DNA of 64,000 nt from Dyadobacter arcticus (GTDB lineage: Bacteria > Bacteroidota > Bacteroidia > Cytophagales > Spirosomataceae): positions 310,001 to 374,000 of the forward strand of contig NZ_JAASQJ010000002.1 of assembly GCF_011762185.1 (NCBI RefSeq), written 5' to 3'. The notes below the pieces were generated by a model that saw only the letters and a program-made list of their open reading frames with translations, was not told where the DNA came from and did not search any database. Each line of letters begins with the position of its first letter. Within the stretch, counting starts at the first letter, position 1. The translations under genes and the position numbers were made by a program. Below are positions 1 through 64,000 of this stretch, piece by piece.

Positions 1-1155
1 AGAAACGTAGTAATAAGCATGGTCAAGGTCACTGAAAGCCCGAATGCAGCTTCCATGTTTTTGGACTCCCTAAAATGGAGTACCATCAGGATACAGGCCA
101 CCATCAAAAACCAGTTAAAAAAAGGAATGTACATCTGTCCCTTAATACTTCCGGGGAAAACGACCCGGTTTCGGGGCCATAAGCCCAGGCGGATTGCTTC
201 ATTGACCAGCGTAAAGCAGCCGCTGATCAGTGCCTGGCTGGCAATGACGGTAGCCCAGCGATGCCGGGATGACGGAAGGGATATAAATGGCCTCCGGGAT
301 AATATTGTAAAATGGGCTCAGGTCATTGGCAACACCGTTATTAAGCAGCCAGGCCGTTTGGCCACCATAGGAAAGCAGGAGGGTTATTTTAATATAGATC
401 CAGCTAACTCGAATATTATTTCTTCCCACATGTCCCATATCGCTGTACAAGGCTTCCGCTCCGGTGGTGCAAAGAAATATGCCCCCCAGAAACCAGAACC
501 CGCCAGGAAAATCACTTAAAAGCTTATAAGCATAGTACGGATTTATCGCCTTTAAAACGGACGGATTTGAAAAGATCGAGAGCAAGCCAATGCCCCCAAT
601 AAAGGAAAACCAGATCAGCATAATAGGGCCGAAAAACTTGCCGATCTGCTGGGTACCGAGCTGCTGGATCAGAAAAAGGAAAACGATAATGGCAATTACA
701 ATCGGCACTGTATCAAGATCCGGATTGAATTTTTGCAAACCCTCGATAGCTGATGCTACCGAAATAGGAGGTGTGATGATCCCATCTGCAATTAAAAAAG
801 CGCCCCCCATCACTGCCAGCACCACTGCCCACTTGCCAAAATAACTGCGGATCAACGTGTAAAGCGAGAAAATGCCCCCCTCCCCGTTATTGTCGGCCGT
901 GAGCGTGATAATGATGTATTTGAGCGTTGTTTGAAGGGTAAGTGTCCAGATAATACAACTCAGAATGCCCAGCGCTTTTACTGGATTGACCACCTCACCG
1001 GAATGAAACAACGCATTAAGGGTATACAAAGGAGAAGTGCCGATATCGCCAAATACAATGCCCGTTGCAAGCAATACCCCCGCCAGCTTAACCCTGCTAT
1101 GAAACTCCTGAATGTTGTAGTGTTGGTCCAAAATAAGGTGCTGATTATTTAGCAA
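1..1155 (-). pseudogene. kup: Kup potassium uptake permease, frameshifted and cut by window edge
   Basis: KUP/HAK/KT family low-affinity potassium importer of the inner membrane. The N-terminal 300 residues are typical: GDIGTSPLYTL near residue 40, NNGEGGIFSLY near 90, ADGIITPP near 125, then a series of membrane helices. The reading frame breaks at a run of three C at 254-256. Before it the protein reads ...IPSVIPASL. Removing one base restores ATVIASQALISG and then EAIRLGLWPRNRVVFPG, which is conserved Kup sequence, and that second frame stays open to base 1. So one extra base splits the gene, and the rest lies outside the window. It starts 11 bp after the sensor kinase gene and is probably the last gene of the kdp operon. 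A sequencing error is possible; otherwise it is a recent pseudogene. Family call is certain. Confidence 0.9.
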
Positions 1156-1166
1156 AAAGATATTAC

Positions 1167-2900
1167 CTACGCCTTGGCAAGCTGGAAATAAAAGGTACTG
1201 CCCATGCCAATCTCGCTGTTAACGCCAATGGCCCCTCCTTGGGCCTCAATAAATTCCTTACTGATCGCAAGCCCCAAGCCCGTTCCGGTCTTCGAACTGC
1301 CAGGCACTTGAAAATACCTGTCAAATATTTTGTTTCGGTACCGGCTATCGATGCCTTTTCCTTCGTCCCGCACCGAGAACCTGACACCGTTTTGCCCATC
1401 CCTGATTTCCAGCAGCAACCGGCCCTCTTGCTGTGAGTAGCGGATCGCATTGGTCAAAAAATTGATAAGCACCCAAGCTGTTTTTTCCATGTCCGCTTTT
1501 ACATCCGGCAAATTTTCATCTGTTTGTACCACCAGTTCGATCCCCTTCTGTTCCATGGAAAGCTTCACGGCATCCAGGGCATATTGCATGATAGAAGCCG
1601 GGCTGCTTGGCTGGATACTAAGCTGAATATTACCCGTCTCCACTTGTGACATATTCAGAAGCTCACCGGTAATTTTTAAAAGCCTGTTGCTATCTTCCTT
1701 GATGCTTTCCATCAACTGCTTTTGCTCTTCATTAAGCATACCGGTTTGCTGGCTTTCCAAAAGTTGCAAGCTCATTTTAATAGAAGAAATTGGTGTTTTC
1801 AGCTCATGGGAAACCGTCGCAATAAAATTGGTTTTGGCAAAATCCAGTTCTTTGAATGGGGTAATATTCTTCAAAAGGATTACCTGTCCAATAAATTTCT
1901 TCTGACGCTCCCCGGTCGGAATGATTGTTATATCGACAACTTCCTTTTCAAAATAACTTTCTTTGTCGTCCGCGTAAATTTTAAGTGACGGCGTGGTTTT
2001 ATACCCAATGTCACCATTCATGCCGGTTTTATTTTGAATCAGGGCGCGTATTAGATCATTGTGTTCCGCCAACTCAATGGCAGACTTGCCAAGTAGGTCG
2101 CTACCGGCAATTCCGGTAATCTTGACTGCTTCTTCATTGGCAAACAGTATTCGTTGGTTTTCATCCAACCCAATCACTGGCTCATGCATGTTATTGATCA
2201 AAGCTTCAATGCGCTTTTTTTCGACAAGGATCTGAGATAGATTGCTATTGTCGTATTCTTCGAGCTTTTCAGCCATCGTATTAAAAGAGTTCGCCAGCTC
2301 GCCAAATTCGTCCTTGCCAGAGAAATGCAACCGTTCGGCGTATTTTTTCGCTGCGATCGCGCGGATACTTTCAGTTAGTTCCCGGATCGGGTTGCCTATA
2401 TTGCCCGGCATGTTGATCAGCAAGGTAAATGCGATCAAAAAACAAACGGTACCCGTCAGTGCAATCCATATAAATGCAGACTGGACCGTCGCTAAGGCCT
2501 TATCACTTTTGGCTCGGATCGCTTCCATATTGATCCGAGTCAGCTCGGCCAGGTCATTTCTAATCAGTACTGCCAGGTGCTTACTGTTAGGGTCTGTTTT
2601 CAGCGAAGCGTAATGAGCGCGGATTTTTTCGGTGATTTCCCCTTCCCCGGGCTCTGTCACATTAGCCATTTGATTTTTCAGGTTTTGCTCAAACTTCGTC
2701 CAAGCTTCCGGGTTGATTTGGATTTGGTCAATGGCCAAAAACATACTCCTGGTGTAATCCAGTGTCTTGTAGTTGTCCAGCAAGATGTTTTCAGTGTCTT
2801 CTTTTAATACATAAATGCACCTGGCCGCGATTAGCGATAGTGCCAGGATCATCAAAAACAGGACACCAAGTCCAAGCCGCAGTTTGGTTTTAATTTTCAT
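1167..2900 (-). CDS. HAMP-PAS sensor histidine kinase of the kdp operon (KdpD kinase half)
   Basis: Membrane histidine kinase of 577 residues. Visible order: membrane helix 10-30, an extracytoplasmic region of about 110 residues, second helix about 142-165, HAMP to about 220, PAS about 230-350, HisKA with SHELKTP near residue 365, then a HATPase domain with N-box NFLTNAIRYS, G1 DEGKGI and G2 GTGLGLAIS. It follows the KdpD sensor-domain gene by 21 bp and precedes kup by 11 bp, so it is co-transcribed. In Escherichia coli KdpD these kinase domains are fused to the N-terminal KdpD and Usp domains; here they are in a separate protein. The inference is that it autophosphorylates in response to the upstream protein and a regulator encoded elsewhere, as no kdpE lies in the window. 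Confidence 0.9.
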   Translation of the reverse strand: MKIKTKLRLGLGVLFLMILALSLIAARCIYVLKEDTENILLDNYKTLDYTRSMFLAIDQIQINPEAWTKFEQNLKNQMANVTEPGEGEITEKIRAHYASLKTDPNSKHLAVLIRNDLAELTRINMEAIRAKSDKALATVQSAFIWIALTGTVCFLIAFTLLINMPGNIGNPIRELTESIRAIAAKKYAERLHFSGKDEFGELANSFNTMAEKLEEYDNSNLSQILVEKKRIEALINNMHEPVIGLDENQRILFANEEAVKITGIAGSDLLGKSAIELAEHNDLIRALIQNKTGMNGDIGYKTTPSLKIYADDKESYFEKEVVDITIIPTGERQKKFIGQVILLKNITPFKELDFAKTNFIATVSHELKTPISSIKMSLQLLESQQTGMLNEEQKQLMESIKEDSNRLLKITGELLNMSQVETGNIQLSIQPSSPASIMQYALDAVKLSMEQKGIELVVQTDENLPDVKADMEKTAWVLINFLTNAIRYSQQEGRLLLEIRDGQNGVRFSVRDEGKGIDSRYRNKIFDRYFQVPGSSKTGTGLGLAISKEFIEAQGGAIGVNSEIGMGSTFYFQLAKA

Positions 2901-2921
2901 AAGGAGAGAGTCAGAGTATGT

Positions 2922-4046
2922 CTACGACAAGATAACCAGGTCAATGTCTGAGGATGAGAGTTTTTTTAACAAGTTATTGAAAAGGTTGGTGGCTAATATT
3001 ACCTTGAGCAGGTTAATGTGTGGCTTTCCAAGACAGATGGTTGTGATCTCCCGTTGCTCGGCAACCTGGATAATAGCTTGGGAGATATTGGCATCCTGCA
3101 CCCGGATGATCTCTGCCCCCATTTCGGTCGCAAGTTTAAAATTATTAATCAAATGCCGCTGCTTGTCCAGCGCTATTTTGTCCTGGCTCTCATTGGGCGT
3201 CTGCACATATAACACAAACCATTTGCTGTTGTAATAACTGGCTAGTCGCGCCGTCTTGCGGATCACGTGCCGTGCCGTATTTTCATTGCTGCTGATGCAG
3301 GCGAGGAATTTCTCCCTTTTGGATGCGACCAGCTTCGGAATTTCAGATTCGACTTTGCGTTCGACCTGACTAGCCACTTCTTTCAAGGCAAGTTCCCTGA
3401 GTTGCAAGATATGGTCAGCCTTGAAAAAATTATTAAGCGCAGTCTGGATTTTGTCGGGCTTGTAAATCTTGCCTTCTTTCAGTCTGGTGATCAGCTCATC
3501 GGCTGTAAGGTCAATGTTAACCACCTCATCGGCTGCTCCCAGCACGCTGTCCGGGATCCGCTCCTTTACTTCAACACCGGTAATCTCTTTGACTTCTTCG
3601 TTAAGCGATTCAATATGCTGGATATTGACAGCACTGATCACATTGATCCCCGCTTCCAGGATTTCAAGAACATCTTGCCAGCGTTTGTCATTTTTGCTGC
3701 CTTCAATATTGGTATGCGCCAGCTCGTCGACTACCACGACCTCAGGCCTGAGACTGATCACCGCCTGCACATCGAGCTCATCAAGCTCTTTTCCCTTATA
3801 AAAAAGCTTACGGCGCGGAATGACGGGCAGGCCTTCAAGCAGATCATGGGTCTCTTTTCGGTTGTGGGTCTCAATGTATCCGATCTTAACGTCAATACCA
3901 TTGCGCAGCAGCGCATGCGCTTCCTGAAGCATCCGGAATGTTTTGCCAACCCCGGCGCTCATGCCGATGTAAATTTTGAATTTGCCACGTCGGGACCTTT
4001 TGATCAGGTCCAGGAAATGCTGTGCGCTTGGATTGGTTTCGGCCAT
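2922..4046 (-). CDS. kdpD: KdpD N-terminal sensor protein (KdpD domain plus Usp domain), stand-alone
   Basis: This 374-residue soluble protein matches only the cytoplasmic N-terminal part of KdpD, the potassium/osmotic sensor. The KdpD domain (about 20-230) has a Walker A, GMSAGVGKT, near residue 28 and a Walker B, VVVDELAHTN, near 105. A universal-stress-like domain follows from about 245 to the end. The DUF4118 membrane region and the kinase domains of full-length KdpD are missing. The protein ends cleanly, and the next gene is a separate HAMP-PAS kinase 21 bp away. Split KdpD is known in Bacteroidota. It probably senses K+ or ATP status and signals to that kinase. The 136 bp between kdpC and this gene hold only weak inverted repeats. 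Confidence 0.92.
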   Translation of the reverse strand: MAETNPSAQHFLDLIKRSRRGKFKIYIGMSAGVGKTFRMLQEAHALLRNGIDVKIGYIETHNRKETHDLLEGLPVIPRRKLFYKGKELDELDVQAVISLRPEVVVVDELAHTNIEGSKNDKRWQDVLEILEAGINVISAVNIQHIESLNEEVKEITGVEVKERIPDSVLGAADEVVNIDLTADELITRLKEGKIYKPDKIQTALNNFFKADHILQLRELALKEVASQVERKVESEIPKLVASKREKFLACISSNENTARHVIRKTARLASYYNSKWFVLYVQTPNESQDKIALDKQRHLINNFKLATEMGAEIIRVQDANISQAIIQVAEQREITTICLGKPHINLLKVILATNLFNNLLKKLSSSDIDLVILS

Positions 4047-4182
4047 GTTTAAGTAGGGTTAAAATCGCTGGCAGCCGGGATTCAACTGCAACTGGCTTTC
4101 AGCCTGTTTATCATTGAATATCTGTGGCGCCTTTGGAAATTTGCTGTACCTGCGTCGCTGTTTGTAGGCGCAGGCAAATGCC

Positions 4183-4740
4183 TTATAGTTTCTCCAAAGC
4201 CAAATTCAGACTAAGCACATTGACTTTATCCGGCCCAAACAGACCTAATAATGGCTTTTCAGTATTCGAATCGATAATCTGTTTGATTTTGTCTTCGGAA
4301 ACTTTACGGACAGACGCAATCCTTTTGACCTGTACCAATGCTGCCTTGGGCGAAATATCCGGATCAAGCCCGCTGCCACTGGCAGTAACGAGCTCTACTG
4401 GGATGTCCTTTTTATCAACGCCCGGATTGTGAACAAGGAATGTATCGATACGGGCCTGCACGATCCCCAGATATTCAGGGTTAGAAGGGCCTTTGTTACT
4501 GCCACCACTTCCGGCAGCATTGTAACCTACTGCGGACGGGCGGCTGTTGAAAAACCGGTCTTTTGTGAATGTCTGACCAATGTTTGCGTAGTATTTTTTA
4601 CCATTGGCAGTGACCACCCTGCCATGGCCGTTGTTGGGTGCGAGTTGGGCAACAGCCCAGATCAAAGCCGGGTAAACTGCGCTGAAAAATATCAAAGTAA
4701 CCAGCGTAAGTTTGATTGCGGGAAATATGTTCGTTTTCAT
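4183..4740 (-). CDS. kdpC: Potassium-transporting ATPase subunit C
   Basis: KdpC, 185 residues, the single-span accessory subunit of the high-affinity KdpFABC K+ pump. One N-terminal membrane helix (about 8-30, ending YPALIWAVAQ) precedes a periplasmic domain. Family motifs include FNSRPSAVGYNAAGSGGSN near residue 65, VTASGSGLDPDISP near 120 and RVASVR-like IASVRKVSEDKI. It lies 32 bp after kdpB in the order kdpFABC. Length and motifs are normal. The family stabilises the KdpA-KdpB complex. Nothing unusual apart from the 136-bp gap to the kdpD-type gene that follows. Confidence 0.97.
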   Translation of the reverse strand: MKTNIFPAIKLTLVTLIFFSAVYPALIWAVAQLAPNNGHGRVVTANGKKYYANIGQTFTKDRFFNSRPSAVGYNAAGSGGSNKGPSNPEYLGIVQARIDTFLVHNPGVDKKDIPVELVTASGSGLDPDISPKAALVQVKRIASVRKVSEDKIKQIIDSNTEKPLLGLFGPDKVNVLSLNLALEKL

Positions 4741-4772
4741 TTTTTTAATTTTTTAACTCTTCTAACTAATTC

Positions 4773-6812
4773 CTAAATCCAGATGCTCACCACCAGGTCA
4801 ATCACTTTGATCCCAATAAAAGGCACCAAAATCCCACCCAGACCGTAGATAAAAAGGTTACGTCTCAGAAGTGCACTCGCGCCAATTGGTTTATAAGCCA
4901 CCCCTTTCAAAGCGAGCGGGATCAGGAAAGGGATAATTATTGCATTAAAGATTACTGCCGACAGGATGGCGCTCTCCGGGCTATTCAGACGCATGATGTT
5001 CAATCCTTGAAGTGCCGGGATACTGGCAATAAACAGCGCCGGGATGATGGCAAAGTATTTGGCTACGTCATTCGCAATGGAAAAAGTCGTCAGCGTTCCG
5101 CGCGTCATCAGCAGCTGCTTTCCAATTTCTACAATTTCGATCAGTTTGGTCGGGTCATTGTCCAGATCGACCATGTTACCAGCTTCTTTCGCTGCCTGGG
5201 TACCGCTGTTCATAGCCACGCCCACGTCAGCCTGCGCAAGGGCAGGTGCATCGTTGGTACCGTCCCCCATCATCGCCACAAGCTTTCCGCCTTCCTGCTC
5301 TTTTTTAATGTAATTCATTTTGTCCTCCGGCTTCGCTTCGGCGATAAAATCGTCCACACCTGCCTTCTCCGCAATGAACTTGGCTGTCAGTGGGTTATCA
5401 CCGGTTACCATCACCGTTTTGACCCCCATTTTTCGAAGGCGCTCGAACCGCTCGCTGATACCCGGCTTGATAATATCCTGCAATTCGATCACCCCTAATA
5501 CCCTTTCATTTTCAGAAACTACCAGGGGCGTACCACCATTGCTGGAAATCGTTTTTACATGTTCTTCAATTTCTGATGGAAATTGGTTCCCTGCATTGAC
5601 AACCAGGCTGCGGATCGAGTCAAAAGCACCTTTACGGATCCGGGTAGTTTCGAAGTCCACTCCGGAGCTGCGGGTTTCGGCGGTAAACTTGATGAACTTG
5701 GGGTCGGATAGCTGATAGGTTGAAGCATTGGCATTGGCCAGTTCCAGGATCGATTTTCCCTCGGGCGTCTCATCGGAGATCGAGCTGAGTACCGCAGACT
5801 TTATAAAATGGTTTTCGGTAATGCCCTTAGCAGTGTAAAAATGAGTGGCCTTTCTATTTCCGATTGTAATGGTACCTGTTTTGTCAAGCAAAAGCACATC
5901 GATATCCCCCGCTGTTTCCACTGCCTTACCGGATTTGGTAATCACATTAGCCCGTAGCGCGCGGTCCATACCAGCAATACCAATAGCTGATAGCAGGCCG
6001 CCAATCGTTGTCGGGATCAAACAGACAAACAGCGAAATAAATGCGGCAATGGTAATGGGCGTATTTGAGTAATCGGCGAAAGGTTTTAAGGTTATGCAGA
6101 CAATCACAAACACCAGCGTAAACCCAGCCAAAAGAATCGTCAGGGCTATTTCATTGGGTGTTTTCTGACGGCTTGCACCTTCTACCAATGCAATCATTTT
6201 GTCCAGAAAGCTTTCGCCCGGTGCAGTGGTGACCATTACCTTGATCTTATCGGACAACACTTTGGTACCGCCTGTCACGCTGCTTTTATCGCCCCCCGCT
6301 TCACGGATCACTGGCGCGGACTCACCTGTGATGGCACTCTCGTCAATGGTTGCCAGACCTTCGATGATCTCACCATCGGTCGGAATGTTATCACCGGCTT
6401 CGCAAATGAAGACATCTCCCTTTTTCATTTGGGCCGACATCACACTTTGGGTTGAAACAGAGAAGCCTTGCTTATTTTCGATGACCAGTTTTGCTGGTGT
6501 TTCTTCGCGCGTTTTCCGCAAACTGTCGGCCTGGGCTTTTCCGCGGGCTTCGGCAATGGCTTCGGCAAAGTTGGCAAACAGCAGCGTGAGCAGCAGGATC
6601 AAAAAGATCGCAAAGTTGTAACCGAAACTACCTTGCGTGGTATCGCCGGACAATATCCAGATACAGACCGCAAACATGACGAACGTCCCTATTTCTACGG
6701 TGAACATCACCGGGTTTCGGAACAATATCTGTGGATTTAATTTGATAAAGGATTGCTTGAGAGCTTCACTTACCAGATCCTTTTGGAACAAGGATGCATT
6801 TTGATTTTTCAT
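4773..6812 (-). CDS. kdpB: Potassium-transporting P-type ATPase subunit B
   Basis: KdpB, 679 residues, the catalytic ATP-hydrolysing subunit of the Kdp pump in the inner membrane. Key motifs are intact: TGES at 162-165 in the actuator domain, the phosphorylation motif DKTGT with Asp310, a [10 protein letters not shown] element in the nucleotide-binding region and the hinge [20 protein letters not shown]. Membrane helices sit near residues 35-80, 220-280 and 585-675. It lies between kdpA and kdpC in an operon. The 78-bp gap to kdpA holds a short tandem repeat of TTAGCG-like units. Expression is normally induced by K+ limitation through KdpD. Confidence 0.98.
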
Positions 6813-6830
6813 TTTTTTGGAGCTATTGGC

Positions 6831-6851
6831 TATTAGCGGTTAGCGATTAGC
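6831..6851. repeat. Short tandem repeat of a RTTAGCG unit between kdpA and kdpB
   Basis: Directly visible run of about three 7-bp units, TATTAGCG, GTTAGCG and ATTAGC, flanked by related words AGCTATTGGC and GGCTGCTAGC in the 78-bp gap between kdpA and kdpB. It does not form a strong hairpin. It may be a slippage-prone intergenic repeat; no function can be assigned. Confidence 0.5.
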
Positions 6852-6890
6852 TTTTGGCTGCTAGCTGTTATTTTAATTTGTTCAGTTTAA

Positions 6891-8579
6891 TTAACGCATG
6901 CTGAAATACTCAGCAATTGGACCTAGTGTCAGCGATGGGAAGAATGAAAGTGCTGTGATGATCACGATCACGGCCAGTACCATCATTCCAAATGTAGCTG
7001 AATCCGTACGCAGCGTTCCCGCGCTTTCGGGGATGTATTTTTTATTAGCCAAAAGTCCTGCAATGGCAATCGGCCCGATAATCGGGATGAAACGCGAAAG
7101 GATCAAAATAAAGCCTGTGGTAATGTTCCACCAGGGGTTATTGTCACCCAAACCTTCAAAACCGCTTCCGTTATTGGCTGCTGAAGATGTATATTCATAC
7201 AGCATCTCACTGAATCCGTGAAAGCCAGGATTGTTCAGGTTAGCCGATGTAATTTCAGGAAAAGCCGTCGCCAGTGCGGTGCCTGCTAGGATCAGCAGTG
7301 GGTGGAGCAGCGCAACGATCATCGCAATTTTCATTTCACGTCCTTCAATTTTTTTACCTAAAAACTCAGGCGTACGACCTACCATCAAGCCACTGATAAA
7401 GACGGCAAGGATGATAAAAATAAAGAAATTCAAAATTCCTACCCCGCAACCACCATAAAAGGCATTGGTCATCATGGCCAGCAGCTGCATCATCCCGGAG
7501 AGCGGCATGCTGCTATCATGCATGGAATTGACCGACCCGGTTGAAATAACGGTAGTGGCTATACTCCAAAAGCCGGAAGCAGCGCTGCCAAATCTTACTT
7601 CCTTACCCTCCATCGCACCCGAGCCCATATCAACGCCCATTTGCGCGATGGCCGGGTTACCATTCACTTCCCAGATAATAGTGGGGACACAAAGCAATAG
7701 AAAGCCAAGGGTCATCACCCCGAAAATCATCCAGGCCATTTTCTTTCTTTTCAAGAAAAATCCAAACGCAAAGATCATAGCCAAGGGTATAATCATTTGA
7801 GCGAACATCTCAACCATATTAGTTGCATAATTCGGGTTTTCTAATGGGTGGGCTGAGTTAGCGCCATAAAATCCACCACCATTGGTACCCAAATGCTTGA
7901 TAGCAACGAAGGCTGCTACCGGGCCGGTTGAAACACCAACGGTGTCGCCTTGCATGCTGATAATGCTGTCCTTGCCACCGAAAGTCATCGGCGTGCCATT
8001 AAACGCAAGGAAAATAGCAACAAGTATGGAAGCGGGCAGCAGGATGCGCGTACATGACAGCACCAACAGGTTGTAAAAATTACCCAATTTTTCGGCAGTC
8101 CTTTCTTTCAATGCAATGAATATTACCACTGCCGCGGCCATACCGGTGCCAGCACTTAAGAAGTGCAGGAACATCAAAAACAGTTGCGACAAATAGCTTA
8201 CGCCGCTTTCGCCAGAATAATGCTGCAAATTACAGTTGACAACAAAAGAAATGCTGGTATTGAATGCCAGGTCAGCGGTTTGTCCGGGGTTGCCATCTGG
8301 GTTTAATGGCAGCCAGCCCTGGTTCATCAGCACAAACATGCCCAGCAAAAACCAGACAAAGTTGATGGTCAGCAAGGCCACCATGTGCTGCTTCCAATTC
8401 ATTTCGGCCTTGCGGTCGATTCCGCTGATGCGGAAAAATAACTTTTCAACAGGAGTGAGTACAACGTCCAGCAGCGTTTTTTCACCCGCATAGACCTTCG
8501 CAATGTACTTTCCAAATGGGATGGCCAGCAGGATCGTAACTGCATACATGGCAATGACGCCTAAAATTTCTGTGTTCAT
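6891..8579 (-). CDS. kdpA: Potassium-transporting ATPase subunit A
   Basis: KdpA, 562 residues, the K+ channel-like subunit of the Kdp pump, a relative of the Trk/Ktr superfamily with four pore-loop repeats. Visible signatures are NTSISFVVNCNLQHYSGE in the first pore region, GTNGGGFYGANSAHPLENP in the second, and a third around SVNSMHDSSMPLSGMM. About ten hydrophobic helices are spread over the protein. It starts 11 bp after kdpF. Length and motifs are normal for the family. It binds KdpB, KdpC and KdpF in the inner membrane. Confidence 0.98.
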   Translation of the reverse strand: MNTEILGVIAMYAVTILLAIPFGKYIAKVYAGEKTLLDVVLTPVEKLFFRISGIDRKAEMNWKQHMVALLTINFVWFLLGMFVLMNQGWLPLNPDGNPGQTADLAFNTSISFVVNCNLQHYSGESGVSYLSQLFLMFLHFLSAGTGMAAAVVIFIALKERTAEKLGNFYNLLVLSCTRILLPASILVAIFLAFNGTPMTFGGKDSIISMQGDTVGVSTGPVAAFVAIKHLGTNGGGFYGANSAHPLENPNYATNMVEMFAQMIIPLAMIFAFGFFLKRKKMAWMIFGVMTLGFLLLCVPTIIWEVNGNPAIAQMGVDMGSGAMEGKEVRFGSAASGFWSIATTVISTGSVNSMHDSSMPLSGMMQLLAMMTNAFYGGCGVGILNFFIFIILAVFISGLMVGRTPEFLGKKIEGREMKIAMIVALLHPLLILAGTALATAFPEITSANLNNPGFHGFSEMLYEYTSSAANNGSGFEGLGDNNPWWNITTGFILILSRFIPIIGPIAIAGLLANKKYIPESAGTLRTDSATFGMMVLAVIVIITALSFFPSLTLGPIAEYFSMR

Positions 8580-8590
8580 GACCTATGGTG

Positions 8591-8668
8591 TTAAAATTTT
8601 TCGGGTTTGATTAATACATAGCACATGTAGAAAAACACGCCGATGGATACAATGAATAATGCTGCCAT
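8591..8668 (-). CDS. kdpF: Potassium-transporting ATPase subunit F microprotein
   Basis: A 25-residue ORF beginning MAALFIVSIGVFF and ending YVLIKPEKF. It has one hydrophobic helix followed by the basic/proline tail KPEKF, the hallmark of KdpF. In known complexes KdpF is a single-span peptide that stabilises KdpA. Its place, 11 bp before kdpA, is the canonical position. It is preceded 4 bp upstream by another single-span microprotein. The short length and exact tail motif make the call secure even though the ORF is tiny. Confidence 0.9.
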   Translation of the reverse strand: MAALFIVSIGVFFYMCYVLIKPEKF

Positions 8669-8672
8669 GATT

Positions 8673-8756
8673 TTAGATCTTTTCAAAAAATTTGACGGTT
8701 TGATAAAATAGCGCAAAGCAGGCGCAGCCTGCGGCCACCAAGAGGATTGTAAGCAT
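8673..8756 (-). CDS. 27-residue single-span membrane microprotein ahead of kdpF
   Basis: An ORF of 27 codons plus TAA, starting MLTILLVAAGCACFALFY and ending KFFEKI. Residues 2-18 are strongly hydrophobic and the tail is short and charged, so it should be a single-span membrane peptide. It ends 4 bp before the kdpF start and begins 12 bp after another small ORF, so translation is probably coupled. It resembles KdpF in size and plan but lacks the KPEKF tail. I do not recognise a named family. It could be a second small subunit or assembly factor of the Kdp pump, which is inference from position only. Confidence 0.6.
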   Translation of the reverse strand: MLTILLVAAGCACFALFYQTVKFFEKI

Positions 8757-8768
8757 GATGTATAATAT

Positions 8769-8897
8769 TTAGGTGAAAGCTTGATAAATAAGGCCTGATA
8801 TTGCGATCAATACGTAAAATGCAATCAGGATATGAAAGGGCTTAATGTCCTGACGGATGGCGGCAAGCCTTCTTGTAGATCGATATGTTTTATGCAT
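8769..8897 (-). CDS. 42-residue basic single-span membrane microprotein, first ORF of the kdp operon
   Basis: An ORF of 42 codons plus TAA. The first 20 residues (MHKTYRSTRRLAAIRQDIKP) are basic. A hydrophobic segment of about 18 residues (FHILIAFYVLIAISGLIY) follows, then a short QAFT tail. The positive N-terminus predicts an N-in, C-out membrane peptide. It is the first ORF of the operon, 12 bp ahead of the 27-residue ORF, kdpF and kdpA. I do not recognise the family. A leader peptide or a small pump subunit are both possible. Coding status rests on the clean helix, tight packing and absence of internal stops. Confidence 0.5.
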   Translation of the reverse strand: MHKTYRSTRRLAAIRQDIKPFHILIAFYVLIAISGLIYQAFT

Positions 8898-9015
8898 GAT
8901 ATTTACTTTTTACTTCATGCATTCCAAATGCATACCAAAACTTTCATACAGAAAGAAACGTGCTCATTATCAAAGTTTTATGTACTTAATGAGTCATTTT
9001 TGGCTATGTTAAACA

Positions 9016-9045
9016 CTATCATTTTGATAGGTACCCCTATCAAAA
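9016..9045. promoter_or_regulatory. Phased CTATC/GATAG half-sites upstream of the kdp operon
   Basis: Three copies of the same pentamer in alternating orientation, CTATC at 9016, GATAG at 9026 and CTATC at 9037, about one helical turn apart. The last two form a perfect 10-bp inverted repeat, TTTTGATAGG / CCTATCAAAA, with a TACC loop. It lies about 120 bp upstream of the first small ORF of the kdp operon. T and A tracts are on the wrong sides for an intrinsic terminator, so an operator is the better reading. Confidence 0.4.
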
Positions 9046-9097
9046 AAGACTAATGATTCTGGCCAGTGGTGAGCGGAGCTTTATTGATATTAGCAGG

Positions 9098-9709
9098 TTA
9101 TTGGTCCTCTTTCAGCCGGGCGACTTCTGATTCGAGTTCCTTGATATGTTCTTGCAGCGGCATCAGCATCTCGTTGATTTCTTCAATAGTATAACGAGGC
9201 GTGATATACTTTGGACAGTTCCAATCGAAGGCTATTATATGAAGAAGAATAATCCGTTCTGCGATGCTTTCATAGCCCTCTGGGATGACTAGGTTCGCTA
9301 AATCCGGATGGCTGTCAATATCCACCGTTTCTACTTCGGCATATATCTTTAAACGTGCCTGATGCGCATAATCCATCAGGATAAGCGAAACTTTCGGGTT
9401 AGTCGTAGTATTGCCTACCGAGATGTATTGCTTGTTGCCATGCAAGTCTGCAAACCCTAATGTTACTGAATCGATCGTACGAAGAAACCCCTTCTTACCA
9501 CCTCTATGCTGGACGTAGGGAAATCCATTTTCGCCGGTACTCGCGATGTAAAAGCTGTCGCGATCCTGAATGAAATGCTTTTCACTGTCTGTAAGTCCGG
9601 TTCCTGAAGTTTTCTGCTCGACGTGGGCATAAACTTTGCGGCTCCCGTACCGTTCTTGCAGGGCCTTTACTTCTTTCGTGAAAGCCACAGATGCGTAGTT
9701 CCGCGCCAT
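9098..9709 (-). CDS. Pyridoxamine 5'-phosphate oxidase family FMN-binding split-barrel protein
   Basis: A 203-residue cytoplasmic protein with the split-barrel flavin-binding fold. The core (about 40-150) reads DRDSFYIASTGENGFPYVQHRGGKKGFLR, then a strand with LGFADLHGNKQYISVGN and PKVSLILMDYAHQARLKIYAEVE. This matches the PNPOx-like family that reduces small quinones, nitro compounds or similar substrates. A C-terminal stretch from about 170 looks like a coiled coil (EEINEMLMPLQEHIKELESEV). It lies 55 bp downstream of pstB on the same strand and may be read through from the pst operon. The substrate cannot be told from sequence. It is not the vitamin B6 enzyme PdxH. Confidence 0.85.
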   Translation of the reverse strand: MARNYASVAFTKEVKALQERYGSRKVYAHVEQKTSGTGLTDSEKHFIQDRDSFYIASTGENGFPYVQHRGGKKGFLRTIDSVTLGFADLHGNKQYISVGNTTTNPKVSLILMDYAHQARLKIYAEVETVDIDSHPDLANLVIPEGYESIAERIILLHIIAFDWNCPKYITPRYTIEEINEMLMPLQEHIKELESEVARLKEDQ

Positions 9710-9764
9710 GATTAAGTCAATTTTTACAAATTTAACTCAAATCTAATCGTACTGGTTGATGCTT

Positions 9765-10520
9765 TCAGCCAAAATGCCCTCCTACATAGTTTTTGGTCAA
9801 CTCGTTCTGCGGGTTTTGAAACACATCCTGGCAATTTCCAAATTCAACCAATTCTCCCAGGTACATAAAGGCTACTTTGTCGGAAATACGCTGGGCCTGC
9901 TGCATGTTATGGGTTACGATCACGATCGTGTAGTCCTTCTTCAAACTGACAATCAACTCTTCTATTTTTCGCGTACTGATGGGATCCAATGCTGAACACG
10001 GCTCATCCATTAAAATTACCTCTGGTCGAAGCACGGTTGTGCGGGCAATACATAGTCTTTGCTGCTGCCCTCCTGATAACTTTACCGCTGGCTTTTTCAA
10101 CTCATCCTTTACCTCTTCCCACAAATAACTTTCTTTTAAAGCCGATTCAATGAGTTTTTGAATTTCATTTTTTGGGAATTGATGGATGTTTAAAGCATAG
10201 GACATGTTTTCATAAATGCTTTTTGGCAATGGATTTGGCTTTTGAAATACCATCCCGATCCTCTTACGAATCTCGGTAACAGAGTTCTTCTTGTCATAAA
10301 TATCCAGATCGTCCAACTTAATAGAACCCTCAATCTTCGCATCGGAAGACAAATCATGCATCCGATTGAAACAGCGAAGCAGCGTGGATTTCCCACAACC
10401 GGAAGGGCCGATTAAGGAGGTAACCTGATTTTTGGGAAAATCGATATTAATATTTTTCAATATTTGTTTTTGCCCAAAATAGAGATTCAATGAATGAGCT
10501 GATAATTTAATCTGATCCAT
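9765..10520 (-). CDS. pstB: Phosphate ABC transporter ATP-binding protein
   Basis: PstB, 251 residues from the ATG at 10520. The open frame extends further upstream into pstA, but this start leaves a 1-bp gap to the pstA stop. ABC ATPase motifs: Walker A LIGPSGCGKSTLL near residue 34, Q-loop near GMVFQKPNPLPKS, signature LSGGQQQRL and Walker B VILMDEPCSALDP, with switch His in VTHNMQQ. The FQKPNPLPKSIYEN stretch is typical of PstB. It powers PstAC-mediated uptake of inorganic phosphate. No phoU follows; the next gene is a flavin-type protein. Confidence 0.97.
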   Translation of the reverse strand: MDQIKLSAHSLNLYFGQKQILKNINIDFPKNQVTSLIGPSGCGKSTLLRCFNRMHDLSSDAKIEGSIKLDDLDIYDKKNSVTEIRKRIGMVFQKPNPLPKSIYENMSYALNIHQFPKNEIQKLIESALKESYLWEEVKDELKKPAVKLSGGQQQRLCIARTTVLRPEVILMDEPCSALDPISTRKIEELIVSLKKDYTIVIVTHNMQQAQRISDKVAFMYLGELVEFGNCQDVFQNPQNELTKNYVGGHFG

Positions 10521-10521
10521 A

Positions 10522-11367
10522 TTACTGCTGAGTCCTTTGCTTAAAGCGGATATAAAAGGCAATGATATTGAGCACAAAAACCAATAGAATCAAAACAACC
10601 GCCGTGCCGTAAGCCAAAGGCCTGACCTGTTCAATGGACTGATGCTGTGTTGACAGCATATACAAATGATAAGGCAAAGCCATAAATTCCTGGTTCACGG
10701 AGGTTGTGGAGCCGTTGATATAAAAAGCAACACCGGTAAATAAGATAGGTGCCGTTTCGCCCGCTGCTCTGGATAATGTGAGGATTACACCCGTGAGAAT
10801 ACCCGGCAGCGCTTTCGGCAAAACCACGTCTTTGATGGTTTCAAATTGCGTGGCGCCCAAGGCAAGTGTAGCTTCCCGCATGCTGTCAGGGATCCTTTTC
10901 AACGCTTCCTCCGTCGTGGTAATAATGTAGGGTAACGAAAGCAGCCCCAATGTCAGCCCAGCCGACAAAACGGACGTCCCCAGGTGCAGCGCCTGAACAA
11001 ATAAAGCCAGCCCAAACAAACCATAAATAATGGACGGAATGCCAGCCAGATTACGGATAGATGCCCTAATCATGCTGGTTAGCACAGAAGGCCTTGCATA
11101 CTCATTGAGATAAATAGCACAAGCAATGCCGAAAGGAACAGCAAAGAGCGTGGTAATCAGCGTAAGCCATAGCGTGCCGGTGATTGCGGGCAATATTCCC
11201 CCGTGGGTCATTCCCTTCGTAGGCGGCTGGCTTATAAATCCCCAGGAAAGCGAGGACATGCCTTTTGAAAATATATCAAACAAAATAATTCCCAGGAACA
11301 AGCAGACAAGGATGGTACACCCCAGTAAAATCGTCCAGTTCAGAAAACGGGATAGTCTTTTTTTCAT
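10522..11367 (-). CDS. pstA: Phosphate ABC transporter permease PstA
   Basis: PstA, 281 residues, one of the two inner-membrane permeases of the high-affinity phosphate importer. An N-terminal helix (about 12-34) is followed by the conserved binding-protein-dependent permease core with the EAA loop around IPDSMREATLALGATQFETIKDVVLP. GIACAIYLNEYA and ILTLSRAAGETAPILFTG are typical PstA segments. Its ATG overlaps the pstC TGA as ATGA, and pstB starts 1 bp after its stop, so the genes are translationally coupled. Confidence 0.96.
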   Translation of the reverse strand: MKKRLSRFLNWTILLGCTILVCLFLGIILFDIFSKGMSSLSWGFISQPPTKGMTHGGILPAITGTLWLTLITTLFAVPFGIACAIYLNEYARPSVLTSMIRASIRNLAGIPSIIYGLFGLALFVQALHLGTSVLSAGLTLGLLSLPYIITTTEEALKRIPDSMREATLALGATQFETIKDVVLPKALPGILTGVILTLSRAAGETAPILFTGVAFYINGSTTSVNQEFMALPYHLYMLSTQHQSIEQVRPLAYGTAVVLILLVFVLNIIAFYIRFKQRTQQ

Positions 11368-12251
11368 GCCTGAAATTTGCGTAAGCTGTTGGCGAAATAT
11401 TCCCCCAGAAAGTTAATAGCTAGTGTGATCAGGAATAGCACGGCTGCAATGGCGAAAAGCGCAAAATAATGGGTGGTTTGATAAGGCACCTCCCCCATTT
11501 CAATGGCAATGGTGGCTGTAATCGTGCGGATGGAATCCAGGAAGCCGCCGGGCATCGCGGACGCATTTCCGGTGGCCATCAAAACCGTCATCGTTTCCCC
11601 AAGCGCCCTGCCCAGTCCAAGCATAACGGCCGCGATCAGGCCGGGCAACGCCGCAGGCAAGGTTACCTGAAATAAGGTTGCCCACTTATCCGCACCGAGT
11701 GCCAGGGAGGCTTCCCGGTACGTTTTCGGAACTGCATTAATGGCGTCTTCACTGATGGTGATAATGGTGGGGAGGGCCATCACTGCGAGCAGCACCGAAC
11801 CGTTTAAGGCATTCAATCCATTTTGAATGCCAAATAGTTTGGCAATGCCAGGCCCGACCAAAACGATCCCTAGAAAACCAATGGCTACGGAAGGAATGGC
11901 TGCAAGCATTTCAATTACAGGTTTTAAAACAGCCTGTAACTTTCCTGGTGCAAATTCTGACAGAAAAGCGGCGGTAAATATGCCCAGCGGCACCGCGATC
12001 AGCATTGAACCCGCCGCTACCAGCCCGGTACTGGCCAATAAAGGCAGGATACTATAATTCCCATCAACACTTCCCGGATCCCATTGGTAACCGGTGAAAA
12101 AATCAACCGGGTTTACTTTTGCAAAAAAGGCAATGCTGTTGTAGATCAGCATCATAAAAATACCCCCGAGCAAAACGATGGTAATTAATCCAATGGCTTT
12201 AAACAATTGTTTTAAAAGCCAATCCGTAGTTTCCCGCTTCTTTACGTCCAT
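11364..12251 (-). CDS. pstC: Phosphate ABC transporter permease PstC
   Basis: PstC, 295 residues from the ATG at 12251; a TTG two codons earlier is the less likely start. It is the partner permease of PstA. Visible features are an N-terminal helix with LLGGIFMMLIYNSIAFF, the substrate-path segment LGIFTAAFLSEFAPG, and an EAA loop in VPKTYREASLALGADKWATLFQVTLPAA followed by GLGRALGETMTVLMATGN. It starts 6 bp after pstS and overlaps pstA by 4 bp. Order and spacing give pstS-pstC-pstA-pstB. Confidence 0.96.
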   Translation of the reverse strand: MDVKKRETTDWLLKQLFKAIGLITIVLLGGIFMMLIYNSIAFFAKVNPVDFFTGYQWDPGSVDGNYSILPLLASTGLVAAGSMLIAVPLGIFTAAFLSEFAPGKLQAVLKPVIEMLAAIPSVAIGFLGIVLVGPGIAKLFGIQNGLNALNGSVLLAVMALPTIITISEDAINAVPKTYREASLALGADKWATLFQVTLPAALPGLIAAVMLGLGRALGETMTVLMATGNASAMPGGFLDSIRTITATIAIEMGEVPYQTTHYFALFAIAAVLFLITLAINFLGEYFANSLRKFQA

Positions 12252-12257
12252 TGACAA

Positions 12258-13082
12258 TCAGTTTACGGGATAGTAGCCCGCCTCTTTAATGATTTTTTGC
12301 CCGATCTGACCTTTCTCAAAATCCAGGAATGGCTTGACTTTATCGTATGAATTCGATTTATAATACTGAAACAAAGGCCTTTGGAAAAAATATTTTCCTG
12401 CGGCAATCATTTTGGAATTCAATGGCGAAACGGCGATATCCTCTCCTGAATAGACGGTCAAAACCTTCAAGCCTTTGCTACCGCCGTGGATGACATAACC
12501 GGCACCTACATACCCAATGCCCGAGTTATCCTGCTTGATGGCTTCCAAAATCTGCGCATTCCCGTTCATTTCTTTTGCATGCGGGCTAAACGCGATTTTC
12601 AGCTTTTTTTTGACGAAATCGTGTGTACCGGAATTACTTTGCCTTCCATAAATATTAACAGGCATTTTTTTCGAAGTCACCGAGGACCAATTCTTGTAAG
12701 TTCCACTCAGGACGAGGGCCAGGGTTTTGGTGCTGATCGAATCAATCGGCAGCTCGTCGGATACCACGAAAGCAATGGCATCCTGAGCAAATATGAAAGA
12801 ATCGATTGTAATTGTCTTCTTGTGAAATAGTACGATTTCTTCGCTATTAATGCTCCGGGAAGAATTGGCCATATCGGCAGTTCCATTGAGCAGGGAAGCA
12901 ATCCCAAGGCCAGAACCTCCTCCGGAAATCGAAACAAAGACTTCGGGGTTATCACTGTGAAACGTCTCTGCAAGCTGGACCGCCAGGTTTACTTCGGTAT
13001 CCGATCCCTTGATTTTGATCGTATCGCTGTCCCGGGCACATGAAGTCAGAAGCAAAAACACACAAGCCGAAAAATACCTCAT
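12258..13082 (-). CDS. pstS: Phosphate-binding lipoprotein PstS
   Basis: Periplasmic phosphate-binding protein of the Pst system, 274 residues from the ATG at 13082. This start gives a short lipoprotein signal with lipobox LLTSC and lipidated Cys15. The mature part opens with the PstS motif IKGSDTEVNLAVQLAETF, followed by ISGGGSGLGIASLLNGTADMANSSR, which lines the phosphate site, and later NIYGRQSNSGTHDF. A longer open frame upstream to 13124 would bury the signal and is not chosen. The 176-bp region upstream shows no convincing Pho box. Confidence 0.93.
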   Translation of the reverse strand: MRYFSACVFLLLTSCARDSDTIKIKGSDTEVNLAVQLAETFHSDNPEVFVSISGGGSGLGIASLLNGTADMANSSRSINSEEIVLFHKKTITIDSFIFAQDAIAFVVSDELPIDSISTKTLALVLSGTYKNWSSVTSKKMPVNIYGRQSNSGTHDFVKKKLKIAFSPHAKEMNGNAQILEAIKQDNSGIGYVGAGYVIHGGSKGLKVLTVYSGEDIAVSPLNSKMIAAGKYFFQRPLFQYYKSNSYDKVKPFLDFEKGQIGQKIIKEAGYYPVN

Positions 13083-13258
13083 GATATGACTGATCAACCT
13101 GAAAAAGAGATCAATATTAGCCAAAATGAAAGAAAGGCCATGTTGTCATTTTGTTATGAAATCTGTTAGCGCGCCCAGGTTACTGAGGCATTCCTATCAT
13201 GCATGAAGCATCAAGGATAATTCATCATGGAATAGATAACTTTATCAAAAAAGAAATC

Positions 13259-13697
13259 ATGACATGGAAATTAGTCCTGGCTGTCATCGCGATTGGTATC
13301 CTTGGACGGAAAAGGACCTACCTATGACGAGGGTGAATTGCTTCGCTGGCTGGGAGAAAGCGTTTGTCTCCCGACCAATTTACTGCCCAATGAAAGTCTG
13401 GAATGGTTACCTGTTGACGATTATTCAGCGAAACTGAACTTTCGACGTAAGGAAATCCCAATTTCTTTTATAGTAACATTTAATAAAATCCATGAGATTG
13501 TTCAAATGGAAACAAAGCGCTACATGGATGATGCGCGCAAGGAAAAATGGATCAACAAGACCAGCGGATATGAAGTCCACCATAACGTACTGATCCCAAC
13601 AATACTCGAAGCTGGCTGGCAATTAAAGGAAGGATACTTCCCTTACGCGAGGTTTAAGATCAGAAAGATAGAGTATGATAAAAGTGAAATGTTTTAA
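13259..13697 (+). pseudogene. DUF6544-type gene with large internal deletion
   Basis: An ATG at 13259 starts MTWKLVLAVIAIGIL, a plausible membrane/signal start, but this frame hits TGA at 13325-13327. In the next frame, from about 13300, runs the C-terminal half of a DUF6544-type protein: PTYDEGELLRWLGESVCLPTNLLP, then IPTILEAGWQLKEGYFPYARFKIRKIEYDK, ending at 13697. Family members are usually well over 250 residues, so the middle is missing and the two ends are joined out of frame. The C-terminal frame itself has only a TTG start. Best read as a deleted, non-functional gene. The function of the family is unknown. Confidence 0.7.
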
Positions 13698-13911
13698 ATT
13701 TTGGTAATAATGCCGGCAACTGCGAAGGCTGCCTGGCAGCAATGCTTCCTATTTTGCTAACCTGGATAAAGAGCTGGAACTTATTGCTTCATTTGCCGAT
13801 CCCATCAAGGCAGAAGTGCAGCTGCTTTATTTTACCAGATATAGGGACAATTCTAAAATCGGCCGGAATGGACCATCAAAATATTGTAATTAACCATTTA
13901 TAGCAAAGCAA
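13698..13911 (+). other. Intergenic stretch with a possible gene remnant
   Basis: About 210 bp between the DUF6544 pseudogene and a small membrane protein. One plus-strand frame is open for about 50 codons and reads NASYFANLDKELELIASF followed by a helical-looking stretch, with no start codon. It could be the tail of a decayed gene, but no family is recognised. No terminator or promoter is evident. Confidence 0.25.
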
Positions 13912-14271
13912 ATGTTAGAAAATACCTCAACGCAAATAGCTGGATTATTGGGTCCAATTTTAATGGTAATATCGACATCAGAATATTTTAATTTTAAAAT
14001 ATGGAGAACAGTTGATCCTACAGTTGTCGTTTTAAATGGTTTAGTAATATTTATTGGAGGGCTAGCTATAATTCGTTACCATAATTTTTGGATTGCCAAC
14101 TGGACACTTATTATAACGATTTCAGGTTGGCTTATCTTCACACTTGGCACTTATAGAATGCTTTTTCCTTCTCAGAAACAGCTTCAGCAAAACAAGACTA
14201 CGAACCTTATTTTATTTGTGATTTTTTTCGTCGGATGTTTTTTGACATCGAGGGTATATTTAGGTCTCTAA
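13912..14271 (+). CDS. Small membrane protein of unknown function
   Basis: A 119-residue protein with about four hydrophobic segments (roughly 8-22, 38-54, 63-82 and 98-115), so an integral inner-membrane protein. Charged loops are short: EYFNFKIWRTVDP after the first helix and RMLFPSQKQLQQNKTTN before the last. I do not recognise a named domain. The DNA is markedly AT-rich compared with the neighbours, which may reflect its membrane coding or transfer. The adjoining genes, a DUF6544 remnant and an NmrA reductase, give no functional hint. Confidence 0.6.
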   Translation: MLENTSTQIAGLLGPILMVISTSEYFNFKIWRTVDPTVVVLNGLVIFIGGLAIIRYHNFWIANWTLIITISGWLIFTLGTYRMLFPSQKQLQQNKTTNLILFVIFFVGCFLTSRVYLGL

Positions 14272-14460
14272 ACCAGGGTTACTTTTGATTCTTTTGGCAG
14301 GAGCTTTTTCGTAACGGCATACTTGGTGCTATTTGTGAGCCAACATCCGCCGGGCAATTTCTTGTCCCCATGAGTAGGCCATTGAAACGGTAACACTGAC
14401 ATTTGACTCTTTTGGCCGCGACTTTCGCTTTATTCATTCGCTTTAATTGATTAATGATTT

Positions 14461-15348
14461 TCAGGGCGATTGGGTTACACCGCCTAACAAAACCCGATGG
14501 TCTGCAACAAACTCGTTGAACGTTATAGGCTCCTTTCCGATGATGGATTCGATGCAATCAGATATGTTGGGCTGCTTTTGAAAGCGCGGAAAATAATGTA
14601 ACATGATCATGACCAGTATGAAGTGGTTTGGAATTCCCTCTCTGCGCTTGGTGAGGAAAAAATTTATCAATCCCGGCGAAGTATATTGTACTTTGACTCC
14701 TAAAATGCGGGTTAGCCTCGCCGCCATCTCCCGGAACGTAAATAATTGACTGGTTGTCAGATCATAAGATTTGTTGATGTGTTCAGTAGCATTCATGAGG
14801 ACAATGGCTGCCACATGGCCGACATCACGAACATCGACCACTGCAAACCGGGCATTACCAGCCGGTAAAAATATTCTTCTTCTGTCCAGAACATCGTTTT
14901 TTAATGTTGTACAAAAATTTTGCATAAAATAGGCAGCCCTGAGAAATGTGTAGGGGATCTGACTAGCCACAATCAGTTTCTCGATTTTATAATGGGGAAT
15001 GAGTTTACTTTTCTCAACGCCCTGTACCGAAAGAAATACAATATGTTTGATTCCAACGCTTTTTGCAATATCTAGCAGTGGTCCAAAATATTTGGGTACT
15101 TCCGAAATTTGCGGAGGCCGCATCAGAAAAAGAAAATCGCATTTTTGTAAAGCAGGCTTATACGACGAGATGTCGGTAATGTCAAACCTGACTAAACTTA
15201 TTCTTTGATCGACCAGCGCACTATATTTAATTGTTACATCCCTTACACCCGCCAATATTTCTAGCCCGAAATTGAGTTTAAGCAAGGATTTAATTACTTC
15301 GGCCCCAACGTTTCCAGTGGCACCAATCACCAAAATACTTGTCATCAT
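14461..15348 (-). CDS. NmrA-like NAD(P)-binding oxidoreductase
   Basis: A 295-residue atypical short-chain dehydrogenase of the NmrA/quinone-reductase-2 group. The N-terminal Rossmann motif is ILVIGATGNVGAEVIKSLL (GxxGxxG near residues 8-14). Downstream, FDITDISSYKPALQKCDFLFLMRP and GIKHIVFLSVQGVEKS are typical, as is VDVRDVGHVAAIVLM near 175. There is no YxxxK pair in the usual place, as expected for NmrA-type proteins, which often act as redox sensors or quinone reductases. The start could be either of two adjacent ATGs. It is a single gene; the 190 bp to the left hold nothing firm. Confidence 0.85.
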   Translation of the reverse strand: MMTSILVIGATGNVGAEVIKSLLKLNFGLEILAGVRDVTIKYSALVDQRISLVRFDITDISSYKPALQKCDFLFLMRPPQISEVPKYFGPLLDIAKSVGIKHIVFLSVQGVEKSKLIPHYKIEKLIVASQIPYTFLRAAYFMQNFCTTLKNDVLDRRRIFLPAGNARFAVVDVRDVGHVAAIVLMNATEHINKSYDLTTSQLFTFREMAARLTRILGVKVQYTSPGLINFFLTKRREGIPNHFILVMIMLHYFPRFQKQPNISDCIESIIGKEPITFNEFVADHRVLLGGVTQSP

Positions 15349-15660
15349 TTTGAATTATGTTTTACTAAAGGATTCCAAAGGTCTTCGGAGCGACACATGG
15401 GTCAGGATACTGTTTCAAATAACCTGGTCATTAGTACCGAATGGACATTCCAAAGTTTCCGTTGAGTCCGAGACTGCAATAGTTCATTTATTCTGCAAGC
15501 GACAAAAAAAATTAGCGAAAAAGCAAGTATCAATGGGATGGTGAAATTGTTTTGTTAATGTTTTACTTTTTTAGTGGATACTTTAAGAAATTCACATCAA
15601 GCAGCATAACTACACCATTTCACAGGCTCTTAAAGTTATGTTAAATGACAATCAAATAGC
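15349..15660. other. 312-bp divergent intergenic region
   Basis: This lies between the minus-strand NmrA-like gene and the plus-strand LytTR regulator, so it should hold both promoters. The right half (15540-15660) is AT-rich. I see no convincing gene, hairpin or perfect TTTG/TAnnTTTG promoter pair. Confidence 0.4.
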
Positions 15661-16398
15661 ATGAATGTAGCAGTGAAGTTGCTCATTGTGGAAGATGACA
15701 TGATTATCGCCGCCGACATCGCGCTGCAACTCAGCAAGCTTGGCTATGAGGTGAGCGGGATTGTACCCCGGGGTGAAGAAGCCCTCCGGCACGTCGAAAC
15801 CGATCGTCCCGACCTGATTCTGCTCGATATCAACCTCAAAGGCCCGCTGGATGGCATCGAAACGGCCCATGCAATCCTCCAGCATTGGAACATTCCAATT
15901 ATTTACGTCACCGCCAATACCGACGAGGCCACCTTTGCCCGGGCGAAAAAAACCCGCCCGTACGCCTTCATCTCCAAGCCGATCCGATCCATTGAATTGC
16001 AACGCGCTATCGAGCTGGCCATCAGCCGCCTGGCCGACGAACATCACCCTACTTCTAACGACGCCCCTGTCGCACCGCCTGTGCTGAGCGATCGGATTTT
16101 CGTGCGGCATCGGGAAAAAATAGTCAAGATATTTATAGCTGATATTCTTTATGTCGAAGCCGACCGTAATTATTGCCACCTTTTCACGACAAACAAAGAA
16201 TATTTGATGACAACGACCCTAAAGGTGATGGAAGACAAACTTCCCGCAAACTCTTTCGTGCGCGTCCACCGGTCCTATCTGGTAAACCTGGCGCAGGTCG
16301 ACGAGGTTGGCGATGCACATATTGGCGTCAAGGGTAAGTCGATCCCGCTCAGCCACAACCTGCGGGATGCACTGCTGAAACGAATTCAGACCATTTAA
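15661..16398 (+). CDS. LytTR-type response regulator
   Basis: A 245-residue two-component regulator. The receiver domain (4-120) has the acidic pair EDD at 11-13, phospho-acceptor Asp56 in LILLDINLKGPLDGIE, Thr in IIYVTAN and Lys in FISKPI. A linker leads to a LytTR DNA-binding domain (about 148-244) with ILYVEADRNYCHLFT and FVRVHRSYLVNL. Receivers with LDINLKGPLDGIETA usually serve HisKA_2-type kinases in Bacteroidota, and such a kinase lies 2.7 kb downstream at 19145. The genes between them (a TPR protein and three lipoproteins) are candidate partners or targets. Pairing is inferred from family and proximity. Confidence 0.92.
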   Translation: MNVAVKLLIVEDDMIIAADIALQLSKLGYEVSGIVPRGEEALRHVETDRPDLILLDINLKGPLDGIETAHAILQHWNIPIIYVTANTDEATFARAKKTRPYAFISKPIRSIELQRAIELAISRLADEHHPTSNDAPVAPPVLSDRIFVRHREKIVKIFIADILYVEADRNYCHLFTTNKEYLMTTTLKVMEDKLPANSFVRVHRSYLVNLAQVDEVGDAHIGVKGKSIPLSHNLRDALLKRIQTI

Positions 16399-16502
16399 GG
16401 CCCACATTATTCCCATCCTACTGAGACAACCCGCGCTGGTATTTCCTTCGGTAAGAAACCCCCGACCTTCGGACAGTAAATGAGTTTGTTCGTCCTGACA
16501 CA

Positions 16503-16534
16503 TTTGGTATGAAAGTGTATTGGCGGTAGCTTGG
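16503..16534 (+). promoter_or_regulatory. Candidate Bacteroidota promoter before the TPR gene
   Basis: TTTG at 16503-16506 and TAGCTTGG at 16527-16534 are separated by 20 bp. This resembles the Bacteroidota -33 TTTG and -7 TAnnTTTG elements, with one mismatch in the -7 box. It sits 50 bp before the TPR gene start. Weak by itself. Confidence 0.3.
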
Positions 16535-16583
16535 AACAAGGATTAACTCTCCAGATCTATCATTCAAACATTCAATCGTTCCG

Positions 16584-17336
16584 ATGAAAACATTATTTTC
16601 AGTAATTGCGCTCCTATGGGGGTGCCTCAACCTTGCATCAGCGCAGGATTTTTATCTGCCTGTATCGTCCACCAACAAAACGGCAATCGCTTCGCTGCAC
16701 CGGGCTTCGGAATTGTACTCCAATGTGCATTTTAAGGAAGGCCAAGTAGAACTCGACAAAGCCCTGGCCGACGATCCCAACTTATTCATGGCTTACGTAT
16801 ATGCGGCGCAGTTTGGACCAAGGAAAGAAAGGCAAGCAGTGATTGACAAAGCGCTCGCCCTGGACGCGACCAAGCTAAACGAGGCTGAGAAAATAATGCG
16901 GGAATTTTTCGTAAGCTGGAAGGCGGATACCAGTGCAAAGTCAGCCGAAACCATGAAAGCGCTGGTAGCGGCTTATCCGAAAACACCTCAGGCGCTGGAG
17001 TGGGCCTCGCTGCATTCCTTTTACACTGATAAAAACGTCGACGCCGCCCTGGACTATGCCCAAAAACTAACTAAAATGAGCCCGAAATTTGCGCCTGCCT
17101 ATAATACAATTGGCTACCTCTATATGAACAAAAAGGAAATGGATAAAGCCAAAGCAGCTTTGGAAAAGTACATTGAACTGGCACCGAAAGAGGCGAATGC
17201 CTACGACAGCATGGCCGAATTTTACCTAAACAATAAGGAATACAAGAAGTCCGCCGAAAACTACGACAAGGCGGCGGCGATGGGCATTGCTGATGCCAAG
17301 GAGCGCGCAGATAAAGCACGGGCTATGATCAAATAA
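16584..17336 (+). CDS. Secreted TPR-repeat protein
   Basis: A 250-residue protein with a clear signal peptide (cleavage after LASAQ, about residue 21), so periplasmic or outer-membrane associated. TPR-type helical repeats follow. The best are near 150-180 (APAYNTIGYLYMNKKEMDKA), 185-215 (NAYDSMAEFYLNNKEYKKS) and an earlier one around 38-70. TPR proteins mediate protein contacts; no catalytic motif is seen. It lies between the LytTR regulator and three small lipoproteins on the same strand. Similar TPR proteins often accompany SnoaL-like lipoproteins, but the function here is unknown. Confidence 0.75.
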   Translation: MKTLFSVIALLWGCLNLASAQDFYLPVSSTNKTAIASLHRASELYSNVHFKEGQVELDKALADDPNLFMAYVYAAQFGPRKERQAVIDKALALDATKLNEAEKIMREFFVSWKADTSAKSAETMKALVAAYPKTPQALEWASLHSFYTDKNVDAALDYAQKLTKMSPKFAPAYNTIGYLYMNKKEMDKAKAALEKYIELAPKEANAYDSMAEFYLNNKEYKKSAENYDKAAAMGIADAKERADKARAMIK

Positions 17337-17469
17337 AAGGAGATGGTCCACCCTCCGCCACCGGGCAATAAAATGCCCGGTGGCTTCATTTAAAGCCCAA
17401 ACCAGAAACGCTCACGGAATCAATTACGGTTCGGCGATCGGTGAATCTCAAAAAACCAAATCAAGCTCA

Positions 17470-18009
17470 ATGAAAACCAACCAATTCCCCATAATTTATG
17501 CAGCTTTTGCCGCCCTGATCCTGTTTATCACCAGTTGCAATGCACCAGCGAAGGAAACCGCCACAAAAGCTACCGACACGCCAGGACTAACTTCCGGACA
17601 AAAGCAGGCAACTGAAAAGGAAATTGCTGATCTCGTAAAAGCATTCTTCCAGGATGTTGAAAACTTGGATATCGAGAAATGCATGACGTATTTCGAAAAC
17701 ACTACTGACTTTCAAGCGGTTAATCCAGATGGTACATTCGGTAATTTTGATGCACTCAAAAAATTGAATGCAGATGGTTTTAGCCAGCTTGCTACCTATA
17801 AAGTTACTCCCAAAAAGGAGGCGATACGGGTTTTGTCCGACTCGCTTGTACTCTATACCTTCTTAGTCGGTCAGGCTGGAATATTGAAGACCGGCGAAAA
17901 AGTCAGTTACGATAATGTTGCCGGGACGATGCTTTTTGCTAAAATCAATGACGAGTGGAAAGCGACTTTTTACCATGAGTCAGCGGCGGCGCCGGTAGTG
18001 AGAAAGTAA
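17470..18009 (+). CDS. SnoaL/DUF4440-like lipoprotein
   Basis: A 179-residue predicted lipoprotein. The ATG at 17470 gives the signal peptide FAALILFITSC with lipidated Cys23; the open frame extends 30 codons upstream but would bury this signal. The mature part (about 55-178) has the NTF2/SnoaL-like pattern: a helix EKEIADLVKAFFQDVENLDI, then MTYFENTTDFQAVNPDGTFGNFDALKK, then beta strands ending in INDEWKATFYHES. Such cone-shaped folds bind small ligands or act as enzymes; no catalytic residues can be assigned. First of three related lipoproteins in a row. Confidence 0.75.
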   Translation: MKTNQFPIIYAAFAALILFITSCNAPAKETATKATDTPGLTSGQKQATEKEIADLVKAFFQDVENLDIEKCMTYFENTTDFQAVNPDGTFGNFDALKKLNADGFSQLATYKVTPKKEAIRVLSDSLVLYTFLVGQAGILKTGEKVSYDNVAGTMLFAKINDEWKATFYHESAAAPVVRK

Positions 18010-18064
18010 TGCTATTGAATTAAAAGCGTATAAAATCAAACAATTAAACTAAACATATTCAACT

Positions 18065-18574
18065 ATGAAACCCTCCTCATTTTCAGGTTTACCCAATCAA
18101 AAAACTGTATTTGTCGCACTTTTCATTTTAGGAATTGTATTTCAAAGCTGTACTGAAAAGCCAAAAGAGGCAGAACAAGCTGGTACCAAATTCGATTTAG
18201 CAGCCGCCAAAACCGAAATTGAAGAAATCAACAAAACCTTTATGGCTTCTTTTGCCAAAGGTGATTCCGTCGGAGTAGCGAGCTTATACTCTACAGATGG
18301 GAAGCTAATGTTTCCCGAAGCGCCTTCTTTCGTTGGAAGAGCAGCTATCCAGACAGCTGTTTCAGCTGTGATAAAGTCAGGAGTAACAAGATTAAATTTT
18401 GAAACAAAAGAAGTATTCGGTAATGAGGATTTATTAGCAGAAGAAGGTGAAGTGACGGTTTATGTAAAAGATGCGGCAGTCGCGGTTGATAAATATATCG
18501 TTCTTTGGAAAAAAGAAGATGGAAAATGGATGATGTTCAGAGATATGTCAAGCCCAAACGCTCCGGCTAAATGA
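18065..18574 (+). CDS. DUF4440-family lipoprotein
   Basis: A 169-residue lipoprotein with signal ALFILGIVFQSC (Cys29) and a DUF4440/SnoaL-like domain from about 50. Typical elements are EEINKTFMASFAKGDSVGVASLYSTDGKLMFPEAPSFVGRAAI and the closing strand WKKEDGKWMMFRDMSSPN. The stop overlaps the next gene's ATG as ATGA, so the two are translationally coupled and the products may form a heteromer. NTF2-like proteins often dimerise. The role is unknown. Confidence 0.85.
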   Translation: MKPSSFSGLPNQKTVFVALFILGIVFQSCTEKPKEAEQAGTKFDLAAAKTEIEEINKTFMASFAKGDSVGVASLYSTDGKLMFPEAPSFVGRAAIQTAVSAVIKSGVTRLNFETKEVFGNEDLLAEEGEVTVYVKDAAVAVDKYIVLWKKEDGKWMMFRDMSSPNAPAK

Positions 18575-19053
18575 AAATCAATTCCTTCACAAAAATCCTG
18601 GCTGCTTCTGGTGCTTTACTGGTATTTTTTGCCGGGTGCAATTCTACTGTGAAGGAAAAACCTGCCACCACCGAAGAGCTGTCCCAGATGAACAGAGACT
18701 TTGCAGCTGCGCTCAATGCAAAAGATGCAGCAGCTGCTGCGGACTGCTATACGGACGATGCCACCTTATACCCTCCCAACGAAACCGCCGTGACAGGGCG
18801 GGACAACATTCTGAAATACTGGCAAGGTACTATCGACGCGGGTGCCACCAATGTATCGGTTAAAACAATTGGCACGGGCAGCAATGGCAGCCTGGGCTGG
18901 GAAACGGGTCATTTTCAGATGGATATAAAAATGCCCGACGGGAAAGTCGTCGTCGACATGGGCCGCTACGCCGAACTGCTCAAACGCAATTCGGACGGCA
19001 AATGGGTATCGATTATGGGAATGTGGAATGCGGATGCGCCACCTGCTCCCTAA
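18571..19053 (+). CDS. DUF4440-family lipoprotein
   Basis: A 160-residue lipoprotein, signal ALLVFFAGC (Cys23), with a DUF4440/SnoaL-like domain: EELSQMNRDFAAALNAKDAAAAADCYTDDATLYPPN, then VTGRDNILKYWQ and the end motif DGKWVSIMGMWNADAPP. It is clearly related to the gene before it, probably by tandem duplication, and is coupled to it through a 4-bp overlap. A strong GC-rich terminator follows 22 bp after the stop, so this gene ends a transcription unit. Confidence 0.87.
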   Translation: MKINSFTKILAASGALLVFFAGCNSTVKEKPATTEELSQMNRDFAAALNAKDAAAAADCYTDDATLYPPNETAVTGRDNILKYWQGTIDAGATNVSVKTIGTGSNGSLGWETGHFQMDIKMPDGKVVVDMGRYAELLKRNSDGKWVSIMGMWNADAPPAP

Positions 19054-19075
19054 CCGCGGAGGCGGACTCCGAGCC

Positions 19076-19109
19076 GTCGGACCGTCCGCGGCGGCGGTCC
19101 GACTTTTTT
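19076..19109 (+). terminator. Strong rho-independent terminator
   Basis: Perfect 9-bp inverted repeat GTCGGACCG (19076-19084) and CGGTCCGAC (19095-19103) with a 10-nt GC-rich loop, followed by six T at 19104-19109. It separates the lipoprotein genes from the sensor kinase that starts 35 bp later. Confidence 0.92.
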
Positions 19110-19144
19110 GTATCTTGTGAGCTACCGAAACTGATTGTCCCAAC

Positions 19145-22100
19145 ATGGGTAAATACGTCGTTCAATGGTGGCTCATTTTGTTATTGTACCCCTCCTCAAT
19201 CGCGGGGCAGGCACAATCCACGGTACTCTACTTCAATGAGCCGCCCAAAGAGACGCTGAGACCTAATCGAAATCAGCTGATCGTCAATCAGTTTTTCAGC
19301 GACCGTGACGATTTTCTCTGGTTCATCAGCAATGGCCTGAACAGGTACGACGGCCACGAGATCGTATCCATCCGTTCCAATCCTATTGACTTGAATTCGC
19401 TTTCCTCGTCCAGTGTGATCGATATGATCCAGGATGAAAAAGGTAATTTTTGGATCACCACCCGAGACGGCGGCCTGAATGCCTATAATCCGCAAACGGG
19501 AAAGGTCGCCCATTTTCGCCATGTGCCTACCAACAAAGCCAGCTTGTCGACCGATAAACTCCGTTTCCTGCAACGCGATGAATCGGGTAAGATCTGGATC
19601 GGGAGCGATTGGGGTATGAATCAGTTCGACCCTAAAACAGGTCAGACAGTAAGGTTTTTACCAAGGCCAGGCGAGGCGGGGCAGTTACAAGGCAACCCAT
19701 TGTCGCCTATTGTGGTCGAAACCGGCCACATATATGTCAGCACTACTGTAGGCTTCGAGTACTACAACCGGACCAGCAAAAAATGGCACTGTTTTCCTGC
19801 ATTGGACAGAAAGGGCATACCTATTCCAAACGTCATTGTTGGTAACAATTCCTCAAACAGTCTTTGTAAAGACCGAACGGGACTGATCTGGATGGGTATT
19901 CCCAACCAAACCGGGTTAAGGGTGTTCAATCCTAAAACCGGGCAAATTATCGCATTCGACGCACGTACTGCTGACGGAAAACCCATTCCGTATCCAACAG
20001 TGATCCTGGAAGACCGCTCGGGAAGGCTTTGGCTCTGTTGCGCGAACGACATTTACAGAATTTCGGCAGACCGGACCTTGGTAGAGAACTGTACGCCGGT
20101 AGCCGTCGAAAATGAGGAGCGACTCACGGAGTTGCAGACGCTTTACGAAGACCGGCAGGGCCTTATTTGGTTGGTACGTCACGGTGACAAAAATCCGCTT
20201 TTCTTCGATACCCGCCAGGAACGCTATCCCAACCTCCAAATGCCTCAGCTGGGTAACCGCAACCCGCTGGCCTCGCACATCCTACATGACCCAACGGGCC
20301 GCGATCGGTCGGGCTCAACCTGGATCAGTACAGATTTGGGCCTCATTCACCACAATCCCATCCGCAACGACGCAAGGTTTGTGCTGACCGGGCTAACCAT
20401 AACGTCTGCCAGCCTCTTACCCGGTAATTATCTGCTGGTGATTTCCGAAGATGACGGTTTGTTTATTTTTGATAAAAAAACAGGGCGCATCACTCCTGTC
20501 CGGTTGAATAGCGGAGGCACCATCCAGGCTCCGATATTTTCGGTTCTTGACCAGGACGGTGACTTGTGGATATCGACCTGGGGATACGGCCTTTTCCATA
20601 TTCCACAGGGCAGTCTGTCTTTGGAAACAGGAGTTGTGAAGCGCTACGAGCAATGGAAAAATGACCCTGCAGATCCAAACAGCCTTGCGTCGAACCTGCT
20701 GCAGAAAATTGCTGTAGATGCGAAGAATAACGTTTGGGTGTGCGGAGCCGCCAATGGCCTGTGCAGGGTAAGCAAACGTGACCGGCGCGTGCAGCGGTTT
20801 ATGCTCCGGCAAGGTGACCCGGACGGGATTGCTGGAAATTACACTTACGCTCCTCTCATTGACAAACAGGGCGATGTGTGGGTTATGAGCGGATTTAGTG
20901 CTCCTTTGCAGCGGCTTTCCGTCAAGACCGGGCGTTTTAAAAAATATGGCATCGCCGACGGTTTTACGGATGAATATTTCGCGCATGCCACGATGGATGA
21001 AACCGGCAAAATCTGGTTCAATCAGAACCATGTCGTTTCCTGTATTGACCCAGTAACAGAGAAAGTAAATACATTTCCGCAGTTTGTAGGCACTTCTGCG
21101 TACGCCACGCCCATTGCTGCGCGGCTTGGCACAGGCGAGGTTTATTTTAGCTGCCAGAATAACCTCCGGCGGTTTACACCAGCCCTCATTGAAAACGCCC
21201 TGCGAACTCCTTCGCCACTCCGGCTGGAGGCGGTGTCTTCTTTCGATGCCGACGGAATAAAAGCAATGAAGCCCCTAGCGGAAGATCGCTGGCGGGGTAA
21301 AGAACTCGCATTGTCATACATGGAAAATACCCTTGAAATCAAATTTGCGCTGCTGGATTATCGCAACGTCAACAATAGAGAGTATGCTTACGCGCTGACC
21401 TCAACCAATGAAGAGCCGCAGTGGGTCAATATCGGCCTGAACCATACCGTCGATTTTGCCCAGTTGAGGCCTGGGACTTACCTGTTTCATTTAAAAGCCC
21501 GCAATAGCGACGGGATCTGGACCAAACTGGAAACACCCCTTCGGATTGCTATCAGCCCTCCCTGGTGGCTGAGTCCTTGGGCATATGTTACTTATGCGTT
21601 GCTGCTGTTATTTGGTTTTTGGTATCTGATGAAAGCCCGACTGCGGGGACAAGCCCGCGAACTGGCCTTGCGTGAAGCCGTTGTGATCAGACAGCAGCGC
21701 GATGAGATCGCGCAGAAAAACAGCCAGAATGAGCTCTTACTGAAGGAGGTCCATCACCGGGTCAAGAATAATCTGGGAGTTGTTTCAGGTTTGCTCGCAT
21801 TGCAGTCCGCAAAAGTCCACGACCCCAAAGTATTGGAAGCCATCCAGGCCAGTCAGAACCGGGTGCTCAGTATGAGCATTATTCACCAAAAACTTTATCA
21901 GGGCGAACAATTGGGGGCCATAGAAATGCGCGATTACTTTGCAAAGCTTGCGGAAAGTATCCTGCATTCCTTCGGCATGACCGACCGCATTAGCATCGAT
22001 TGCCCCATGCCCGAACTCATGTTGGACATCGACACAGCAATTTCCATCGGACTGATTACCAACGAGTTGTTGACTAACTCTCTAAAATATGCATTCGTTG

Positions 22101-22348
22101 GAAGAGATATCGGCACTATTCGTATAAGTCTGACCCGGTTGGGCGATAATTCATTGCTGCTGCAAGTGGCCGATAATGGTATTGGCAAGATAACCGTGGA
22201 AACAGCCAAAGAAACGGGTTTCGGTACGCAGTTGATAGACCTGCTCACCCGACAGCTCGATGGTAGTATTATTTACGAAAACCAGGAAGGGACGCTAGTC
22301 AAACTTCAATTCAACCGACCAGCCACGGCACATGGTCGGATCAACTGA
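19145..22348 (+). CDS. Beta-propeller (Reg_prop) sensor histidine kinase with HisKA_2 core
   Basis: A 1067-residue membrane sensor. A signal peptide (to about residue 22) leads to a periplasmic region of about 780 residues made of Reg_prop repeats forming beta-propellers (for example GNFWITTRDGGLNAYNPQTG, GKIWIGSDWGMNQFDPKTG, GDLWISTWGYGLFHIP). A Y_Y_Y domain follows (about 735-800), then one membrane helix (about 810-828). The cytoplasmic HisKA_2 domain has phospho-acceptor His near 870 in KEVHHRVKNNL, and the HATPase domain has NELLTNSLKYAF and DNGIG. It has no C-terminal receiver or AraC domain, so it is a classic rather than hybrid sensor. Likely partner: the LytTR regulator at 15661. The ligand is probably a glycan or envelope signal, by analogy only. 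Confidence 0.93.
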   Translation: MGKYVVQWWLILLLYPSSIAGQAQSTVLYFNEPPKETLRPNRNQLIVNQFFSDRDDFLWFISNGLNRYDGHEIVSIRSNPIDLNSLSSSSVIDMIQDEKGNFWITTRDGGLNAYNPQTGKVAHFRHVPTNKASLSTDKLRFLQRDESGKIWIGSDWGMNQFDPKTGQTVRFLPRPGEAGQLQGNPLSPIVVETGHIYVSTTVGFEYYNRTSKKWHCFPALDRKGIPIPNVIVGNNSSNSLCKDRTGLIWMGIPNQTGLRVFNPKTGQIIAFDARTADGKPIPYPTVILEDRSGRLWLCCANDIYRISADRTLVENCTPVAVENEERLTELQTLYEDRQGLIWLVRHGDKNPLFFDTRQERYPNLQMPQLGNRNPLASHILHDPTGRDRSGSTWISTDLGLIHHNPIRNDARFVLTGLTITSASLLPGNYLLVISEDDGLFIFDKKTGRITPVRLNSGGTIQAPIFSVLDQDGDLWISTWGYGLFHIPQGSLSLETGVVKRYEQWKNDPADPNSLASNLLQKIAVDAKNNVWVCGAANGLCRVSKRDRRVQRFMLRQGDPDGIAGNYTYAPLIDKQGDVWVMSGFSAPLQRLSVKTGRFKKYGIADGFTDEYFAHATMDETGKIWFNQNHVVSCIDPVTEKVNTFPQFVGTSAYATPIAARLGTGEVYFSCQNNLRRFTPALIENALRTPSPLRLEAVSSFDADGIKAMKPLAEDRWRGKELALSYMENTLEIKFALLDYRNVNNREYAYALTSTNEEPQWVNIGLNHTVDFAQLRPGTYLFHLKARNSDGIWTKLETPLRIAISPPWWLSPWAYVTYALLLLFGFWYLMKARLRGQARELALREAVVIRQQRDEIAQKNSQNELLLKEVHHRVKNNLGVVSGLLALQSAKVHDPKVLEAIQASQNRVLSMSIIHQKLYQGEQLGAIEMRDYFAKLAESILHSFGMTDRISIDCPMPELMLDIDTAISIGLITNELLTNSLKYAFVGRDIGTIRISLTRLGDNSLLLQVADNGIGKITVETAKETGFGTQLIDLLTRQLDGSIIYENQEGTLVKLQFNRPATAHGRIN

Positions 22349-22379
22349 TCCGGCATATAGCCTCCAAAAAATTCGATTG

Positions 22380-22402
22380 AACCATGATGAGAAATCATGG
22401 TT
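22380..22402. other. Hairpin after the sensor kinase gene
   Basis: Perfect 9-bp inverted repeat AACCATGAT / ATCATGGTT with a GAGAA loop, 30 bp after the kinase stop. There is no T-run, so it is at best a weak or rho-assisted terminator. Confidence 0.35.
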
Positions 22403-22576
22403 GAAGCATTTTCACTCCCACAAGCCCACCGCATCATGGACGTAAATTATTACGGTGTATTACGTTTATACCAGGCCGTTCTACTTGTCCCTCGTGAACA
22501 TGGAATAACGAAAACGTCCGCTAGCACTGTCGTGTCTTGCTGGTACATAGTTTTCGAACAACTCACCAAAATTTAG
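22397..22576 (+). pseudogene. Short-chain dehydrogenase remnant
   Basis: A 59-codon frame reading MVEAFSLPQAHRIMDVNYYG and then VLRLYQAVL...REHG. The DVNYYGVLRLYQAVL stretch matches the conserved alpha-4/alpha-5 region of classical short-chain dehydrogenases (DVNxxGxxxxxQAVLP). The Rossmann start, the NAG motif and the YxxxK active site are all absent, and sequence after REHG is unrelated, ending at TAG. The rest of 22349-22754 is AT-rich non-coding DNA that presumably holds the promoter of the methyltransferase gene. Confidence 0.6.
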
Positions 22577-22754
22577 ATGAAAATAGATCCAAATTATAAT
22601 TATATTGTTAAATCACTAAACTATATCAAGCAATTCACTGATGCGTTTAATTTTTTAAGCGTTTATGCCTTTCTTGGACGAATTAATCTAATTTTAATAA
22701 TTGCTTGCTCTTAACCTGGTTCGGCCAGGAATGACCATGCAGAAAATTCATCTT

Positions 22755-23480
22755 ATGGAAGCCAATCTGAAAAAAAACGTACAGGAATTCAATAAAAATG
22801 TAGCCGAGAACGGGGGTTTCCTATACACGACAAATGCAACGTTCTCTTCCCACGTCGCCAATAAAAGAATATCGGATGAAATATTCAAATTGATTAAACC
22901 TCACTATAAAACATTGCTTGATATTGGTTGCGGGGATGGGACTTACACTTATAATATCAAGCAAAACTTCCCCAATCTCGAAGTCCATGGGTTTGATCCG
23001 GCGGAAAGTGCAATTCAGATTGCAACTAAAAATTACCCGTCAATCCTTTTTAAAACAACCAACCTGCTGGACGATTCGGTGCCATTGCCGGAGAAAAAAT
23101 ACGATGTCGCAGTGATACGCGGCGTCCTTCACCACCTTACTGATCAGCAGAAAGCGATTGAAAATGCTTTCAAATTTGCAGATAATGTTATCATAATGGA
23201 GCCCAACGGGAACAATCCGGTTTTGAAACTAATTGAGAAAACATCTGCGTATCATATTGAACATGAGGAGCAATCATTCTATCAATGGCAATTGAAACGC
23301 TGGATCAAAGATGCTGGCGGGGAGATTGTAGAATGGAAATACGTGGGTTATGTACCCTTTTTCTTTCCGACCGCGCCCGCAAAAATCATTTATTTTTTTC
23401 AGCCTTTCCTTGAGAAAATCCCGGTACTTAAACACATTTTTTCCGCTCAATTCATCATTGCCTGCCGCAAGCGAAAGTAA
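22755..23480 (+). CDS. Class I SAM-dependent methyltransferase
   Basis: About 241 residues from the ATG at 22755; in-frame ATGs at 22731 and 22737 are alternatives. The SAM-binding motif I is LLDIGCGDGTYTYNI, followed by an acidic residue in VHGFDPAESAIQIA and motif LHHLTDQQKAIENA. The C-terminal part has a hydrophobic stretch, FFFPTAPAKIIYFFQPFLEKIP, suggesting a membrane-near substrate. It is followed 38 bp later by a GT39-type glycosyltransferase, so it may act on a lipid or glycan. The substrate is unknown. Confidence 0.85.
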   Translation: MEANLKKNVQEFNKNVAENGGFLYTTNATFSSHVANKRISDEIFKLIKPHYKTLLDIGCGDGTYTYNIKQNFPNLEVHGFDPAESAIQIATKNYPSILFKTTNLLDDSVPLPEKKYDVAVIRGVLHHLTDQQKAIENAFKFADNVIIMEPNGNNPVLKLIEKTSAYHIEHEEQSFYQWQLKRWIKDAGGEIVEWKYVGYVPFFFPTAPAKIIYFFQPFLEKIPVLKHIFSAQFIIACRKRK

Positions 23481-23518
23481 ACGCCAACTTGGGATAAATA
23501 ACAATCATTGACCATGAT

Positions 23519-25285
23519 ATGATTTTACTACTTCGGAAAAATATCCTTATCATACTGATATTAGTTTTTGCCTTTTTCCTGAGAGTTTACCAGTCTGGCA
23601 GTCATGGAATTTACCTGGATGAGAAATATACAATGGTTATTTCTCAGGGGATTGTTATGGAAGGCGCGAACCAGAAAGATGTTTTTTTTGCGCCCTCAAA
23701 GACTACTTTTACCCCTGCCGAATTCTGGAAACCAAAGTCTCTCGACGACTTCATTGAGGCAAACATAAGGGGTGATATTGGCAATAGCCCCAGCTATTAT
23801 GTTGTATTATGGCTTTGGATGAAGATTTTCGGCCTGAGCGATTTTTCAGCACGCTTTCCTTCGGTACTGGCCAGTACGCTTCTTGTTGGGCTGCTTTTCA
23901 TATTTGTAAAAAGGCATTTCAAATCAACCAACCTCGCATTGTTAAGTGCTTTTCTAGCCGCCATTGAGCCATTTTTTGTGGCGTATAGTCACATGGCGCG
24001 CAATTACTCGATGAGCTTTTTCTTAACATTGCTGGCTACGCACGTCTTTCTGATCATTTACGAAAGGACCAAGGCTGGGAAAAAGTCCGCAGCTTATTTT
24101 GTCGCGTATGGATTAATCCTGGCCCTCTCACTGCTCTCGCATTACCTTACGCTGACCGTTTTCTTATGTCATGGTCTGTTCGTTCTGTTCTACATAAGGC
24201 CTTTCAAGCGATGGATTGTCTATCTGGCAACAACTTTGGCAGGAATAAGTATCGTTTCTCTGTGGTTCATTTATGGCGGGGGATCTTACACATTCAAAAC
24301 CCTTGCCCATCAGGCGAAGCTTTACAAAGACGTGGCGCTCAACAATCCCACAAATAATGGTTATGGAGAGATATTACCTGCCACATTAGCGAACGTCAGC
24401 CAAAAATCGCTCCCGCTTTTTACCGACCTGTTTATCTTTTCCAATGGGCTTGGACAGTTCAAAACGCTTGGGATCCGCAATATGGCGCTGGCATTGTTCC
24501 TTGGCACTGCGGCTGTATTAATGCTCCATCTTTTCAGGAGGAAACAAAAGCTGCCTCTATGGGTTGCGTTGCTATATCCTGTTCTGTTAATTGCTGGGTT
24601 ACCATTTTTTTCAGTAACCAATCTACAACTCGTGGCACTCGCAGCCCTGCCATCCTTTATATATTTGCTTATCATAAGCCTTGGTAGTAAAGATGCGGAT
24701 CTCCCGGCCCCACTTTTGGTATTTACCCTGATTCTATCATTTGTACCGACCCTGTTTCTGATTGTAATGGCGTTCAGAAACGGACATACTTATGGGATTA
24801 CCCAACGTTATTCCGGTTTTTCATTTCCCTACACTGTAATATTGATTGCGTTCATGATCAGGCAGTTATCCCGGCTGCCGCTTGCATTCCGCGGAGCCTT
24901 AGCGGCTGTGCTCTGTATTCAGTTATTTTTTGTAGCAAAATTGCTGAATGATGTTTATCAGGACCGCGCACCGAAGTATACCTATTTCTCGATTACTCGT
25001 CAACCAAATCCATATTACGTGACTGCCCAGAAAATCAAGCAGTTATATGCAGTGGGCGATACGGTTGTGTACCCTTCCAGAAAACTTTACTTCCACGACG
25101 AGATAGAAAAGACCTATTGGCCTTATTCTATTCAGGATGCCCAACTCACGAATTTATATCTGCCCCGCGATGCTAAGTACGTCCAACGATTGGACACTAC
25201 CGAGACGGATAAAATCATACTAACAAAACCAAGAGGAGTAAAAATCACTTTATTCGACCTGCAGGGAAAGACGTACCGTTACTGA
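23519..25285 (+). CDS. GT39-like (ArnT/PMT-type) membrane glycosyltransferase
   Basis: A 588-residue polytopic membrane protein of the GT-C fold. After an N-terminal helix comes the acidic GT-C motif in GIYLDEKYTMVI near residue 40, then about eleven hydrophobic helices. SARFPSVLASTLLVGLLFIF and NYSMSFFLTLLATHVFL are typical of the ArnT/DPM-mannosyltransferase-like (PF13231) family. A soluble C-terminal part of about 100 residues (KYTYFSITRQPNPYYVTAQK onward) probably faces the periplasm. It should move a sugar from a polyprenyl-phosphate donor to a lipid, glycan or protein. It is probably co-transcribed with the methyltransferase before it. Confidence 0.85.
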   Translation: MILLLRKNILIILILVFAFFLRVYQSGSHGIYLDEKYTMVISQGIVMEGANQKDVFFAPSKTTFTPAEFWKPKSLDDFIEANIRGDIGNSPSYYVVLWLWMKIFGLSDFSARFPSVLASTLLVGLLFIFVKRHFKSTNLALLSAFLAAIEPFFVAYSHMARNYSMSFFLTLLATHVFLIIYERTKAGKKSAAYFVAYGLILALSLLSHYLTLTVFLCHGLFVLFYIRPFKRWIVYLATTLAGISIVSLWFIYGGGSYTFKTLAHQAKLYKDVALNNPTNNGYGEILPATLANVSQKSLPLFTDLFIFSNGLGQFKTLGIRNMALALFLGTAAVLMLHLFRRKQKLPLWVALLYPVLLIAGLPFFSVTNLQLVALAALPSFIYLLIISLGSKDADLPAPLLVFTLILSFVPTLFLIVMAFRNGHTYGITQRYSGFSFPYTVILIAFMIRQLSRLPLAFRGALAAVLCIQLFFVAKLLNDVYQDRAPKYTYFSITRQPNPYYVTAQKIKQLYAVGDTVVYPSRKLYFHDEIEKTYWPYSIQDAQLTNLYLPRDAKYVQRLDTTETDKIILTKPRGVKITLFDLQGKTYRY

Positions 25286-25341
25286 TCGCAGGTAAGTTTC
25301 CAATCCACTTTTTTGCAAATTCAAATGCCTTAAATAAGCTC

Positions 25342-26553
25342 TTACAAGGAGCTTATTCGGTTCACGGGTATAACAATGGTCACACAAGTACCATTCTCGG
25401 GATTTGAACGAATCTGGATTGATCCGTGATGATTTGAGACGATCTGTTTGCAAAGGGTGAGCCCTAGTCCAACACCGTCCGATTTCTTGTTGAGCTTATT
25501 CAACAGACCAAATACATATGATTCGTATTTGCGCTCAAAACCGATACCATTATCACAAATTTCTAATTTTACGTGGTCTGTATAGTGATATTTACCTGCA
25601 TTGGCCTGATAGATATTCTCTTCAATTACAACTGCATTAACCTGAATTTCCAGTGTCTGATGTGAACTTCTGTTTTGGACTGCGTTTTTAATTAACTCAA
25701 TAAACAGACGTTTCATTTGTGCTGCATCGCCAAAAAATCGGGGGATGCTTTCAAAAAAGACAGTGAAGCCAGTTATGCCAAGTGATTGCTTCACATCCAA
25801 TTCTGCTTTGCGGATCAATTGACCGACGTCCAAATGAGTAAACTCCTCCCGTAACGAACTATGATTAACAAAATCAAACAAGGCATTGGTAAGAAACCGC
25901 AACCTGGTGACAGACCTGTTAATGATGTCTACTTTTTTCAGATTTTCACTGTTTTGTTGTATCTCTTTCTGCTCGACTAATGCTTCGAAAAAAAACGCGA
26001 TTTTCCGGATCGGCTCCTGCATGTCATGCGTAAGCACTTTACCTATCTGCAGGTATTCATCGGTACGTTCCCTCAGCATCGAAACCTTCGAATCAAGCTC
26101 TTGCTGGTGGATTTCAAGTTGTTTTTTGAGTTGTATCAGAACATCGTTTTCTTCAAGGACCTTCTGCTGCGCTTTTTTAGCGAGAAGCAGCTCCTCTTCA
26201 TACTTTTGCCTTTCCCAAACAGCGGTAAAAATGCCGATATAGGAAACAAGGCCATTTACCTCACTCAATTTAACATTGACCAAAACCGGAACCGGCGGGC
26301 CGGTCTTGGGTTTCAGGGTCAGAAATATTTCGCTGACCTGACCTTTGAGTTTAAGCAAAGGAAAAAAATGGGTCTGGTAGAAGATACGGCTGGAAATTGT
26401 AAAAACGACTTCAATGCCGGAATCAATCATTTCATCAACGTTGTATCCCAGCAGCTCACAGATAGTTGGATTGACGAACGTAATTTTCCCATTGTCTTCA
26501 AAAACGATGCAACCACATGGCAAATCTTGTAGTATCCGTTCGAATAAATTCAA
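25342..26553 (-). CDS. PAS-domain sensor histidine kinase next to an RsbQ-like hydrolase
   Basis: A soluble 403-residue kinase. PAS about 5-115 (GCIVFEDNGKITFVNPTICELLGYN), a coiled coil about 115-175, a HisKA-like region with LTHDMQEPIRKI near 180 (the HD-x-QEP variant common in Bacteroidota), and a HATPase domain with ELIKNAVQN, DNGIGF and GVGLGLTLCKQIV. The first usable start is TTG at 26553, which is unusual; the frame is open further back inside the hydrolase gene, but without ATG. It begins 14 bp after the hydrolase stop, so both are one operon. In Bacillus the hydrolase RsbQ acts on the PAS domain of RsbP; an analogous link is likely here. Confidence 0.88.
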   Translation of the reverse strand: MNLFERILQDLPCGCIVFEDNGKITFVNPTICELLGYNVDEMIDSGIEVVFTISSRIFYQTHFFPLLKLKGQVSEIFLTLKPKTGPPVPVLVNVKLSEVNGLVSYIGIFTAVWERQKYEEELLLAKKAQQKVLEENDVLIQLKKQLEIHQQELDSKVSMLRERTDEYLQIGKVLTHDMQEPIRKIAFFFEALVEQKEIQQNSENLKKVDIINRSVTRLRFLTNALFDFVNHSSLREEFTHLDVGQLIRKAELDVKQSLGITGFTVFFESIPRFFGDAAQMKRLFIELIKNAVQNRSSHQTLEIQVNAVVIEENIYQANAGKYHYTDHVKLEICDNGIGFERKYESYVFGLLNKLNKKSDGVGLGLTLCKQIVSNHHGSIQIRSNPENGTCVTIVIPVNRISSL

Positions 26554-26567
26554 GGCGTTGGGATTAA

Positions 26568-27374
26568 TTAAGCTAAAAATTCCTTCATCAAGCCGATTGT
26601 TTCTTCAGGTGAACTTAGATGGGGGCAATGACCTGTGGCTTGCATGACCCTTTGCGTACTGTTCGGAAGATGATCCTGAAGATACTGGCCTACCTCGTTG
26701 GGTGCGATCAAGTCTTGTGAGCATTGCAAAATAAGCGACGGATGGCGCACCTTGTGAAGGTCCTTTCGATTATCAGACAAGAAGGTAACCTGAGCGAACT
26801 GCCTGGCAATCAACGGATCGGTTGAACAAAAACTTTCTGCCAGCTCATCCACCAGCTCAGGGCGGTCGACATTCTGCATAACAACCGGCGCCAGAAAATT
26901 GGCCCAGCCTATGTAGTTTTTTTCCATGGTTGAAAGCAATTCGTCAATATCGGTCTTTTCGAAACCGCCAACATAGCCATCATCATTGATATAGCGGGCT
27001 GATGGTCCTATGAGTACCAAACTTTCAAAAAACTCCGGCTGTTTTATTGACGCCAAAAGCCCAATCATTCCACTTACAGAGTGCCCGACAAATACTATAT
27101 CTTTTAAATTGAGCGCCCGACAGATATCCAGAACATCCTGGGCGTACCCGGTAAGGCTACCATACCGCTCCTGATTATATGCTGAGGTATCCGAATTTCC
27201 GCTTCCAACATAATCGAAGAGAATAATCCGGAAATCGTTTTCAAAAGCCGGCCAAATGTAACGCCACATCTGCTGACCACAGCCGAAGCCGTGCGCAAAA
27301 ACCATTGGCCTACTACCGCGGCCAAAATCGCGGACGTTATTTCTTTTGATAATATCTCCATCCAGCTGCATCAT
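26568..27374 (-). CDS. RsbQ-like alpha/beta hydrolase (D14/KAI2 superfamily)
   Basis: A 268-residue hydrolase from the ATG at 27374; a TTG further upstream is rejected. It opens with IIKRNNVRDFGRGSRPMVFAHGFGCGQQMW, the signature of the RsbQ/KAI2/D14 group. Catalytic triad by alignment: Ser99 in GHSVSG, Asp221 in LQCSQDLIAP and His249 in ATGHCPHLSSP. RsbQ is required for energy-stress signalling through the PAS domain of RsbP. Plant relatives D14 and KAI2 are hormone receptors. The next gene is a PAS histidine kinase 14 bp away, so the pair probably forms a sensing module for an unknown small molecule. Confidence 0.9.
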   Translation of the reverse strand: MMQLDGDIIKRNNVRDFGRGSRPMVFAHGFGCGQQMWRYIWPAFENDFRIILFDYVGSGNSDTSAYNQERYGSLTGYAQDVLDICRALNLKDIVFVGHSVSGMIGLLASIKQPEFFESLVLIGPSARYINDDGYVGGFEKTDIDELLSTMEKNYIGWANFLAPVVMQNVDRPELVDELAESFCSTDPLIARQFAQVTFLSDNRKDLHKVRHPSLILQCSQDLIAPNEVGQYLQDHLPNSTQRVMQATGHCPHLSSPEETIGLMKEFLA

Positions 27375-27589
27375 ACCGATAAAGATAGCCGTGATCAATC
27401 AAAATTTTAAATATTATAATGTGATTAATGCACTAAGCACTCCAATTTACTGCCAGGTTTGATTTACATCTATAAGTAAAACAACATTTATCCATCAAAA
27501 AATGCTACCTTCAACCAGAACGCTTTGGCAGCTGTACTGCAAAAAAGCCAGGAAACTGCCGGAAACCCGGCATTGAGCAGAAGAAGGTG

Positions 27590-30500
27590 ATGAATAAAAT
27601 GTTAGACATACTATATCTCGAAGATAATAGTGAGGACGCGCAACGTATCAGGGAAGTCTTATTAACAGATAACGGTGATTACAAGCTGTTTGTGGTCAGT
27701 ACCGAGGCTGAGTTCTCAACGGCAATAACAGCTTCCCCTCCTGATCTTATTCTTGCGAGCCACTCAATTCCTTTTTTCGGCTGCCATGAAGCATTGGCAA
27801 TTTCCGTCGAAGGCGGCCGGAGAATACCTTTTATCATCATTGCTTCGGCATTATTCGAAGAGTTTGCGGTAAACCTGGTCTGCAATGGTGCCGACGATTA
27901 TATTCTAAGAGATCGCCTGAGTCGGCTGCCCATCGCTATCCGCCAGGCTTTGACAAAGGTTCAGCATGAAACCGAGCGGAAAAGCTTTATTGATGAGTTG
28001 GTTATCAGTGAAAAGCGATACCGAGCCCTGATCGAGAACAGCACTGATGCGGTCGTCATACTTGATAAGGAAGGAAAACCAACTTACGTGTCTTCGTCCA
28101 CCACGAAGATGTTAGGTTATTCGTCGGAAGAGATCATGCAAATGGACTTGTACACGATTATGCATCCGGATGATTTGGCGCCAACGGCGCTGATCCTCGA
28201 AAAGGTGCTCGCCAACCCGGGTATTGCCATCAACGGTCACACCGGGAGAATGCGACATCAGAATGGAGAATGGCGTTGGATCGAGGCTATTGTTACCAAT
28301 TGCCTGGACGACCCGGCCATTAATGGGATTGTGGACAATTTCCGGGACATTACCGAAAAAAAAGCAGCAAACCTGCAATTGTTCGAAAGTGAGCAATTCA
28401 ATAAGGGAATACTTTCCTGGCTTACGTCCCAGATTGCTGTGATCAATGATTTTGGGGTTGTGATTGCCGTGAACAAAGCGTGGGACGATTTCGCAAGAGA
28501 AAATGGAGTGGCTACGCTGGAACGTAACTCGAAAGGAACCAATTATTTTGAGGTTTGTGAAAAAGCAATAGCAGCAGGAGTCTACGACGCCGCAAAGGCG
28601 CTTGCCGGGATTTTATCCGTATTAAGAAAAGAGGCATATGTTTTTGAAATGGAATATCCCTGCCATTCTCCCGAAGAGAAACGGTGGTTTATCCTTCACG
28701 TAATGCATTTTGGTGATGATGATTCCAAAGTGGTCATTTCACATCAGGACATCACGGCACTTAAGACTACCGAAGAGGAATTGGTTTTGAGCCAGGCGCG
28801 ATTGAATGAAGCGCAGGCGATTGCGAAAATTGGTAGCTGGGAAGCCGACCTGGTATCTTCTAAATTGATCTGGTCCGAAGAAACATATCGCATTTTCGAA
28901 AAAATTCCTGACAAGTTCACTCCCACATATCAGGGATTTCTGGCACTCATCCACACTGACGACCGTAAAATGGTGGATCTCGCCATTCAAAATTCGATCA
29001 GGGAAAATAGATATCATAGCATTGAACACCGTATTGTCACGGCTAGCGGAGTTGAGAAGGTCGTGGAAGAGAGCTGGCAAATCATTACGAACGAAGAGGG
29101 GGTTGGGCTTCGCGCCAGCGGTACCTGCCAGGAAATAACGCAGCGGAAAAAAGCTGCCGATCTAGTCATGAATTCTGAGGCTAATCTGAACGCGATCATC
29201 GAAAATACAGACGCTTTCATTTATTCGCTGGATCGGAACTTGTGCTATATTACCTTCAACAGCCGGCTTGGGGACAGCATGAAAAACCTTTACGGCGTTA
29301 GCATCCATCCGGGATATAGTATCCTCGAATTCATTAAAACGTTTGACCCAGATGGAGTTCAGGAATGGGACGAAATCTATTCGAGGGCATTGGAAGGCGA
29401 GACTGTACTTTTTGAGAGGTCGTTTGATTGGGACGGTTCGTATACATATACCCGTTTTTCCATTAATCCAATGTGGAAGGATCAGTCTGTAATTGGTCTT
29501 TCATGCTATGTCGATGACATTACCAACGAAAAACAGGCCGATGAAAAAAACAAGTTTCAGGCGAATTTATTAGATACCATCGGACAGGCGGCGATAGCCA
29601 CAGATCTGGAAGGATTTGTCACATTTTGGAACAAGGCCGCTGAGCAAATTTATGGTTGGAATGCCAGTGAAGCATTGCATAAAAATATCATGGACCTGAC
29701 ACCGGCTACTGAATCGCGGCAAAGTGCCGGTGAAGTCATGGCTTTGCTGAAGACTGGCCAAACTTGGACCGGGGAGTTAGAGGTCCAGCGTAAAGACGGG
29801 ACTCATTTTCCAGCATTTATTACCAATTCGCCCATTTACGATCAGCATCAGAAATTATCCGGAATCATAGGTATCTCTTCTGATATCACCAAAATCAAAA
29901 CAGCCGAGTTGGAAGTCCGGAAGGTATATGAGGAAAAAGATGTTATTCTCGAAAGTATTGGGGACGCGTTCTTTGCGGTAGATCAAAACTGGATCATAAG
30001 CTATTGGAATAGCATGGCCGAAAAGGTATTGGGCAAAACAAAGGCGCAAACCCTCGGCAATAAACTCTGGGATGTATTTCCAGATGCCACGGGCTCTGAG
30101 TCAAAACGGAGATATCAACAAGCGATTGACACCAACGAGGCTGCACATTTTGAAGATTACTATCCGCGGTTGAAAAAGTGGTATGAAATAAGTGCCTATC
30201 CCTCCGCTAATGTATTATCAGTTTATTTTAAAGACGTTACCGCGCGAAAGCAAATAACATCTGCCCTGGAGGAATCGGAGCGGAATTATAGTGGGCTGTT
30301 TAATTTAAGCCCGCTGCCCATGTGGGTTTTTGATCCCGAAACTTTACAATTTTTGGATGTGAATGAAGCCGCCATTACCGTTTACGGGTATAGTCTTGAA
30401 CAATTTCGGACCATGACCACCGAAGATATTTTCTTTCAGCAGGATACAGAAAGGACAGTGGCTATCCTGAACAGTGAAAAAGCTCCGGCCCTCCAATTTT

Positions 30501-30883
30501 TTGGTCCGGGAATATTTGCACATCAGAAAAAAGACGGCACGCTGATGCAGGTCGAAATTCGTAGTAATGCGATAAGATACCATGGAAAAACAGCGAAGAT
30601 TGTCATTGCGACCGACATGACCGAACGGTATAATTACATTCATGCGATTGAAAGACAAAATACAAAACTCAGGGAAATTGCCTGGATACAATCCCATGTG
30701 GTAAGGGCACCTTTGGCCAGGATTATGGGTCTTGTACCCATGATCAAGGATGCGGACTCATACATTGATGAGCAAGATATCCTACTCGATTACCTGGTTA
30801 TTGCAGCGCGCGAACTGGACAATGCGATTAAGACTATTTCTGATAAAACCACTAACGCGGAAGACAGAGTAACGGTACTGTAA
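27590..30883 (+). CDS. Seven-PAS protein with degenerate receiver and kinase stub
   Basis: A soluble 1097-residue protein; the start is ATG at 27590 after AGAAGG. Order: a receiver-like domain (about 4-125), seven PAS domains (roughly 140-265, 270-395, 400-520, 525-645, 650-770, 780-890, 900-1020; most end in DIT/DVT-E/A-K/R motifs), then a short helical end with SHVVRAPLARIMGLV near 1040. In the receiver, the strand that should carry the phospho-acceptor Asp reads LILASHSIP, where family members have S-D-Y, so the Asp is missing. The C-terminal piece resembles a HisKA dimerisation helix pair, but no ATPase domain follows. It cannot autophosphorylate alone. It is divergent from the RsbQ-like/PAS kinase operon, sharing a 215-bp promoter region. 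Confidence 0.85.
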   Translation: MNKMLDILYLEDNSEDAQRIREVLLTDNGDYKLFVVSTEAEFSTAITASPPDLILASHSIPFFGCHEALAISVEGGRRIPFIIIASALFEEFAVNLVCNGADDYILRDRLSRLPIAIRQALTKVQHETERKSFIDELVISEKRYRALIENSTDAVVILDKEGKPTYVSSSTTKMLGYSSEEIMQMDLYTIMHPDDLAPTALILEKVLANPGIAINGHTGRMRHQNGEWRWIEAIVTNCLDDPAINGIVDNFRDITEKKAANLQLFESEQFNKGILSWLTSQIAVINDFGVVIAVNKAWDDFARENGVATLERNSKGTNYFEVCEKAIAAGVYDAAKALAGILSVLRKEAYVFEMEYPCHSPEEKRWFILHVMHFGDDDSKVVISHQDITALKTTEEELVLSQARLNEAQAIAKIGSWEADLVSSKLIWSEETYRIFEKIPDKFTPTYQGFLALIHTDDRKMVDLAIQNSIRENRYHSIEHRIVTASGVEKVVEESWQIITNEEGVGLRASGTCQEITQRKKAADLVMNSEANLNAIIENTDAFIYSLDRNLCYITFNSRLGDSMKNLYGVSIHPGYSILEFIKTFDPDGVQEWDEIYSRALEGETVLFERSFDWDGSYTYTRFSINPMWKDQSVIGLSCYVDDITNEKQADEKNKFQANLLDTIGQAAIATDLEGFVTFWNKAAEQIYGWNASEALHKNIMDLTPATESRQSAGEVMALLKTGQTWTGELEVQRKDGTHFPAFITNSPIYDQHQKLSGIIGISSDITKIKTAELEVRKVYEEKDVILESIGDAFFAVDQNWIISYWNSMAEKVLGKTKAQTLGNKLWDVFPDATGSESKRRYQQAIDTNEAAHFEDYYPRLKKWYEISAYPSANVLSVYFKDVTARKQITSALEESERNYSGLFNLSPLPMWVFDPETLQFLDVNEAAITVYGYSLEQFRTMTTEDIFFQQDTERTVAILNSEKAPALQFFGPGIFAHQKKDGTLMQVEIRSNAIRYHGKTAKIVIATDMTERYNYIHAIERQNTKLREIAWIQSHVVRAPLARIMGLVPMIKDADSYIDEQDILLDYLVIAARELDNAIKTISDKTTNAEDRVTVL

Positions 30884-30923
30884 CCGAAATTCATGACCTG
30901 GTCGGCCGGCTACCCTAGCTGGC

Positions 30924-30958
30924 AAAATGTGAACGCCAGAAGCGTTCACATTTTTTTT
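30924..30958 (+). terminator. Strong rho-independent terminator
   Basis: Perfect 13-bp stem, AAAATGTGAACGC (30924-30936) and GCGTTCACATTTT (30942-30954), with a CAGAA loop and a T-run to 30958. It ends the seven-PAS gene 40 bp after its stop. The A-tract before the stem would let it work on both strands. Confidence 0.93.
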
Positions 30959-31126
30959 GCAGAATATATCCGCTTCTCCTTTCCAATTCCATTCTCTTAT
31001 AGTGACAAGTTGATGCCATTCAAATGAGCAAAGCCGCTTGACTGGCGGCAATTACGGCCGTCTCATAAAAACTCACTAGATTCACTAAATCTATTGGTTT
31101 ACAGGTAGTTACAAAACTTATCCACA

Positions 31127-31696
31127 ATGAAACTGTACATAAAATACATGGTCAGCAGGAGATGCAAACTTGCTGTGAAAGCTGAATTAGAAGCATTGGG
31201 ATTAGCTCATAGCCATATGGAACTCGGCGAAGTGGAACTCGATCAAGACTTGACATCCCAACAGCGAGAGTTAATCAATGCGGCATTACTGAGGTCAGGT
31301 CTGGAATTGATGGACAACAAAAAAGCCCAGCTTATTGAAAAGATAAAGACGACAATCATTGAAATGGTCTATAACGACTATGAAGTGCCGAAGCTCAATA
31401 ATTCGACTATTCTGAAAGAAAAGTTAAACCATGATTACGCTTACCTGGCCAACATTTTTTCAGAGGTCACTGGCACCACGATAGAACATTTCATCATTGC
31501 ACATAAAATTGAACGTGTCAAAGAACTCTTGATTTACGATGAGCTCACTCTGACACAGATTTCTTATCTGCTCAATTACAGCAGTGTAGCCCATTTATCT
31601 TTTCAATTTAAAAAGGTTACGGGTTTAACGGCCTCCTTTTTCAAAGGCCTCAAACATCGAAAAAGGACCCCAATTGAGGACATGGGAATTATATAA
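31127..31696 (+). CDS. Small AraC-family transcriptional regulator
   Basis: A 189-residue regulator. The C-terminal AraC helix-turn-helix (about 90-180) reads LNHDYAYLANIFSEVTGTTIEHFIIAHKIERVKELLIYDELTLTQIS, then LNYSSVAHLSFQFKKVTGLTASFFK, the normal family pattern. The N-terminal 85 residues start KLYIKYMVSRRCKLAVKAEL, resembling the small N-terminal module common in short Bacteroidota AraC proteins. No large ligand-binding cupin is present. The gene lies 87 bp before the DUF3494 protein, whose upstream region carries paired palindromes and may be its target. Confidence 0.9.
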   Translation: MKLYIKYMVSRRCKLAVKAELEALGLAHSHMELGEVELDQDLTSQQRELINAALLRSGLELMDNKKAQLIEKIKTTIIEMVYNDYEVPKLNNSTILKEKLNHDYAYLANIFSEVTGTTIEHFIIAHKIERVKELLIYDELTLTQISYLLNYSSVAHLSFQFKKVTGLTASFFKGLKHRKRTPIEDMGII

Positions 31697-31727
31697 AATA
31701 AGATTTTAATTATATAACGAATTAGTT

Positions 31728-31782
31728 CTACATGTAGTCAAATTTGTGTAATCAAACTAATTAGTCAATAAACTACATGTAA
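31728..31782. promoter_or_regulatory. Paired palindromes upstream of the DUF3494 gene
   Basis: CTACATGTAG at 31728-31737 is a perfect 10-bp palindrome. CTACATGTAA at 31773-31782 repeats nine of the ten bases and ends one base before the ATG at 31784. The centres are 45 bp apart. A third palindrome, ACTAATTAGT, lies between them at 31756-31765. The arrangement fits operators for a dimeric regulator controlling the next gene; which regulator is not known. Confidence 0.5.
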
Positions 31783-31783
31783 T

Positions 31784-33007
31784 ATGACACGGCTACATTT
31801 ACTAATTCAATTACTTTCGTGGACTGCGTTCTGTGGTTCCTCGTTTGGTCAAGCTCCTGACCTCGCATCCGCTGCAGACTTTGCAGTATTTACTTCCGCT
31901 GGTGCCTTCAACAATGACGGAACAAGCATTGTTACGGGCGACATTGGTACGAATGTCGGTGCATTTTCCTTTTCTCCCGGTTTGGTGATTGGCGAAACAC
32001 ACGTAGCTGATGCTGTTTCTGACCAAGCAGAAACAGATCTCGCTTCGGCATATTCATCTTTAACAGCACAGTCCTGTGGCGCACCTTTAGCCGTTACGTT
32101 AGGAAACAATCAAATTCTTGGACCAAATGTCTACTGCATCGGGGCAGCCGCAACATTGGATGGCACATTAATACTAGATGGAGGAGGCGATCCTAATGCT
32201 TTGTTTATATTCAAAATTGACGGCGCATTCTCCACCAGTTCACGTTCAAATGTTGTTTTGATCAATTCAGCTACTTTTGATAATGTCTACTGGCAGGTAA
32301 CGGGCCGGTTTGATTTAGGTGATAACTCTGTTTTCAGGGGTACTGTTGTCGGTGGTGGCGCCATTGAGCTGGCGGAAGGTTCCGCAGTCGTAGGAAGGGT
32401 GCTTACAACGGCCGGAGCCATCGATTTGCATAACAATATGGTCGTCTCCTCAGAAGCAAGTTTACCTGTCACGCTTATAAGCTTTGAGGCGAAAAAAGGG
32501 GAAGGCCAAACCGCTCGACTGAGATGGGCAACCACAGCCGAAACAAATAGTGACCGTTTTGACATCGAGCATAGCGCCAATGGCAAAAAATGGGACAAGC
32601 TGGGAACCGTGCTTGCAAAGGGTAACAGTGCAAGCCTGGTGAACTATGAATATATAGACGAGTCTCCATGGAAAGGTGTAAACATGTATCGTTTAAAAAT
32701 GATCGACAGCGATGGGTCCTTTGCTTATAGCCGTATTAGAACTGTGAAGAATAGCGCAACGGAAAGATTGGTTATCTATCCGAACCCGACTGTTGATAAA
32801 CTTACATTGGTTGTCGATGATATCAGCCAGGTGCAGCGCATTCAACTAAATGATATTTCCGGAAAAGTAATATTCAGCAAAGAGAAGGGCGCGTCAGCAA
32901 ATCTATCTACCGAAATTGATGTTAAAAATCTTCCTTCCGGCTTCTACGTCGTTCGGATTACACGTTCAGAAGGTGCTATTGCTTTTATGAAAGTATTGAA
33001 GCAATAA
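31784..33007 (+). CDS. DUF3494 (ice-binding-like) secreted protein with type IX sorting domain
   Basis: A 407-residue exported protein. Signal peptide to about residue 22 (FCGSSFGQ). A DUF3494 domain (about 28-228) shows LASAADFAVFTSAGAFNNDG, TGDIGTNVGAFSFSPG, GNNQILGPNVYCIGAAATLDGTLILDGGGDPNALFIFKIDGAF and GRVLTTAGAIDLHNN, typical of the discontinuous beta-solenoid of ice-binding proteins. A linker domain follows (SFEAKKGEGQTARLRWATTAETNSDRFDIEHS), then a type A T9SS C-terminal sorting domain (IYPNPTVDKLTLVV to MKVLKQ). It should be exported by type IX secretion and surface-attached or released. Many DUF3494 proteins are adhesins or of unknown role, so ice binding is not shown. Confidence 0.9.
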   Translation: MTRLHLLIQLLSWTAFCGSSFGQAPDLASAADFAVFTSAGAFNNDGTSIVTGDIGTNVGAFSFSPGLVIGETHVADAVSDQAETDLASAYSSLTAQSCGAPLAVTLGNNQILGPNVYCIGAAATLDGTLILDGGGDPNALFIFKIDGAFSTSSRSNVVLINSATFDNVYWQVTGRFDLGDNSVFRGTVVGGGAIELAEGSAVVGRVLTTAGAIDLHNNMVVSSEASLPVTLISFEAKKGEGQTARLRWATTAETNSDRFDIEHSANGKKWDKLGTVLAKGNSASLVNYEYIDESPWKGVNMYRLKMIDSDGSFAYSRIRTVKNSATERLVIYPNPTVDKLTLVVDDISQVQRIQLNDISGKVIFSKEKGASANLSTEIDVKNLPSGFYVVRITRSEGAIAFMKVLKQ

Positions 33008-33090
33008 TAACAGGGCAGAGTTCGGGTAGTTTGTTACACTGTGCGCACACTTTTTAAGAAATTACTCAATTATAAAGGCAAACCACTCAA

Positions 33091-33426
33091 ATGACTACAT
33101 TTCATGACTTGCTGTTTGAACATCGGAATAGAACAATTGCGATTATTCAAAAGTACATGGCGAAATACAGAGATACGGAATATTCGAAAACCGTAGATAC
33201 CTGGAACCTATTTGTACTTGATAACGCCAGGGACGTAATTGCCGACTTAACACAAAGTGGAAGCGATGTCTTCCATGATTCCATTGCTAACAATGTTGTC
33301 TTGAAAAAAGAAGATTTCAATGCGATTAAAAAGGTCAATCTGGATGCAGCAGCCAGATATCAGGAGGGCCTCAAAGAGTTATATCTGTTCTGTGTTGACA
33401 CCGCCCATTCGCAAAGCAGCCGATAA
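33091..33426 (+). CDS. Small helical protein of unknown function
   Basis: A 111-residue, probably cytoplasmic protein, mostly predicted helix (FHDLLFEHRNRTIAIIQKYM; DFNAIKKVNLDAAARYQEGL). No signal, membrane segment, cysteine pair or known motif apart from one Cys near the end. It stands alone after the DUF3494 gene. I do not recognise a family. Coding is supported by a good ATG start and a balanced composition. The 160 bp after it contain small inverted repeats but no clear terminator. Confidence 0.5.
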   Translation: MTTFHDLLFEHRNRTIAIIQKYMAKYRDTEYSKTVDTWNLFVLDNARDVIADLTQSGSDVFHDSIANNVVLKKEDFNAIKKVNLDAAARYQEGLKELYLFCVDTAHSQSSR

Positions 33427-33619
33427 TGCTGCGAGCTGCGAGAGCATTTCTCCCTCTGCGCCGATATCAGGCGCAAAGATCCGATTAGTTACAAGGGTCG
33501 GGCACACACTTTAATCCTATCAATAACAGGCAACAATTGCAAAACAAATGAATCCGACATTGCCCTAAACCTGATTCTATAACCGCGGCATGATTATAAA
33601 AGGAGTAAACAAAACTTTT

Positions 33620-34735
33620 ATGATGATGACAAACTTTATACCTTTCTACACCCGGCTTGCACAGGTATTGATCAGCATTATCTGTCTTTTTTATATAGCC
33701 ATTATCGGTCAGACGCTTCTGGCACCGCTAATCTTCGCGCTTTTATTTTCCCTTTTACTCCTGCCATTTGCCGGAGCGCTCGAATATAGGTTTCATTTTC
33801 CGAGGGCATTGTCCTCCCTGGTTTCCCTTTTGACACTGATTGGGGCAGTCGCCGGGATATTTACGTTATTGGGATCGCAGCTTACTGCACTGGCGCAAGA
33901 CTGGCCTGCCTTCAAACAACAGGTGCTGGATACGACCATCGATCTTCAAACCTGGATTGAAGCGACCTTTCATGTCAACAGCCAGGAGCAGATGAACTAT
34001 ATCAACGGTTCGGCATCAAAGGCCGTCAATACTGGCACCACATTACTGGGACATACGATCCTTTCGGTTTCCTCCATTTTACTGTCGATGCTGTTCATTT
34101 TCTTATATACCTTTTTCATCCTCTTGCACCGCAGATTGCTGCTCCGCTTTATCGTCTCCGTCTTTGATCATCAGCACAGCGTAATCGTTTATGACATTGT
34201 CAGCCAGGTTCAATACATCGTAAAAAAATACATAGCAGGGCTTTTCCTTCAAATGCTGCTGGTGACAGGCCTTTCCTGTATCGCATTTTGGCTGCTAGGA
34301 GTGAAATACGGATTTCTGCTCGGTCTCATAACCGGAATTCTGAATCTAATCCCCTATATCGGCATACTGACAGCATTGCTTCTGGCTAGCCTGATCACTT
34401 TTGCAACTGCCGGTACCGGGCAGTTGGTTTTTGTATTAATCGCAGTGGTAGCGATCCATTTGGTGGACAGCAATTATATTATGCCGAAAATCGTCGGATC
34501 GAAAGTCAAAATCAACACACTTGTCGCCTTGATTGGACTAGTACTTGGCGAAATGATCTGGGGGATCACGGGTATGTTCCTGTCCATTCCAATCATCGCT
34601 ATTTTTAAAGTTATATTTGACCGCGTAGAAGGTCTTAACCCCTGGGGAATTTTATTGGGAGAAGATGACAGTCATCCTGAGTCCAAACCAGCGATTAGCG
34701 AGGTAATGGAGGATGAAAATAATTTGGGGCATTGA
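33620..34735 (+). CDS. AI-2E family membrane permease
   Basis: A polytopic membrane protein of about 371 residues from the ATG at 33620, which follows AGGAG at 33601; an earlier ATG at 33590 would add ten residues. The AI-2E/UPF0118 pattern is clear: paired N-terminal helices (LISIICLFYIAIIGQTLLAPLIFALLFSLLLLPF), a soluble helical middle, and C-terminal LGVKYGFLLGLITGILNLIPYIG and DSNYIMPKIVGSKVKINTLVALIGLVLGEMIWGITGMFLSIP. Members export autoinducer-2, exchange Na+/H+ or do other transport; the substrate here is unknown. The next gene starts 22 bp downstream. Confidence 0.92.
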   Translation: MMMTNFIPFYTRLAQVLISIICLFYIAIIGQTLLAPLIFALLFSLLLLPFAGALEYRFHFPRALSSLVSLLTLIGAVAGIFTLLGSQLTALAQDWPAFKQQVLDTTIDLQTWIEATFHVNSQEQMNYINGSASKAVNTGTTLLGHTILSVSSILLSMLFIFLYTFFILLHRRLLLRFIVSVFDHQHSVIVYDIVSQVQYIVKKYIAGLFLQMLLVTGLSCIAFWLLGVKYGFLLGLITGILNLIPYIGILTALLLASLITFATAGTGQLVFVLIAVVAIHLVDSNYIMPKIVGSKVKINTLVALIGLVLGEMIWGITGMFLSIPIIAIFKVIFDRVEGLNPWGILLGEDDSHPESKPAISEVMEDENNLGH

Positions 34736-34757
34736 TTAAATTAAAATTGATCGTTTT

Positions 34758-35714
34758 ATGAAAGTTGTAGCATATAGTATCAAGGCATTTGAAAAAGAAC
34801 CGCTGGCAAAAGCCAATCAGGAAAAGCATGATATTACTCTTATATCCAATGCTTTGAGTCTGCAAACCTGCCATTATGCCCTGGGAAAAGATGCTGTGCT
34901 TGTCTTCACCAATGACGACGTTTCTGCTATGGTCATCAACAAATTGGCTGATCAAGGCATCCGGTACATTGCAACCCGCTCTACCGGAATGGATCATATC
35001 GATAAAGATGCGGCCGGATTGAGAGGCATCAAACTGGCCAATGTTCCGGCTTATTCACCGCAGGCCATTGCCGAACACGCGCTTGCCCTGGCCATGGCAC
35101 TTAACCGTCACCTGGTACAGTCCAACCAGAACAGCCATGACTACAATTTCAAGCTTGATGGCCTGACCGGGTTCAATTTTAAGGACAAGACGGTCGGTCT
35201 GGTTGGCCTGGGAAACACAGGTCTGGCTGCGGCATCCATATTTAACGGTTTGGGCTGCCATGTGCTCGGAAATGACATCGTTTACACTGAAGGCCTTGCT
35301 AACATCGAGCAGGTTCCGCTCTCTGAACTTTATGCACGCTCGGATATTATCTCCCTGCATTTACCATTAAGCAATCAGACAAGGCATATGATTGATGCTT
35401 CCGCGATTGCAATGATGAAACATGGCGTAATGCTGATCAATACTTCGAGAGGGGCGTTAATTGATACCGAAGACTTACCACTGGCGCTCGACCAGGGGCA
35501 AATCGGTTATTTGGGAATGGATGTTTATGAATATGAAAAAGGCCTGTTTTTTGAAGATCATCAGCTTGATCTAAAAAAAGACTCATTGCTTGAAAGGTTG
35601 CTTGAATACCCGAATGTGATCATCACCCCACATCAGGCATTTCTGACCCAAGAAGCTTTGCAGCAAATTGCAGGACAAACCGTGAAAAACCTGGATTTCT
35701 GGCAAGACAGCTAG
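34758..35714 (+). CDS. D-2-hydroxyacid dehydrogenase (D-lactate dehydrogenase type)
   Basis: A 318-residue NAD-dependent enzyme of the D-LDH (LdhA-like) branch. The Rossmann motif is TVGLVGLGNTGLAAASIF near residue 147. The active site residues are visible: Arg in NTSRGALIDTEDL (about 232), Glu in GMDVYEYEKGLFFEDH (about 260) and His in NVIITPHQAFLT (about 294). RSTGMDHIDKDAA near 78 is the family's substrate loop. It would interconvert pyruvate and D-lactate, or a related 2-ketoacid pair. It lies 22 bp after the AI-2E permease, so co-transcription is likely. Confidence 0.92.
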   Translation: MKVVAYSIKAFEKEPLAKANQEKHDITLISNALSLQTCHYALGKDAVLVFTNDDVSAMVINKLADQGIRYIATRSTGMDHIDKDAAGLRGIKLANVPAYSPQAIAEHALALAMALNRHLVQSNQNSHDYNFKLDGLTGFNFKDKTVGLVGLGNTGLAAASIFNGLGCHVLGNDIVYTEGLANIEQVPLSELYARSDIISLHLPLSNQTRHMIDASAIAMMKHGVMLINTSRGALIDTEDLPLALDQGQIGYLGMDVYEYEKGLFFEDHQLDLKKDSLLERLLEYPNVIITPHQAFLTQEALQQIAGQTVKNLDFWQDS

Positions 35715-35805
35715 CATTTAAACAGTCCAGTAATTTGAATGTTTTGTCCGAAAAGTAAGTGGGTGCAAAGTCGAAGCACCAATCACGAATCCAATAAATC
35801 GGGTC

Positions 35806-36243
35806 TTATATTTCATACGTCCATAACCAGGCGTCACCAATCTCATGATCTTTTACTACTTCGGTAAATGCAAATCCGTTATTCTGCAATATTTTTGTTG
35901 AGGCGTTATGTTCAGGTGCCGTCTTAGCGGTTATCAATATATTAGGGTCAAACCGTTGTGAAAGGAGTAAAAGCTCCCGACAGGAAAAAGAGGAAATGCC
36001 TTGTCCTTCATATTCTTCGAATGTCCAATATGCAATTTCGACTTTTCCTTCTTTTGGCTGCCCTGTGAAACCGCATGTGCCAACAATCTGATTTTCCTTT
36101 ATCACGAAGTATCCAACCCACGGTAAATGAAAGCCAATTTCCTGATAGTATTCATCATACGTTTTCAACAACATTTGACAATTGTCTGAACGATATGTTT
36201 CGTTTAACTTATTAGCATTCAATTCTATTATTTTAAGCTCCAT
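35806..36243 (-). CDS. GNAT-family N-acetyltransferase
   Basis: A 145-residue acetyltransferase of the RimJ/RimL-like GNAT group. The order of elements is right: WVGYFVIKENQIVGTCGFTGQPKEGKVEIAYWTFEEYEGQGISSFSCRELLLLS with the acetyl-CoA loop variant YEGQGIS (Q/RxxGxG/A region), then TAKTAPEHNASTKILQNNGFAFTEVV, the usual asparagine-serine/alanine helix and final strand. The substrate is unknown. It is a single gene convergent with the D-2-hydroxyacid dehydrogenase gene. Confidence 0.9.
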   Translation of the reverse strand: MELKIIELNANKLNETYRSDNCQMLLKTYDEYYQEIGFHLPWVGYFVIKENQIVGTCGFTGQPKEGKVEIAYWTFEEYEGQGISSFSCRELLLLSQRFDPNILITAKTAPEHNASTKILQNNGFAFTEVVKDHEIGDAWLWTYEI

Positions 36244-36330
36244 TTGTTATTCAATTTTCACGCAAAGTGAGTTCGCTTGCAAAAGAGATCGACCCAAAGA
36301 TAGTGCCGATCTCTCTTTCAAGCTCGCGGC

Positions 36331-37656
36331 CTACTTGATTTTCAGCTCATTAACCATGCTGCCTACTTTTGCTCCCTGGGTGAGTCCAGTGCTAATGGAT
36401 AATCCGTAGTGGATACCGCCCAGCAGCCGCGACCGGCCCGCTTCCTGGGCATACTCCTGAAATGTATTGTAGGACCGAACGCCAAAGCTCGACGCATAGG
36501 TTACGTCATTAAACTTGTAGCTGGTGCCAAAAAGCTTTTCCAGGACGGCTGCACTGGCTGCCGATATAACACCGTGAGCTGCCGAGTATTCTGGATGGGG
36601 CGGAGTAGGAACGACAGGGTTCCAGGTGGTCTTTTTCAGCACCTTGCGGATGTAGGTAAAAGGTCGAAGCAGATTATAGGCGTACTTTGTTTTGAAGGTG
36701 GAGACGGCTGCGTCGTTAAGGGCAATGCCGTGCAGCGCATAGGCCGCTGCGGCTTTGAACAAGTCCTTATTCGTCGTTTCCAAAAGGTTGGTCAGGATGT
36801 TGGTGGCATGGGCCGGGACGTTCAGATTCCCTGGTATATCAGCCCAAAACCTTGCCGTGATCGTATCCGTTTTGGTGAGCGATTGTGAAGTCGTATATAC
36901 CTCGTTCGCCATCGCGTAGAAAGCGGATCCGGGGTCCTCAGAGTAAGGGGTCGGTGGCCCAGGCTGCGAGATGACTGCACTGTTGGCTATAAACGTCCTT
37001 GTATTACCCCAGCGCGGTAGAATAGGCGCCGCAGTAGGCGTAGGTTCCCACAATCCTAACCCGACCGGGGGCGTATAGGTGGGGTCGGTAACATTTTTAT
37101 AGGCCTGATGGCCTCCATCCGTTTTCGACCACTCAAAGATTGCATCGGCCACCTGCCGACCATAAGTCTCGGCATTCGCTAGTTTGTCAGGACTGGTAGC
37201 GGCCAGAAACTGATTTTTGTAAACCATTTCCAGGGAATCGATGGTTTTCAGGTTGGCAGCCGATGTACTTTCAAAGAACTGTTTTGTAATGCTGGCCATG
37301 GCTGCATTAAGGCTTTCAGGCCAATAATACTGATCGGCACTTTTGCCGGGTGTAAGTGAATTCCCCCCAATCTGGGCCAGCAGTGAGGCACTGCCTTCGA
37401 TGCCGGGCAAAATTGCTTCATACATGGTAATACCAGCATAGCCAAACGACCGGTCTGAAACGACGGAATTGTAACCTGCGGTGCTGCGGGTCAGCCGGAT
37501 ATGCATCTGCATCCAGGCATGGGCTACGTCAGCCGACAATACCGGATCATTTGTTGGGGGGTGGTCCTGGCAGGAAGTTGTCAGCAATAGGCAAACGAGT
37601 AGTCGGGTGGAGGATCGCAAGAAGCGTCTGGTGTGAGTAGATTTGTTCATATACAT
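36331..37656 (-). CDS. Vanadium-dependent haloperoxidase-like lipoprotein (PAP2 superfamily)
   Basis: A 441-residue predicted lipoprotein; the ATG at 37656 gives signal LVCLLLTTSC with Cys29. The C-terminal half has the vanadate/phosphate-binding signature in order: KYAYNLLRP (K-x6-RP), PPHPEYSAAHG (the motif with catalytic His, where PSGH is replaced by SAAH) and GRSRLLGGIHYG (SRxxxGxH). This fits the vanadium haloperoxidase/PAP2 family found in Bacteroidota. Activity could be halide oxidation or phosphatase; sequence alone does not decide. It is flanked by unrelated genes. Confidence 0.88.
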   Translation of the reverse strand: MYMNKSTHTRRFLRSSTRLLVCLLLTTSCQDHPPTNDPVLSADVAHAWMQMHIRLTRSTAGYNSVVSDRSFGYAGITMYEAILPGIEGSASLLAQIGGNSLTPGKSADQYYWPESLNAAMASITKQFFESTSAANLKTIDSLEMVYKNQFLAATSPDKLANAETYGRQVADAIFEWSKTDGGHQAYKNVTDPTYTPPVGLGLWEPTPTAAPILPRWGNTRTFIANSAVISQPGPPTPYSEDPGSAFYAMANEVYTTSQSLTKTDTITARFWADIPGNLNVPAHATNILTNLLETTNKDLFKAAAAYALHGIALNDAAVSTFKTKYAYNLLRPFTYIRKVLKKTTWNPVVPTPPHPEYSAAHGVISAASAAVLEKLFGTSYKFNDVTYASSFGVRSYNTFQEYAQEAGRSRLLGGIHYGLSISTGLTQGAKVGSMVNELKIK

Positions 37657-37882
37657 AGTTGATTTTAGAAGTATGTCGAAAATAGTGCATGCCAGCAGGC
37701 TTTGTTGGCATATTCGACCAAACTGACAACCCACCTGTCAGATCCCGCTTCTTATTTGCCCAATGCCATTCACCGGCGACGAACGGCATTGGGCAACAAA
37801 TATGGATAGTTCGCCTAAAAACCTGAGGACGAATGTATTATTATCCCAAACACTTGTACCTTTTGGTATAAAATAACCGATT

Positions 37883-38974
37883 ATGATGCAATGGTTCGAG
37901 TCAGTTCCTAAAACAGAGGTTCGTGATTGGTTGGGGAGGCATTCGCTGTTCTGGCTGTTTTACGTCGTTTTTTTTACCCTTGTGACCCTGCCCTATAACG
38001 GAAGTTTTGCTAATTGCCTTATTGTGGCCTTATTGTGGCTCCCTTTCAATGCACTCTTTACTTACCTGTTGCTGTACGGGTTACTTCCCCGGCTGCTCCT
38101 GGAACAATACGGCTGGTTTCTATGGGGTCTGATCGCTTACCTGCTGTTGGCCTTAGGCGGTAATTTTCTGTTTCGCGCCTTCATATTAATTCCCTATCAG
38201 TCAGGTATCTGGCTACCATCCCACAACGATACACGGAATGAAATTTTTGCAGTTGGTAGTTTTTTGGGAACGCAGGCTATCGTGGGGATAGCGGCTGGCA
38301 TTAAATTACTACGCCACTCGTATCGATTAGAACAAGCTAACCAACAATTGGCTCACGAGACGCAATTGGTCGAGTTACAGGTGCTTAAAGCCCAGATACA
38401 CCCCCATTTTCTGTTCAATACACTAAATAACCTGTACTTGCTTACCTTAAAGCAATCAGTGCAGGCTTCTGACATTGTTCTGAGGCTATCTGGTTTGTTA
38501 CATTATATGCTTTATGAATGTAATAGGCCCTCAGTAGCGCTTGAGCAGGAGATTAGTTATATAAAGAGCTACATCGAGCTTGAAAAACTACGCTACGGAA
38601 ACCGGTTATCTGTAACGATAATCATCAATAAGGTGGCCGATAACCAGCTGATTGCCCCGTTTCTGCTAATTCCATTGGTTGAGAATGCCTTCAAACATGG
38701 ATCATCTCAGCAAACCGGCCGCGCCTATATTGAGCTAACCGTATCGTTGGTAAATAACCAGTTAGCATTTCGGCTCGAAAATAGCCTCGATAAGTTATTT
38801 GTGCCCAATGTGTATAATACGGTTGGTATTGGTTTGGCCAATGTTCGAAAACGCCTTCAACTCATTTACCCAAATGCACATGAATTGCTGGTTCATTCTG
38901 AATCGGAGCGATTCGTGGTTGAGCTAAATATTGATCTTAATCGCATGTCAGTAGATTTACAAGCAATCCACTAA
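37883..38974 (+). CDS. LytS-type membrane sensor histidine kinase
   Basis: A 363-residue kinase of the LytS/YesM (His_kinase PF06580) type. Four hydrophobic helices fill residues 20-140, with no large sensor domain. The phospho-acceptor motif AQIHPHFLFNTLNNLYLL has His at 173 and 175. The ATPase part carries LIPLVENAFKHGSS (N-box) and a degenerate G-box end, VGIGLANVRKRLQLIY. It is followed after 4 bp by a related gene lacking the catalytic residues and then by a LytTR regulator, giving a three-gene operon. It is probably the active partner of a kinase-pseudokinase pair. Confidence 0.92.
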   Translation: MMQWFESVPKTEVRDWLGRHSLFWLFYVVFFTLVTLPYNGSFANCLIVALLWLPFNALFTYLLLYGLLPRLLLEQYGWFLWGLIAYLLLALGGNFLFRAFILIPYQSGIWLPSHNDTRNEIFAVGSFLGTQAIVGIAAGIKLLRHSYRLEQANQQLAHETQLVELQVLKAQIHPHFLFNTLNNLYLLTLKQSVQASDIVLRLSGLLHYMLYECNRPSVALEQEISYIKSYIELEKLRYGNRLSVTIIINKVADNQLIAPFLLIPLVENAFKHGSSQQTGRAYIELTVSLVNNQLAFRLENSLDKLFVPNVYNTVGIGLANVRKRLQLIYPNAHELLVHSESERFVVELNIDLNRMSVDLQAIH

Positions 38975-38978
38975 TAAT

Positions 38979-40166
38979 ATGTCAATCCATCTGCCTACCA
39001 ACCGGATTGTCCGTCACCTGCTTTTTTGGACACTTGTTTATTTGTTCTTCTTTGGACTTCAGGTAGTCATTCCTCTACTTTTGTTCGGAAGGCTCCTTAC
39101 CGATGTAAGTACAGATTGGGTCATGCGTTGGGAAAATTACCTCTTGATTCACTTGCCGATAATGCTCTTCTACAGCTACTCCGTTGCGTATAAAATGGTT
39201 CCTCTTGTGTTAAAACGACAATATACCCGTTTCTCGCTGCATTTAGCATTGGTAGTGATATTGACCTGGCTTTTGTTTGGTGTGCTCAGACTCAGTTATG
39301 TTGCCATACCAACCCTCATGAAACAGCCAGCGCGGTTATGGTATGCAACCCTAACACAAATTTTATCCCATAATCTTTTCCTACTCGATTTTATTGCAAG
39401 CCCTTTTTTTCGAATCAACATAGCCGCAGGACTGATGGTTAGTATCAAACTTTTTAAGCAGTGGCGGCAGAAACAGCAGGAAAACCAGTTGTTCGAACGC
39501 GAAAAATTACAGAATGAGCTCCAACTCCTCAAACTGCAACTAAACCCAAACTTCCTGTTCGGTTTCCTGCGTGCCTTGTACGCCCTCACGCAACAACAGT
39601 CTACACTGGCGCCGGAAGCTGTGCTAAAATTCGCCCATTTCCTGCGCTACGTCCTCTACGAAAGCCAGGCCAACCAGATGCCTCTTGTCAGAGAAATAGA
39701 AATTATTGACCACTATGTGTCGCTGCAACGATCCATTCACCCGGCGGGATTGGAAGTATCATTATCTGTTCGGGGCAATCCAGGTATTCGGACGGTGGCA
39801 CCCCTGTTACTATTTCAAATCGTTGAACATGCCTTTCGCGATCTGTCCGCTAGTCGGCCCAACCTGGAAACCGACGAACCGGCCTGGGTAAGCATCGACT
39901 TAGCCATGACCGAAGTATGGATAACTTTGAAAGTCATTGACGGGCAGTCGGTCAACCTGACCGATAACTCAAAACAACTTGCTGATTTACAGAAACAATT
40001 GTACTTTTATTATGCCGATAGTTATGAATTCCAAGTACAAGCAGAGCCTGACGCTTACATTGTTACGCTAAGCCTGCCCTTCGTTAGATCAACTGCATCG
40101 TCAGCTGGTCGATTGGAAAATTCTCAATCCTCACTCAATTATGAAATTACGCTGCCTGATCGTTGA
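38979..40166 (+). CDS. LytS-type pseudokinase (His and N-box Asn replaced)
   Basis: A 395-residue paralogue of the kinase before it, with four or five membrane helices (about 13-160) and a His_kinase-like domain. At the phospho-acceptor site, where the neighbour has IHPHFLFNTLN, this protein reads LNPNFLFGFLR (Asn189, Asn191), so both histidines are replaced. In the ATP-binding N-box, LVENAFKHG is replaced by IVEHAFRDL, losing the Mg-binding Asn. It should be unable to phosphorylate itself. It probably modulates the intact kinase by heterodimerising. The gene overlaps the next one, the LytTR regulator, by 26 bp. Confidence 0.88.
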   Translation: MSIHLPTNRIVRHLLFWTLVYLFFFGLQVVIPLLLFGRLLTDVSTDWVMRWENYLLIHLPIMLFYSYSVAYKMVPLVLKRQYTRFSLHLALVVILTWLLFGVLRLSYVAIPTLMKQPARLWYATLTQILSHNLFLLDFIASPFFRINIAAGLMVSIKLFKQWRQKQQENQLFEREKLQNELQLLKLQLNPNFLFGFLRALYALTQQQSTLAPEAVLKFAHFLRYVLYESQANQMPLVREIEIIDHYVSLQRSIHPAGLEVSLSVRGNPGIRTVAPLLLFQIVEHAFRDLSASRPNLETDEPAWVSIDLAMTEVWITLKVIDGQSVNLTDNSKQLADLQKQLYFYYADSYEFQVQAEPDAYIVTLSLPFVRSTASSAGRLENSQSSLNYEITLPDR

Positions 40167-40866
40167 CGACGAACCACCCGCTTCGGATGTGCTGGAACTT
40201 TACATCGAATCGGTGGAAGGCTTAGCCCTAGCCGCCCGCTGCGAAAATGCTGTGCAAGCCTTTCAGGTACTCCAGCAGCAACCCATTGACCTGATGTTTT
40301 TGGACATTACAATGCCTAAGTTGATCGGGACCGATTTTCTGCGAACGCTTCGGAATCCGCCCCCAGTCATCATCACCACCGCTTACCGTGAGTATGCACT
40401 CGATGGATATGAGTTAGACGTATTGGATTATCTGCTCAAGCCCATTCCATTCGACCGGTTTCTACGGGCTGTCGGCAAAGTGCTGAAAACAACTGATAAT
40501 CCGGTTTTGGCACCGCTTCCAGAAAAAGCACCCGTTCGGTATACCGAAGCCGGTTTTCTCTTCTTCCGGGCCGACCGCAAATTGGTGAAGGTACTCACCA
40601 GCGACATCCTCTATATCGAAAGTCTGAAAGATTACATTCAAATTATTACCATTGGCAGTAAGCCATTGGTAGTCAAGCAAACGATGAGTGCCGTCGAAGC
40701 CATGTTGCCGACTGATCAGTTTGTACGGGTCCATCGGTCATATATCGCAGCGATATCTCGCGTCACCACCTACACACCCCGCCATATCGACGTCGCCGGA
40801 CAGGAATTACCCATCGGCCGACTGTATCAAAAAGAAGTAGAACGGATACTACATGTTTCCTGGTAA
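40141..40866 (+). CDS. LytTR-type response regulator
   Basis: A 241-residue regulator. Receiver 3-118 with acidic DDE near 9-11, phospho-acceptor Asp55 in MFLDITMPKLIGTDFL, ITTAYREYALDGYELDVLDYLLKPI (Thr and Lys in place). The LytTR domain (about 138-240) shows ILYIESLKDYIQIIT and FVRVHRSYIAAISRV. Its start lies inside the end of the pseudokinase gene, showing tight coupling. This is the output of the LytS pair; target genes are unknown. Confidence 0.94.
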   Translation: MKLRCLIVDDEPPASDVLELYIESVEGLALAARCENAVQAFQVLQQQPIDLMFLDITMPKLIGTDFLRTLRNPPPVIITTAYREYALDGYELDVLDYLLKPIPFDRFLRAVGKVLKTTDNPVLAPLPEKAPVRYTEAGFLFFRADRKLVKVLTSDILYIESLKDYIQIITIGSKPLVVKQTMSAVEAMLPTDQFVRVHRSYIAAISRVTTYTPRHIDVAGQELPIGRLYQKEVERILHVSW

Positions 40867-40943
40867 ATTGTAAGCAATTGTACCAGCCCGACTTTGATGG
40901 CACTATTTTTTAATATGCCGAGATTCATCGATCTGACATTATC

Positions 40944-41366
40944 ATGGATAAAAGCGGCACAATTATCGTTATTGAGGATGACCCAGATGACCAGCACGTA
41001 TTGGAAGAGGCTTTTAACGAATTAGGGTATCTGAATAAAAGGATTTACTTTCTGGACGGGCTATCTGCGCTTGACTATCTTTATACAACGCAGGACCCGC
41101 CTTTCCTCATTATTTCAGATATAAATCTTCCCATGTTAAACGGGCTGGAACTTAGAAGGAAGGTTCAGACCGATGCAGAACTCAGCCTTAAATGTATCCC
41201 TTACATTTACTTTACCACGGCAATTAATAAGCAGATCGTTATCGATGCATATAGCACATCTGCGCAGGGCTTTTTCGTTAAGCCCAGTGGATTTGAAGAA
41301 ATAAAGGAAACAATCAAGTTAATGGTGGACTATTGGAAAAGGTGTGCCGCTCCAAATAATTTCTAA
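40944..41366 (+). CDS. Single-domain response regulator (receiver only)
   Basis: A 140-residue stand-alone receiver. Acidic residues EDDPDD at 11-16, phospho-acceptor Asp59 in LIISDINLPMLNGLELR, Thr in YFTTAINKQIVIDAYS and Lys in GFFVKPSGFEEIKE are all in place. The DPDDQHVLEEAF start matches the Rcp1-like class that serves phytochrome or other soluble kinases. It lies 77 bp after the LytTR gene and could be co-transcribed with it. It probably shuttles phosphate or acts on a protein target, as it has no output domain. Confidence 0.92.
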   Translation: MDKSGTIIVIEDDPDDQHVLEEAFNELGYLNKRIYFLDGLSALDYLYTTQDPPFLIISDINLPMLNGLELRRKVQTDAELSLKCIPYIYFTTAINKQIVIDAYSTSAQGFFVKPSGFEEIKETIKLMVDYWKRCAAPNNF

Positions 41367-41380
41367 ATGGGCTTAACAAA

Positions 41381-41413
41381 AAAGAAGCTGCCCCGTAAAA
41401 GGGCAGCTTCTTT
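41381..41413. terminator. Bidirectional rho-independent terminator
   Basis: Perfect 13-bp inverted repeat AAAGAAGCTGCCC (41381-41393) and GGGCAGCTTCTTT (41401-41413), with a 7-nt loop. It lies between the convergent receiver gene and the DUF2383 gene, with A and T tracts suited to both directions. Confidence 0.9.
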
Positions 41414-41428
41414 ATAGGCACTTGTAGA

Positions 41429-41884
41429 TCAGGCTTTGGCGAAATCTCTTAAAGCTTTGATCTTGTCATGTGCAGCATTGATTCCCTGAGCCTGGCTGCT
41501 TACTATTTCCTGTACATCCAAAGCAAGATCATTGCTGCTCAAAGCATCCTGATAGGCTTTTTTGATGGCATCCTCGCCACGTTCGGCTTCGGACAAAATG
41601 CTCGCACGGTCACTTCCGCCAAACAATGATTTTACGTCGATCCAGGCGCGGTGCAAGGCACCACTTACACTTTTGTCAGTTTCCAAATGCGGTGCAGACC
41701 CCGCTAGTGCGGATAGTTCCTGCACGTTTTTACTGCTTTGTTGCGCATATTCCTCAAAGAGTACCTTTAAGTCGATATTCTCATCATTGATATCTGCAAT
41801 TGCTTTCTCAAAACCGGCTACACGGTCATTATTAATTTCAATCAGATCATTGATTACTCCTGATCCACTTTCTGTAGTTGACAT
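41429..41884 (-). CDS. DUF2383 (PA2169-type) four-helix-bundle protein
   Basis: A 151-residue soluble protein of the ferritin-like DUF2383 family. Characteristic text is VINDLIEINNDRVAGFEKAIADI near the start, the central SVSGALHRAWIDVKSLFGGSDRASILSEAERGEDAIKKAYQDAL and a final helix HDKIKALRDF. The family is often linked to stress or stationary phase in bacteria, but the biochemical role is unknown. It is a single gene ending at a shared terminator with the receiver gene. Confidence 0.93.
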   Translation of the reverse strand: MSTTESGSGVINDLIEINNDRVAGFEKAIADINDENIDLKVLFEEYAQQSSKNVQELSALAGSAPHLETDKSVSGALHRAWIDVKSLFGGSDRASILSEAERGEDAIKKAYQDALSSNDLALDVQEIVSSQAQGINAAHDKIKALRDFAKA

Positions 41885-41915
41885 ATTGATTTCTGGTTTG
41901 TTTGAATTAATTCTT

Positions 41916-42068
41916 TACGAATACCGTGCCAGAAAGCTATTCCTTCTGCTCATCCCGCTGCTTATCGTGGTACAAAAAGGCATCATCGAGCGCGAAGAAG
42001 CGTATTTGACCCGCAAATTTGGCAACGACTACATGAGTTACCAACCCCAGGTGCGCCGCTGGTTTTAA
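41916..42068 (+). pseudogene. C-terminal remnant of an isoprenylcysteine methyltransferase-like gene
   Basis: Fifty codons and a TAA with no start codon in a suitable place. The end reads GIIEREEAYLTRKFGNDYMS and then QVRRWF, which is the conserved C-terminus of ICMT/PEMT-like membrane methyltransferases (REExYLxxKFGxxYxxYxxxVRRW). A hydrophobic helix (LFLLLIPLLIVV) precedes it. The SAM-binding and N-terminal helices are absent, and the fragment begins within about 30 bp of the divergent DUF2383 start. It is a truncated, non-functional gene. Confidence 0.75.
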
Positions 42069-42277
42069 GGTGCGCTGTTGTGCCGGATTATAAAGACGCA
42101 AGCACCATCAGACTTTCAACTTTGATATGCGCGGGGTAATTGGGTGGAGGATTATCAGTAAGATTACGAATACCTGAGCGTTTCCAATTCGAGACAAAAT
42201 GTAATTATTAACGTAAACGAATTGTTAGCCAAAAGGCAGGCGATCCAAAAGGCTGCTTTACTCAAACAAAAATCATT

Positions 42278-43375
42278 ATGGCGAATAAAGTAAAACAAAT
42301 ACATGATTTCGGTCAAAGCATCTGGCTGGATTTTATCGATCGTAAAATCATCTTTTCAGGTGAATTGAAAAGACTGGTTGAAGAAGATGGCGTGCGGGGC
42401 GTAACTTCTAATCCCGCCATTTTTGAAAAAGCAATCAGCAGCAGCGCCGATTATGATGCAGACATCACCGAATTGTCGAAAAGTGATAAAACCGACGAGG
42501 AAATATTCTTCGGTCTGGCTATTGCAGACATTAAGTTAGCCTGTGACTTGCTAAGGCCGGTTTATGATCAGGATGTTGTTGGTGCAGACGGTTATGTAAG
42601 TCTTGAAGTTTCCCCTTTCCTGGCGCTCGATACGGAGGGTACTATTAGCCAGGCGCGTGAGCTTTGGAAAGCGGTTGATAAAAAAAATGTGATGATCAAA
42701 ATTCCAGGCACCCAACCTGGACTGGCAGCGATCCGGGAAGCAATAAGTGACGGGATCAATATTAATGTAACCCTGCTTTTTGGTCTCGAACGTTATGAAG
42801 CTGTTACAGAAGCTTATATCTCCGGTTTGGAACAAAGAGCAGCAAATGGTCTGCCGGTCAACCATATTGCTTCTGTTGCCAGTTTCTTCCTGAGCCGCAT
42901 TGATGTTTTGGTGGACCCGCTTTTGGATGCAAATGGACTTGGTGACCTGAAAGGCGAAGTAGCAATTGCCTCTGCCAAAAAGGCTTATGCGATATACAAA
43001 CGCGTATTTAGCACCGATCGCTGGAAAATACTGGCAGAAAAAGGGGCTGTCCCGCAACGTTTGTTATGGGCAAGTACCAGCAGCAAAAATCCCGCCTTTA
43101 AGGATACAAAATACGTAGAAGCGCTAATCGGACCAGATACCGTCAACACGATCCCCATGGATACATTGGAAGCCTTTCGTGATCACGGCGATCCTGCAAG
43201 CCGATTGGAAGACGATCTGGATACTGCAACCCAAGTCATGGAAAAGATCAAGGCTGCCGGAATCGACATTGATGCAATCACCGAACAACTGGAACAGGAA
43301 GGGATTGATAAGTTCAACAAACCCTTCCAGAAATTGCTGGAAGCGATTGCAGAACAAAAAACAAAAATCAGCTAA
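42278..43375 (+). CDS. tal: Transaldolase
   Basis: Transaldolase of the long bacterial type, 365 residues, of the non-oxidative pentose phosphate pathway. It moves a dihydroxyacetone unit between sedoheptulose-7-phosphate and glyceraldehyde-3-phosphate. Visible signatures: GVTSNPAIFEKAI near residue 40, YVSLEVSPFLALDTEGTI near 105 and the Schiff-base lysine region NVMIKIPGTQPGLAAI near 137, then GININVTLLFGLERYE. It is complete and stands alone. It converges with the M13 peptidase gene with only 7 bp between stops. Confidence 0.96.
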   Translation: MANKVKQIHDFGQSIWLDFIDRKIIFSGELKRLVEEDGVRGVTSNPAIFEKAISSSADYDADITELSKSDKTDEEIFFGLAIADIKLACDLLRPVYDQDVVGADGYVSLEVSPFLALDTEGTISQARELWKAVDKKNVMIKIPGTQPGLAAIREAISDGININVTLLFGLERYEAVTEAYISGLEQRAANGLPVNHIASVASFFLSRIDVLVDPLLDANGLGDLKGEVAIASAKKAYAIYKRVFSTDRWKILAEKGAVPQRLLWASTSSKNPAFKDTKYVEALIGPDTVNTIPMDTLEAFRDHGDPASRLEDDLDTATQVMEKIKAAGIDIDAITEQLEQEGIDKFNKPFQKLLEAIAEQKTKIS

Positions 43376-43382
43376 ACATTCT

Positions 43383-45401
43383 TCACCAGACAGTGATCCT
43401 GTCCTTTTCAGGTTTAAACATTTTATCACCTGGCTGAATATTAAACGCTTTGTAAAAAGGCGTGAAGTTCATCAACGGTCCGTTCACCCGCCACTTCGCT
43501 GGCGAGTGCGGATTGGTATTGACATACATATTCATGTACGCATCCCTTGTTTTAACACGCCATATTCTGGCTATCGATATAAAGAACCGTTGATCGGGGG
43601 TAAATCCGTCCAGTTTTGTTGTGCTCTTGCCTTGCTCGGTCAGCTTGAATGCATCATACGCAATGGCAACGCCAGCAATATCGGCCGTATTTTCCCCCAC
43701 GGTTAATGCACCTTTGATATGCAGCGAATCCAATACGGTAAACTTGCTGTATTGGTCAATCACCTGCTGTGTCCTCGATTTGAATTTGGCATAATCCGTC
43801 TTTGTCCACCAGTCTGTTACATTGCCGAATTTATCGTATTGGGCACCCTGATCGTCAAAAGAATGCGTGATCTCGTGACCAATCACCATGCCAATGCCGC
43901 CATAATTCAGTGCATCATCCGCATTCACATCAAAATAGGGAGGTTGAAGGATACCGGCCGGGAAAACAATTTCATTGAGCGGAGGATTGTTGTAGGCCGT
44001 CACAGTGGGAGGTGTCGTGTGCCATTCGGACCGGTCAACAGGTTTTCCCAATTTATTTAGGTTAGAGAGAAAACGATGATTGTTAGCCGACAACCGGTTT
44101 TCAAAGTAAGTATCTCTTTTCACCACAACCTGCGAATAATCGCGCCATTTATCCGGGTAACCGATTTTTTGCGTAAATGCGTGTAATTTGTCTTTGGCTT
44201 TTGCTTTGGTAGAATCACTCATCCAATCCAGGCGGTCAATGCGGGCTTCAAACGCTTTTTTAAGATTATCTACCAAAACGGCCATCCGTTTTTTTGCAGA
44301 TTCGGGAAAATACTTTTTTACATATAACTGCGCCAGGGCATCTCCAAGAGACTGATCGACGGCTTGCGTCATTTCCTCAGCCCGTGTTTGCCTGACTGCC
44401 TGCCCGGTCAGAATTTTTGAATAGGCAAAAGACGCATCTACAAACGGCTGACTTAAAAAATTTGAATAATTGGTCAGCGCATGCGCTTTTAAATAGATTT
44501 TCCAATCAGCAAGGGAAACCGAATCTAACATGGCATTCAGTTTGTCGTAATAAGCCAGTTGCCCAATATTGACTGAGTCAACTTTTGCACCTAGATTATC
44601 CAATAATGCTGCCCAATGCAATGCAGGCTGTTTTGTTGAAAGCGCTGCGACAGCTAGTTTATTGTAATTTGCTTTTACGTCCCTGAGCTCAACATTTGTT
44701 TTGTGGGCAGATGCGAATTGTTTCTCAATGTCATAGGTCACTGTTGCGTTCTTTCGCGCTGCTGCTGCATCCGTCCCTGTCAACTCAAATAACCGGGTAA
44801 GGTAGTTTTGATAAGCTTTTTGAATCGCCAGGGTTGATGAATCAGTTTTGAAGTAATAATCCCTTTCCGGAAGTCCAATGCCGGTTTGGGAAAACTGGGC
44901 AATCGTGACGGTACTGTGTTTGTCATCCGGACCGACATATAGGTCAATAATAGAACCATTTCCGGCCTTTTGCTCGTCAGTTACCGACTTCAATAGAGAG
45001 GCAACATCGGTTATACCGTCGATGCGGGCGAGCAGGGGTTTGAGCGGTTCGTGTCCGCGTTTGTTAATGGTGGCAGTATCCATGCCTGAGGCATAAAAAT
45101 CACCTACTTTTTGCTCAATGCTCCCCGCCGGGCTCTGGCTAGCCGAAATGCTGTCCAAAATCCCCTTCAACCGTGTGCGCTGCGGGTAATTCAGGAAGGA
45201 ATAAGACCCCACGCCGGTTTGACTGTCCGGTATGCGGATGGAATCGTACCAAATACCATTGGCATACTTAAAAAAATCATCTCCGGGCTTTTTGGAAGCA
45301 TCTATTCCGGTGATGACTACCCGTTTTGCAGTCTGAGCATACGTTTGCTGATAAGTGCCAGCCACCAACATTGCCAATAAGAAAAAGACAAATGGTTTCA
45401 T
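43383..45401 (-). CDS. M13 family zinc metallopeptidase (neprilysin/PepO type), exported
   Basis: A 672-residue exported metallopeptidase. The ATG at 45401 gives a signal peptide ending near TYAQ (about residue 23). The N-terminal M13 domain starts with DASKKPGDDFFKYANGIWYD. The catalytic domain has VIGHEITHSFDDQGAQYDKFGN with zinc ligands His509 and His513 and catalytic Glu510, and the third ligand Glu in LTVGENTADIAG. The substrate-binding NAYY-type motif reads VTAYNNP here. It ends in DKMFKPEKDRITVW, the usual CxxW-like end without Cys. Likely a periplasmic or surface oligopeptidase. Confidence 0.94.
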   Translation of the reverse strand: MKPFVFFLLAMLVAGTYQQTYAQTAKRVVITGIDASKKPGDDFFKYANGIWYDSIRIPDSQTGVGSYSFLNYPQRTRLKGILDSISASQSPAGSIEQKVGDFYASGMDTATINKRGHEPLKPLLARIDGITDVASLLKSVTDEQKAGNGSIIDLYVGPDDKHSTVTIAQFSQTGIGLPERDYYFKTDSSTLAIQKAYQNYLTRLFELTGTDAAAARKNATVTYDIEKQFASAHKTNVELRDVKANYNKLAVAALSTKQPALHWAALLDNLGAKVDSVNIGQLAYYDKLNAMLDSVSLADWKIYLKAHALTNYSNFLSQPFVDASFAYSKILTGQAVRQTRAEEMTQAVDQSLGDALAQLYVKKYFPESAKKRMAVLVDNLKKAFEARIDRLDWMSDSTKAKAKDKLHAFTQKIGYPDKWRDYSQVVVKRDTYFENRLSANNHRFLSNLNKLGKPVDRSEWHTTPPTVTAYNNPPLNEIVFPAGILQPPYFDVNADDALNYGGIGMVIGHEITHSFDDQGAQYDKFGNVTDWWTKTDYAKFKSRTQQVIDQYSKFTVLDSLHIKGALTVGENTADIAGVAIAYDAFKLTEQGKSTTKLDGFTPDQRFFISIARIWRVKTRDAYMNMYVNTNPHSPAKWRVNGPLMNFTPFYKAFNIQPGDKMFKPEKDRITVW

Positions 45402-45696
45402 AAATTGATAGGTAAGATAGAATTTCGGCGGAAGGATTTTCCTACAAATCAAAAATGGTTTAATTTAAATTGATTTGAAATGGTTGATAGGTAATAAATA
45501 ATTTATCCGAGCTGAAAGGCTGCCTTCAAAAGCTGCCTAATTTTTTATTCATATTAAACCGGCGAACACTTGCGGCCAAAATTGTCCGAAATCGTACATG
45601 AATAGGCGATAAAAGGCGCTTTTGCATATCCCAGTGCATTTTGGCAATGATGGTATGATAGTTGAGAGATTCAGGTGCAACAAATCCTAACTGATC
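45402..45696. other. 295-bp divergent intergenic region
   Basis: It holds the promoters of the M13 peptidase (minus) and the DUF2807 gene (plus). The 11-mer TTGATAGGTAA occurs twice, at 45405 and 45484, about 80 bp apart, in the half nearer the peptidase gene. No ORF or terminator is evident. Confidence 0.4.
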
Positions 45697-46650
45697 TTGA
45701 AAACATTTACTACTCTGTTGGCATTGACGCTTTGCCTGTCAACCCAAATTTTCGCCCAAACGCGTTCAAATAACAAGGAGCTCCGCGGCAACGGGAAAGT
45801 AATTACTAAGTCCTACACGGTCGCGACTTTTGAAGCAATTGAAATTGAGCAATTTCCCCCAAATGTCGTTGTCGAGGTTTCAGACAAAACACCCTTTCTG
45901 AGCGTCTCCCTGGACGAGAACCTCGTTTCTCAATTACAAGTCATTTCCGAAAACGGCATATTAAAACTGGCTTTGAAAGATCCTGACGATAAGGATTTTT
46001 GGGTAAGTAAGGCCGACATTAATGTAAAGATTTCAACAAAGAACCTGAAAAGCCTCAGAAATGGATCAAATGGGAATGTTACGGTCACTGGGCTAAAAGA
46101 TGAGTCATTTAATCTAATTAACGATGCAAATGGCAGCATTACTTTGCAGGGGAAATCAACTACGCTTAACCTTGTAAGCCACGCAAACGGCAATATTGAT
46201 GCTGAAAAATTCTCGGTAGAAACAGCTAACGTAACTGCCGACGCAAATGCCACGATCAGGCTGAATACCCAAAGAATGCAGGTTGCATCAAAAGCATTTG
46301 CGCGTGTTGAAAATGTGAACGACGCGATGACGGCTTCAAAAACCAAAGTGGAAATGTCGGTATCACCCCGCTCCAAGCTGGTTACCTTACAATTCGTGAA
46401 TAATAGCGCTTCTTCCAGACAGATCACTCTTATTTCTTACGCACCACAGGAAACGGGCAATGAAACCAATGGTTTTACGCTCGCGCCCTATCAAAAAAAG
46501 GAGAAGCAATATCAGCCAGGGACGAAAGTTTACATTGCTACCCAAGCGCAGATTGATATGGTCATGGGTGATAAAATCTTGCAGGACAAGCCTTTCCTGA
46601 CCGTCCAGGCCGACGATGAAGGCCGTAAAATATTGTTGTCCGGTAAATAA
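45697..46650 (+). CDS. Exported DUF2807 (auto-transporter adhesin, head GIN) protein, TTG start
   Basis: A 317-residue exported protein starting at TTG: the frame upstream has a TAA three codons earlier and no ATG, and the product MKTFTTLLALTLCLSTQIFAQ is an ideal signal peptide. Residues 30-220 form a DUF2807 beta-helix-like domain with repeated turns (LRNGSNGNVTVTGL, INDANGSITLQGKS, VSHANGNIDAEKFS, VTADANATIRL). A C-terminal stretch of about 80 residues is less typical. Its function is unknown; such proteins are usually periplasmic or surface located. The FtsX-type permease follows 14 bp later and is probably co-transcribed. Confidence 0.87.
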   Translation: MKTFTTLLALTLCLSTQIFAQTRSNNKELRGNGKVITKSYTVATFEAIEIEQFPPNVVVEVSDKTPFLSVSLDENLVSQLQVISENGILKLALKDPDDKDFWVSKADINVKISTKNLKSLRNGSNGNVTVTGLKDESFNLINDANGSITLQGKSTTLNLVSHANGNIDAEKFSVETANVTADANATIRLNTQRMQVASKAFARVENVNDAMTASKTKVEMSVSPRSKLVTLQFVNNSASSRQITLISYAPQETGNETNGFTLAPYQKKEKQYQPGTKVYIATQAQIDMVMGDKILQDKPFLTVQADDEGRKILLSGK

Positions 46651-46664
46651 AAACAACTACGATC

Positions 46665-49112
46665 ATGTTCCAATCCTACCTGAAAATCGCGATACGCAGC
46701 CTGCGTAAGAACAGGTTGTTTTCAATCATTAATGTTGCCGGCCTTGGCCTTGGCATTGCTGCCTTCATCCTCATTTTTGAATATGTCGCTTTTGAAAAAA
46801 GTGTGAATATGTTCCACAAAAACCTGCCTACGCTATACCGGATGCTGGAAAGCAGGCCTACTGGCGATGTTTTTGTCCAAATGGCTCCGGCGATTGCACC
46901 TCTGATCAAAAAGGAATTCAACGAAGTAAAAGCCTATTGCAGGATCGCAGAAGGCTCGGCAAATGGGATTGTGACCATTGAAAATCCCGGCGAAAATGGC
47001 GCTGTGCAATCCTTCCGGGAAGATGGACTGAGCTATGCTGACGCCAGTTTTTTTACACTTTTCACTTTTCCATTACTTTCAGGCAATGCGCAAACTGCTC
47101 TTTCTGAAACCAATACCATAGCATTGTCTGCCTCGCGGGCAAAAAAGTATTTTGGTACAGAAAAGGTACTGGGGAAGACATTGGTGGTCAATAATCAGTT
47201 TGGGAAAACCTTATACACGGTTGCCGCTGTGTACCAGGATATACCCGAAAACTCAGACCTCAAATTTGACGCAATCCTGTCGCTTCAGACACTCGCCAAT
47301 CCCGCCAACCTTAATGGCAACGATTGGGCGCGTTTAGATGGTTTTGACGGCTCATATGTTACCAATTTTATTCAGGTGACCGAAAAAAGCAGCTATACAA
47401 CGCTTGAAAATAAAATCAATACACTCAAGAAAAAGCTTGATGCCGAGGACAAAAGCAAATTTGTATTGCAGCCGATGGCCAACATTCACCTGGGCTCATC
47501 CATGAACGATTCCTACCAAACCAGCGGCAGCTTGTCGTTTGTATATTTGCTCAGCGGTATCGCAATCCTGATCCTGGTCATTGCATGGTTCAATTACATC
47601 AACCTTTCCACAGCTGCTTCGCTCAAAAGGGCCAAGGAAGTTGGGGTCAGGAAAGTGGTTGGTGCGGGCCGGTTTCAATTGATCAATCAATTCCTGGGCG
47701 AGTCGTTTCTGTTGAATATCATTGGATTTTCGCTGGCGCTGCTGCTGGTATTTGCCGTTCAGAAAAGCTTTAATGACTTTACCCAAAAGAATTTTTCGCT
47801 GCAAGGATTACTGGCCGGCCCTTCCTGGATTGCCGCGGCGGTACTGCTGGTATTGGGGGCATTTTTGTCGGGAGGTTACGTGGCATTTTCAGTGACATCC
47901 CTGCAACCTATTCAAATATTAAAAGGTGCTTCCGGTTTGAAACTCAATTCAGGTAAAGAGAACTGGCTTCGCAAAATTCTGGTCGTCCTGCAATTCAGCA
48001 TTTCGGTAATCCTGATCATTTCAACATTAGTACTTTACAAGCAGCTGCAATATATGCAAACGAAAGACCTTGGTTTTAAGGCAGATCAACGCCTGGTCAT
48101 CAAAGGCCCTCAACTAGGCGATGGCAAATTGCTTGAAAGCAGCTCCGCGCTGCTCGACAATCAGGTGAGTGCATTGCCTTACGTTAAAAGCCTCTGCCAC
48201 ACGGGTATCGTACCAGGGAATTACTATTCGTTCAATGCGGCGGGCATTGTTAAACAAGGTGAAAAGTCAGACGACGCTAAAAAGAGTTACGCCATGGGCA
48301 TCATTGATGACCGATATCTATCGGTATTTCAGATCGGATTGGCCGCTGGCCGGAATTTCACCGTGCGGGAGGCTGAACAGGCCTGGGAGAAAAGCGGCAA
48401 ACTAATGATCAATGAATCAGCAGCCCGTCAGCTTGGTTTCGAGTCACCGCAAAAAGCAGCAGGTGCCATGATTAGCTGGGGACAACCGTTTGAGATTGTC
48501 GGAGTGGTGAAAGATTACAATCACCAGGGATTGCAAGAGGCGATCGACCCAATTGTATTTATGCCCCGCAGATCAGGCGGAAAGCTCGTTTTGCAGCTTT
48601 CAACCACCAATATGCAAAGGCAGCTGAAAGAATTGGAAAGTCTTTATAAGACTGCCTATCCCGGTAACCCTTTCGAATATTACTTTGTCGATCAGAAATA
48701 TAATGAGCAATATAACACCGAGAAGCAATACAGTCAGGTATTTGCACTGGCGTCGATGCTCGCCATTTTCATTGCTTGCCTGGGTTTGTTCGGGTTGGCC
48801 AGCTACCTGACCGAGCAGCGAACCAAAGAGATTGGCGTGCGGAAAGTCCTGGGTGCTAGTATTGCCGGAATTCTAACATTGGTATCAAAAGACTTTTTGA
48901 AATTGGTCATAATATCCATTGTCATCGCCTGCCCCATTGCCGGGTATGTTATGCACGAATGGCTGCAGGACTTTGCTTATCAGACAGATATTGCCTGGTG
49001 GATGTTCGTGGCAGCGGGTGGGTTAGTCATTTTTATTGCGGTGCTCACTGTTGGCTTCCAAAGTATCAAAGCTGCATTGATGAACCCGGTAGAATCTTTG
49101 CGCAATGAATAG
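46665..49112 (+). CDS. MacB/FtsX-type ABC transporter permease (duplicated)
   Basis: An 815-residue inner-membrane permease with two MacB periplasmic core domains and two FtsX domains. The first half starts SYLKIAIRSLRKNRLFSIINVAGLGLGIAAF and later has INLSTAASLKRAKEVGVRKVVGAGRFQLINQFLGES. The second half repeats this with LASYLTEQRTKEIGVRKVLGASIAGILTLVSKDF and ends in MNPVESLRNE. No ATPase gene is nearby, which is usual for this large Bacteroidota family. Possible roles are antibiotic or lipid export, or stress signalling. It follows the DUF2807 gene by 14 bp. Confidence 0.92.
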   Translation: MFQSYLKIAIRSLRKNRLFSIINVAGLGLGIAAFILIFEYVAFEKSVNMFHKNLPTLYRMLESRPTGDVFVQMAPAIAPLIKKEFNEVKAYCRIAEGSANGIVTIENPGENGAVQSFREDGLSYADASFFTLFTFPLLSGNAQTALSETNTIALSASRAKKYFGTEKVLGKTLVVNNQFGKTLYTVAAVYQDIPENSDLKFDAILSLQTLANPANLNGNDWARLDGFDGSYVTNFIQVTEKSSYTTLENKINTLKKKLDAEDKSKFVLQPMANIHLGSSMNDSYQTSGSLSFVYLLSGIAILILVIAWFNYINLSTAASLKRAKEVGVRKVVGAGRFQLINQFLGESFLLNIIGFSLALLLVFAVQKSFNDFTQKNFSLQGLLAGPSWIAAAVLLVLGAFLSGGYVAFSVTSLQPIQILKGASGLKLNSGKENWLRKILVVLQFSISVILIISTLVLYKQLQYMQTKDLGFKADQRLVIKGPQLGDGKLLESSSALLDNQVSALPYVKSLCHTGIVPGNYYSFNAAGIVKQGEKSDDAKKSYAMGIIDDRYLSVFQIGLAAGRNFTVREAEQAWEKSGKLMINESAARQLGFESPQKAAGAMISWGQPFEIVGVVKDYNHQGLQEAIDPIVFMPRRSGGKLVLQLSTTNMQRQLKELESLYKTAYPGNPFEYYFVDQKYNEQYNTEKQYSQVFALASMLAIFIACLGLFGLASYLTEQRTKEIGVRKVLGASIAGILTLVSKDFLKLVIISIVIACPIAGYVMHEWLQDFAYQTDIAWWMFVAAGGLVIFIAVLTVGFQSIKAALMNPVESLRNE

Positions 49113-49148
49113 TTTGTTTTGAAATTCTGCTTTATTGCTAAAAAATAA

Positions 49149-49718
49149 ATGATGGAGGTTTTAAGACAGCATATTATTGCCCGCCTGGGAAACGACATTG
49201 AGCACTTAGACCAAGTGCTCAATGCTTTTGAACATATTCAAGCAAGGCGCAACCAACAACTGTTAACACAAGGCGAAGTTTGTAAATACGTTTACTTCGT
49301 CGCAAAAGGTTGTTTACAAGTTTATGTTTACGACAGGAACTTCAATGAAACCACAAGAGACGTTATCATCGAAGACAATTGGTGTTCCGAATTGGTGAGT
49401 TTTGGAAGCAGTAAACCTGCTACCGAAAATATCAGGGCTGTGGAACCGTGCGAACTTTTTGGTATTAAGAAACATAATTTTCAGCAGTTAATCGAAACAG
49501 TCCCTCAGTTCGACAAAGTGTACAAACAAATCCTGGAAGCATCTTATGCAAACTCAGTGTATCGGATTAATACCTTTGTTTCCCTGAGTGCATTGGAGAG
49601 GATACAATGGTTAATGCAATACCGGCCCACGCTGATGAGAAGACTTTCGAGCAAACTGATCGCCTCTTATCTAGGTATCAACAAGGATGTTTTCAGCAGG
49701 CTAAGGGCGAAATTGTAA
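49149..49718 (+). CDS. Crp/Fnr-family regulator
   Basis: A 189-residue regulator with a cyclic-nucleotide-binding-like domain (about 15-125: RRNQQLLTQGEVCKYVYFVAKGCLQVYVYD, IIEDNWCSELVSFGSSKPATENIRAVEPCELFGI) and a short C-terminal winged helix (RRLSSKLIASYLGINKDVFSRLRAKL). The effector domain lacks the Arg-Ser pair that binds cAMP in Crp, so it probably responds to something else or nothing. It is typical of the small Bacteroidota Crp group. It starts 36 bp after the permease and could be co-transcribed. Confidence 0.9.
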   Translation: MMEVLRQHIIARLGNDIEHLDQVLNAFEHIQARRNQQLLTQGEVCKYVYFVAKGCLQVYVYDRNFNETTRDVIIEDNWCSELVSFGSSKPATENIRAVEPCELFGIKKHNFQQLIETVPQFDKVYKQILEASYANSVYRINTFVSLSALERIQWLMQYRPTLMRRLSSKLIASYLGINKDVFSRLRAKL

Positions 49719-49900
49719 AACGTAGTCTTGATGGATAAAATCTTAAACCTTGGAAGATACATTTCCCCTTTGACAGATCAGCCAGGCCAAAGCCATTGGT
49801 TGCAACACTTGCAATTACTCAACTTCCTCATATCGTCTTAATGGAACAATATTTTAATTATTGATCTTAATTAAGGTAAAATCTAATCTTTAAGGCGAAT

Positions 49901-50329
49901 ATGTGGTTGGTTTGGGCAATTTTGGCCGCTGTTTCGGCGGCATTAGTAACAGTACTTACAAAAGCAGGCTTGAAAAACGTCGATTCCAGTCTGGCTTTCG
50001 CCCTTCAATCCATTTTCATTGTTTCCATCACCTGGATTGTGGTTGCATGGCAGGGGACATTCTCGCAAGTACAGCAGATTGAAACCAGAACCTGGGTGTT
50101 GCTGTCGCTGGCTGGCGTGGCGACAACGCTTTCTACATTGTTCTCATTCAAAGCATTATCAATCGGAAAAGCATCCTATGTCATCACCGTCGAGCGGTCC
50201 TCATTGGTGATCGCAGTGATTCTTTCCGTTCTGTTTTTGAAAGAAAAAGTCACCTGGCAATTAGTCGTAGGTGCCGTAATGATTATCGGCGGTGCGGTCT
50301 TGATCGCCCTTTCGGCACCTGGCAAGTAG
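49901..50329 (+). CDS. Half-size EamA/DMT-family transporter
   Basis: A 142-residue membrane protein with one EamA repeat: five predicted helices, with VWAILAAVSAALVTVLTKAGL at the start and YVITVERSSLVIAVILSVLFLKEKVTWQLVVGAVMIIGGAVLIAL at the end. The usual DMT transporter has two such repeats; half-size members act as dimers. The substrate is unknown. The 180 bp upstream are AT-rich, with ATTGATCTTAATTAAGG just before the start region. The DUF808 gene follows 32 bp later. Confidence 0.88.
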   Translation: MWLVWAILAAVSAALVTVLTKAGLKNVDSSLAFALQSIFIVSITWIVVAWQGTFSQVQQIETRTWVLLSLAGVATTLSTLFSFKALSIGKASYVITVERSSLVIAVILSVLFLKEKVTWQLVVGAVMIIGGAVLIALSAPGK

Positions 50330-50361
50330 GCTGCCCGAATCTTCACAAGTAAAACAAAATT

Positions 50362-51279
50362 ATGGCGTCCGGTTTCTTTGCAATTTTAGATGATATAGCG
50401 TTTTTGATGGATGATGTTGCACTGGCAACCAAGATAGCAACGCAAAAAACTGCTGGCATCTTGGGTGACGACCTAGCCGTGAATGCAGAAAAAGCAACAG
50501 GTTTTTTGTCAGAACGGGAATTGCCGGTACTGTGGGCTATTACGAAAGGCTCATTGATCAATAAGCTCATTATTGTCCCCGTGGCTTTGCTGCTAAATGT
50601 CTTTTTGCCGGCAGCAATTACCTATGTTCTAATTCTGGGAGGGCTTTATCTGGCTTATGAAGGTGTTGAAAAAATAGTCGAATACACTTTCCATCACCCT
50701 AAAAAAGAACATTCAGTCATTAAAGAAAATGAGCCTGGCGGTGACGTTATCAATACAGATAATGAAAAAACCAAAATAAAATCCGCTGTAACAACCGACT
50801 TTATTCTGTCCATAGAGATTGTAATCATTGCTTTGGGAAGTGTTGCGGAAGAGAATTTAACCTTGCAGATATTGACGGTCTCCGCAGTTGCATTGCTGGC
50901 AACAGTTGGCGTTTATGGCATTGTGGCGCTGATCGTACGAATGGACGATGCCGGTCGCAGGCTTATTGAAAAATCAGGTGATAAAGGTTTGTTTGCCAAA
51001 TTAGGCCACCTGCTAGTGAAGTCGCTACCAGTTTTGATCAAGATTTTAGGTGCTGTGGGTACAGTTGCTTTACTATTAGTTTCCGGCGGGATTTTTGAAC
51101 ATAACATCAAATACTTTCACGATCTCCTACCAAATATCCCTAAGATTGTGAAAGAATTCGGGATCGGTTTAATTGCGGGCTTACTCGTTTTCCTAATCTT
51201 TTCAGGTTTTAAGAAGGTATTTTTTAAGGCGAAATCTAGTGCAATGGAAAGCCCAGATTCAGCAGGCGGCGTCCGATGA
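50362..51279 (+). CDS. DUF808-family membrane protein
   Basis: A 305-residue inner-membrane protein of the DUF808/YedI family. The start is diagnostic: MASGFFAILDDIAFLMDDVALATKIATQKTAGILGDDLAVNAEKATGF. Hydrophobic segments lie near 65-105, 160-195, 225-245 and 270-290. The function is unknown. The last codons run into sequence that, on the other strand, encodes a deacetylase fragment, so the end of this gene marks a rearrangement junction and its final residues (ESPDSAGGVR) may be altered. Confidence 0.9.
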   Translation: MASGFFAILDDIAFLMDDVALATKIATQKTAGILGDDLAVNAEKATGFLSERELPVLWAITKGSLINKLIIVPVALLLNVFLPAAITYVLILGGLYLAYEGVEKIVEYTFHHPKKEHSVIKENEPGGDVINTDNEKTKIKSAVTTDFILSIEIVIIALGSVAEENLTLQILTVSAVALLATVGVYGIVALIVRMDDAGRRLIEKSGDKGLFAKLGHLLVKSLPVLIKILGAVGTVALLLVSGGIFEHNIKYFHDLLPNIPKIVKEFGIGLIAGLLVFLIFSGFKKVFFKAKSSAMESPDSAGGVR

Positions 51280-51282
51280 AGC

Positions 51283-51348
51283 CGTCAGATAAAATGTCCC
51301 TTTCAGGTTCAGCGAGTCCAATGCGGGAAGCGCATTGTCCAGATGCAT
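51283..51348 (-). pseudogene. Polysaccharide deacetylase (CE4) remnant
   Basis: On the minus strand a frame reads MHLDNALPALDSLNLKGTFY and then LT. This matches the conserved N-terminal block of CE4 polysaccharide deacetylases (DxxLDxALPxLDxLxLKGTFY), just after the catalytic YDD motif. The motif itself and everything after LT are lost; 9 bp after the block the other strand carries the end of DUF808. It lies 6 bp after the xylanase stop, in the same frame. It is a deletion scar of a former esterase gene at the end of the xylan locus. Confidence 0.65.
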
Positions 51349-51354
51349 AGCAGA

Positions 51355-52428
51355 TCAAAAATTCACGACACCCTCGAAGGCTTTTTTGGGTTTATTATTT
51401 TGATCAAACAACAGCGGATAATCCTTTCTGTTTGGCACCGGAAAATTATCCAGCCAGGTGGTTTTGTCCGATACATTCCAAAAAGTGACGCCGGTGATTG
51501 TGCCTTTGTGTTTTCTGAATACATCAAAAAGCATTTTATACTGGGCTGTCTGTTTTTCTACCATTTCGGAGGTCAACTCGCCCGTATCCGTCGGTTTCTT
51601 CTCACGGCGCTCATGCTCTTTTGGATGAACCGACACGTCCAGCTCGGTGATTTGCACTGCCAATCCAAGGCTGGCAAACTGCGTAATGGATTTTTCCAGC
51701 TCAGCAGCAGTCGGCTCGTAGATGGACCAATGCCCTTGCAAACCCACACCGTCTATGGGCACATTCTTTTCTTTCAATTTTTTCACCAGCTGAAAAATCT
51801 TTTCTCTTTTGGCAGCACTTTCAGTATTGTAATCATTGTAAAACAACTTCGCCGACGGATCAGCCACATGCGCATATTCAAACGCCTTTTCGATATAATC
51901 CTCCCCAATAATCTCGTAGAACTTTGACTTGCGGTATATGCTGGCGCTTGTGTCGGGTACGGCTTCGTTAACTACGTCCCAGGCATATATTTTACCTTTA
52001 TAGCGACCTACCACCTCGTTGATATGTGATTTAAGCCGATCCAAAAGCACTTCCCGGCTGACCTGCTTTCCCAAAGAATCGGTAAAAAACCATTTAGGCG
52101 TCTGGTTATGCCAGCACAGTGTATGCCCACGCACTTTCATTCCATTTTTTTGAGCAAATGCGATAATTGCGTCCGGGCCTTCCCATGCATACCGGTTAGG
52201 CTCCGGGTGGATTGGGCCCATTTTCATGGAGTTTTCGGGCGTGAGGCTGTTGAATTGCTGCGTAATCAGCTCAGTCTCCGAACCCGTCAAACTCCTGGGC
52301 GAAACCGCTACGCCGATAGGAAAATAATCTTTATAGGCCTCTTTCAGGGACTTTTGGGCTTGCGCTAAAACCGGGCCCGACACTACGACACCCCAGATCA
52401 GAATGTGCAACTTTATCAACGTTTTCAT
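51355..52428 (-). CDS. Endo-1,4-beta-xylanase, GH10
   Basis: A 357-residue exported GH10 xylanase; signal peptide to about residue 22 (SGPVLAQ). The TIM-barrel carries all GH10 landmarks: FNSLTPENSMKMGPIHPE near 60, GHTLCWHNQTPKWF near 100, acid/base Glu155 in AWDVVNEAV and nucleophile Glu262 in QITELDVSV, then VTFWNVSDKTTWLDNFP. It cuts internal beta-1,4 bonds of xylan. Its ATG overlaps the TGA of the broken esterase by 4 bp. It is the last intact gene of the xylan locus. Confidence 0.96.
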   Translation of the reverse strand: MKTLIKLHILIWGVVVSGPVLAQAQKSLKEAYKDYFPIGVAVSPRSLTGSETELITQQFNSLTPENSMKMGPIHPEPNRYAWEGPDAIIAFAQKNGMKVRGHTLCWHNQTPKWFFTDSLGKQVSREVLLDRLKSHINEVVGRYKGKIYAWDVVNEAVPDTSASIYRKSKFYEIIGEDYIEKAFEYAHVADPSAKLFYNDYNTESAAKREKIFQLVKKLKEKNVPIDGVGLQGHWSIYEPTAAELEKSITQFASLGLAVQITELDVSVHPKEHERREKKPTDTGELTSEMVEKQTAQYKMLFDVFRKHKGTITGVTFWNVSDKTTWLDNFPVPNRKDYPLLFDQNNKPKKAFEGVVNF

Positions 52429-52850
52429 AAATAATACTTATCGATTTTTTCATAATGCGGGGCAGGCGGCGTGGTATTGTTGGCAAACCATCCAGAACTG
52501 AATACACCCAGATACGAAAACATATCATTGTTTTTTACACCTGCATACAATGTTTGCAACCCTCCCATCGAAAGCCCTGCCAGCGCGCGGCCAGCAGAAG
52601 TGGTTTCCACCCGGTAGCTGCTTTCTACGAATGGGATCGCTCCCAGTTTCAGCTCATTTTCGAACATTTTCAATGCATTCTCATTAAAGCCAGCAATGCC
52701 GCCGGTAGCTCCCATATTTCTCCGTGCGGCACGATACTGGATTGAATCAATTTTCCCGGCAGCAATGCCTTCCCGGACAGAATCAAAACCCTTGGGCATT
52801 TCCATCAGGATTTCCTGAGCAAATTTAGCGGTTGATTTTAGCTTACCCGA
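52425..52850 (-). pseudogene. CE1-type esterase with N-terminal, internal and C-terminal losses
   Basis: The frame opens just after the upstream oxidoreductase stop and has an ATG at 52805 (126 residues), but no signal peptide. FDSVREGIAAGKIDSIQYRA resembles the region before the esterase domain of acetylxylan/feruloyl esterases. Next should come a VYTPPGY...LHG segment, which is absent. The text jumps to NENALKMFENELKLGAIPFV and the nucleophile elbow RALAGLSMGGLQTLY (Ser in GLSMGG). It stops at HYEKIDKYYL, well before the Asp and His of the triad. The enzyme cannot be active. Its TGA overlaps the xylanase ATG. Confidence 0.7.
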
Positions 52851-52855
52851 ATGAA

Positions 52856-53944
52856 TTAGATCTTAACAATCTTGCCTGACGCTGCTGATTTATAAATCGC
52901 TTCCACAACCCGAATGTCGCGAAGCCCCTCTTCTCCCGGTGCGATCATGTCGGTATTGTTCATAATTGCCATACAATCCTCATCCATTTGCTTAGCCTGC
53001 TGACTTTTGATTGGGAAATTGATGATGGTACCGTCAGACATACTTCCTTTATTGCCATTGTAACCTGACTGCGGTTCCAGTTTTAACCAGCCCTTTTCAT
53101 AATTCACCTGCAAATTATTCATATTGATCCCAAAGCTGGTCTGGCAGGCAGCTCTTGCTCCACTTGGAAAGTCGAGCATAAACATCATGGTTTCTTCTAC
53201 TTCCTTATAAATTTCCGGCCTTGTTGTGGAAGCCTGCGCAAACACGCTGATAGGTTCTTCGCCTGTCGCAAGCCTGGCTCCCTGCAATGCGTACACACCC
53301 ATATCGCCCATGACGCCACCGCCTAATGCTTTTTTCTGTTTCCAATGGTCTGTACGCGCATCGAAATATCCTGCGGCGCTGTTGACCATTTTTATTTTAC
53401 CAAATTTCTGTTCTTTGGCGACTTTCATCACGGCCTGGATATTGGGATCGTGCTGACAGCGGTACCCAATCGCAAGCTTTACTTTATTGCTTTTACAGGC
53501 CGCGATCATGGCCTGGCAGTCGGCGACAGAGGGAGCCATTGGCTTTTCACAAAAAACCTGTTTACCTGCCTTTGCCGCCCGTACCACAAACTCCCGGTGC
53601 ATGGACGGAGGCAGGACTACATATACAATGTCTATATCCGGGTTGTCCGCGATCTTATCGAAATTTTGATAGTTGTAAATGTTTTTTTCGGGAATGTTGT
53701 ATTTCGCTTTCCAGGTCTCGGCTTTTGCCGGTGTGCCTGTGACAATGCCAGCTAAAAAGCATTTTTCAGTCAGTTGCAACGCGGGGGCCAGCAAATCGGT
53801 GCTGTAATAACCCAGACCAACGAGGGCTATACCCAATTTATCTTTTTTAGGTGACGTTGCAGCCAGTAATGAATTGCCCGAAAATAATGTAGCAGCGCTA
53901 GCCAGTGTCAATGTGGATAGGAAATCCCTTCTTTCTATTAACAT
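52856..53944 (-). CDS. Gfo/Idh/MocA-family oxidoreductase with export signal
   Basis: A 362-residue NAD(P)-dependent oxidoreductase. The ATG at 53944 is preferred because it gives the signal ERRDFLSTLTLASAATLFSGNSLLAA, resembling a Tat-type leader of this family (RR). The Rossmann region is LGIALVGLGYYSTDLLAPAL, then YVVLPPSMHREFVVRAAKAGKQVFCEKPMAPS (the EKP motif), followed by GYRCQHDP. It is a putative glucose-fructose oxidoreductase-like enzyme acting on xylan-derived sugars in the periplasm. It lies between GH43 and the esterase remnant in the xylan locus. Confidence 0.9.
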   Translation of the reverse strand: MLIERRDFLSTLTLASAATLFSGNSLLAATSPKKDKLGIALVGLGYYSTDLLAPALQLTEKCFLAGIVTGTPAKAETWKAKYNIPEKNIYNYQNFDKIADNPDIDIVYVVLPPSMHREFVVRAAKAGKQVFCEKPMAPSVADCQAMIAACKSNKVKLAIGYRCQHDPNIQAVMKVAKEQKFGKIKMVNSAAGYFDARTDHWKQKKALGGGVMGDMGVYALQGARLATGEEPISVFAQASTTRPEIYKEVEETMMFMLDFPSGARAACQTSFGINMNNLQVNYEKGWLKLEPQSGYNGNKGSMSDGTIINFPIKSQQAKQMDEDCMAIMNNTDMIAPGEEGLRDIRVVEAIYKSAASGKIVKI

Positions 53945-54031
53945 AATGTTTTGATTAAGGATTGAATTAACTGTTTTTTTTGAACCATTTAGATCTATTC
54001 GATCGATTTCGATCGATTTCTTACCTTCCAA

Positions 54032-55081
54032 TCACGGCTCAATCGTTTTGATCGAACCATCTGCTTCACGAAGCAATTCCCGGACTTTGATATTCCTCAA
54101 ATGCGTTTTGCCTGATAGCTCCACGTCATGGTAAAAAATATACCATTTCCCTTTAAACTCAATGATTGAGTGATGGGTTGTCCAGCCCGTTACTGGTTTC
54201 ATGATCACTCCTTTGTAGGTGAAAGGCCCGTATGGCGAGCTGCTAACCCCATAGGCCAGCAAATGGGTATCGCCGGTTGAATAAGAAAAATAATATTTAT
54301 CGCCAAACCGGTGCATCCACGCGCCTTCGAAAAAGCGGCGGTTGCTGTCGCTTGCCAATAATGGTTTACCATTTTCGTCCAGGATTATAACATCTTTTGG
54401 TGCTTCGTCAAACACCAACATATCGTCTTTCATCCGGGCCACTTTTGCGTTCAGCGCAGGTTCATTTTCATGCCCTTTTCCCAGATCGGTTTTCAGGCTT
54501 GCATCATAATTGCCGGTATGCCAGCGCTGCAATTGCCCGCCCCAGATACCGCCGAAATACATATAGGCTTTACCATCCTTATCCATAAAAACCGCGGGAT
54601 CAATGCTGTAACTGCCGGGAATTGGATTTGCCTCAGCTTTGAAAGGACCGGTCGGAGACTTGCTCGTCGCAACGCCGATTTTGAAAACATCTTTTTTGTC
54701 CTTTACCGGAAAATAGAGATAATAAGTGCCATTTTTGAAAGCCGCGTCGGGCGCCCAAAGCTGCCGCCCCGCCCAGGGAATATCTTTGACATCCAGCGCC
54801 ACGCCATTGTCTTTGGCAGGACCATTAATATCATCCATTGAGAAAATATGGTAATCACGCATGTTAAAATGTGCTCCTTCATCATCCTCAGGCACATTTG
54901 ATTCTACATCATGCGATGGATAAATGTAAATCTTACCATCGAAAACATGCGCCGACGGATCTGCTGTGTAAATATCCTTCACCAGCGGTTTCGGTTTGGC
55001 GGCGTTGGATTGGGCAGCCACATTATAAGAAATACAGCAGAAAAGGCTTGCGATAAATGCTATTTTGTAATGTGAGGACAT
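54032..55081 (-). CDS. GH43-family glycosidase (xylosidase/arabinofuranosidase type)
   Basis: A 349-residue exported glycosidase, ATG at 55081, signal peptide to about residue 23 (YNVAAQ). Five-bladed propeller with the GH43 acidic triad by position: general base Asp41 in YTADPSAHVF, pKa modulator Asp161 in YSIDPAVF and general acid Glu252 in RRFFEGAWMH. Other typical text is RQLWAPDAAFKNGTYYLYFPVKD and HHSIIEFKGKWYIFYHD. It probably removes xylose or arabinose from xylan oligosaccharides. It starts 11 bp after the FG-GAP lipoprotein gene. Confidence 0.93.
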   Translation of the reverse strand: MSSHYKIAFIASLFCCISYNVAAQSNAAKPKPLVKDIYTADPSAHVFDGKIYIYPSHDVESNVPEDDEGAHFNMRDYHIFSMDDINGPAKDNGVALDVKDIPWAGRQLWAPDAAFKNGTYYLYFPVKDKKDVFKIGVATSKSPTGPFKAEANPIPGSYSIDPAVFMDKDGKAYMYFGGIWGGQLQRWHTGNYDASLKTDLGKGHENEPALNAKVARMKDDMLVFDEAPKDVIILDENGKPLLASDSNRRFFEGAWMHRFGDKYYFSYSTGDTHLLAYGVSSSPYGPFTYKGVIMKPVTGWTTHHSIIEFKGKWYIFYHDVELSGKTHLRNIKVRELLREADGSIKTIEP

Positions 55082-55092
55082 CAATAAGCTGG

Positions 55093-58000
55093 TTATTTAG
55101 ATTTGAAGTTGTTGAGTTTGTTGATTTGGATCGATCCGGAATTAACCGCCGTTAGTAGCCATTTTTCTTTACTGGTAACATTTAAGAAAATACTGTTTCT
55201 GGCGTCGCCGTGGATCATTAATCCACTTTTCGCACAAGGTATTGGCGTGAAATTTCCTTTGCCATTTCCCAAAAGCAGCAGTCCGGTGGATGCGTCCTGC
55301 CTGCCCATATGCACTTCATTGGGATAGAAATTGCCCGTCAGTATCACATCCTTATGGCCATCCGCATTCACATCCCCGATCACAATCCCGAAGACCGGCG
55401 CCTTCTGCGCTTCAACTGGCAGCGCGCGGACTTTGAAATTTCCATTACCCGTGTTTTCAATATAAGCACTTTGCAGGTAAGTCGCTTCGGCGCTGTATGC
55501 GTCTTTGGTTTCGTCGGCGGTAAGCAGGTCGTCGAATGATACTTCTGCATAATCCGCATAATGTGGGAATTTCCTGCGAAACTGGATCACCTGCTGGTTC
55601 AATGCGTCGCGGGGAACGCTCGGGTAGCGTTTACCCTGAATAAAATAGCCCATCAGCGGGTCAAAAGTGCCGTCACCGTTGAAATCCTTCGCAACAATTT
55701 TGATCGGTTCTTTGTCTGAAGCACGGTAAAAAGTATTTAACCCTTCGTTTCCTGCAATGAAATCAATATCTCCGTCGTGATCAAAATCACCGGAAGCAAT
55801 GCTGTTCCACCAGCCTTTCAATTGGTTTAACCCATTCTCAGCTTTTTGCGATTGCAAGGCTTTGCCCTTTTTGTTTTCAAAAATCCGGATAGGCATCCAC
55901 TCGCCCGCAAGTACTAGATCGTCGAACCCATCTTTATTGGTATCGGCCCACAATGCTTTGCAAACCAGACCGACATTGAGCAACTCAGGGCTAAATTCGG
56001 AAGTAACATTGGTAAAATGCGGCTGGCCGTTTTTCGAGTCGTTTCTGAGCATGTAGCTGCTGGCAGGTAAAGGATATCTACCCGGAATGCTGCGGCCTCC
56101 GATGAAAATGTCCAAGTCACCGTCCTTGTCAAAATCATTGGCGGCAATACAGGAACTGCTTAATGAGAGTTTTGGTAAAGCCGTTTCTGGCGACGGAGTG
56201 AAGTTGCCGGTGCCTTTATTTAAATACAGTTGGATTTTATAAAATGCTGTTTCCGTAACGGGTAACTCGTTGCCTCCATTGGAAATCAGCAAATCAAGGT
56301 CACCATCCTTATCCGCATCCAGGAAAACCGCCGCCGCATTTTCATGCAATGAATCCTGCGAAACCATGCGCTTTTCAAAAGTACCGCCAGCTTTTTGCAG
56401 GAAAATCGTAGGCTTACCGCCGCGGTAACTGCCACCAGCAAAAATATCTTCCAAACCATCCCCATTCACATCTCCGGTTGCAATGGCAAAGCCGCTTTTG
56501 GAAAGCATTTTATGCATTGTGGCGGTTTGCTTAAAATCTACAAAATTGCCTTCGGTGTGTTTAAAATCGAGATTAAGCTGTTTGGTAATGTCTGTGAAAT
56601 AGGATTTTTGTGGTTTGATCAAAACAGGTTTCCCGGAATCATCTGCGTTTTTCTGATTTAAAACAAGGTGCTTATTTGCAGCGATTTTGTACAACTTTTG
56701 CGATTTTCCGCCCGGCCAAACAACTTCCAGACTATCAATCTGCTTTTTATTTCCGAGCCCAAAATGCAACACCGGATCCACAGAAGACTGAAATCCTCGA
56801 ACCGCACTTAACTCGGCATATTGCGCATCCTTACCCGTCCAGATTGTGACCTTACTTCCAATTCCGGACAGGTTACCTTTAATACCTTCCAATGCAATGC
56901 CCAGAAAATTTGATGTTCCTTTTTCCCTACTATGGTTCTGATAAACAAATGCTTCTGAATCAATATTGTTAACGATCAAATCCAAATCGCCGTCGCCGTC
57001 CAGGTCAGCATAGGCAGCGCCATTGGAATAGGAAAGCTCATCGAGTCCCCAATCTTTGGAAGTATTGGAAAAAGTGAGGTTGCCCGCGTTTTTATAGGCA
57101 TAATTGGCAATCTGCACCTCGGGTACCTTTTTGATGAGCTCCAATGCATTTTGCTGTTTAAAGTTATTGGTGCCAAAATTTGAAAAATCCTCCTTGAATT
57201 GAATAAAATCACGGTCGGTTACGTCGCGACGGTATCCATTGGTAATGAAAATATCTTTTTGTCCGTCGTTATCAAAATCCGCGATCAGCGGCGCCCAGCT
57301 CCAATCGGTTTTAGCAATCCCCGCAAGCAAACCGATTTCACTGAACATTGGCAGTTCATCTTGATTTCCATTCGCACCCAGGTTCAGCTGCAACATATTT
57401 CGCATGTATTGCAGCTGGTAACCATATTGCTCCGAAATGCTCATTTCCTTCCGGTCATAATCCTGCCCCGCAAGCATTTTTTTCTGGCGGAAATTGTCTT
57501 CCGGAAGCATATCCAATTGGAAGATATCCGGGTAAGTATCATTGTTGATATCGGCCACGTCGAGACCCATGCCGTATAAACTTGTGTGTGTAGTTGACTC
57601 GCGGATTACGTTGTTAAATCCGGGCATTCCGGCGTTTTTAATGCCATTATTCAGATAAAGGATATCGCTGCTGATGAAGTCATTGGAACAATAGATGTCC
57701 GGATAACCGTCTTTATTTAAGTCACTTATTGCGAGTCCAAGACCGAGTCCCTCGTACCTCACATCAGCTTCTTTTGAAATATTGGTAAAAACAGGAATAC
57801 CATTTTCACCAGTTCCGTCATTGCGGTAAAGTTTGCCGGTACTTGGATAAGAGCCGTCGCTGTAAGTTTTGCGGAGGTAATTGGGATTTTGAAGATCCGG
57901 TGCAGAATTCATCATAAAAGCATCCAGGTCTCCGTCCAGATCGGCATCGAAGAAGGCGGTTTGCACTGTGAATGATGGGTCGTTCAAACCATACACTTTC

Positions 58001-58524
58001 GCCATTTCCTGAAATTTCGGGTTTTTATTTTTATCCAAACCCTGGTTTACAAAAAGCAAATTCTCTGTGGCCAAAGGGTCAGCCGAGGACATTTTAACAT
58101 GCTTTGCAACACTTACATAAATATCCAGCAAACCATCCTGATTGATATCTACCATCGAAATCCCTGTGCACCAACGGTTTGTTTTCACCCCGGCCGCCTC
58201 GGTGATATCCTCAAATGCCCATTTTTTGGAAAGTGTATCAATTTTGCTCAGGTACAACCGGCAGCTTACCTGGTTACCCCCAAAGAAAATATCCGGATTT
58301 CCGTCATTGTTTACATCCCCAACCCCTACTCCGCCGCCATTATAAAAATTGGTAAAAGTAAAGGGGTTAATCGAATCATTGGGGGTTAATGTATTGGAAA
58401 AAGTAATTCCGGTTTCGTCTGAGGTGTGGGAAGTGAAAAGGGTTTCCTGCTTCTTGCGACAGGAAGAGAGGAGGAAGAGTAAAATTAAAATATGAATGTA
58501 ACTTGCGTGGAAAGTTTTATACAT
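55093..58524 (-). CDS. Large FG-GAP/VCBS repeat lipoprotein with ASPIC/UnbV domain
   Basis: A 1143-residue predicted lipoprotein; signal ILILLFLLSSC with Cys22. Many FG-GAP/VCBS repeats carry calcium-binding Dx[DN]xDGxxD loops (DVNNDGNPDIFFGG, DLDGDLDAFMM, DINNDTYPDIF, DADKDGDLDLLIS). An ASPIC/UnbV domain lies near 560-640 (GIGSKVTIWTGKDAQYAELSAVRGFQSSVDPVLHFGLG). Such CRTAC1-like proteins are common in Bacteroidota polysaccharide loci. The role is not known; binding or display of glycans at the cell surface is likely. It lies between SusD and GH43. Confidence 0.9.
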   Translation of the reverse strand: MYKTFHASYIHILILLFLLSSCRKKQETLFTSHTSDETGITFSNTLTPNDSINPFTFTNFYNGGGVGVGDVNNDGNPDIFFGGNQVSCRLYLSKIDTLSKKWAFEDITEAAGVKTNRWCTGISMVDINQDGLLDIYVSVAKHVKMSSADPLATENLLFVNQGLDKNKNPKFQEMAKVYGLNDPSFTVQTAFFDADLDGDLDAFMMNSAPDLQNPNYLRKTYSDGSYPSTGKLYRNDGTGENGIPVFTNISKEADVRYEGLGLGLAISDLNKDGYPDIYCSNDFISSDILYLNNGIKNAGMPGFNNVIRESTTHTSLYGMGLDVADINNDTYPDIFQLDMLPEDNFRQKKMLAGQDYDRKEMSISEQYGYQLQYMRNMLQLNLGANGNQDELPMFSEIGLLAGIAKTDWSWAPLIADFDNDGQKDIFITNGYRRDVTDRDFIQFKEDFSNFGTNNFKQQNALELIKKVPEVQIANYAYKNAGNLTFSNTSKDWGLDELSYSNGAAYADLDGDGDLDLIVNNIDSEAFVYQNHSREKGTSNFLGIALEGIKGNLSGIGSKVTIWTGKDAQYAELSAVRGFQSSVDPVLHFGLGNKKQIDSLEVVWPGGKSQKLYKIAANKHLVLNQKNADDSGKPVLIKPQKSYFTDITKQLNLDFKHTEGNFVDFKQTATMHKMLSKSGFAIATGDVNGDGLEDIFAGGSYRGGKPTIFLQKAGGTFEKRMVSQDSLHENAAAVFLDADKDGDLDLLISNGGNELPVTETAFYKIQLYLNKGTGNFTPSPETALPKLSLSSSCIAANDFDKDGDLDIFIGGRSIPGRYPLPASSYMLRNDSKNGQPHFTNVTSEFSPELLNVGLVCKALWADTNKDGFDDLVLAGEWMPIRIFENKKGKALQSQKAENGLNQLKGWWNSIASGDFDHDGDIDFIAGNEGLNTFYRASDKEPIKIVAKDFNGDGTFDPLMGYFIQGKRYPSVPRDALNQQVIQFRRKFPHYADYAEVSFDDLLTADETKDAYSAEATYLQSAYIENTGNGNFKVRALPVEAQKAPVFGIVIGDVNADGHKDVILTGNFYPNEVHMGRQDASTGLLLLGNGKGNFTPIPCAKSGLMIHGDARNSIFLNVTSKEKWLLTAVNSGSIQINKLNNFKSK

Positions 58525-58539
58525 ACAGGATGCTCTAAT

Positions 58540-58634
58540 TTGTCATCCTGAGCGAAGTCGAAGGACGCTACTGGCTTGGCACTACGCATTTTTGCATTGT
58601 GCTTCCTGCACTTCGACTCCGCTCAGTTTGACAA
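58540..58634. repeat. MITE-like imperfect inverted repeat between susD and the FG-GAP gene
   Basis: Left arm 58540-58563 starts TTGTCATCCTGAGCGAAGTC; right arm 58611-58634 is its reverse complement at 21 of 24 bases. The 47-nt centre holds a second hairpin (GCACTACGCA / TGCATTGTGC). The TGTCATCCTGAGCGAAG word is a widespread intergenic repeat in Bacteroidota genomes. It could be a mobile miniature element or a transcript-processing hairpin that lowers expression of the genes after SusCD. Confidence 0.75.
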
Positions 58635-58672
58635 TAGGCGATGTGTTATCAATTCATTTACCTATTCGAACA

Positions 58673-60214
58673 TTAATACCCCGGATTCTGATCCGTCGGC
58701 TCGATTTTCGCGTTGTTATCTACTTCCTGTTGTGGAATAGGCAACAATTCTTGTTTGTTGGCTTGGAAATAACTCAACGGTTCCGCTTTGAATTTGTTCA
58801 ACTTCCTCCATCTCAGGATATCCCGGTTCCGGATCTGTTCTCCGCTTTGTTCAACCCGTTTTTCATGCATAATGGCAGCAAAAACCTGATCTTTGGTTGA
58901 GACAGGGAACTTTGCTGTCGGGTAAGCAGGCATGCTGACGCTTTTGCGCGCGCGGATCATGTTCAGGTATTTCACAGCCTCGGCCGTATTTCCCAATTCG
59001 TTTTCCACTTCGGCAAGCGACAGGATTGTTTCAGCAAAACGCATAATTCGCTGATTGATAGCCCCGGTCAGGAATGATTCGTTCATTTTGTACATGAGCG
59101 AATATTTTTGCCAGCTTATTTTTTGAGTAACGCCGTCTACCACCGATGAGTTACCATTTTGCTGTCCATCGGTCAGCGTGTTGGCCCCTTTGTTGTATTT
59201 CTCACCTGTGAAATAAAAGGAGTCGTCGTAACGAGGATCCGTCTTGGCATCGCCTTTTGTGGTTTTTTCAAATTCCGACAGCAGGCTATTGGAAGGGATC
59301 ACATTACGCCATCCGATTGCCGAATATTCCTGGGTACGAACGGTTTCTGTTCCGGCCGTTGCGCCGTTTCCATCTCCGTCCCAGTTGTAAACCCCACCAG
59401 ATGGAAAGAAATTAACCTCGAAAATAGACTCTTTGTTGAACTCGGTTTCTTCCAGGAAGTTGTCGTTGTAATTATCAACCAGCCCGTAAACGCCTGCATT
59501 GTAGACTTTGAGCAATTCAGTTTTCGCACTGGCATAATCCCCTTTTTGCAAATGAACCCTTGCCAACAGCATTTGGGCCGCACCTTTGGTTACCCGGCCC
59601 TGGTTACCCGCATCGTAAGTTGCTGGTAAATCTGCCTGGATCGCCTGCAATTCGGAAATTACGTAAGCGTAAACTTCCTCAGCTGGTGACCTTGGCAAGC
59701 TGCCGTCGACAGCCAGGACATAATTTTTGTAAAGCGGCACCGCGCCCCAAAGGCTAACCAGCTCATAATAAGAGTAAGCCCTTAAAAAACGCGCTTCTCC
59801 AAGCAACCTCTTTTTGTTCGCATCCGCCAGGTCCGTCACTTTTTCCGAGTTGTCCACAACCGCGTTGGCGCGGTGGATCATCCGGTAGTAGGCAAGCCAC
59901 ACCGTTCCTAATACAGAGTTTCCGGTATCGTGTGTCCCGAGCAACAATTGGTTACGTGGGGTTTCCAATTGTCCGCCACCCGCTGCAACATCATCGCTGC
60001 GAAGGTCGTGGAGGAAAAACCATTCCCTGGCTACCAGGTTATTGGATTTGAGAAGGGAATACACACTGGTGACACCGCTGTTCAGCTCAGCCCCATTTTT
60101 GTAGTAACCTTCTACGGTCACGCCATTGGGGTTCGTTTTTTCAAGCGTATCGTCGTTACAGGCAAATACGATCCCGAATAGAAAGACGTAAATGATGATC
60201 AGTTTCTTTTTCAT
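58673..60214 (-). CDS. SusD/RagB-type nutrient-binding lipoprotein
   Basis: A 513-residue outer-membrane lipoprotein with signal IIIYVFLFGIVFAC (Cys19). The SusD fold of TPR-like helices is seen in AREWFFLHDLRSDDVAAG, RFLRAYSYYELVSLWGAVPLYKN (the classic RAYxYYxLVxxWGxVPL motif), KGAAQMLLARVHLQKGDYASAK and AVKYLNMIRARKSVS, ending with RDILRWRKLNKF and the usual NPGY end. It pairs with the SusC transporter 28 bp upstream and delivers oligosaccharides to it. Given the neighbours the ligand is probably xylan-derived. Confidence 0.96.
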   Translation of the reverse strand: MKKKLIIIYVFLFGIVFACNDDTLEKTNPNGVTVEGYYKNGAELNSGVTSVYSLLKSNNLVAREWFFLHDLRSDDVAAGGGQLETPRNQLLLGTHDTGNSVLGTVWLAYYRMIHRANAVVDNSEKVTDLADANKKRLLGEARFLRAYSYYELVSLWGAVPLYKNYVLAVDGSLPRSPAEEVYAYVISELQAIQADLPATYDAGNQGRVTKGAAQMLLARVHLQKGDYASAKTELLKVYNAGVYGLVDNYNDNFLEETEFNKESIFEVNFFPSGGVYNWDGDGNGATAGTETVRTQEYSAIGWRNVIPSNSLLSEFEKTTKGDAKTDPRYDDSFYFTGEKYNKGANTLTDGQQNGNSSVVDGVTQKISWQKYSLMYKMNESFLTGAINQRIMRFAETILSLAEVENELGNTAEAVKYLNMIRARKSVSMPAYPTAKFPVSTKDQVFAAIMHEKRVEQSGEQIRNRDILRWRKLNKFKAEPLSYFQANKQELLPIPQQEVDNNAKIEPTDQNPGY

Positions 60215-60242
60215 TTCAGTTTCCTTTTAAAAAGTTTCAATG

Positions 60243-63200
60243 TTAAAATCCTACGCTTAAACCCACCTGAAGTGTTCTTGGCTGAGGATACATCCCATAA
60301 TCAATGCCATTGATCAGCTGTGTTGCCGTGTCCGTAGACGATCCGTTCACCCCGATTTCAGGATCCAGTCCTGTGTATTTTGTGAACGTCAGCAGGTTGG
60401 TCGCAGATACGTAGATCCGTGCTTTTGTAATGAATTCCTGCGTCAATGCCGAGAGGATTTTCGTCGGTACGGTGTATCCAATACTGATGTTTTTGATACG
60501 CATATACGATCCGCTTTCAACAAAACGATCGCTTGATCGGCTGTTATTATTCGGGTCGCCGCTGATTGCTCTTGGCACATCGGTATTGGTATTGCTTGGC
60601 GTCCATGCATTTAATACTTCCGTACCGGCATTGAACAACCGCAGCATACCCTGCTCGATCACTTTTGTTCCGTTGTAGATCTTGTTACCCTGTACCCCTT
60701 GCAGATACAATGTGAAATCAAAGTTTTTATAGTTTCCACCAAGGTTAGCACCATAGCTGAATTTTGGTATAAAACTACCATTGTAAGCGCGGTCGGAAGC
60801 ATCGATTTTGCCATCGCCATTCAAATCCTTGAACTTGATGTCTCCCGGTGCTGCCTGATCCTGATACTTGGTTTTGTCATTCCCATCCAATGCATTGGCT
60901 GCATTGATTTCCGCCTGGTTTTGGAAGATACCGTCCACCTGCCATCCAAAAAAGGATTGGATAGGCTGTCCTGCTTCTGTTTTGGTTATATCAAAACCTC
61001 CGAAATCCGAATTGGCGCCTGAGAAAAGGGTGGCACTCGGTGTAGCAAGGCTCAATACTTTGTTCCTGGTTATATCCAGATTCGCAGACGCGTTCCACTT
61101 GAAGTCACCGTCATTCTTACTGTAACCCAATTGGAATTCGTAGCCCCAGTTTTTCATGCTTCCGATATTGGAAAGCGGTGACGACGAATAACCCACTGAA
61201 TTAGGGATCGGTACCTGCAGCAATAACCCGTCGGTATTCCTATTGTAAGTCTCGGCAGTGAATGTTACGCTGTTATTGAACAGAGCCAGATCAATTCCAA
61301 GGTTTGTCATCGTGGTGCTTTCCCATTTCAATTGCGTATTGGCGAGGGAACTGAAATACGAACCCAAAACCTTATTGCCACCGAAAACATAATTACTGTT
61401 ATCAGCAGAAACGAGCGCCTGCCATGCATAGCTTCCGATTCCATTAAAGCCGGTTTGCCCGTAGCTGGCGCGGAGTTTAAGTTCGGAGATCTGCGGTACT
61501 GATTTCAGGAACTCCTCCTCGCTGATGCGCCATCCTACCGAAAGCGACGGGAATGTACCCCATTTGTTGCCCGGTGCAAAGCGGGAAGAACCATCCCGGC
61601 GTATCGAGCCACTCAACAGGTATTTTCCGGCATATTCGTAGTTCAAACGTCCCACATATGAAATTAGCGAGCTTTCGTCCAGCGAACTGGTAGCACTTGG
61701 ATTAGACACCCCTTGCAATTCATCGATGTCATTATTTGGTCGGTATCCTGATCCGTTCAAAGTATTGGCACGGAAAGTTTGCTTATCCACAATCGCAGTA
61801 ACATTCAGCAGGTGTTTGCCAAAAGTTTTCTCAAAAGTCAGCTGATTGGTCAGTACCGGCGAGAAATAACTGGTACGGCTGTCCCTGATCTCATATTGGG
61901 TGCGCGATTTGAAACCATCATTATAAATCGGGAACTGATTAGTCGTCCTATTTGATACAACATCCGCCCCAAAACTGAAACGATATTTCAGGAAGCTGGC
62001 AATTTTTACCTCAGCAAAAATAGACCCCAGCAATTTCAGACGTTGATTTCGGGTAACGTCCATCAATGCAATACGAACCGGATTATCCGGGTCACTTCCA
62101 TCGGCTGCTGTTGGCGAGCTATAACCGCCGGGTTTAGTCGGATCAGTAACAGGCCAGTAAGGCAGGTTCCTGATCATTTGCATCACCGCAGTACGGCCTC
62201 CGCCAAAACCCTGCTCTCCGCGGGATTTGTCGTAAGATACAGTCAAAGTCTGTCCAATGCTCAGGAATTTGGTCACCTGATGATCAGAGTTAAGACGAAC
62301 ATTTGCACGTTTGTAATTAGTCCCGATTATAATACCTTCCTGATCAAAATAGCCAGCAGAGGTAAAGAAACGCGAAACGCTATTACCGCCGGAAACAGAT
62401 ATCTGGTGCTGCTGGATTGGCGCGCTGCGGAACATTACATCCTGCCAATTGGTATTGGTTTGCGCGAAAGTCTGCGGGGAGCCCGCATAAGTCGGTTGGT
62501 TCAGATCCGAAAGTCTGCCTGGCATTGCAATGCCTGCATTGCCGAGGAGTGCCCTCGCGTACTGTACATATTGATCTGTATTCAGAACATCCAGCTTTTT
62601 CCAGGCCGATTGGGTTCCAAAGTAGGTATCCAGGTTCACATGCAGTTTCCCATCTTTTGATCCCTTTTTGGTTGTAATGATAATTACTCCGTTAGACGCC
62701 CTCGAACCATAAATGGCTGCGGAACTCGCATCTTTTAAAACTTCTAATGATTCAATGTCCTTTGGATCCAGGTTGTTCAGGTCGCCTGCTGGAATCCCAT
62801 CGATCACGTAAAGTGGTCCGGAAGCGTAATTGATAGAACCGATACCCCTTATACGTACAATAGGCGATTGTCCCGGGCTACCGTTATTGACAACCCTAAC
62901 GCCAGGAACCCGCCCCTGCAAAGCCTGCTCTGCACTGATCACCGGTAATGCGGTAAGTTCTTTTGGTGAAACCGAAGAAACCGCCCCCGTAAGAGAGGAT
63001 TTCTTTTGGGTACCATAACCAATCACGACCATTTCTTCCAAAGCCTGGTCTTCAGCGGATAGCTTAATATCTATCCGGGTTTTGGTACCCACAGCAACTT
63101 CTTGCCTGGCATATCCAATAAAGCTGAATACGAGGACGCTGCTTTCAGAAGGCACACTGAGTGCATACTCTCCTTTTGTGTCCGTGGTCGTTCCCACACT

Positions 63201-63386
63201 ACTTCCTTTCAACGTAACGTTCACACCCGGCAAGGCCTCTCCATTGTCGGCTGTAACTTTCCCAGCAACCTGTTGTTCTGCGATTGTCCCGGCATAAACC
63301 ACCTGCAATGACAGCAGCAGTAATGCAAGGGACCCGCTAAACCAGCTTCCTCTGAGATAGGAAAAAATTTGTAATCGACTCATCAT
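60243..63386 (-). CDS. SusC/RagA-type TonB-dependent outer-membrane transporter
   Basis: A 1047-residue TonB-dependent receptor. Signal peptide to about residue 33 (LQVVYAG), then a carboxypeptidase-regulatory-like domain (about 38-112: VAGKVTADNGEALPGVNVTLKG). The plug (about 115-230) has the SusC hallmarks GYGTQKKSSLTGAVSSV and DASSAAIYGSRASNGVIIITTKKG. The rest is beta-barrel, ending PQPRTLQVGLSVGF. It imports oligosaccharides captured by SusD. It is the first gene of the xylan locus and has a good promoter upstream. Confidence 0.97.
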   Translation of the reverse strand: MMSRLQIFSYLRGSWFSGSLALLLLSLQVVYAGTIAEQQVAGKVTADNGEALPGVNVTLKGSSVGTTTDTKGEYALSVPSESSVLVFSFIGYARQEVAVGTKTRIDIKLSAEDQALEEMVVIGYGTQKKSSLTGAVSSVSPKELTALPVISAEQALQGRVPGVRVVNNGSPGQSPIVRIRGIGSINYASGPLYVIDGIPAGDLNNLDPKDIESLEVLKDASSAAIYGSRASNGVIIITTKKGSKDGKLHVNLDTYFGTQSAWKKLDVLNTDQYVQYARALLGNAGIAMPGRLSDLNQPTYAGSPQTFAQTNTNWQDVMFRSAPIQQHQISVSGGNSVSRFFTSAGYFDQEGIIIGTNYKRANVRLNSDHQVTKFLSIGQTLTVSYDKSRGEQGFGGGRTAVMQMIRNLPYWPVTDPTKPGGYSSPTAADGSDPDNPVRIALMDVTRNQRLKLLGSIFAEVKIASFLKYRFSFGADVVSNRTTNQFPIYNDGFKSRTQYEIRDSRTSYFSPVLTNQLTFEKTFGKHLLNVTAIVDKQTFRANTLNGSGYRPNNDIDELQGVSNPSATSSLDESSLISYVGRLNYEYAGKYLLSGSIRRDGSSRFAPGNKWGTFPSLSVGWRISEEEFLKSVPQISELKLRASYGQTGFNGIGSYAWQALVSADNSNYVFGGNKVLGSYFSSLANTQLKWESTTMTNLGIDLALFNNSVTFTAETYNRNTDGLLLQVPIPNSVGYSSSPLSNIGSMKNWGYEFQLGYSKNDGDFKWNASANLDITRNKVLSLATPSATLFSGANSDFGGFDITKTEAGQPIQSFFGWQVDGIFQNQAEINAANALDGNDKTKYQDQAAPGDIKFKDLNGDGKIDASDRAYNGSFIPKFSYGANLGGNYKNFDFTLYLQGVQGNKIYNGTKVIEQGMLRLFNAGTEVLNAWTPSNTNTDVPRAISGDPNNNSRSSDRFVESGSYMRIKNISIGYTVPTKILSALTQEFITKARIYVSATNLLTFTKYTGLDPEIGVNGSSTDTATQLINGIDYGMYPQPRTLQVGLSVGF

Positions 63387-63522
63387 AGATTTTCAGTTAA
63401 ATGTTAAAATGACACTTGTTGAACAGCGCAAAATTCCTCCCCAGCGGGAGACCGAAACAAAATACAGCCAAAATGAAATACGAGGATTATATCCAATTAA
63501 TCACCAGATCAATCCTATTTAA

Positions 63523-63553
63523 CAAATGTATCACATTTTGAATATATGTCAAT
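63523..63553 (-). promoter_or_regulatory. Bacteroidota-type promoter of the susCD locus
   Basis: On the minus strand, a perfect -7 box TACATTTG (63530-63523) is preceded by ATTG (63553-63550, three of four bases of TTTG) with a 19-bp spacer. It lies about 135 bp before the SusC start, leaving a long leader. The region 63387-63618 is otherwise AT-rich and without genes. Confidence 0.5.
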
Positions 63554-63618
63554 AGTACACTTAACTAAAATATCAATTTTTGATGAAATATTTTTTTATA
63601 ATCATGAAGACTTGTCCA

Positions 63619-64000
63619 TTATCCAATCAAACCATCCAATGCTAACAGGATATGCGCGGGAGTTGGGGTTGGAATGTCCTCCGCGTAAAGACGATCGGTG
63701 ACATACTTGATAATCACATTGAGACTATTCAAATGCTTTGAAACCGAATATGGGAGTATGCGGTGAGGCGATTTCCAAGGCGTATGCTGCGGGTTAGTTT
63801 GAGCATATAGAACGGCAACCGGCGTTTGCATGGCAGCGGCGATATGGATTGTGCCGGTATTTACTGAGACAACGCAGAGTGCTTTATCAATCAAGCAAGC
63901 AAATTCCCCCACCGAAAAAATTCCCGCCATAGATATGGCCCCCACCGATGTGGCCGACTTTGCGATACCATTTGCAATGGTTTCTGCAAGTGTCTTTTCT
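63619..64000 (-). CDS. GT9-family glycosyltransferase (heptosyltransferase-like), partial
   Basis: The C-terminal part of a GT9 (ADP-heptose:LPS heptosyltransferase-like) protein; the frame is open to the window edge, so the N-terminal two thirds are missing. The nucleotide-sugar-binding motif is typical: GEFACLIDKALCVVSVNTGTIHIAAAMQTPVAVLYAQTNPQHTPW, with SVNTGTIH in place of the usual xNDTGPxH. The end is VTDRLYAEDIPTPTPAHILLALDGLIG. It probably adds a sugar to lipopolysaccharide or another glycan. It runs toward the xylan locus but is separated from it by its own promoter region. Confidence 0.85.
   Translation of the reverse strand, partial: EKTLAETIANGIAKSATSVGAISMAGIFSVGEFACLIDKALCVVSVNTGTIHIAAAMQTPVAVLYAQTNPQHTPWKSPHRILPYSVSKHLNSLNVIIKYVTDRLYAEDIPTPTPAHILLALDGLIG

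Follow-up and report, generated by a model that had tools for sequence, protein, structure and literature searches.

The kdp operon of Dyadobacter arcticus encodes, directly before kdpF, a single-helix membrane peptide of 27 residues, denominated here pep2. On sequence comparison pep2 is a member of a conserved family lacking a Pfam or NCBIfam model, and may be a missing part of the Kdp pump; the known structures come from E. coli, which lacks it. KdpFABC is the textbook potassium pump, and arguments on its mechanism have drawn on these structures. Should many bacteria encode an additional conserved helix beside kdpF, the E. coli reference complex would be atypical, and the pump of pep2-bearing species could differ in assembly, lipid dependence or control. 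Similar tiny genes precede kdpF in the majority of the other bacteria analysed; a second small peptide of the same operon, pep1, is found in few close relatives only. The pep2 family provides a direct handle, as the protein has 27 residues, always sits at the same genomic place and keeps one acidic residue, and as the loci carrying and lacking it are listed; it also shows that curated libraries overlook families of such size.

The kdp operon of the window

The window, i.e. the whole stretch of 64,000 nucleotides that was analysed, hosts the genes listed in Table 1. It belongs to a genome (G000; loci, genomes and contigs are denoted by L, G and C numbers) with three kdpA genes.

Table 1. Features of the kdp region, in window coordinates
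Feature	Position	Strand	Length	Description
promoter-like motif	8924..8937	minus		TGGTATGCATTTGG; sigma-54-like (inferred); ends 26 nt before the pep1 start
pep1	8769..8897	minus	42 aa	single helix, basic N-terminus, lineage-specific; MHKTYRSTRRLAAIRQDIKPFHILIAFYVLIAISGLIYQAFT
pep2	8673..8756	minus	27 aa	single-helix membrane protein, directly before kdpF; MLTILLVAAGCACFALFYQTVKFFEKI
kdpF	8591..8668	minus	25 aa	Pfam PF09604, E 1.6e-5, 25.1 bits (cut-off 21.2)
kdpA	6891..8579	minus	562 aa	Pfam PF03814, E 8.4e-227
kdpB	4773..6812	minus	679 aa	P-type ATPase; Pfam PF00122, PF00702 and place
kdpC	4183..4740	minus	185 aa	Pfam PF02669, E 5.8e-66
KdpD sensor-domain protein	2922..4046	minus	374 aa	with Usp-like stretch; Pfam PF02702, E 4.3e-93
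separate histidine kinase	1167..2900	minus	577 aa	HAMP-PAS histidine kinase; Pfam

Pep1, pep2 and kdpF all start with ATG, and are separated by gaps of 12, 4 and 11 bp down to kdpA. This array of 42, 27 and 25 codons had been described in a sequence-only reading of the window, and its coordinates agree with ours. The third ORF had been called KdpF there, which is borne out by the PF09604 match above the cut-off; the match to NCBIfam TIGR02115 (E 2.9e-5) falls under the cut-off of that model. The different topological cues pointed out for the two other peptides are likewise found, Lys/Arg residues being C-terminal in pep2 and N-terminal in pep1. Neither peptide, both reported as belonging to no recognised family, has a match in Pfam at E<=1 or in NCBIfam at E<=10.

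KdpD is divided in the window (1167-4046, minus) into a sensor protein, in which no kinase domain is matched by Pfam, and a separate histidine kinase. A KUP-type potassium transporter gene is found after the operon (window 199-1155, minus; G000:C2 about 309183-311218). It is split into two overlapping frames, with the shift located between about 310201 and 310317, so that either the gene is broken or the assembly is in error here. Another kdp cluster of this genome holds two divergent kdpA genes (L002 and L003; G000:C4 558935-567826). The L002 operon features its own pep1, pep2 and KdpF, plus one more ORF, of at most 59 codons, ahead of kdpA. In the L003 operon, whose kdpA is divergent, no pep2 or KdpF was seen, and a 34-aa basic single-helix ORF is found instead.

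Conservation and distribution of pep2

KdpA matches were found in 89 of the 150 genomes of the window's family, and the stretch before kdpA was analysed at 72 loci (L001-L072), which include a part of the KdpA places found. An ORF of 26-28 aa with an F-[E/D]-x-I-like end lies ahead of kdpF in 65 of them; pep2 is absent from the other seven (L003, L046, L047, L048, L049, L055, L057). Within the genus, kdpA was identified in 46 of 48 genomes, and all 31 readable further loci carry pep2 (L121-L152, 32 in number, of which L150 is cut off). In G463 and G469, which belong to the genus, and in G140, of the family, kdpA is in two adjoining overlapping pieces, with one stop codon in G469 and one in G140; the pieces of the G452 gene, also of the genus, lie at contig ends.

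The first motif used in the search was picked after viewing the initial loci and is biased; profile tests with shuffled sequences were added. Conservation of the peptides in related kdp operons, proposed in the sequence-only reading as a check, is evident for pep2. The in-frame pN/pS of 47 genus loci has a median of 0.28, whereas the shifted frames give 1.14 and 1.58, and variability at the three codon positions is 0.19, 0.08 and 0.34. Pep2 is a real protein under purifying selection. Searched with the pep2 profile, the whole 6.0 Mb G000 genome yielded two matches at E<=1, both ahead of kdp operons. In the window, pep2 is the sole segment above 11 bits among 2054 six-frame segments; it scores 57.4 bits with the family profile, whose training set includes the window sequence. 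It thus has the features by which the Bacteroidota type is defined: about 27 aa, a place directly before kdpF, an F-[ED]-x-[IV] end and a profile match.

The search was extended to 48 loci of the same phylum (L073-L120; KdpA was found in 86 of 296 phylum genomes), to 80 named contigs (L154-L233), which are the best 80 of 583 and lean to KdpA resembling the query, and to 15 plasmid records (L234-L248), with 5 further ones (L249-L253). A profile made from 61 family sequences only matched 30 of 144 outside loci at >=15 bits, all on the same strand, and none of 2860 dinucleotide-shuffled windows. All but one of these matches are in the same phylum (29, L085-L118), the last being from Rhizobium (L230, 16.7 bits). 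When the threshold is lowered to 10 bits, 5 of 95 loci beyond the phylum are matched (L170, L229, L230, L235, L245), as are 5 of 2860 shuffled windows. By these comparisons, pep2 of the family type is certain inside the phylum, and faintly visible beyond.

Most non-Bacteroidota loci feature, before kdpF, a short single-helix ORF that equals pep2 in size and orientation and fits the pattern MD-[LI]-...-F-F-A-...-C-[DE]-x-L. A profile of this other-phylum type, built on 32 ORFs from odd-numbered contig loci that had been chosen with the iterated profile described below, was then tested on other loci. Its matches at >=15 bits comprise 30 of the 40 even-numbered contig loci that had been held out, 8 of the 15 plasmid loci, 7 of the 48 phylum loci and one of 2430 shuffled windows. 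Judged by its sequence, this too is a real family. The window type falls outside it by this measure, as the same profile reached >=10 bits at not one of the 104 family-level loci.

One pep2 relative, a member of the other-phylum type, carries an accession. The sequence-only reading had maintained that usual gene callers miss these ORFs, which is true in part only. The protein, WP_212667346.1 of Mycetohabitans endofungorum (L243, 978-1082), has 34 aa (MDLIYLAGIVLFLGLCMALAAGCDKLRRTPGGRS), is encoded directly before the KdpF gene and scores 35.4 bits with the iterated profile; its relation to the window type is probable only. The name attached to it, 'potassium ABC transporter ATPase', is wrong, as a sequence of 34 aa is neither an ABC transporter nor an ATPase. 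It is the only pep2 listed among nine pep2-bearing plasmid records, in six of which KdpF is listed; the gene table is incomplete.

The two types are united by an iterated profile started from the family profile, which matched 207 of 248 windows at >=11 bits, and one of 2430 shuffled windows. Two of the matches are KdpF (L057, L167) and were removed, and five windows are too short (L150, L153, L165, L174, L191), leaving 205 of 243 readable loci; because the iterated profile recruits its own matches, this is not an independent count. The positives are distributed among family (65/72), further genus loci (31/31), phylum (37/48), named contigs (63/77) and plasmids (9/15, two of them D. radiodurans). 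All the samples together give 206 of 268 readable loci, 96 of which are from the window's own family.

Compared by hhalign over 27 columns, the family set and the other-phylum set of pep2 sequences gave 39%, and the class-level set and the other-phylum set 70%. The same three sets compared with KdpF gave 28, 14 and 4%. The values between the two types are moderate, and shared descent of the Bacteroidota and the other-phylum types is probable rather than certain. The alternative is that the ORFs which precede kdpF inside and outside Bacteroidota descend from different sources, and have in common only their place and a general helix pattern. That one-sided profiles match the opposite side poorly speaks for it, and so does the filling of the same place by yet another sequence type in the family f17 (see below). 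It has to be reconciled with the five other-phylum loci detected at >=10 bits by the family-only profile, compared to 5 in 2860 shuffled windows, with the class-level value, five times that obtained with KdpF, and with the aromatic/Cys-acidic-x-Ile/Leu pattern common to the C-terminal ends of both types. Unrelated descent is a serious possibility, though the weaker of the two.

Among 20 later phylum loci, the iterated profile found one match (L290, 17.2 bits). Sixteen of the 20 belong to f17 (L271-L286), and both main types are absent from all 16. In 13 of these, KdpF is preceded by a third type of conserved small single-helix ORF, about 30 aa long, exemplified by L279 (MNVYHYLYLGMLIFLLLAVFAGLSGVIFHIGG) and fitting the pattern YH.L..GILIFL.LAG. 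At the resolution of these comparisons, the third type is unrelated to the other two.

Loci with no match to the iterated profile amount to 38 of the 243 readable ones, 19 of the 20 later phylum loci and all 5 later plasmid loci; the Kdp pump can therefore work without the pep2 family. In six loci (L167, L199, L206, L212, L216, L227) a similar short ORF below threshold was recognised by eye. Pep2 is absent from all eight plasmid loci in which KdpA is <49% identical to the L073 query (L239, L240, L248-L253), so that it appears to go with one kind of KdpA. At >=49% identity, 9 of 12 plasmid loci carry pep2, and the three lacking it are from E. coli, Klebsiella and Duffyella, all Enterobacterales. 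No pep2 was found in the sparse sample from Bacillota (2 loci), Actinomycetota (1) and archaea (2).

Pep2 has a median length of 27 residues (range 22-46), the longer members carrying a tail. Among 206 aligned rows, in which L057 is included, a column near the C-terminal end is E or D in 180, and the last common column holds I or L in 191. F occupies one column in mid-helix in 175 of the 206. Lys or Arg residues occur within the last 9 residues in 199 of 205 pep2 sequences, and within the first 6 in one; an N-out/C-in orientation is predicted from these C-terminal charges by the positive-inside rule, which would place the conserved acidic residue on the cytoplasmic side. KdpF was located by pattern at 201 of the 205 pep2-bearing loci, hence the two genes co-occur. 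Once the window's family and L085-L118 are set aside, 47 loci show a 4-nt overlap of the pep2 stop with the kdpF start (the remaining set has listed gaps for 71 loci, and KdpF located in 76 by count). The gap is mostly 2-5 bp, and up to >70, in the window's group, and is loose in Bacteroidota (1 to >70 bp).

In nine loci (L073, L074, L076, L077, L079, L080, L155, L159, L178) pep2-kdpF-kdpA is directly preceded by what is presumably kdpC, its C-terminus having been recognised by a motif; Pfam confirmed KdpC in all three of the loci tested (L073, L076, L079). The D. radiodurans operon runs kdpB, pep2, a kdpF-like ORF, kdpA and kdpC. As its order relative to kdpF-kdpA is kept in rearranged operons, pep2 tracks these genes, and not the 5' end of the operon.

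Pep1 and the upstream region

For pep1 the conservation check gave a weak result, since just 3 out of 104 family-level kdp loci have an intact copy. These are L001 and L002, both in G000, and L035 in G120; a fourth copy, L258, was detected in G469 (E 3.1e-10), and no pep2 follows it within 900 nt from the pep1 start. By these searches pep1 is coding but narrow, with four intact copies in three genomes. Its own profile exceeds 26 bits in 3 of 248 upstream windows. In 222 family genomes the profile matched 12 at E<=0.01, the clear ones being G000 (two matches), G120 and G469; the G148 match is a partial remnant, and matches with E values of 0.002-0.01 could be remnants or due to chance. Remnants were also detected by score in L036 (25.6 bits), L134 (13.7) and L143 (13.6), the best shuffled window reaching 12.6, and by eye alone in L025, L027 and L029.

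Pairwise pN/pS is 0.29 for L001-L035 (Fisher p 2.5e-6), 0.35 for L035-L258 (p 2.4e-8) and 0.47 for L001-L258 (p 0.0006; shifted frames 0.58 and 2.01). With L002 as one partner, all three values are 0.63-0.73 (p 0.03-0.06) and lie near those of the corresponding shifted frames (0.65-1.02). Pep1 is thus, on codon comparison, under purifying selection in some pairs, the L002 copy excepted. On this distribution it is a lineage-specific extra and no general subunit. The suggestion of the sequence-only reading that both peptides are small subunits or regulators of the pump is accordingly supported in part: for pep2 the role of a small subunit fits best and is probable, while pep1 is too narrow for a general one. 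An N-in orientation, opposite to that of pep2, is predicted from the basic N-terminus; pep1 would be a separate and dispensable single-helix peptide, perhaps a modulator in few species.

Other lineages have small basic single-helix ORFs of their own, before pep2 or between kdpF and kdpA (also L106 and L088). A common family for pep1, the 35-aa ORFs of L085, L086, L089, L091 and L092, and the 29-31-aa ORFs found between kdpF and kdpA in L097, L099 and L104 was considered and rejected: the HMMs did not match one another above shuffled sequences, and hhalign gave 8, 2 and 6%.

The distance from the promoter-like motif TGGYR-N5-TTGG to pep2 is 181-183 nt in L001, L002, L035 and L036, and 82-83 nt in L025, L027 and L029. 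The shorter spacing fits a deletion of pep1 between promoter and pep2. The motif with N5 spacing, a pattern defined post hoc from the window, was found in 13 of 96 family-level loci and in 5 of 1920 shuffled sequences; an earlier pattern with other spacing had been found in 2 of 96. TLYRK, which we take to be the end of an NtrC-type regulator, is encoded no more than 1200 nt upstream of pep2, and in the same orientation, in 52 of 104 family-level loci, and never on the other strand; a stricter regulator pattern was found in 16 of 104. These motifs suggest that kdp may be under sigma-54 control in the window's group.

Possible roles of pep2

Pep2 likely serves the Kdp pump as a further small accessory subunit, next to KdpF. 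It would be made together with KdpF, insert in the membrane as one helix, pack against KdpA and/or KdpB, and stabilise or tune the complex as KdpF does. The Bacteroidota and other-phylum types would be one family, which Enterobacterales either lost or never had, and pep2 would for this reason be missing from the known E. coli structures. In PMC6134056, KdpF is reported to stabilise the E. coli complex in vitro and to be dispensable in vivo; KdpF and KdpC are described as structural chaperones in PMC12629597. A bolder version, to which we give somewhat less than even chances, is that pumps of the main KdpA type usually have five subunits. The protein encoded before kdpF, be it of the FFEKI, MD...C[DE]xL or third type, would be a standard stoichiometric subunit, lying on KdpA/KdpB beside KdpF and absent from E. 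coli KdpFABC, and some Bacteroidota would add a fast-changing pep1-like helix.

Pep2 could also be a diverged duplicate of kdpF, occupying a second equivalent site, which is a special case of the subunit reading. The two peptides have equal size, the same predicted orientation, adjacent genes and a similar C-terminal end; under the iterated pep2 profile the window KdpF reaches 10.1 bits, and those of L057 and L167 exceed 11 bits. The hhalign values (15% at first, then the 28, 14 and 4% given above) are lower than between pep2 types, and PF09604 is matched at E<=1 by 0 of 48 and 0 of 22 pep2 members. An old duplication of kdpF is a possible origin of pep2, if an unlikely one. Single-helix peptides often regulate kinases and pumps, as MgrB and similar ones do, and genes for a KdpD-type sensor and for a kinase are part of the window's operon. 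Pep2 might be a regulatory membrane peptide rather than a structural subunit, its target being either the sensor (KdpD or the kinase) or the pump, which it would inhibit. Its staying beside kdpF-kdpA across gene orders is a weak test of this reading but goes against it, and we hold it for rather improbable.

Explanations in which the peptide itself matters less fare worse. As a leader or translational coupler, pep2 would act by the mere fact of being translated, opening kdpF or attenuating the operon. It is the first gene, or nearly so, in many operons, and the 4-nt overlaps at 47 loci would suit coupling. In Caulobacter, PMC8552747 describes about 100 structured nt before kdpF, with possible Rho attenuation just after kdpF. 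The conservation of pep2 goes beyond mere reading and concerns the residues themselves, and because it follows kdpC in nine loci, and kdpB in D. radiodurans, pep2 is not a leader peptide; a role of this kind is thus very improbable. Short ORFs are common in the window, and pep1 and pep2 might in principle be chance frames of hydrophobic appearance in the leader. For pep2 this is refuted by the profile and shuffle tests, the pN/pS values and the genome-wide search. For pep1, the L002 pairs are no lower than some shifted-frame values, but the 0.29 and 0.35 are significant in two of six pairs, and the chance-ORF explanation has next to nothing left in its favour. Weak matches of single pep2 members to PetM and BcsF were taken as chance.

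Set beside known systems, the putative accessory subunit is closest to KdpF, which has 25-30 aa, one helix, a C-terminus bearing Lys/Arg, and a similar operon place beside kdpA; pep2 differs from it in its other conserved residues, in not matching PF09604 and in profile comparison (4-28%). The C. acetobutylicum kdpZ and kdpY genes, from a 1997 study, reportedly encode small hydrophobic peptides, and resemble pep2 in lying before kdpA. A single transcript kdpZYABCXDE, with two genes before kdpA, is cited for this species in PMC5401905. CydX and TorE/NapE are small single-helix subunits stabilising membrane complexes, as stated in PMC6134056, and offer a comparison for how pep2 may work, the complexes being others. 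Within the accessible literature on KdpF, kdp small ORFs and unannotated small proteins, subscription papers being mostly outside it, no description of the pep2 family was found. The stretch of about 100 nt that precedes kdpF in Caulobacter may itself hold a small ORF, as in other alphaproteobacteria analysed here.
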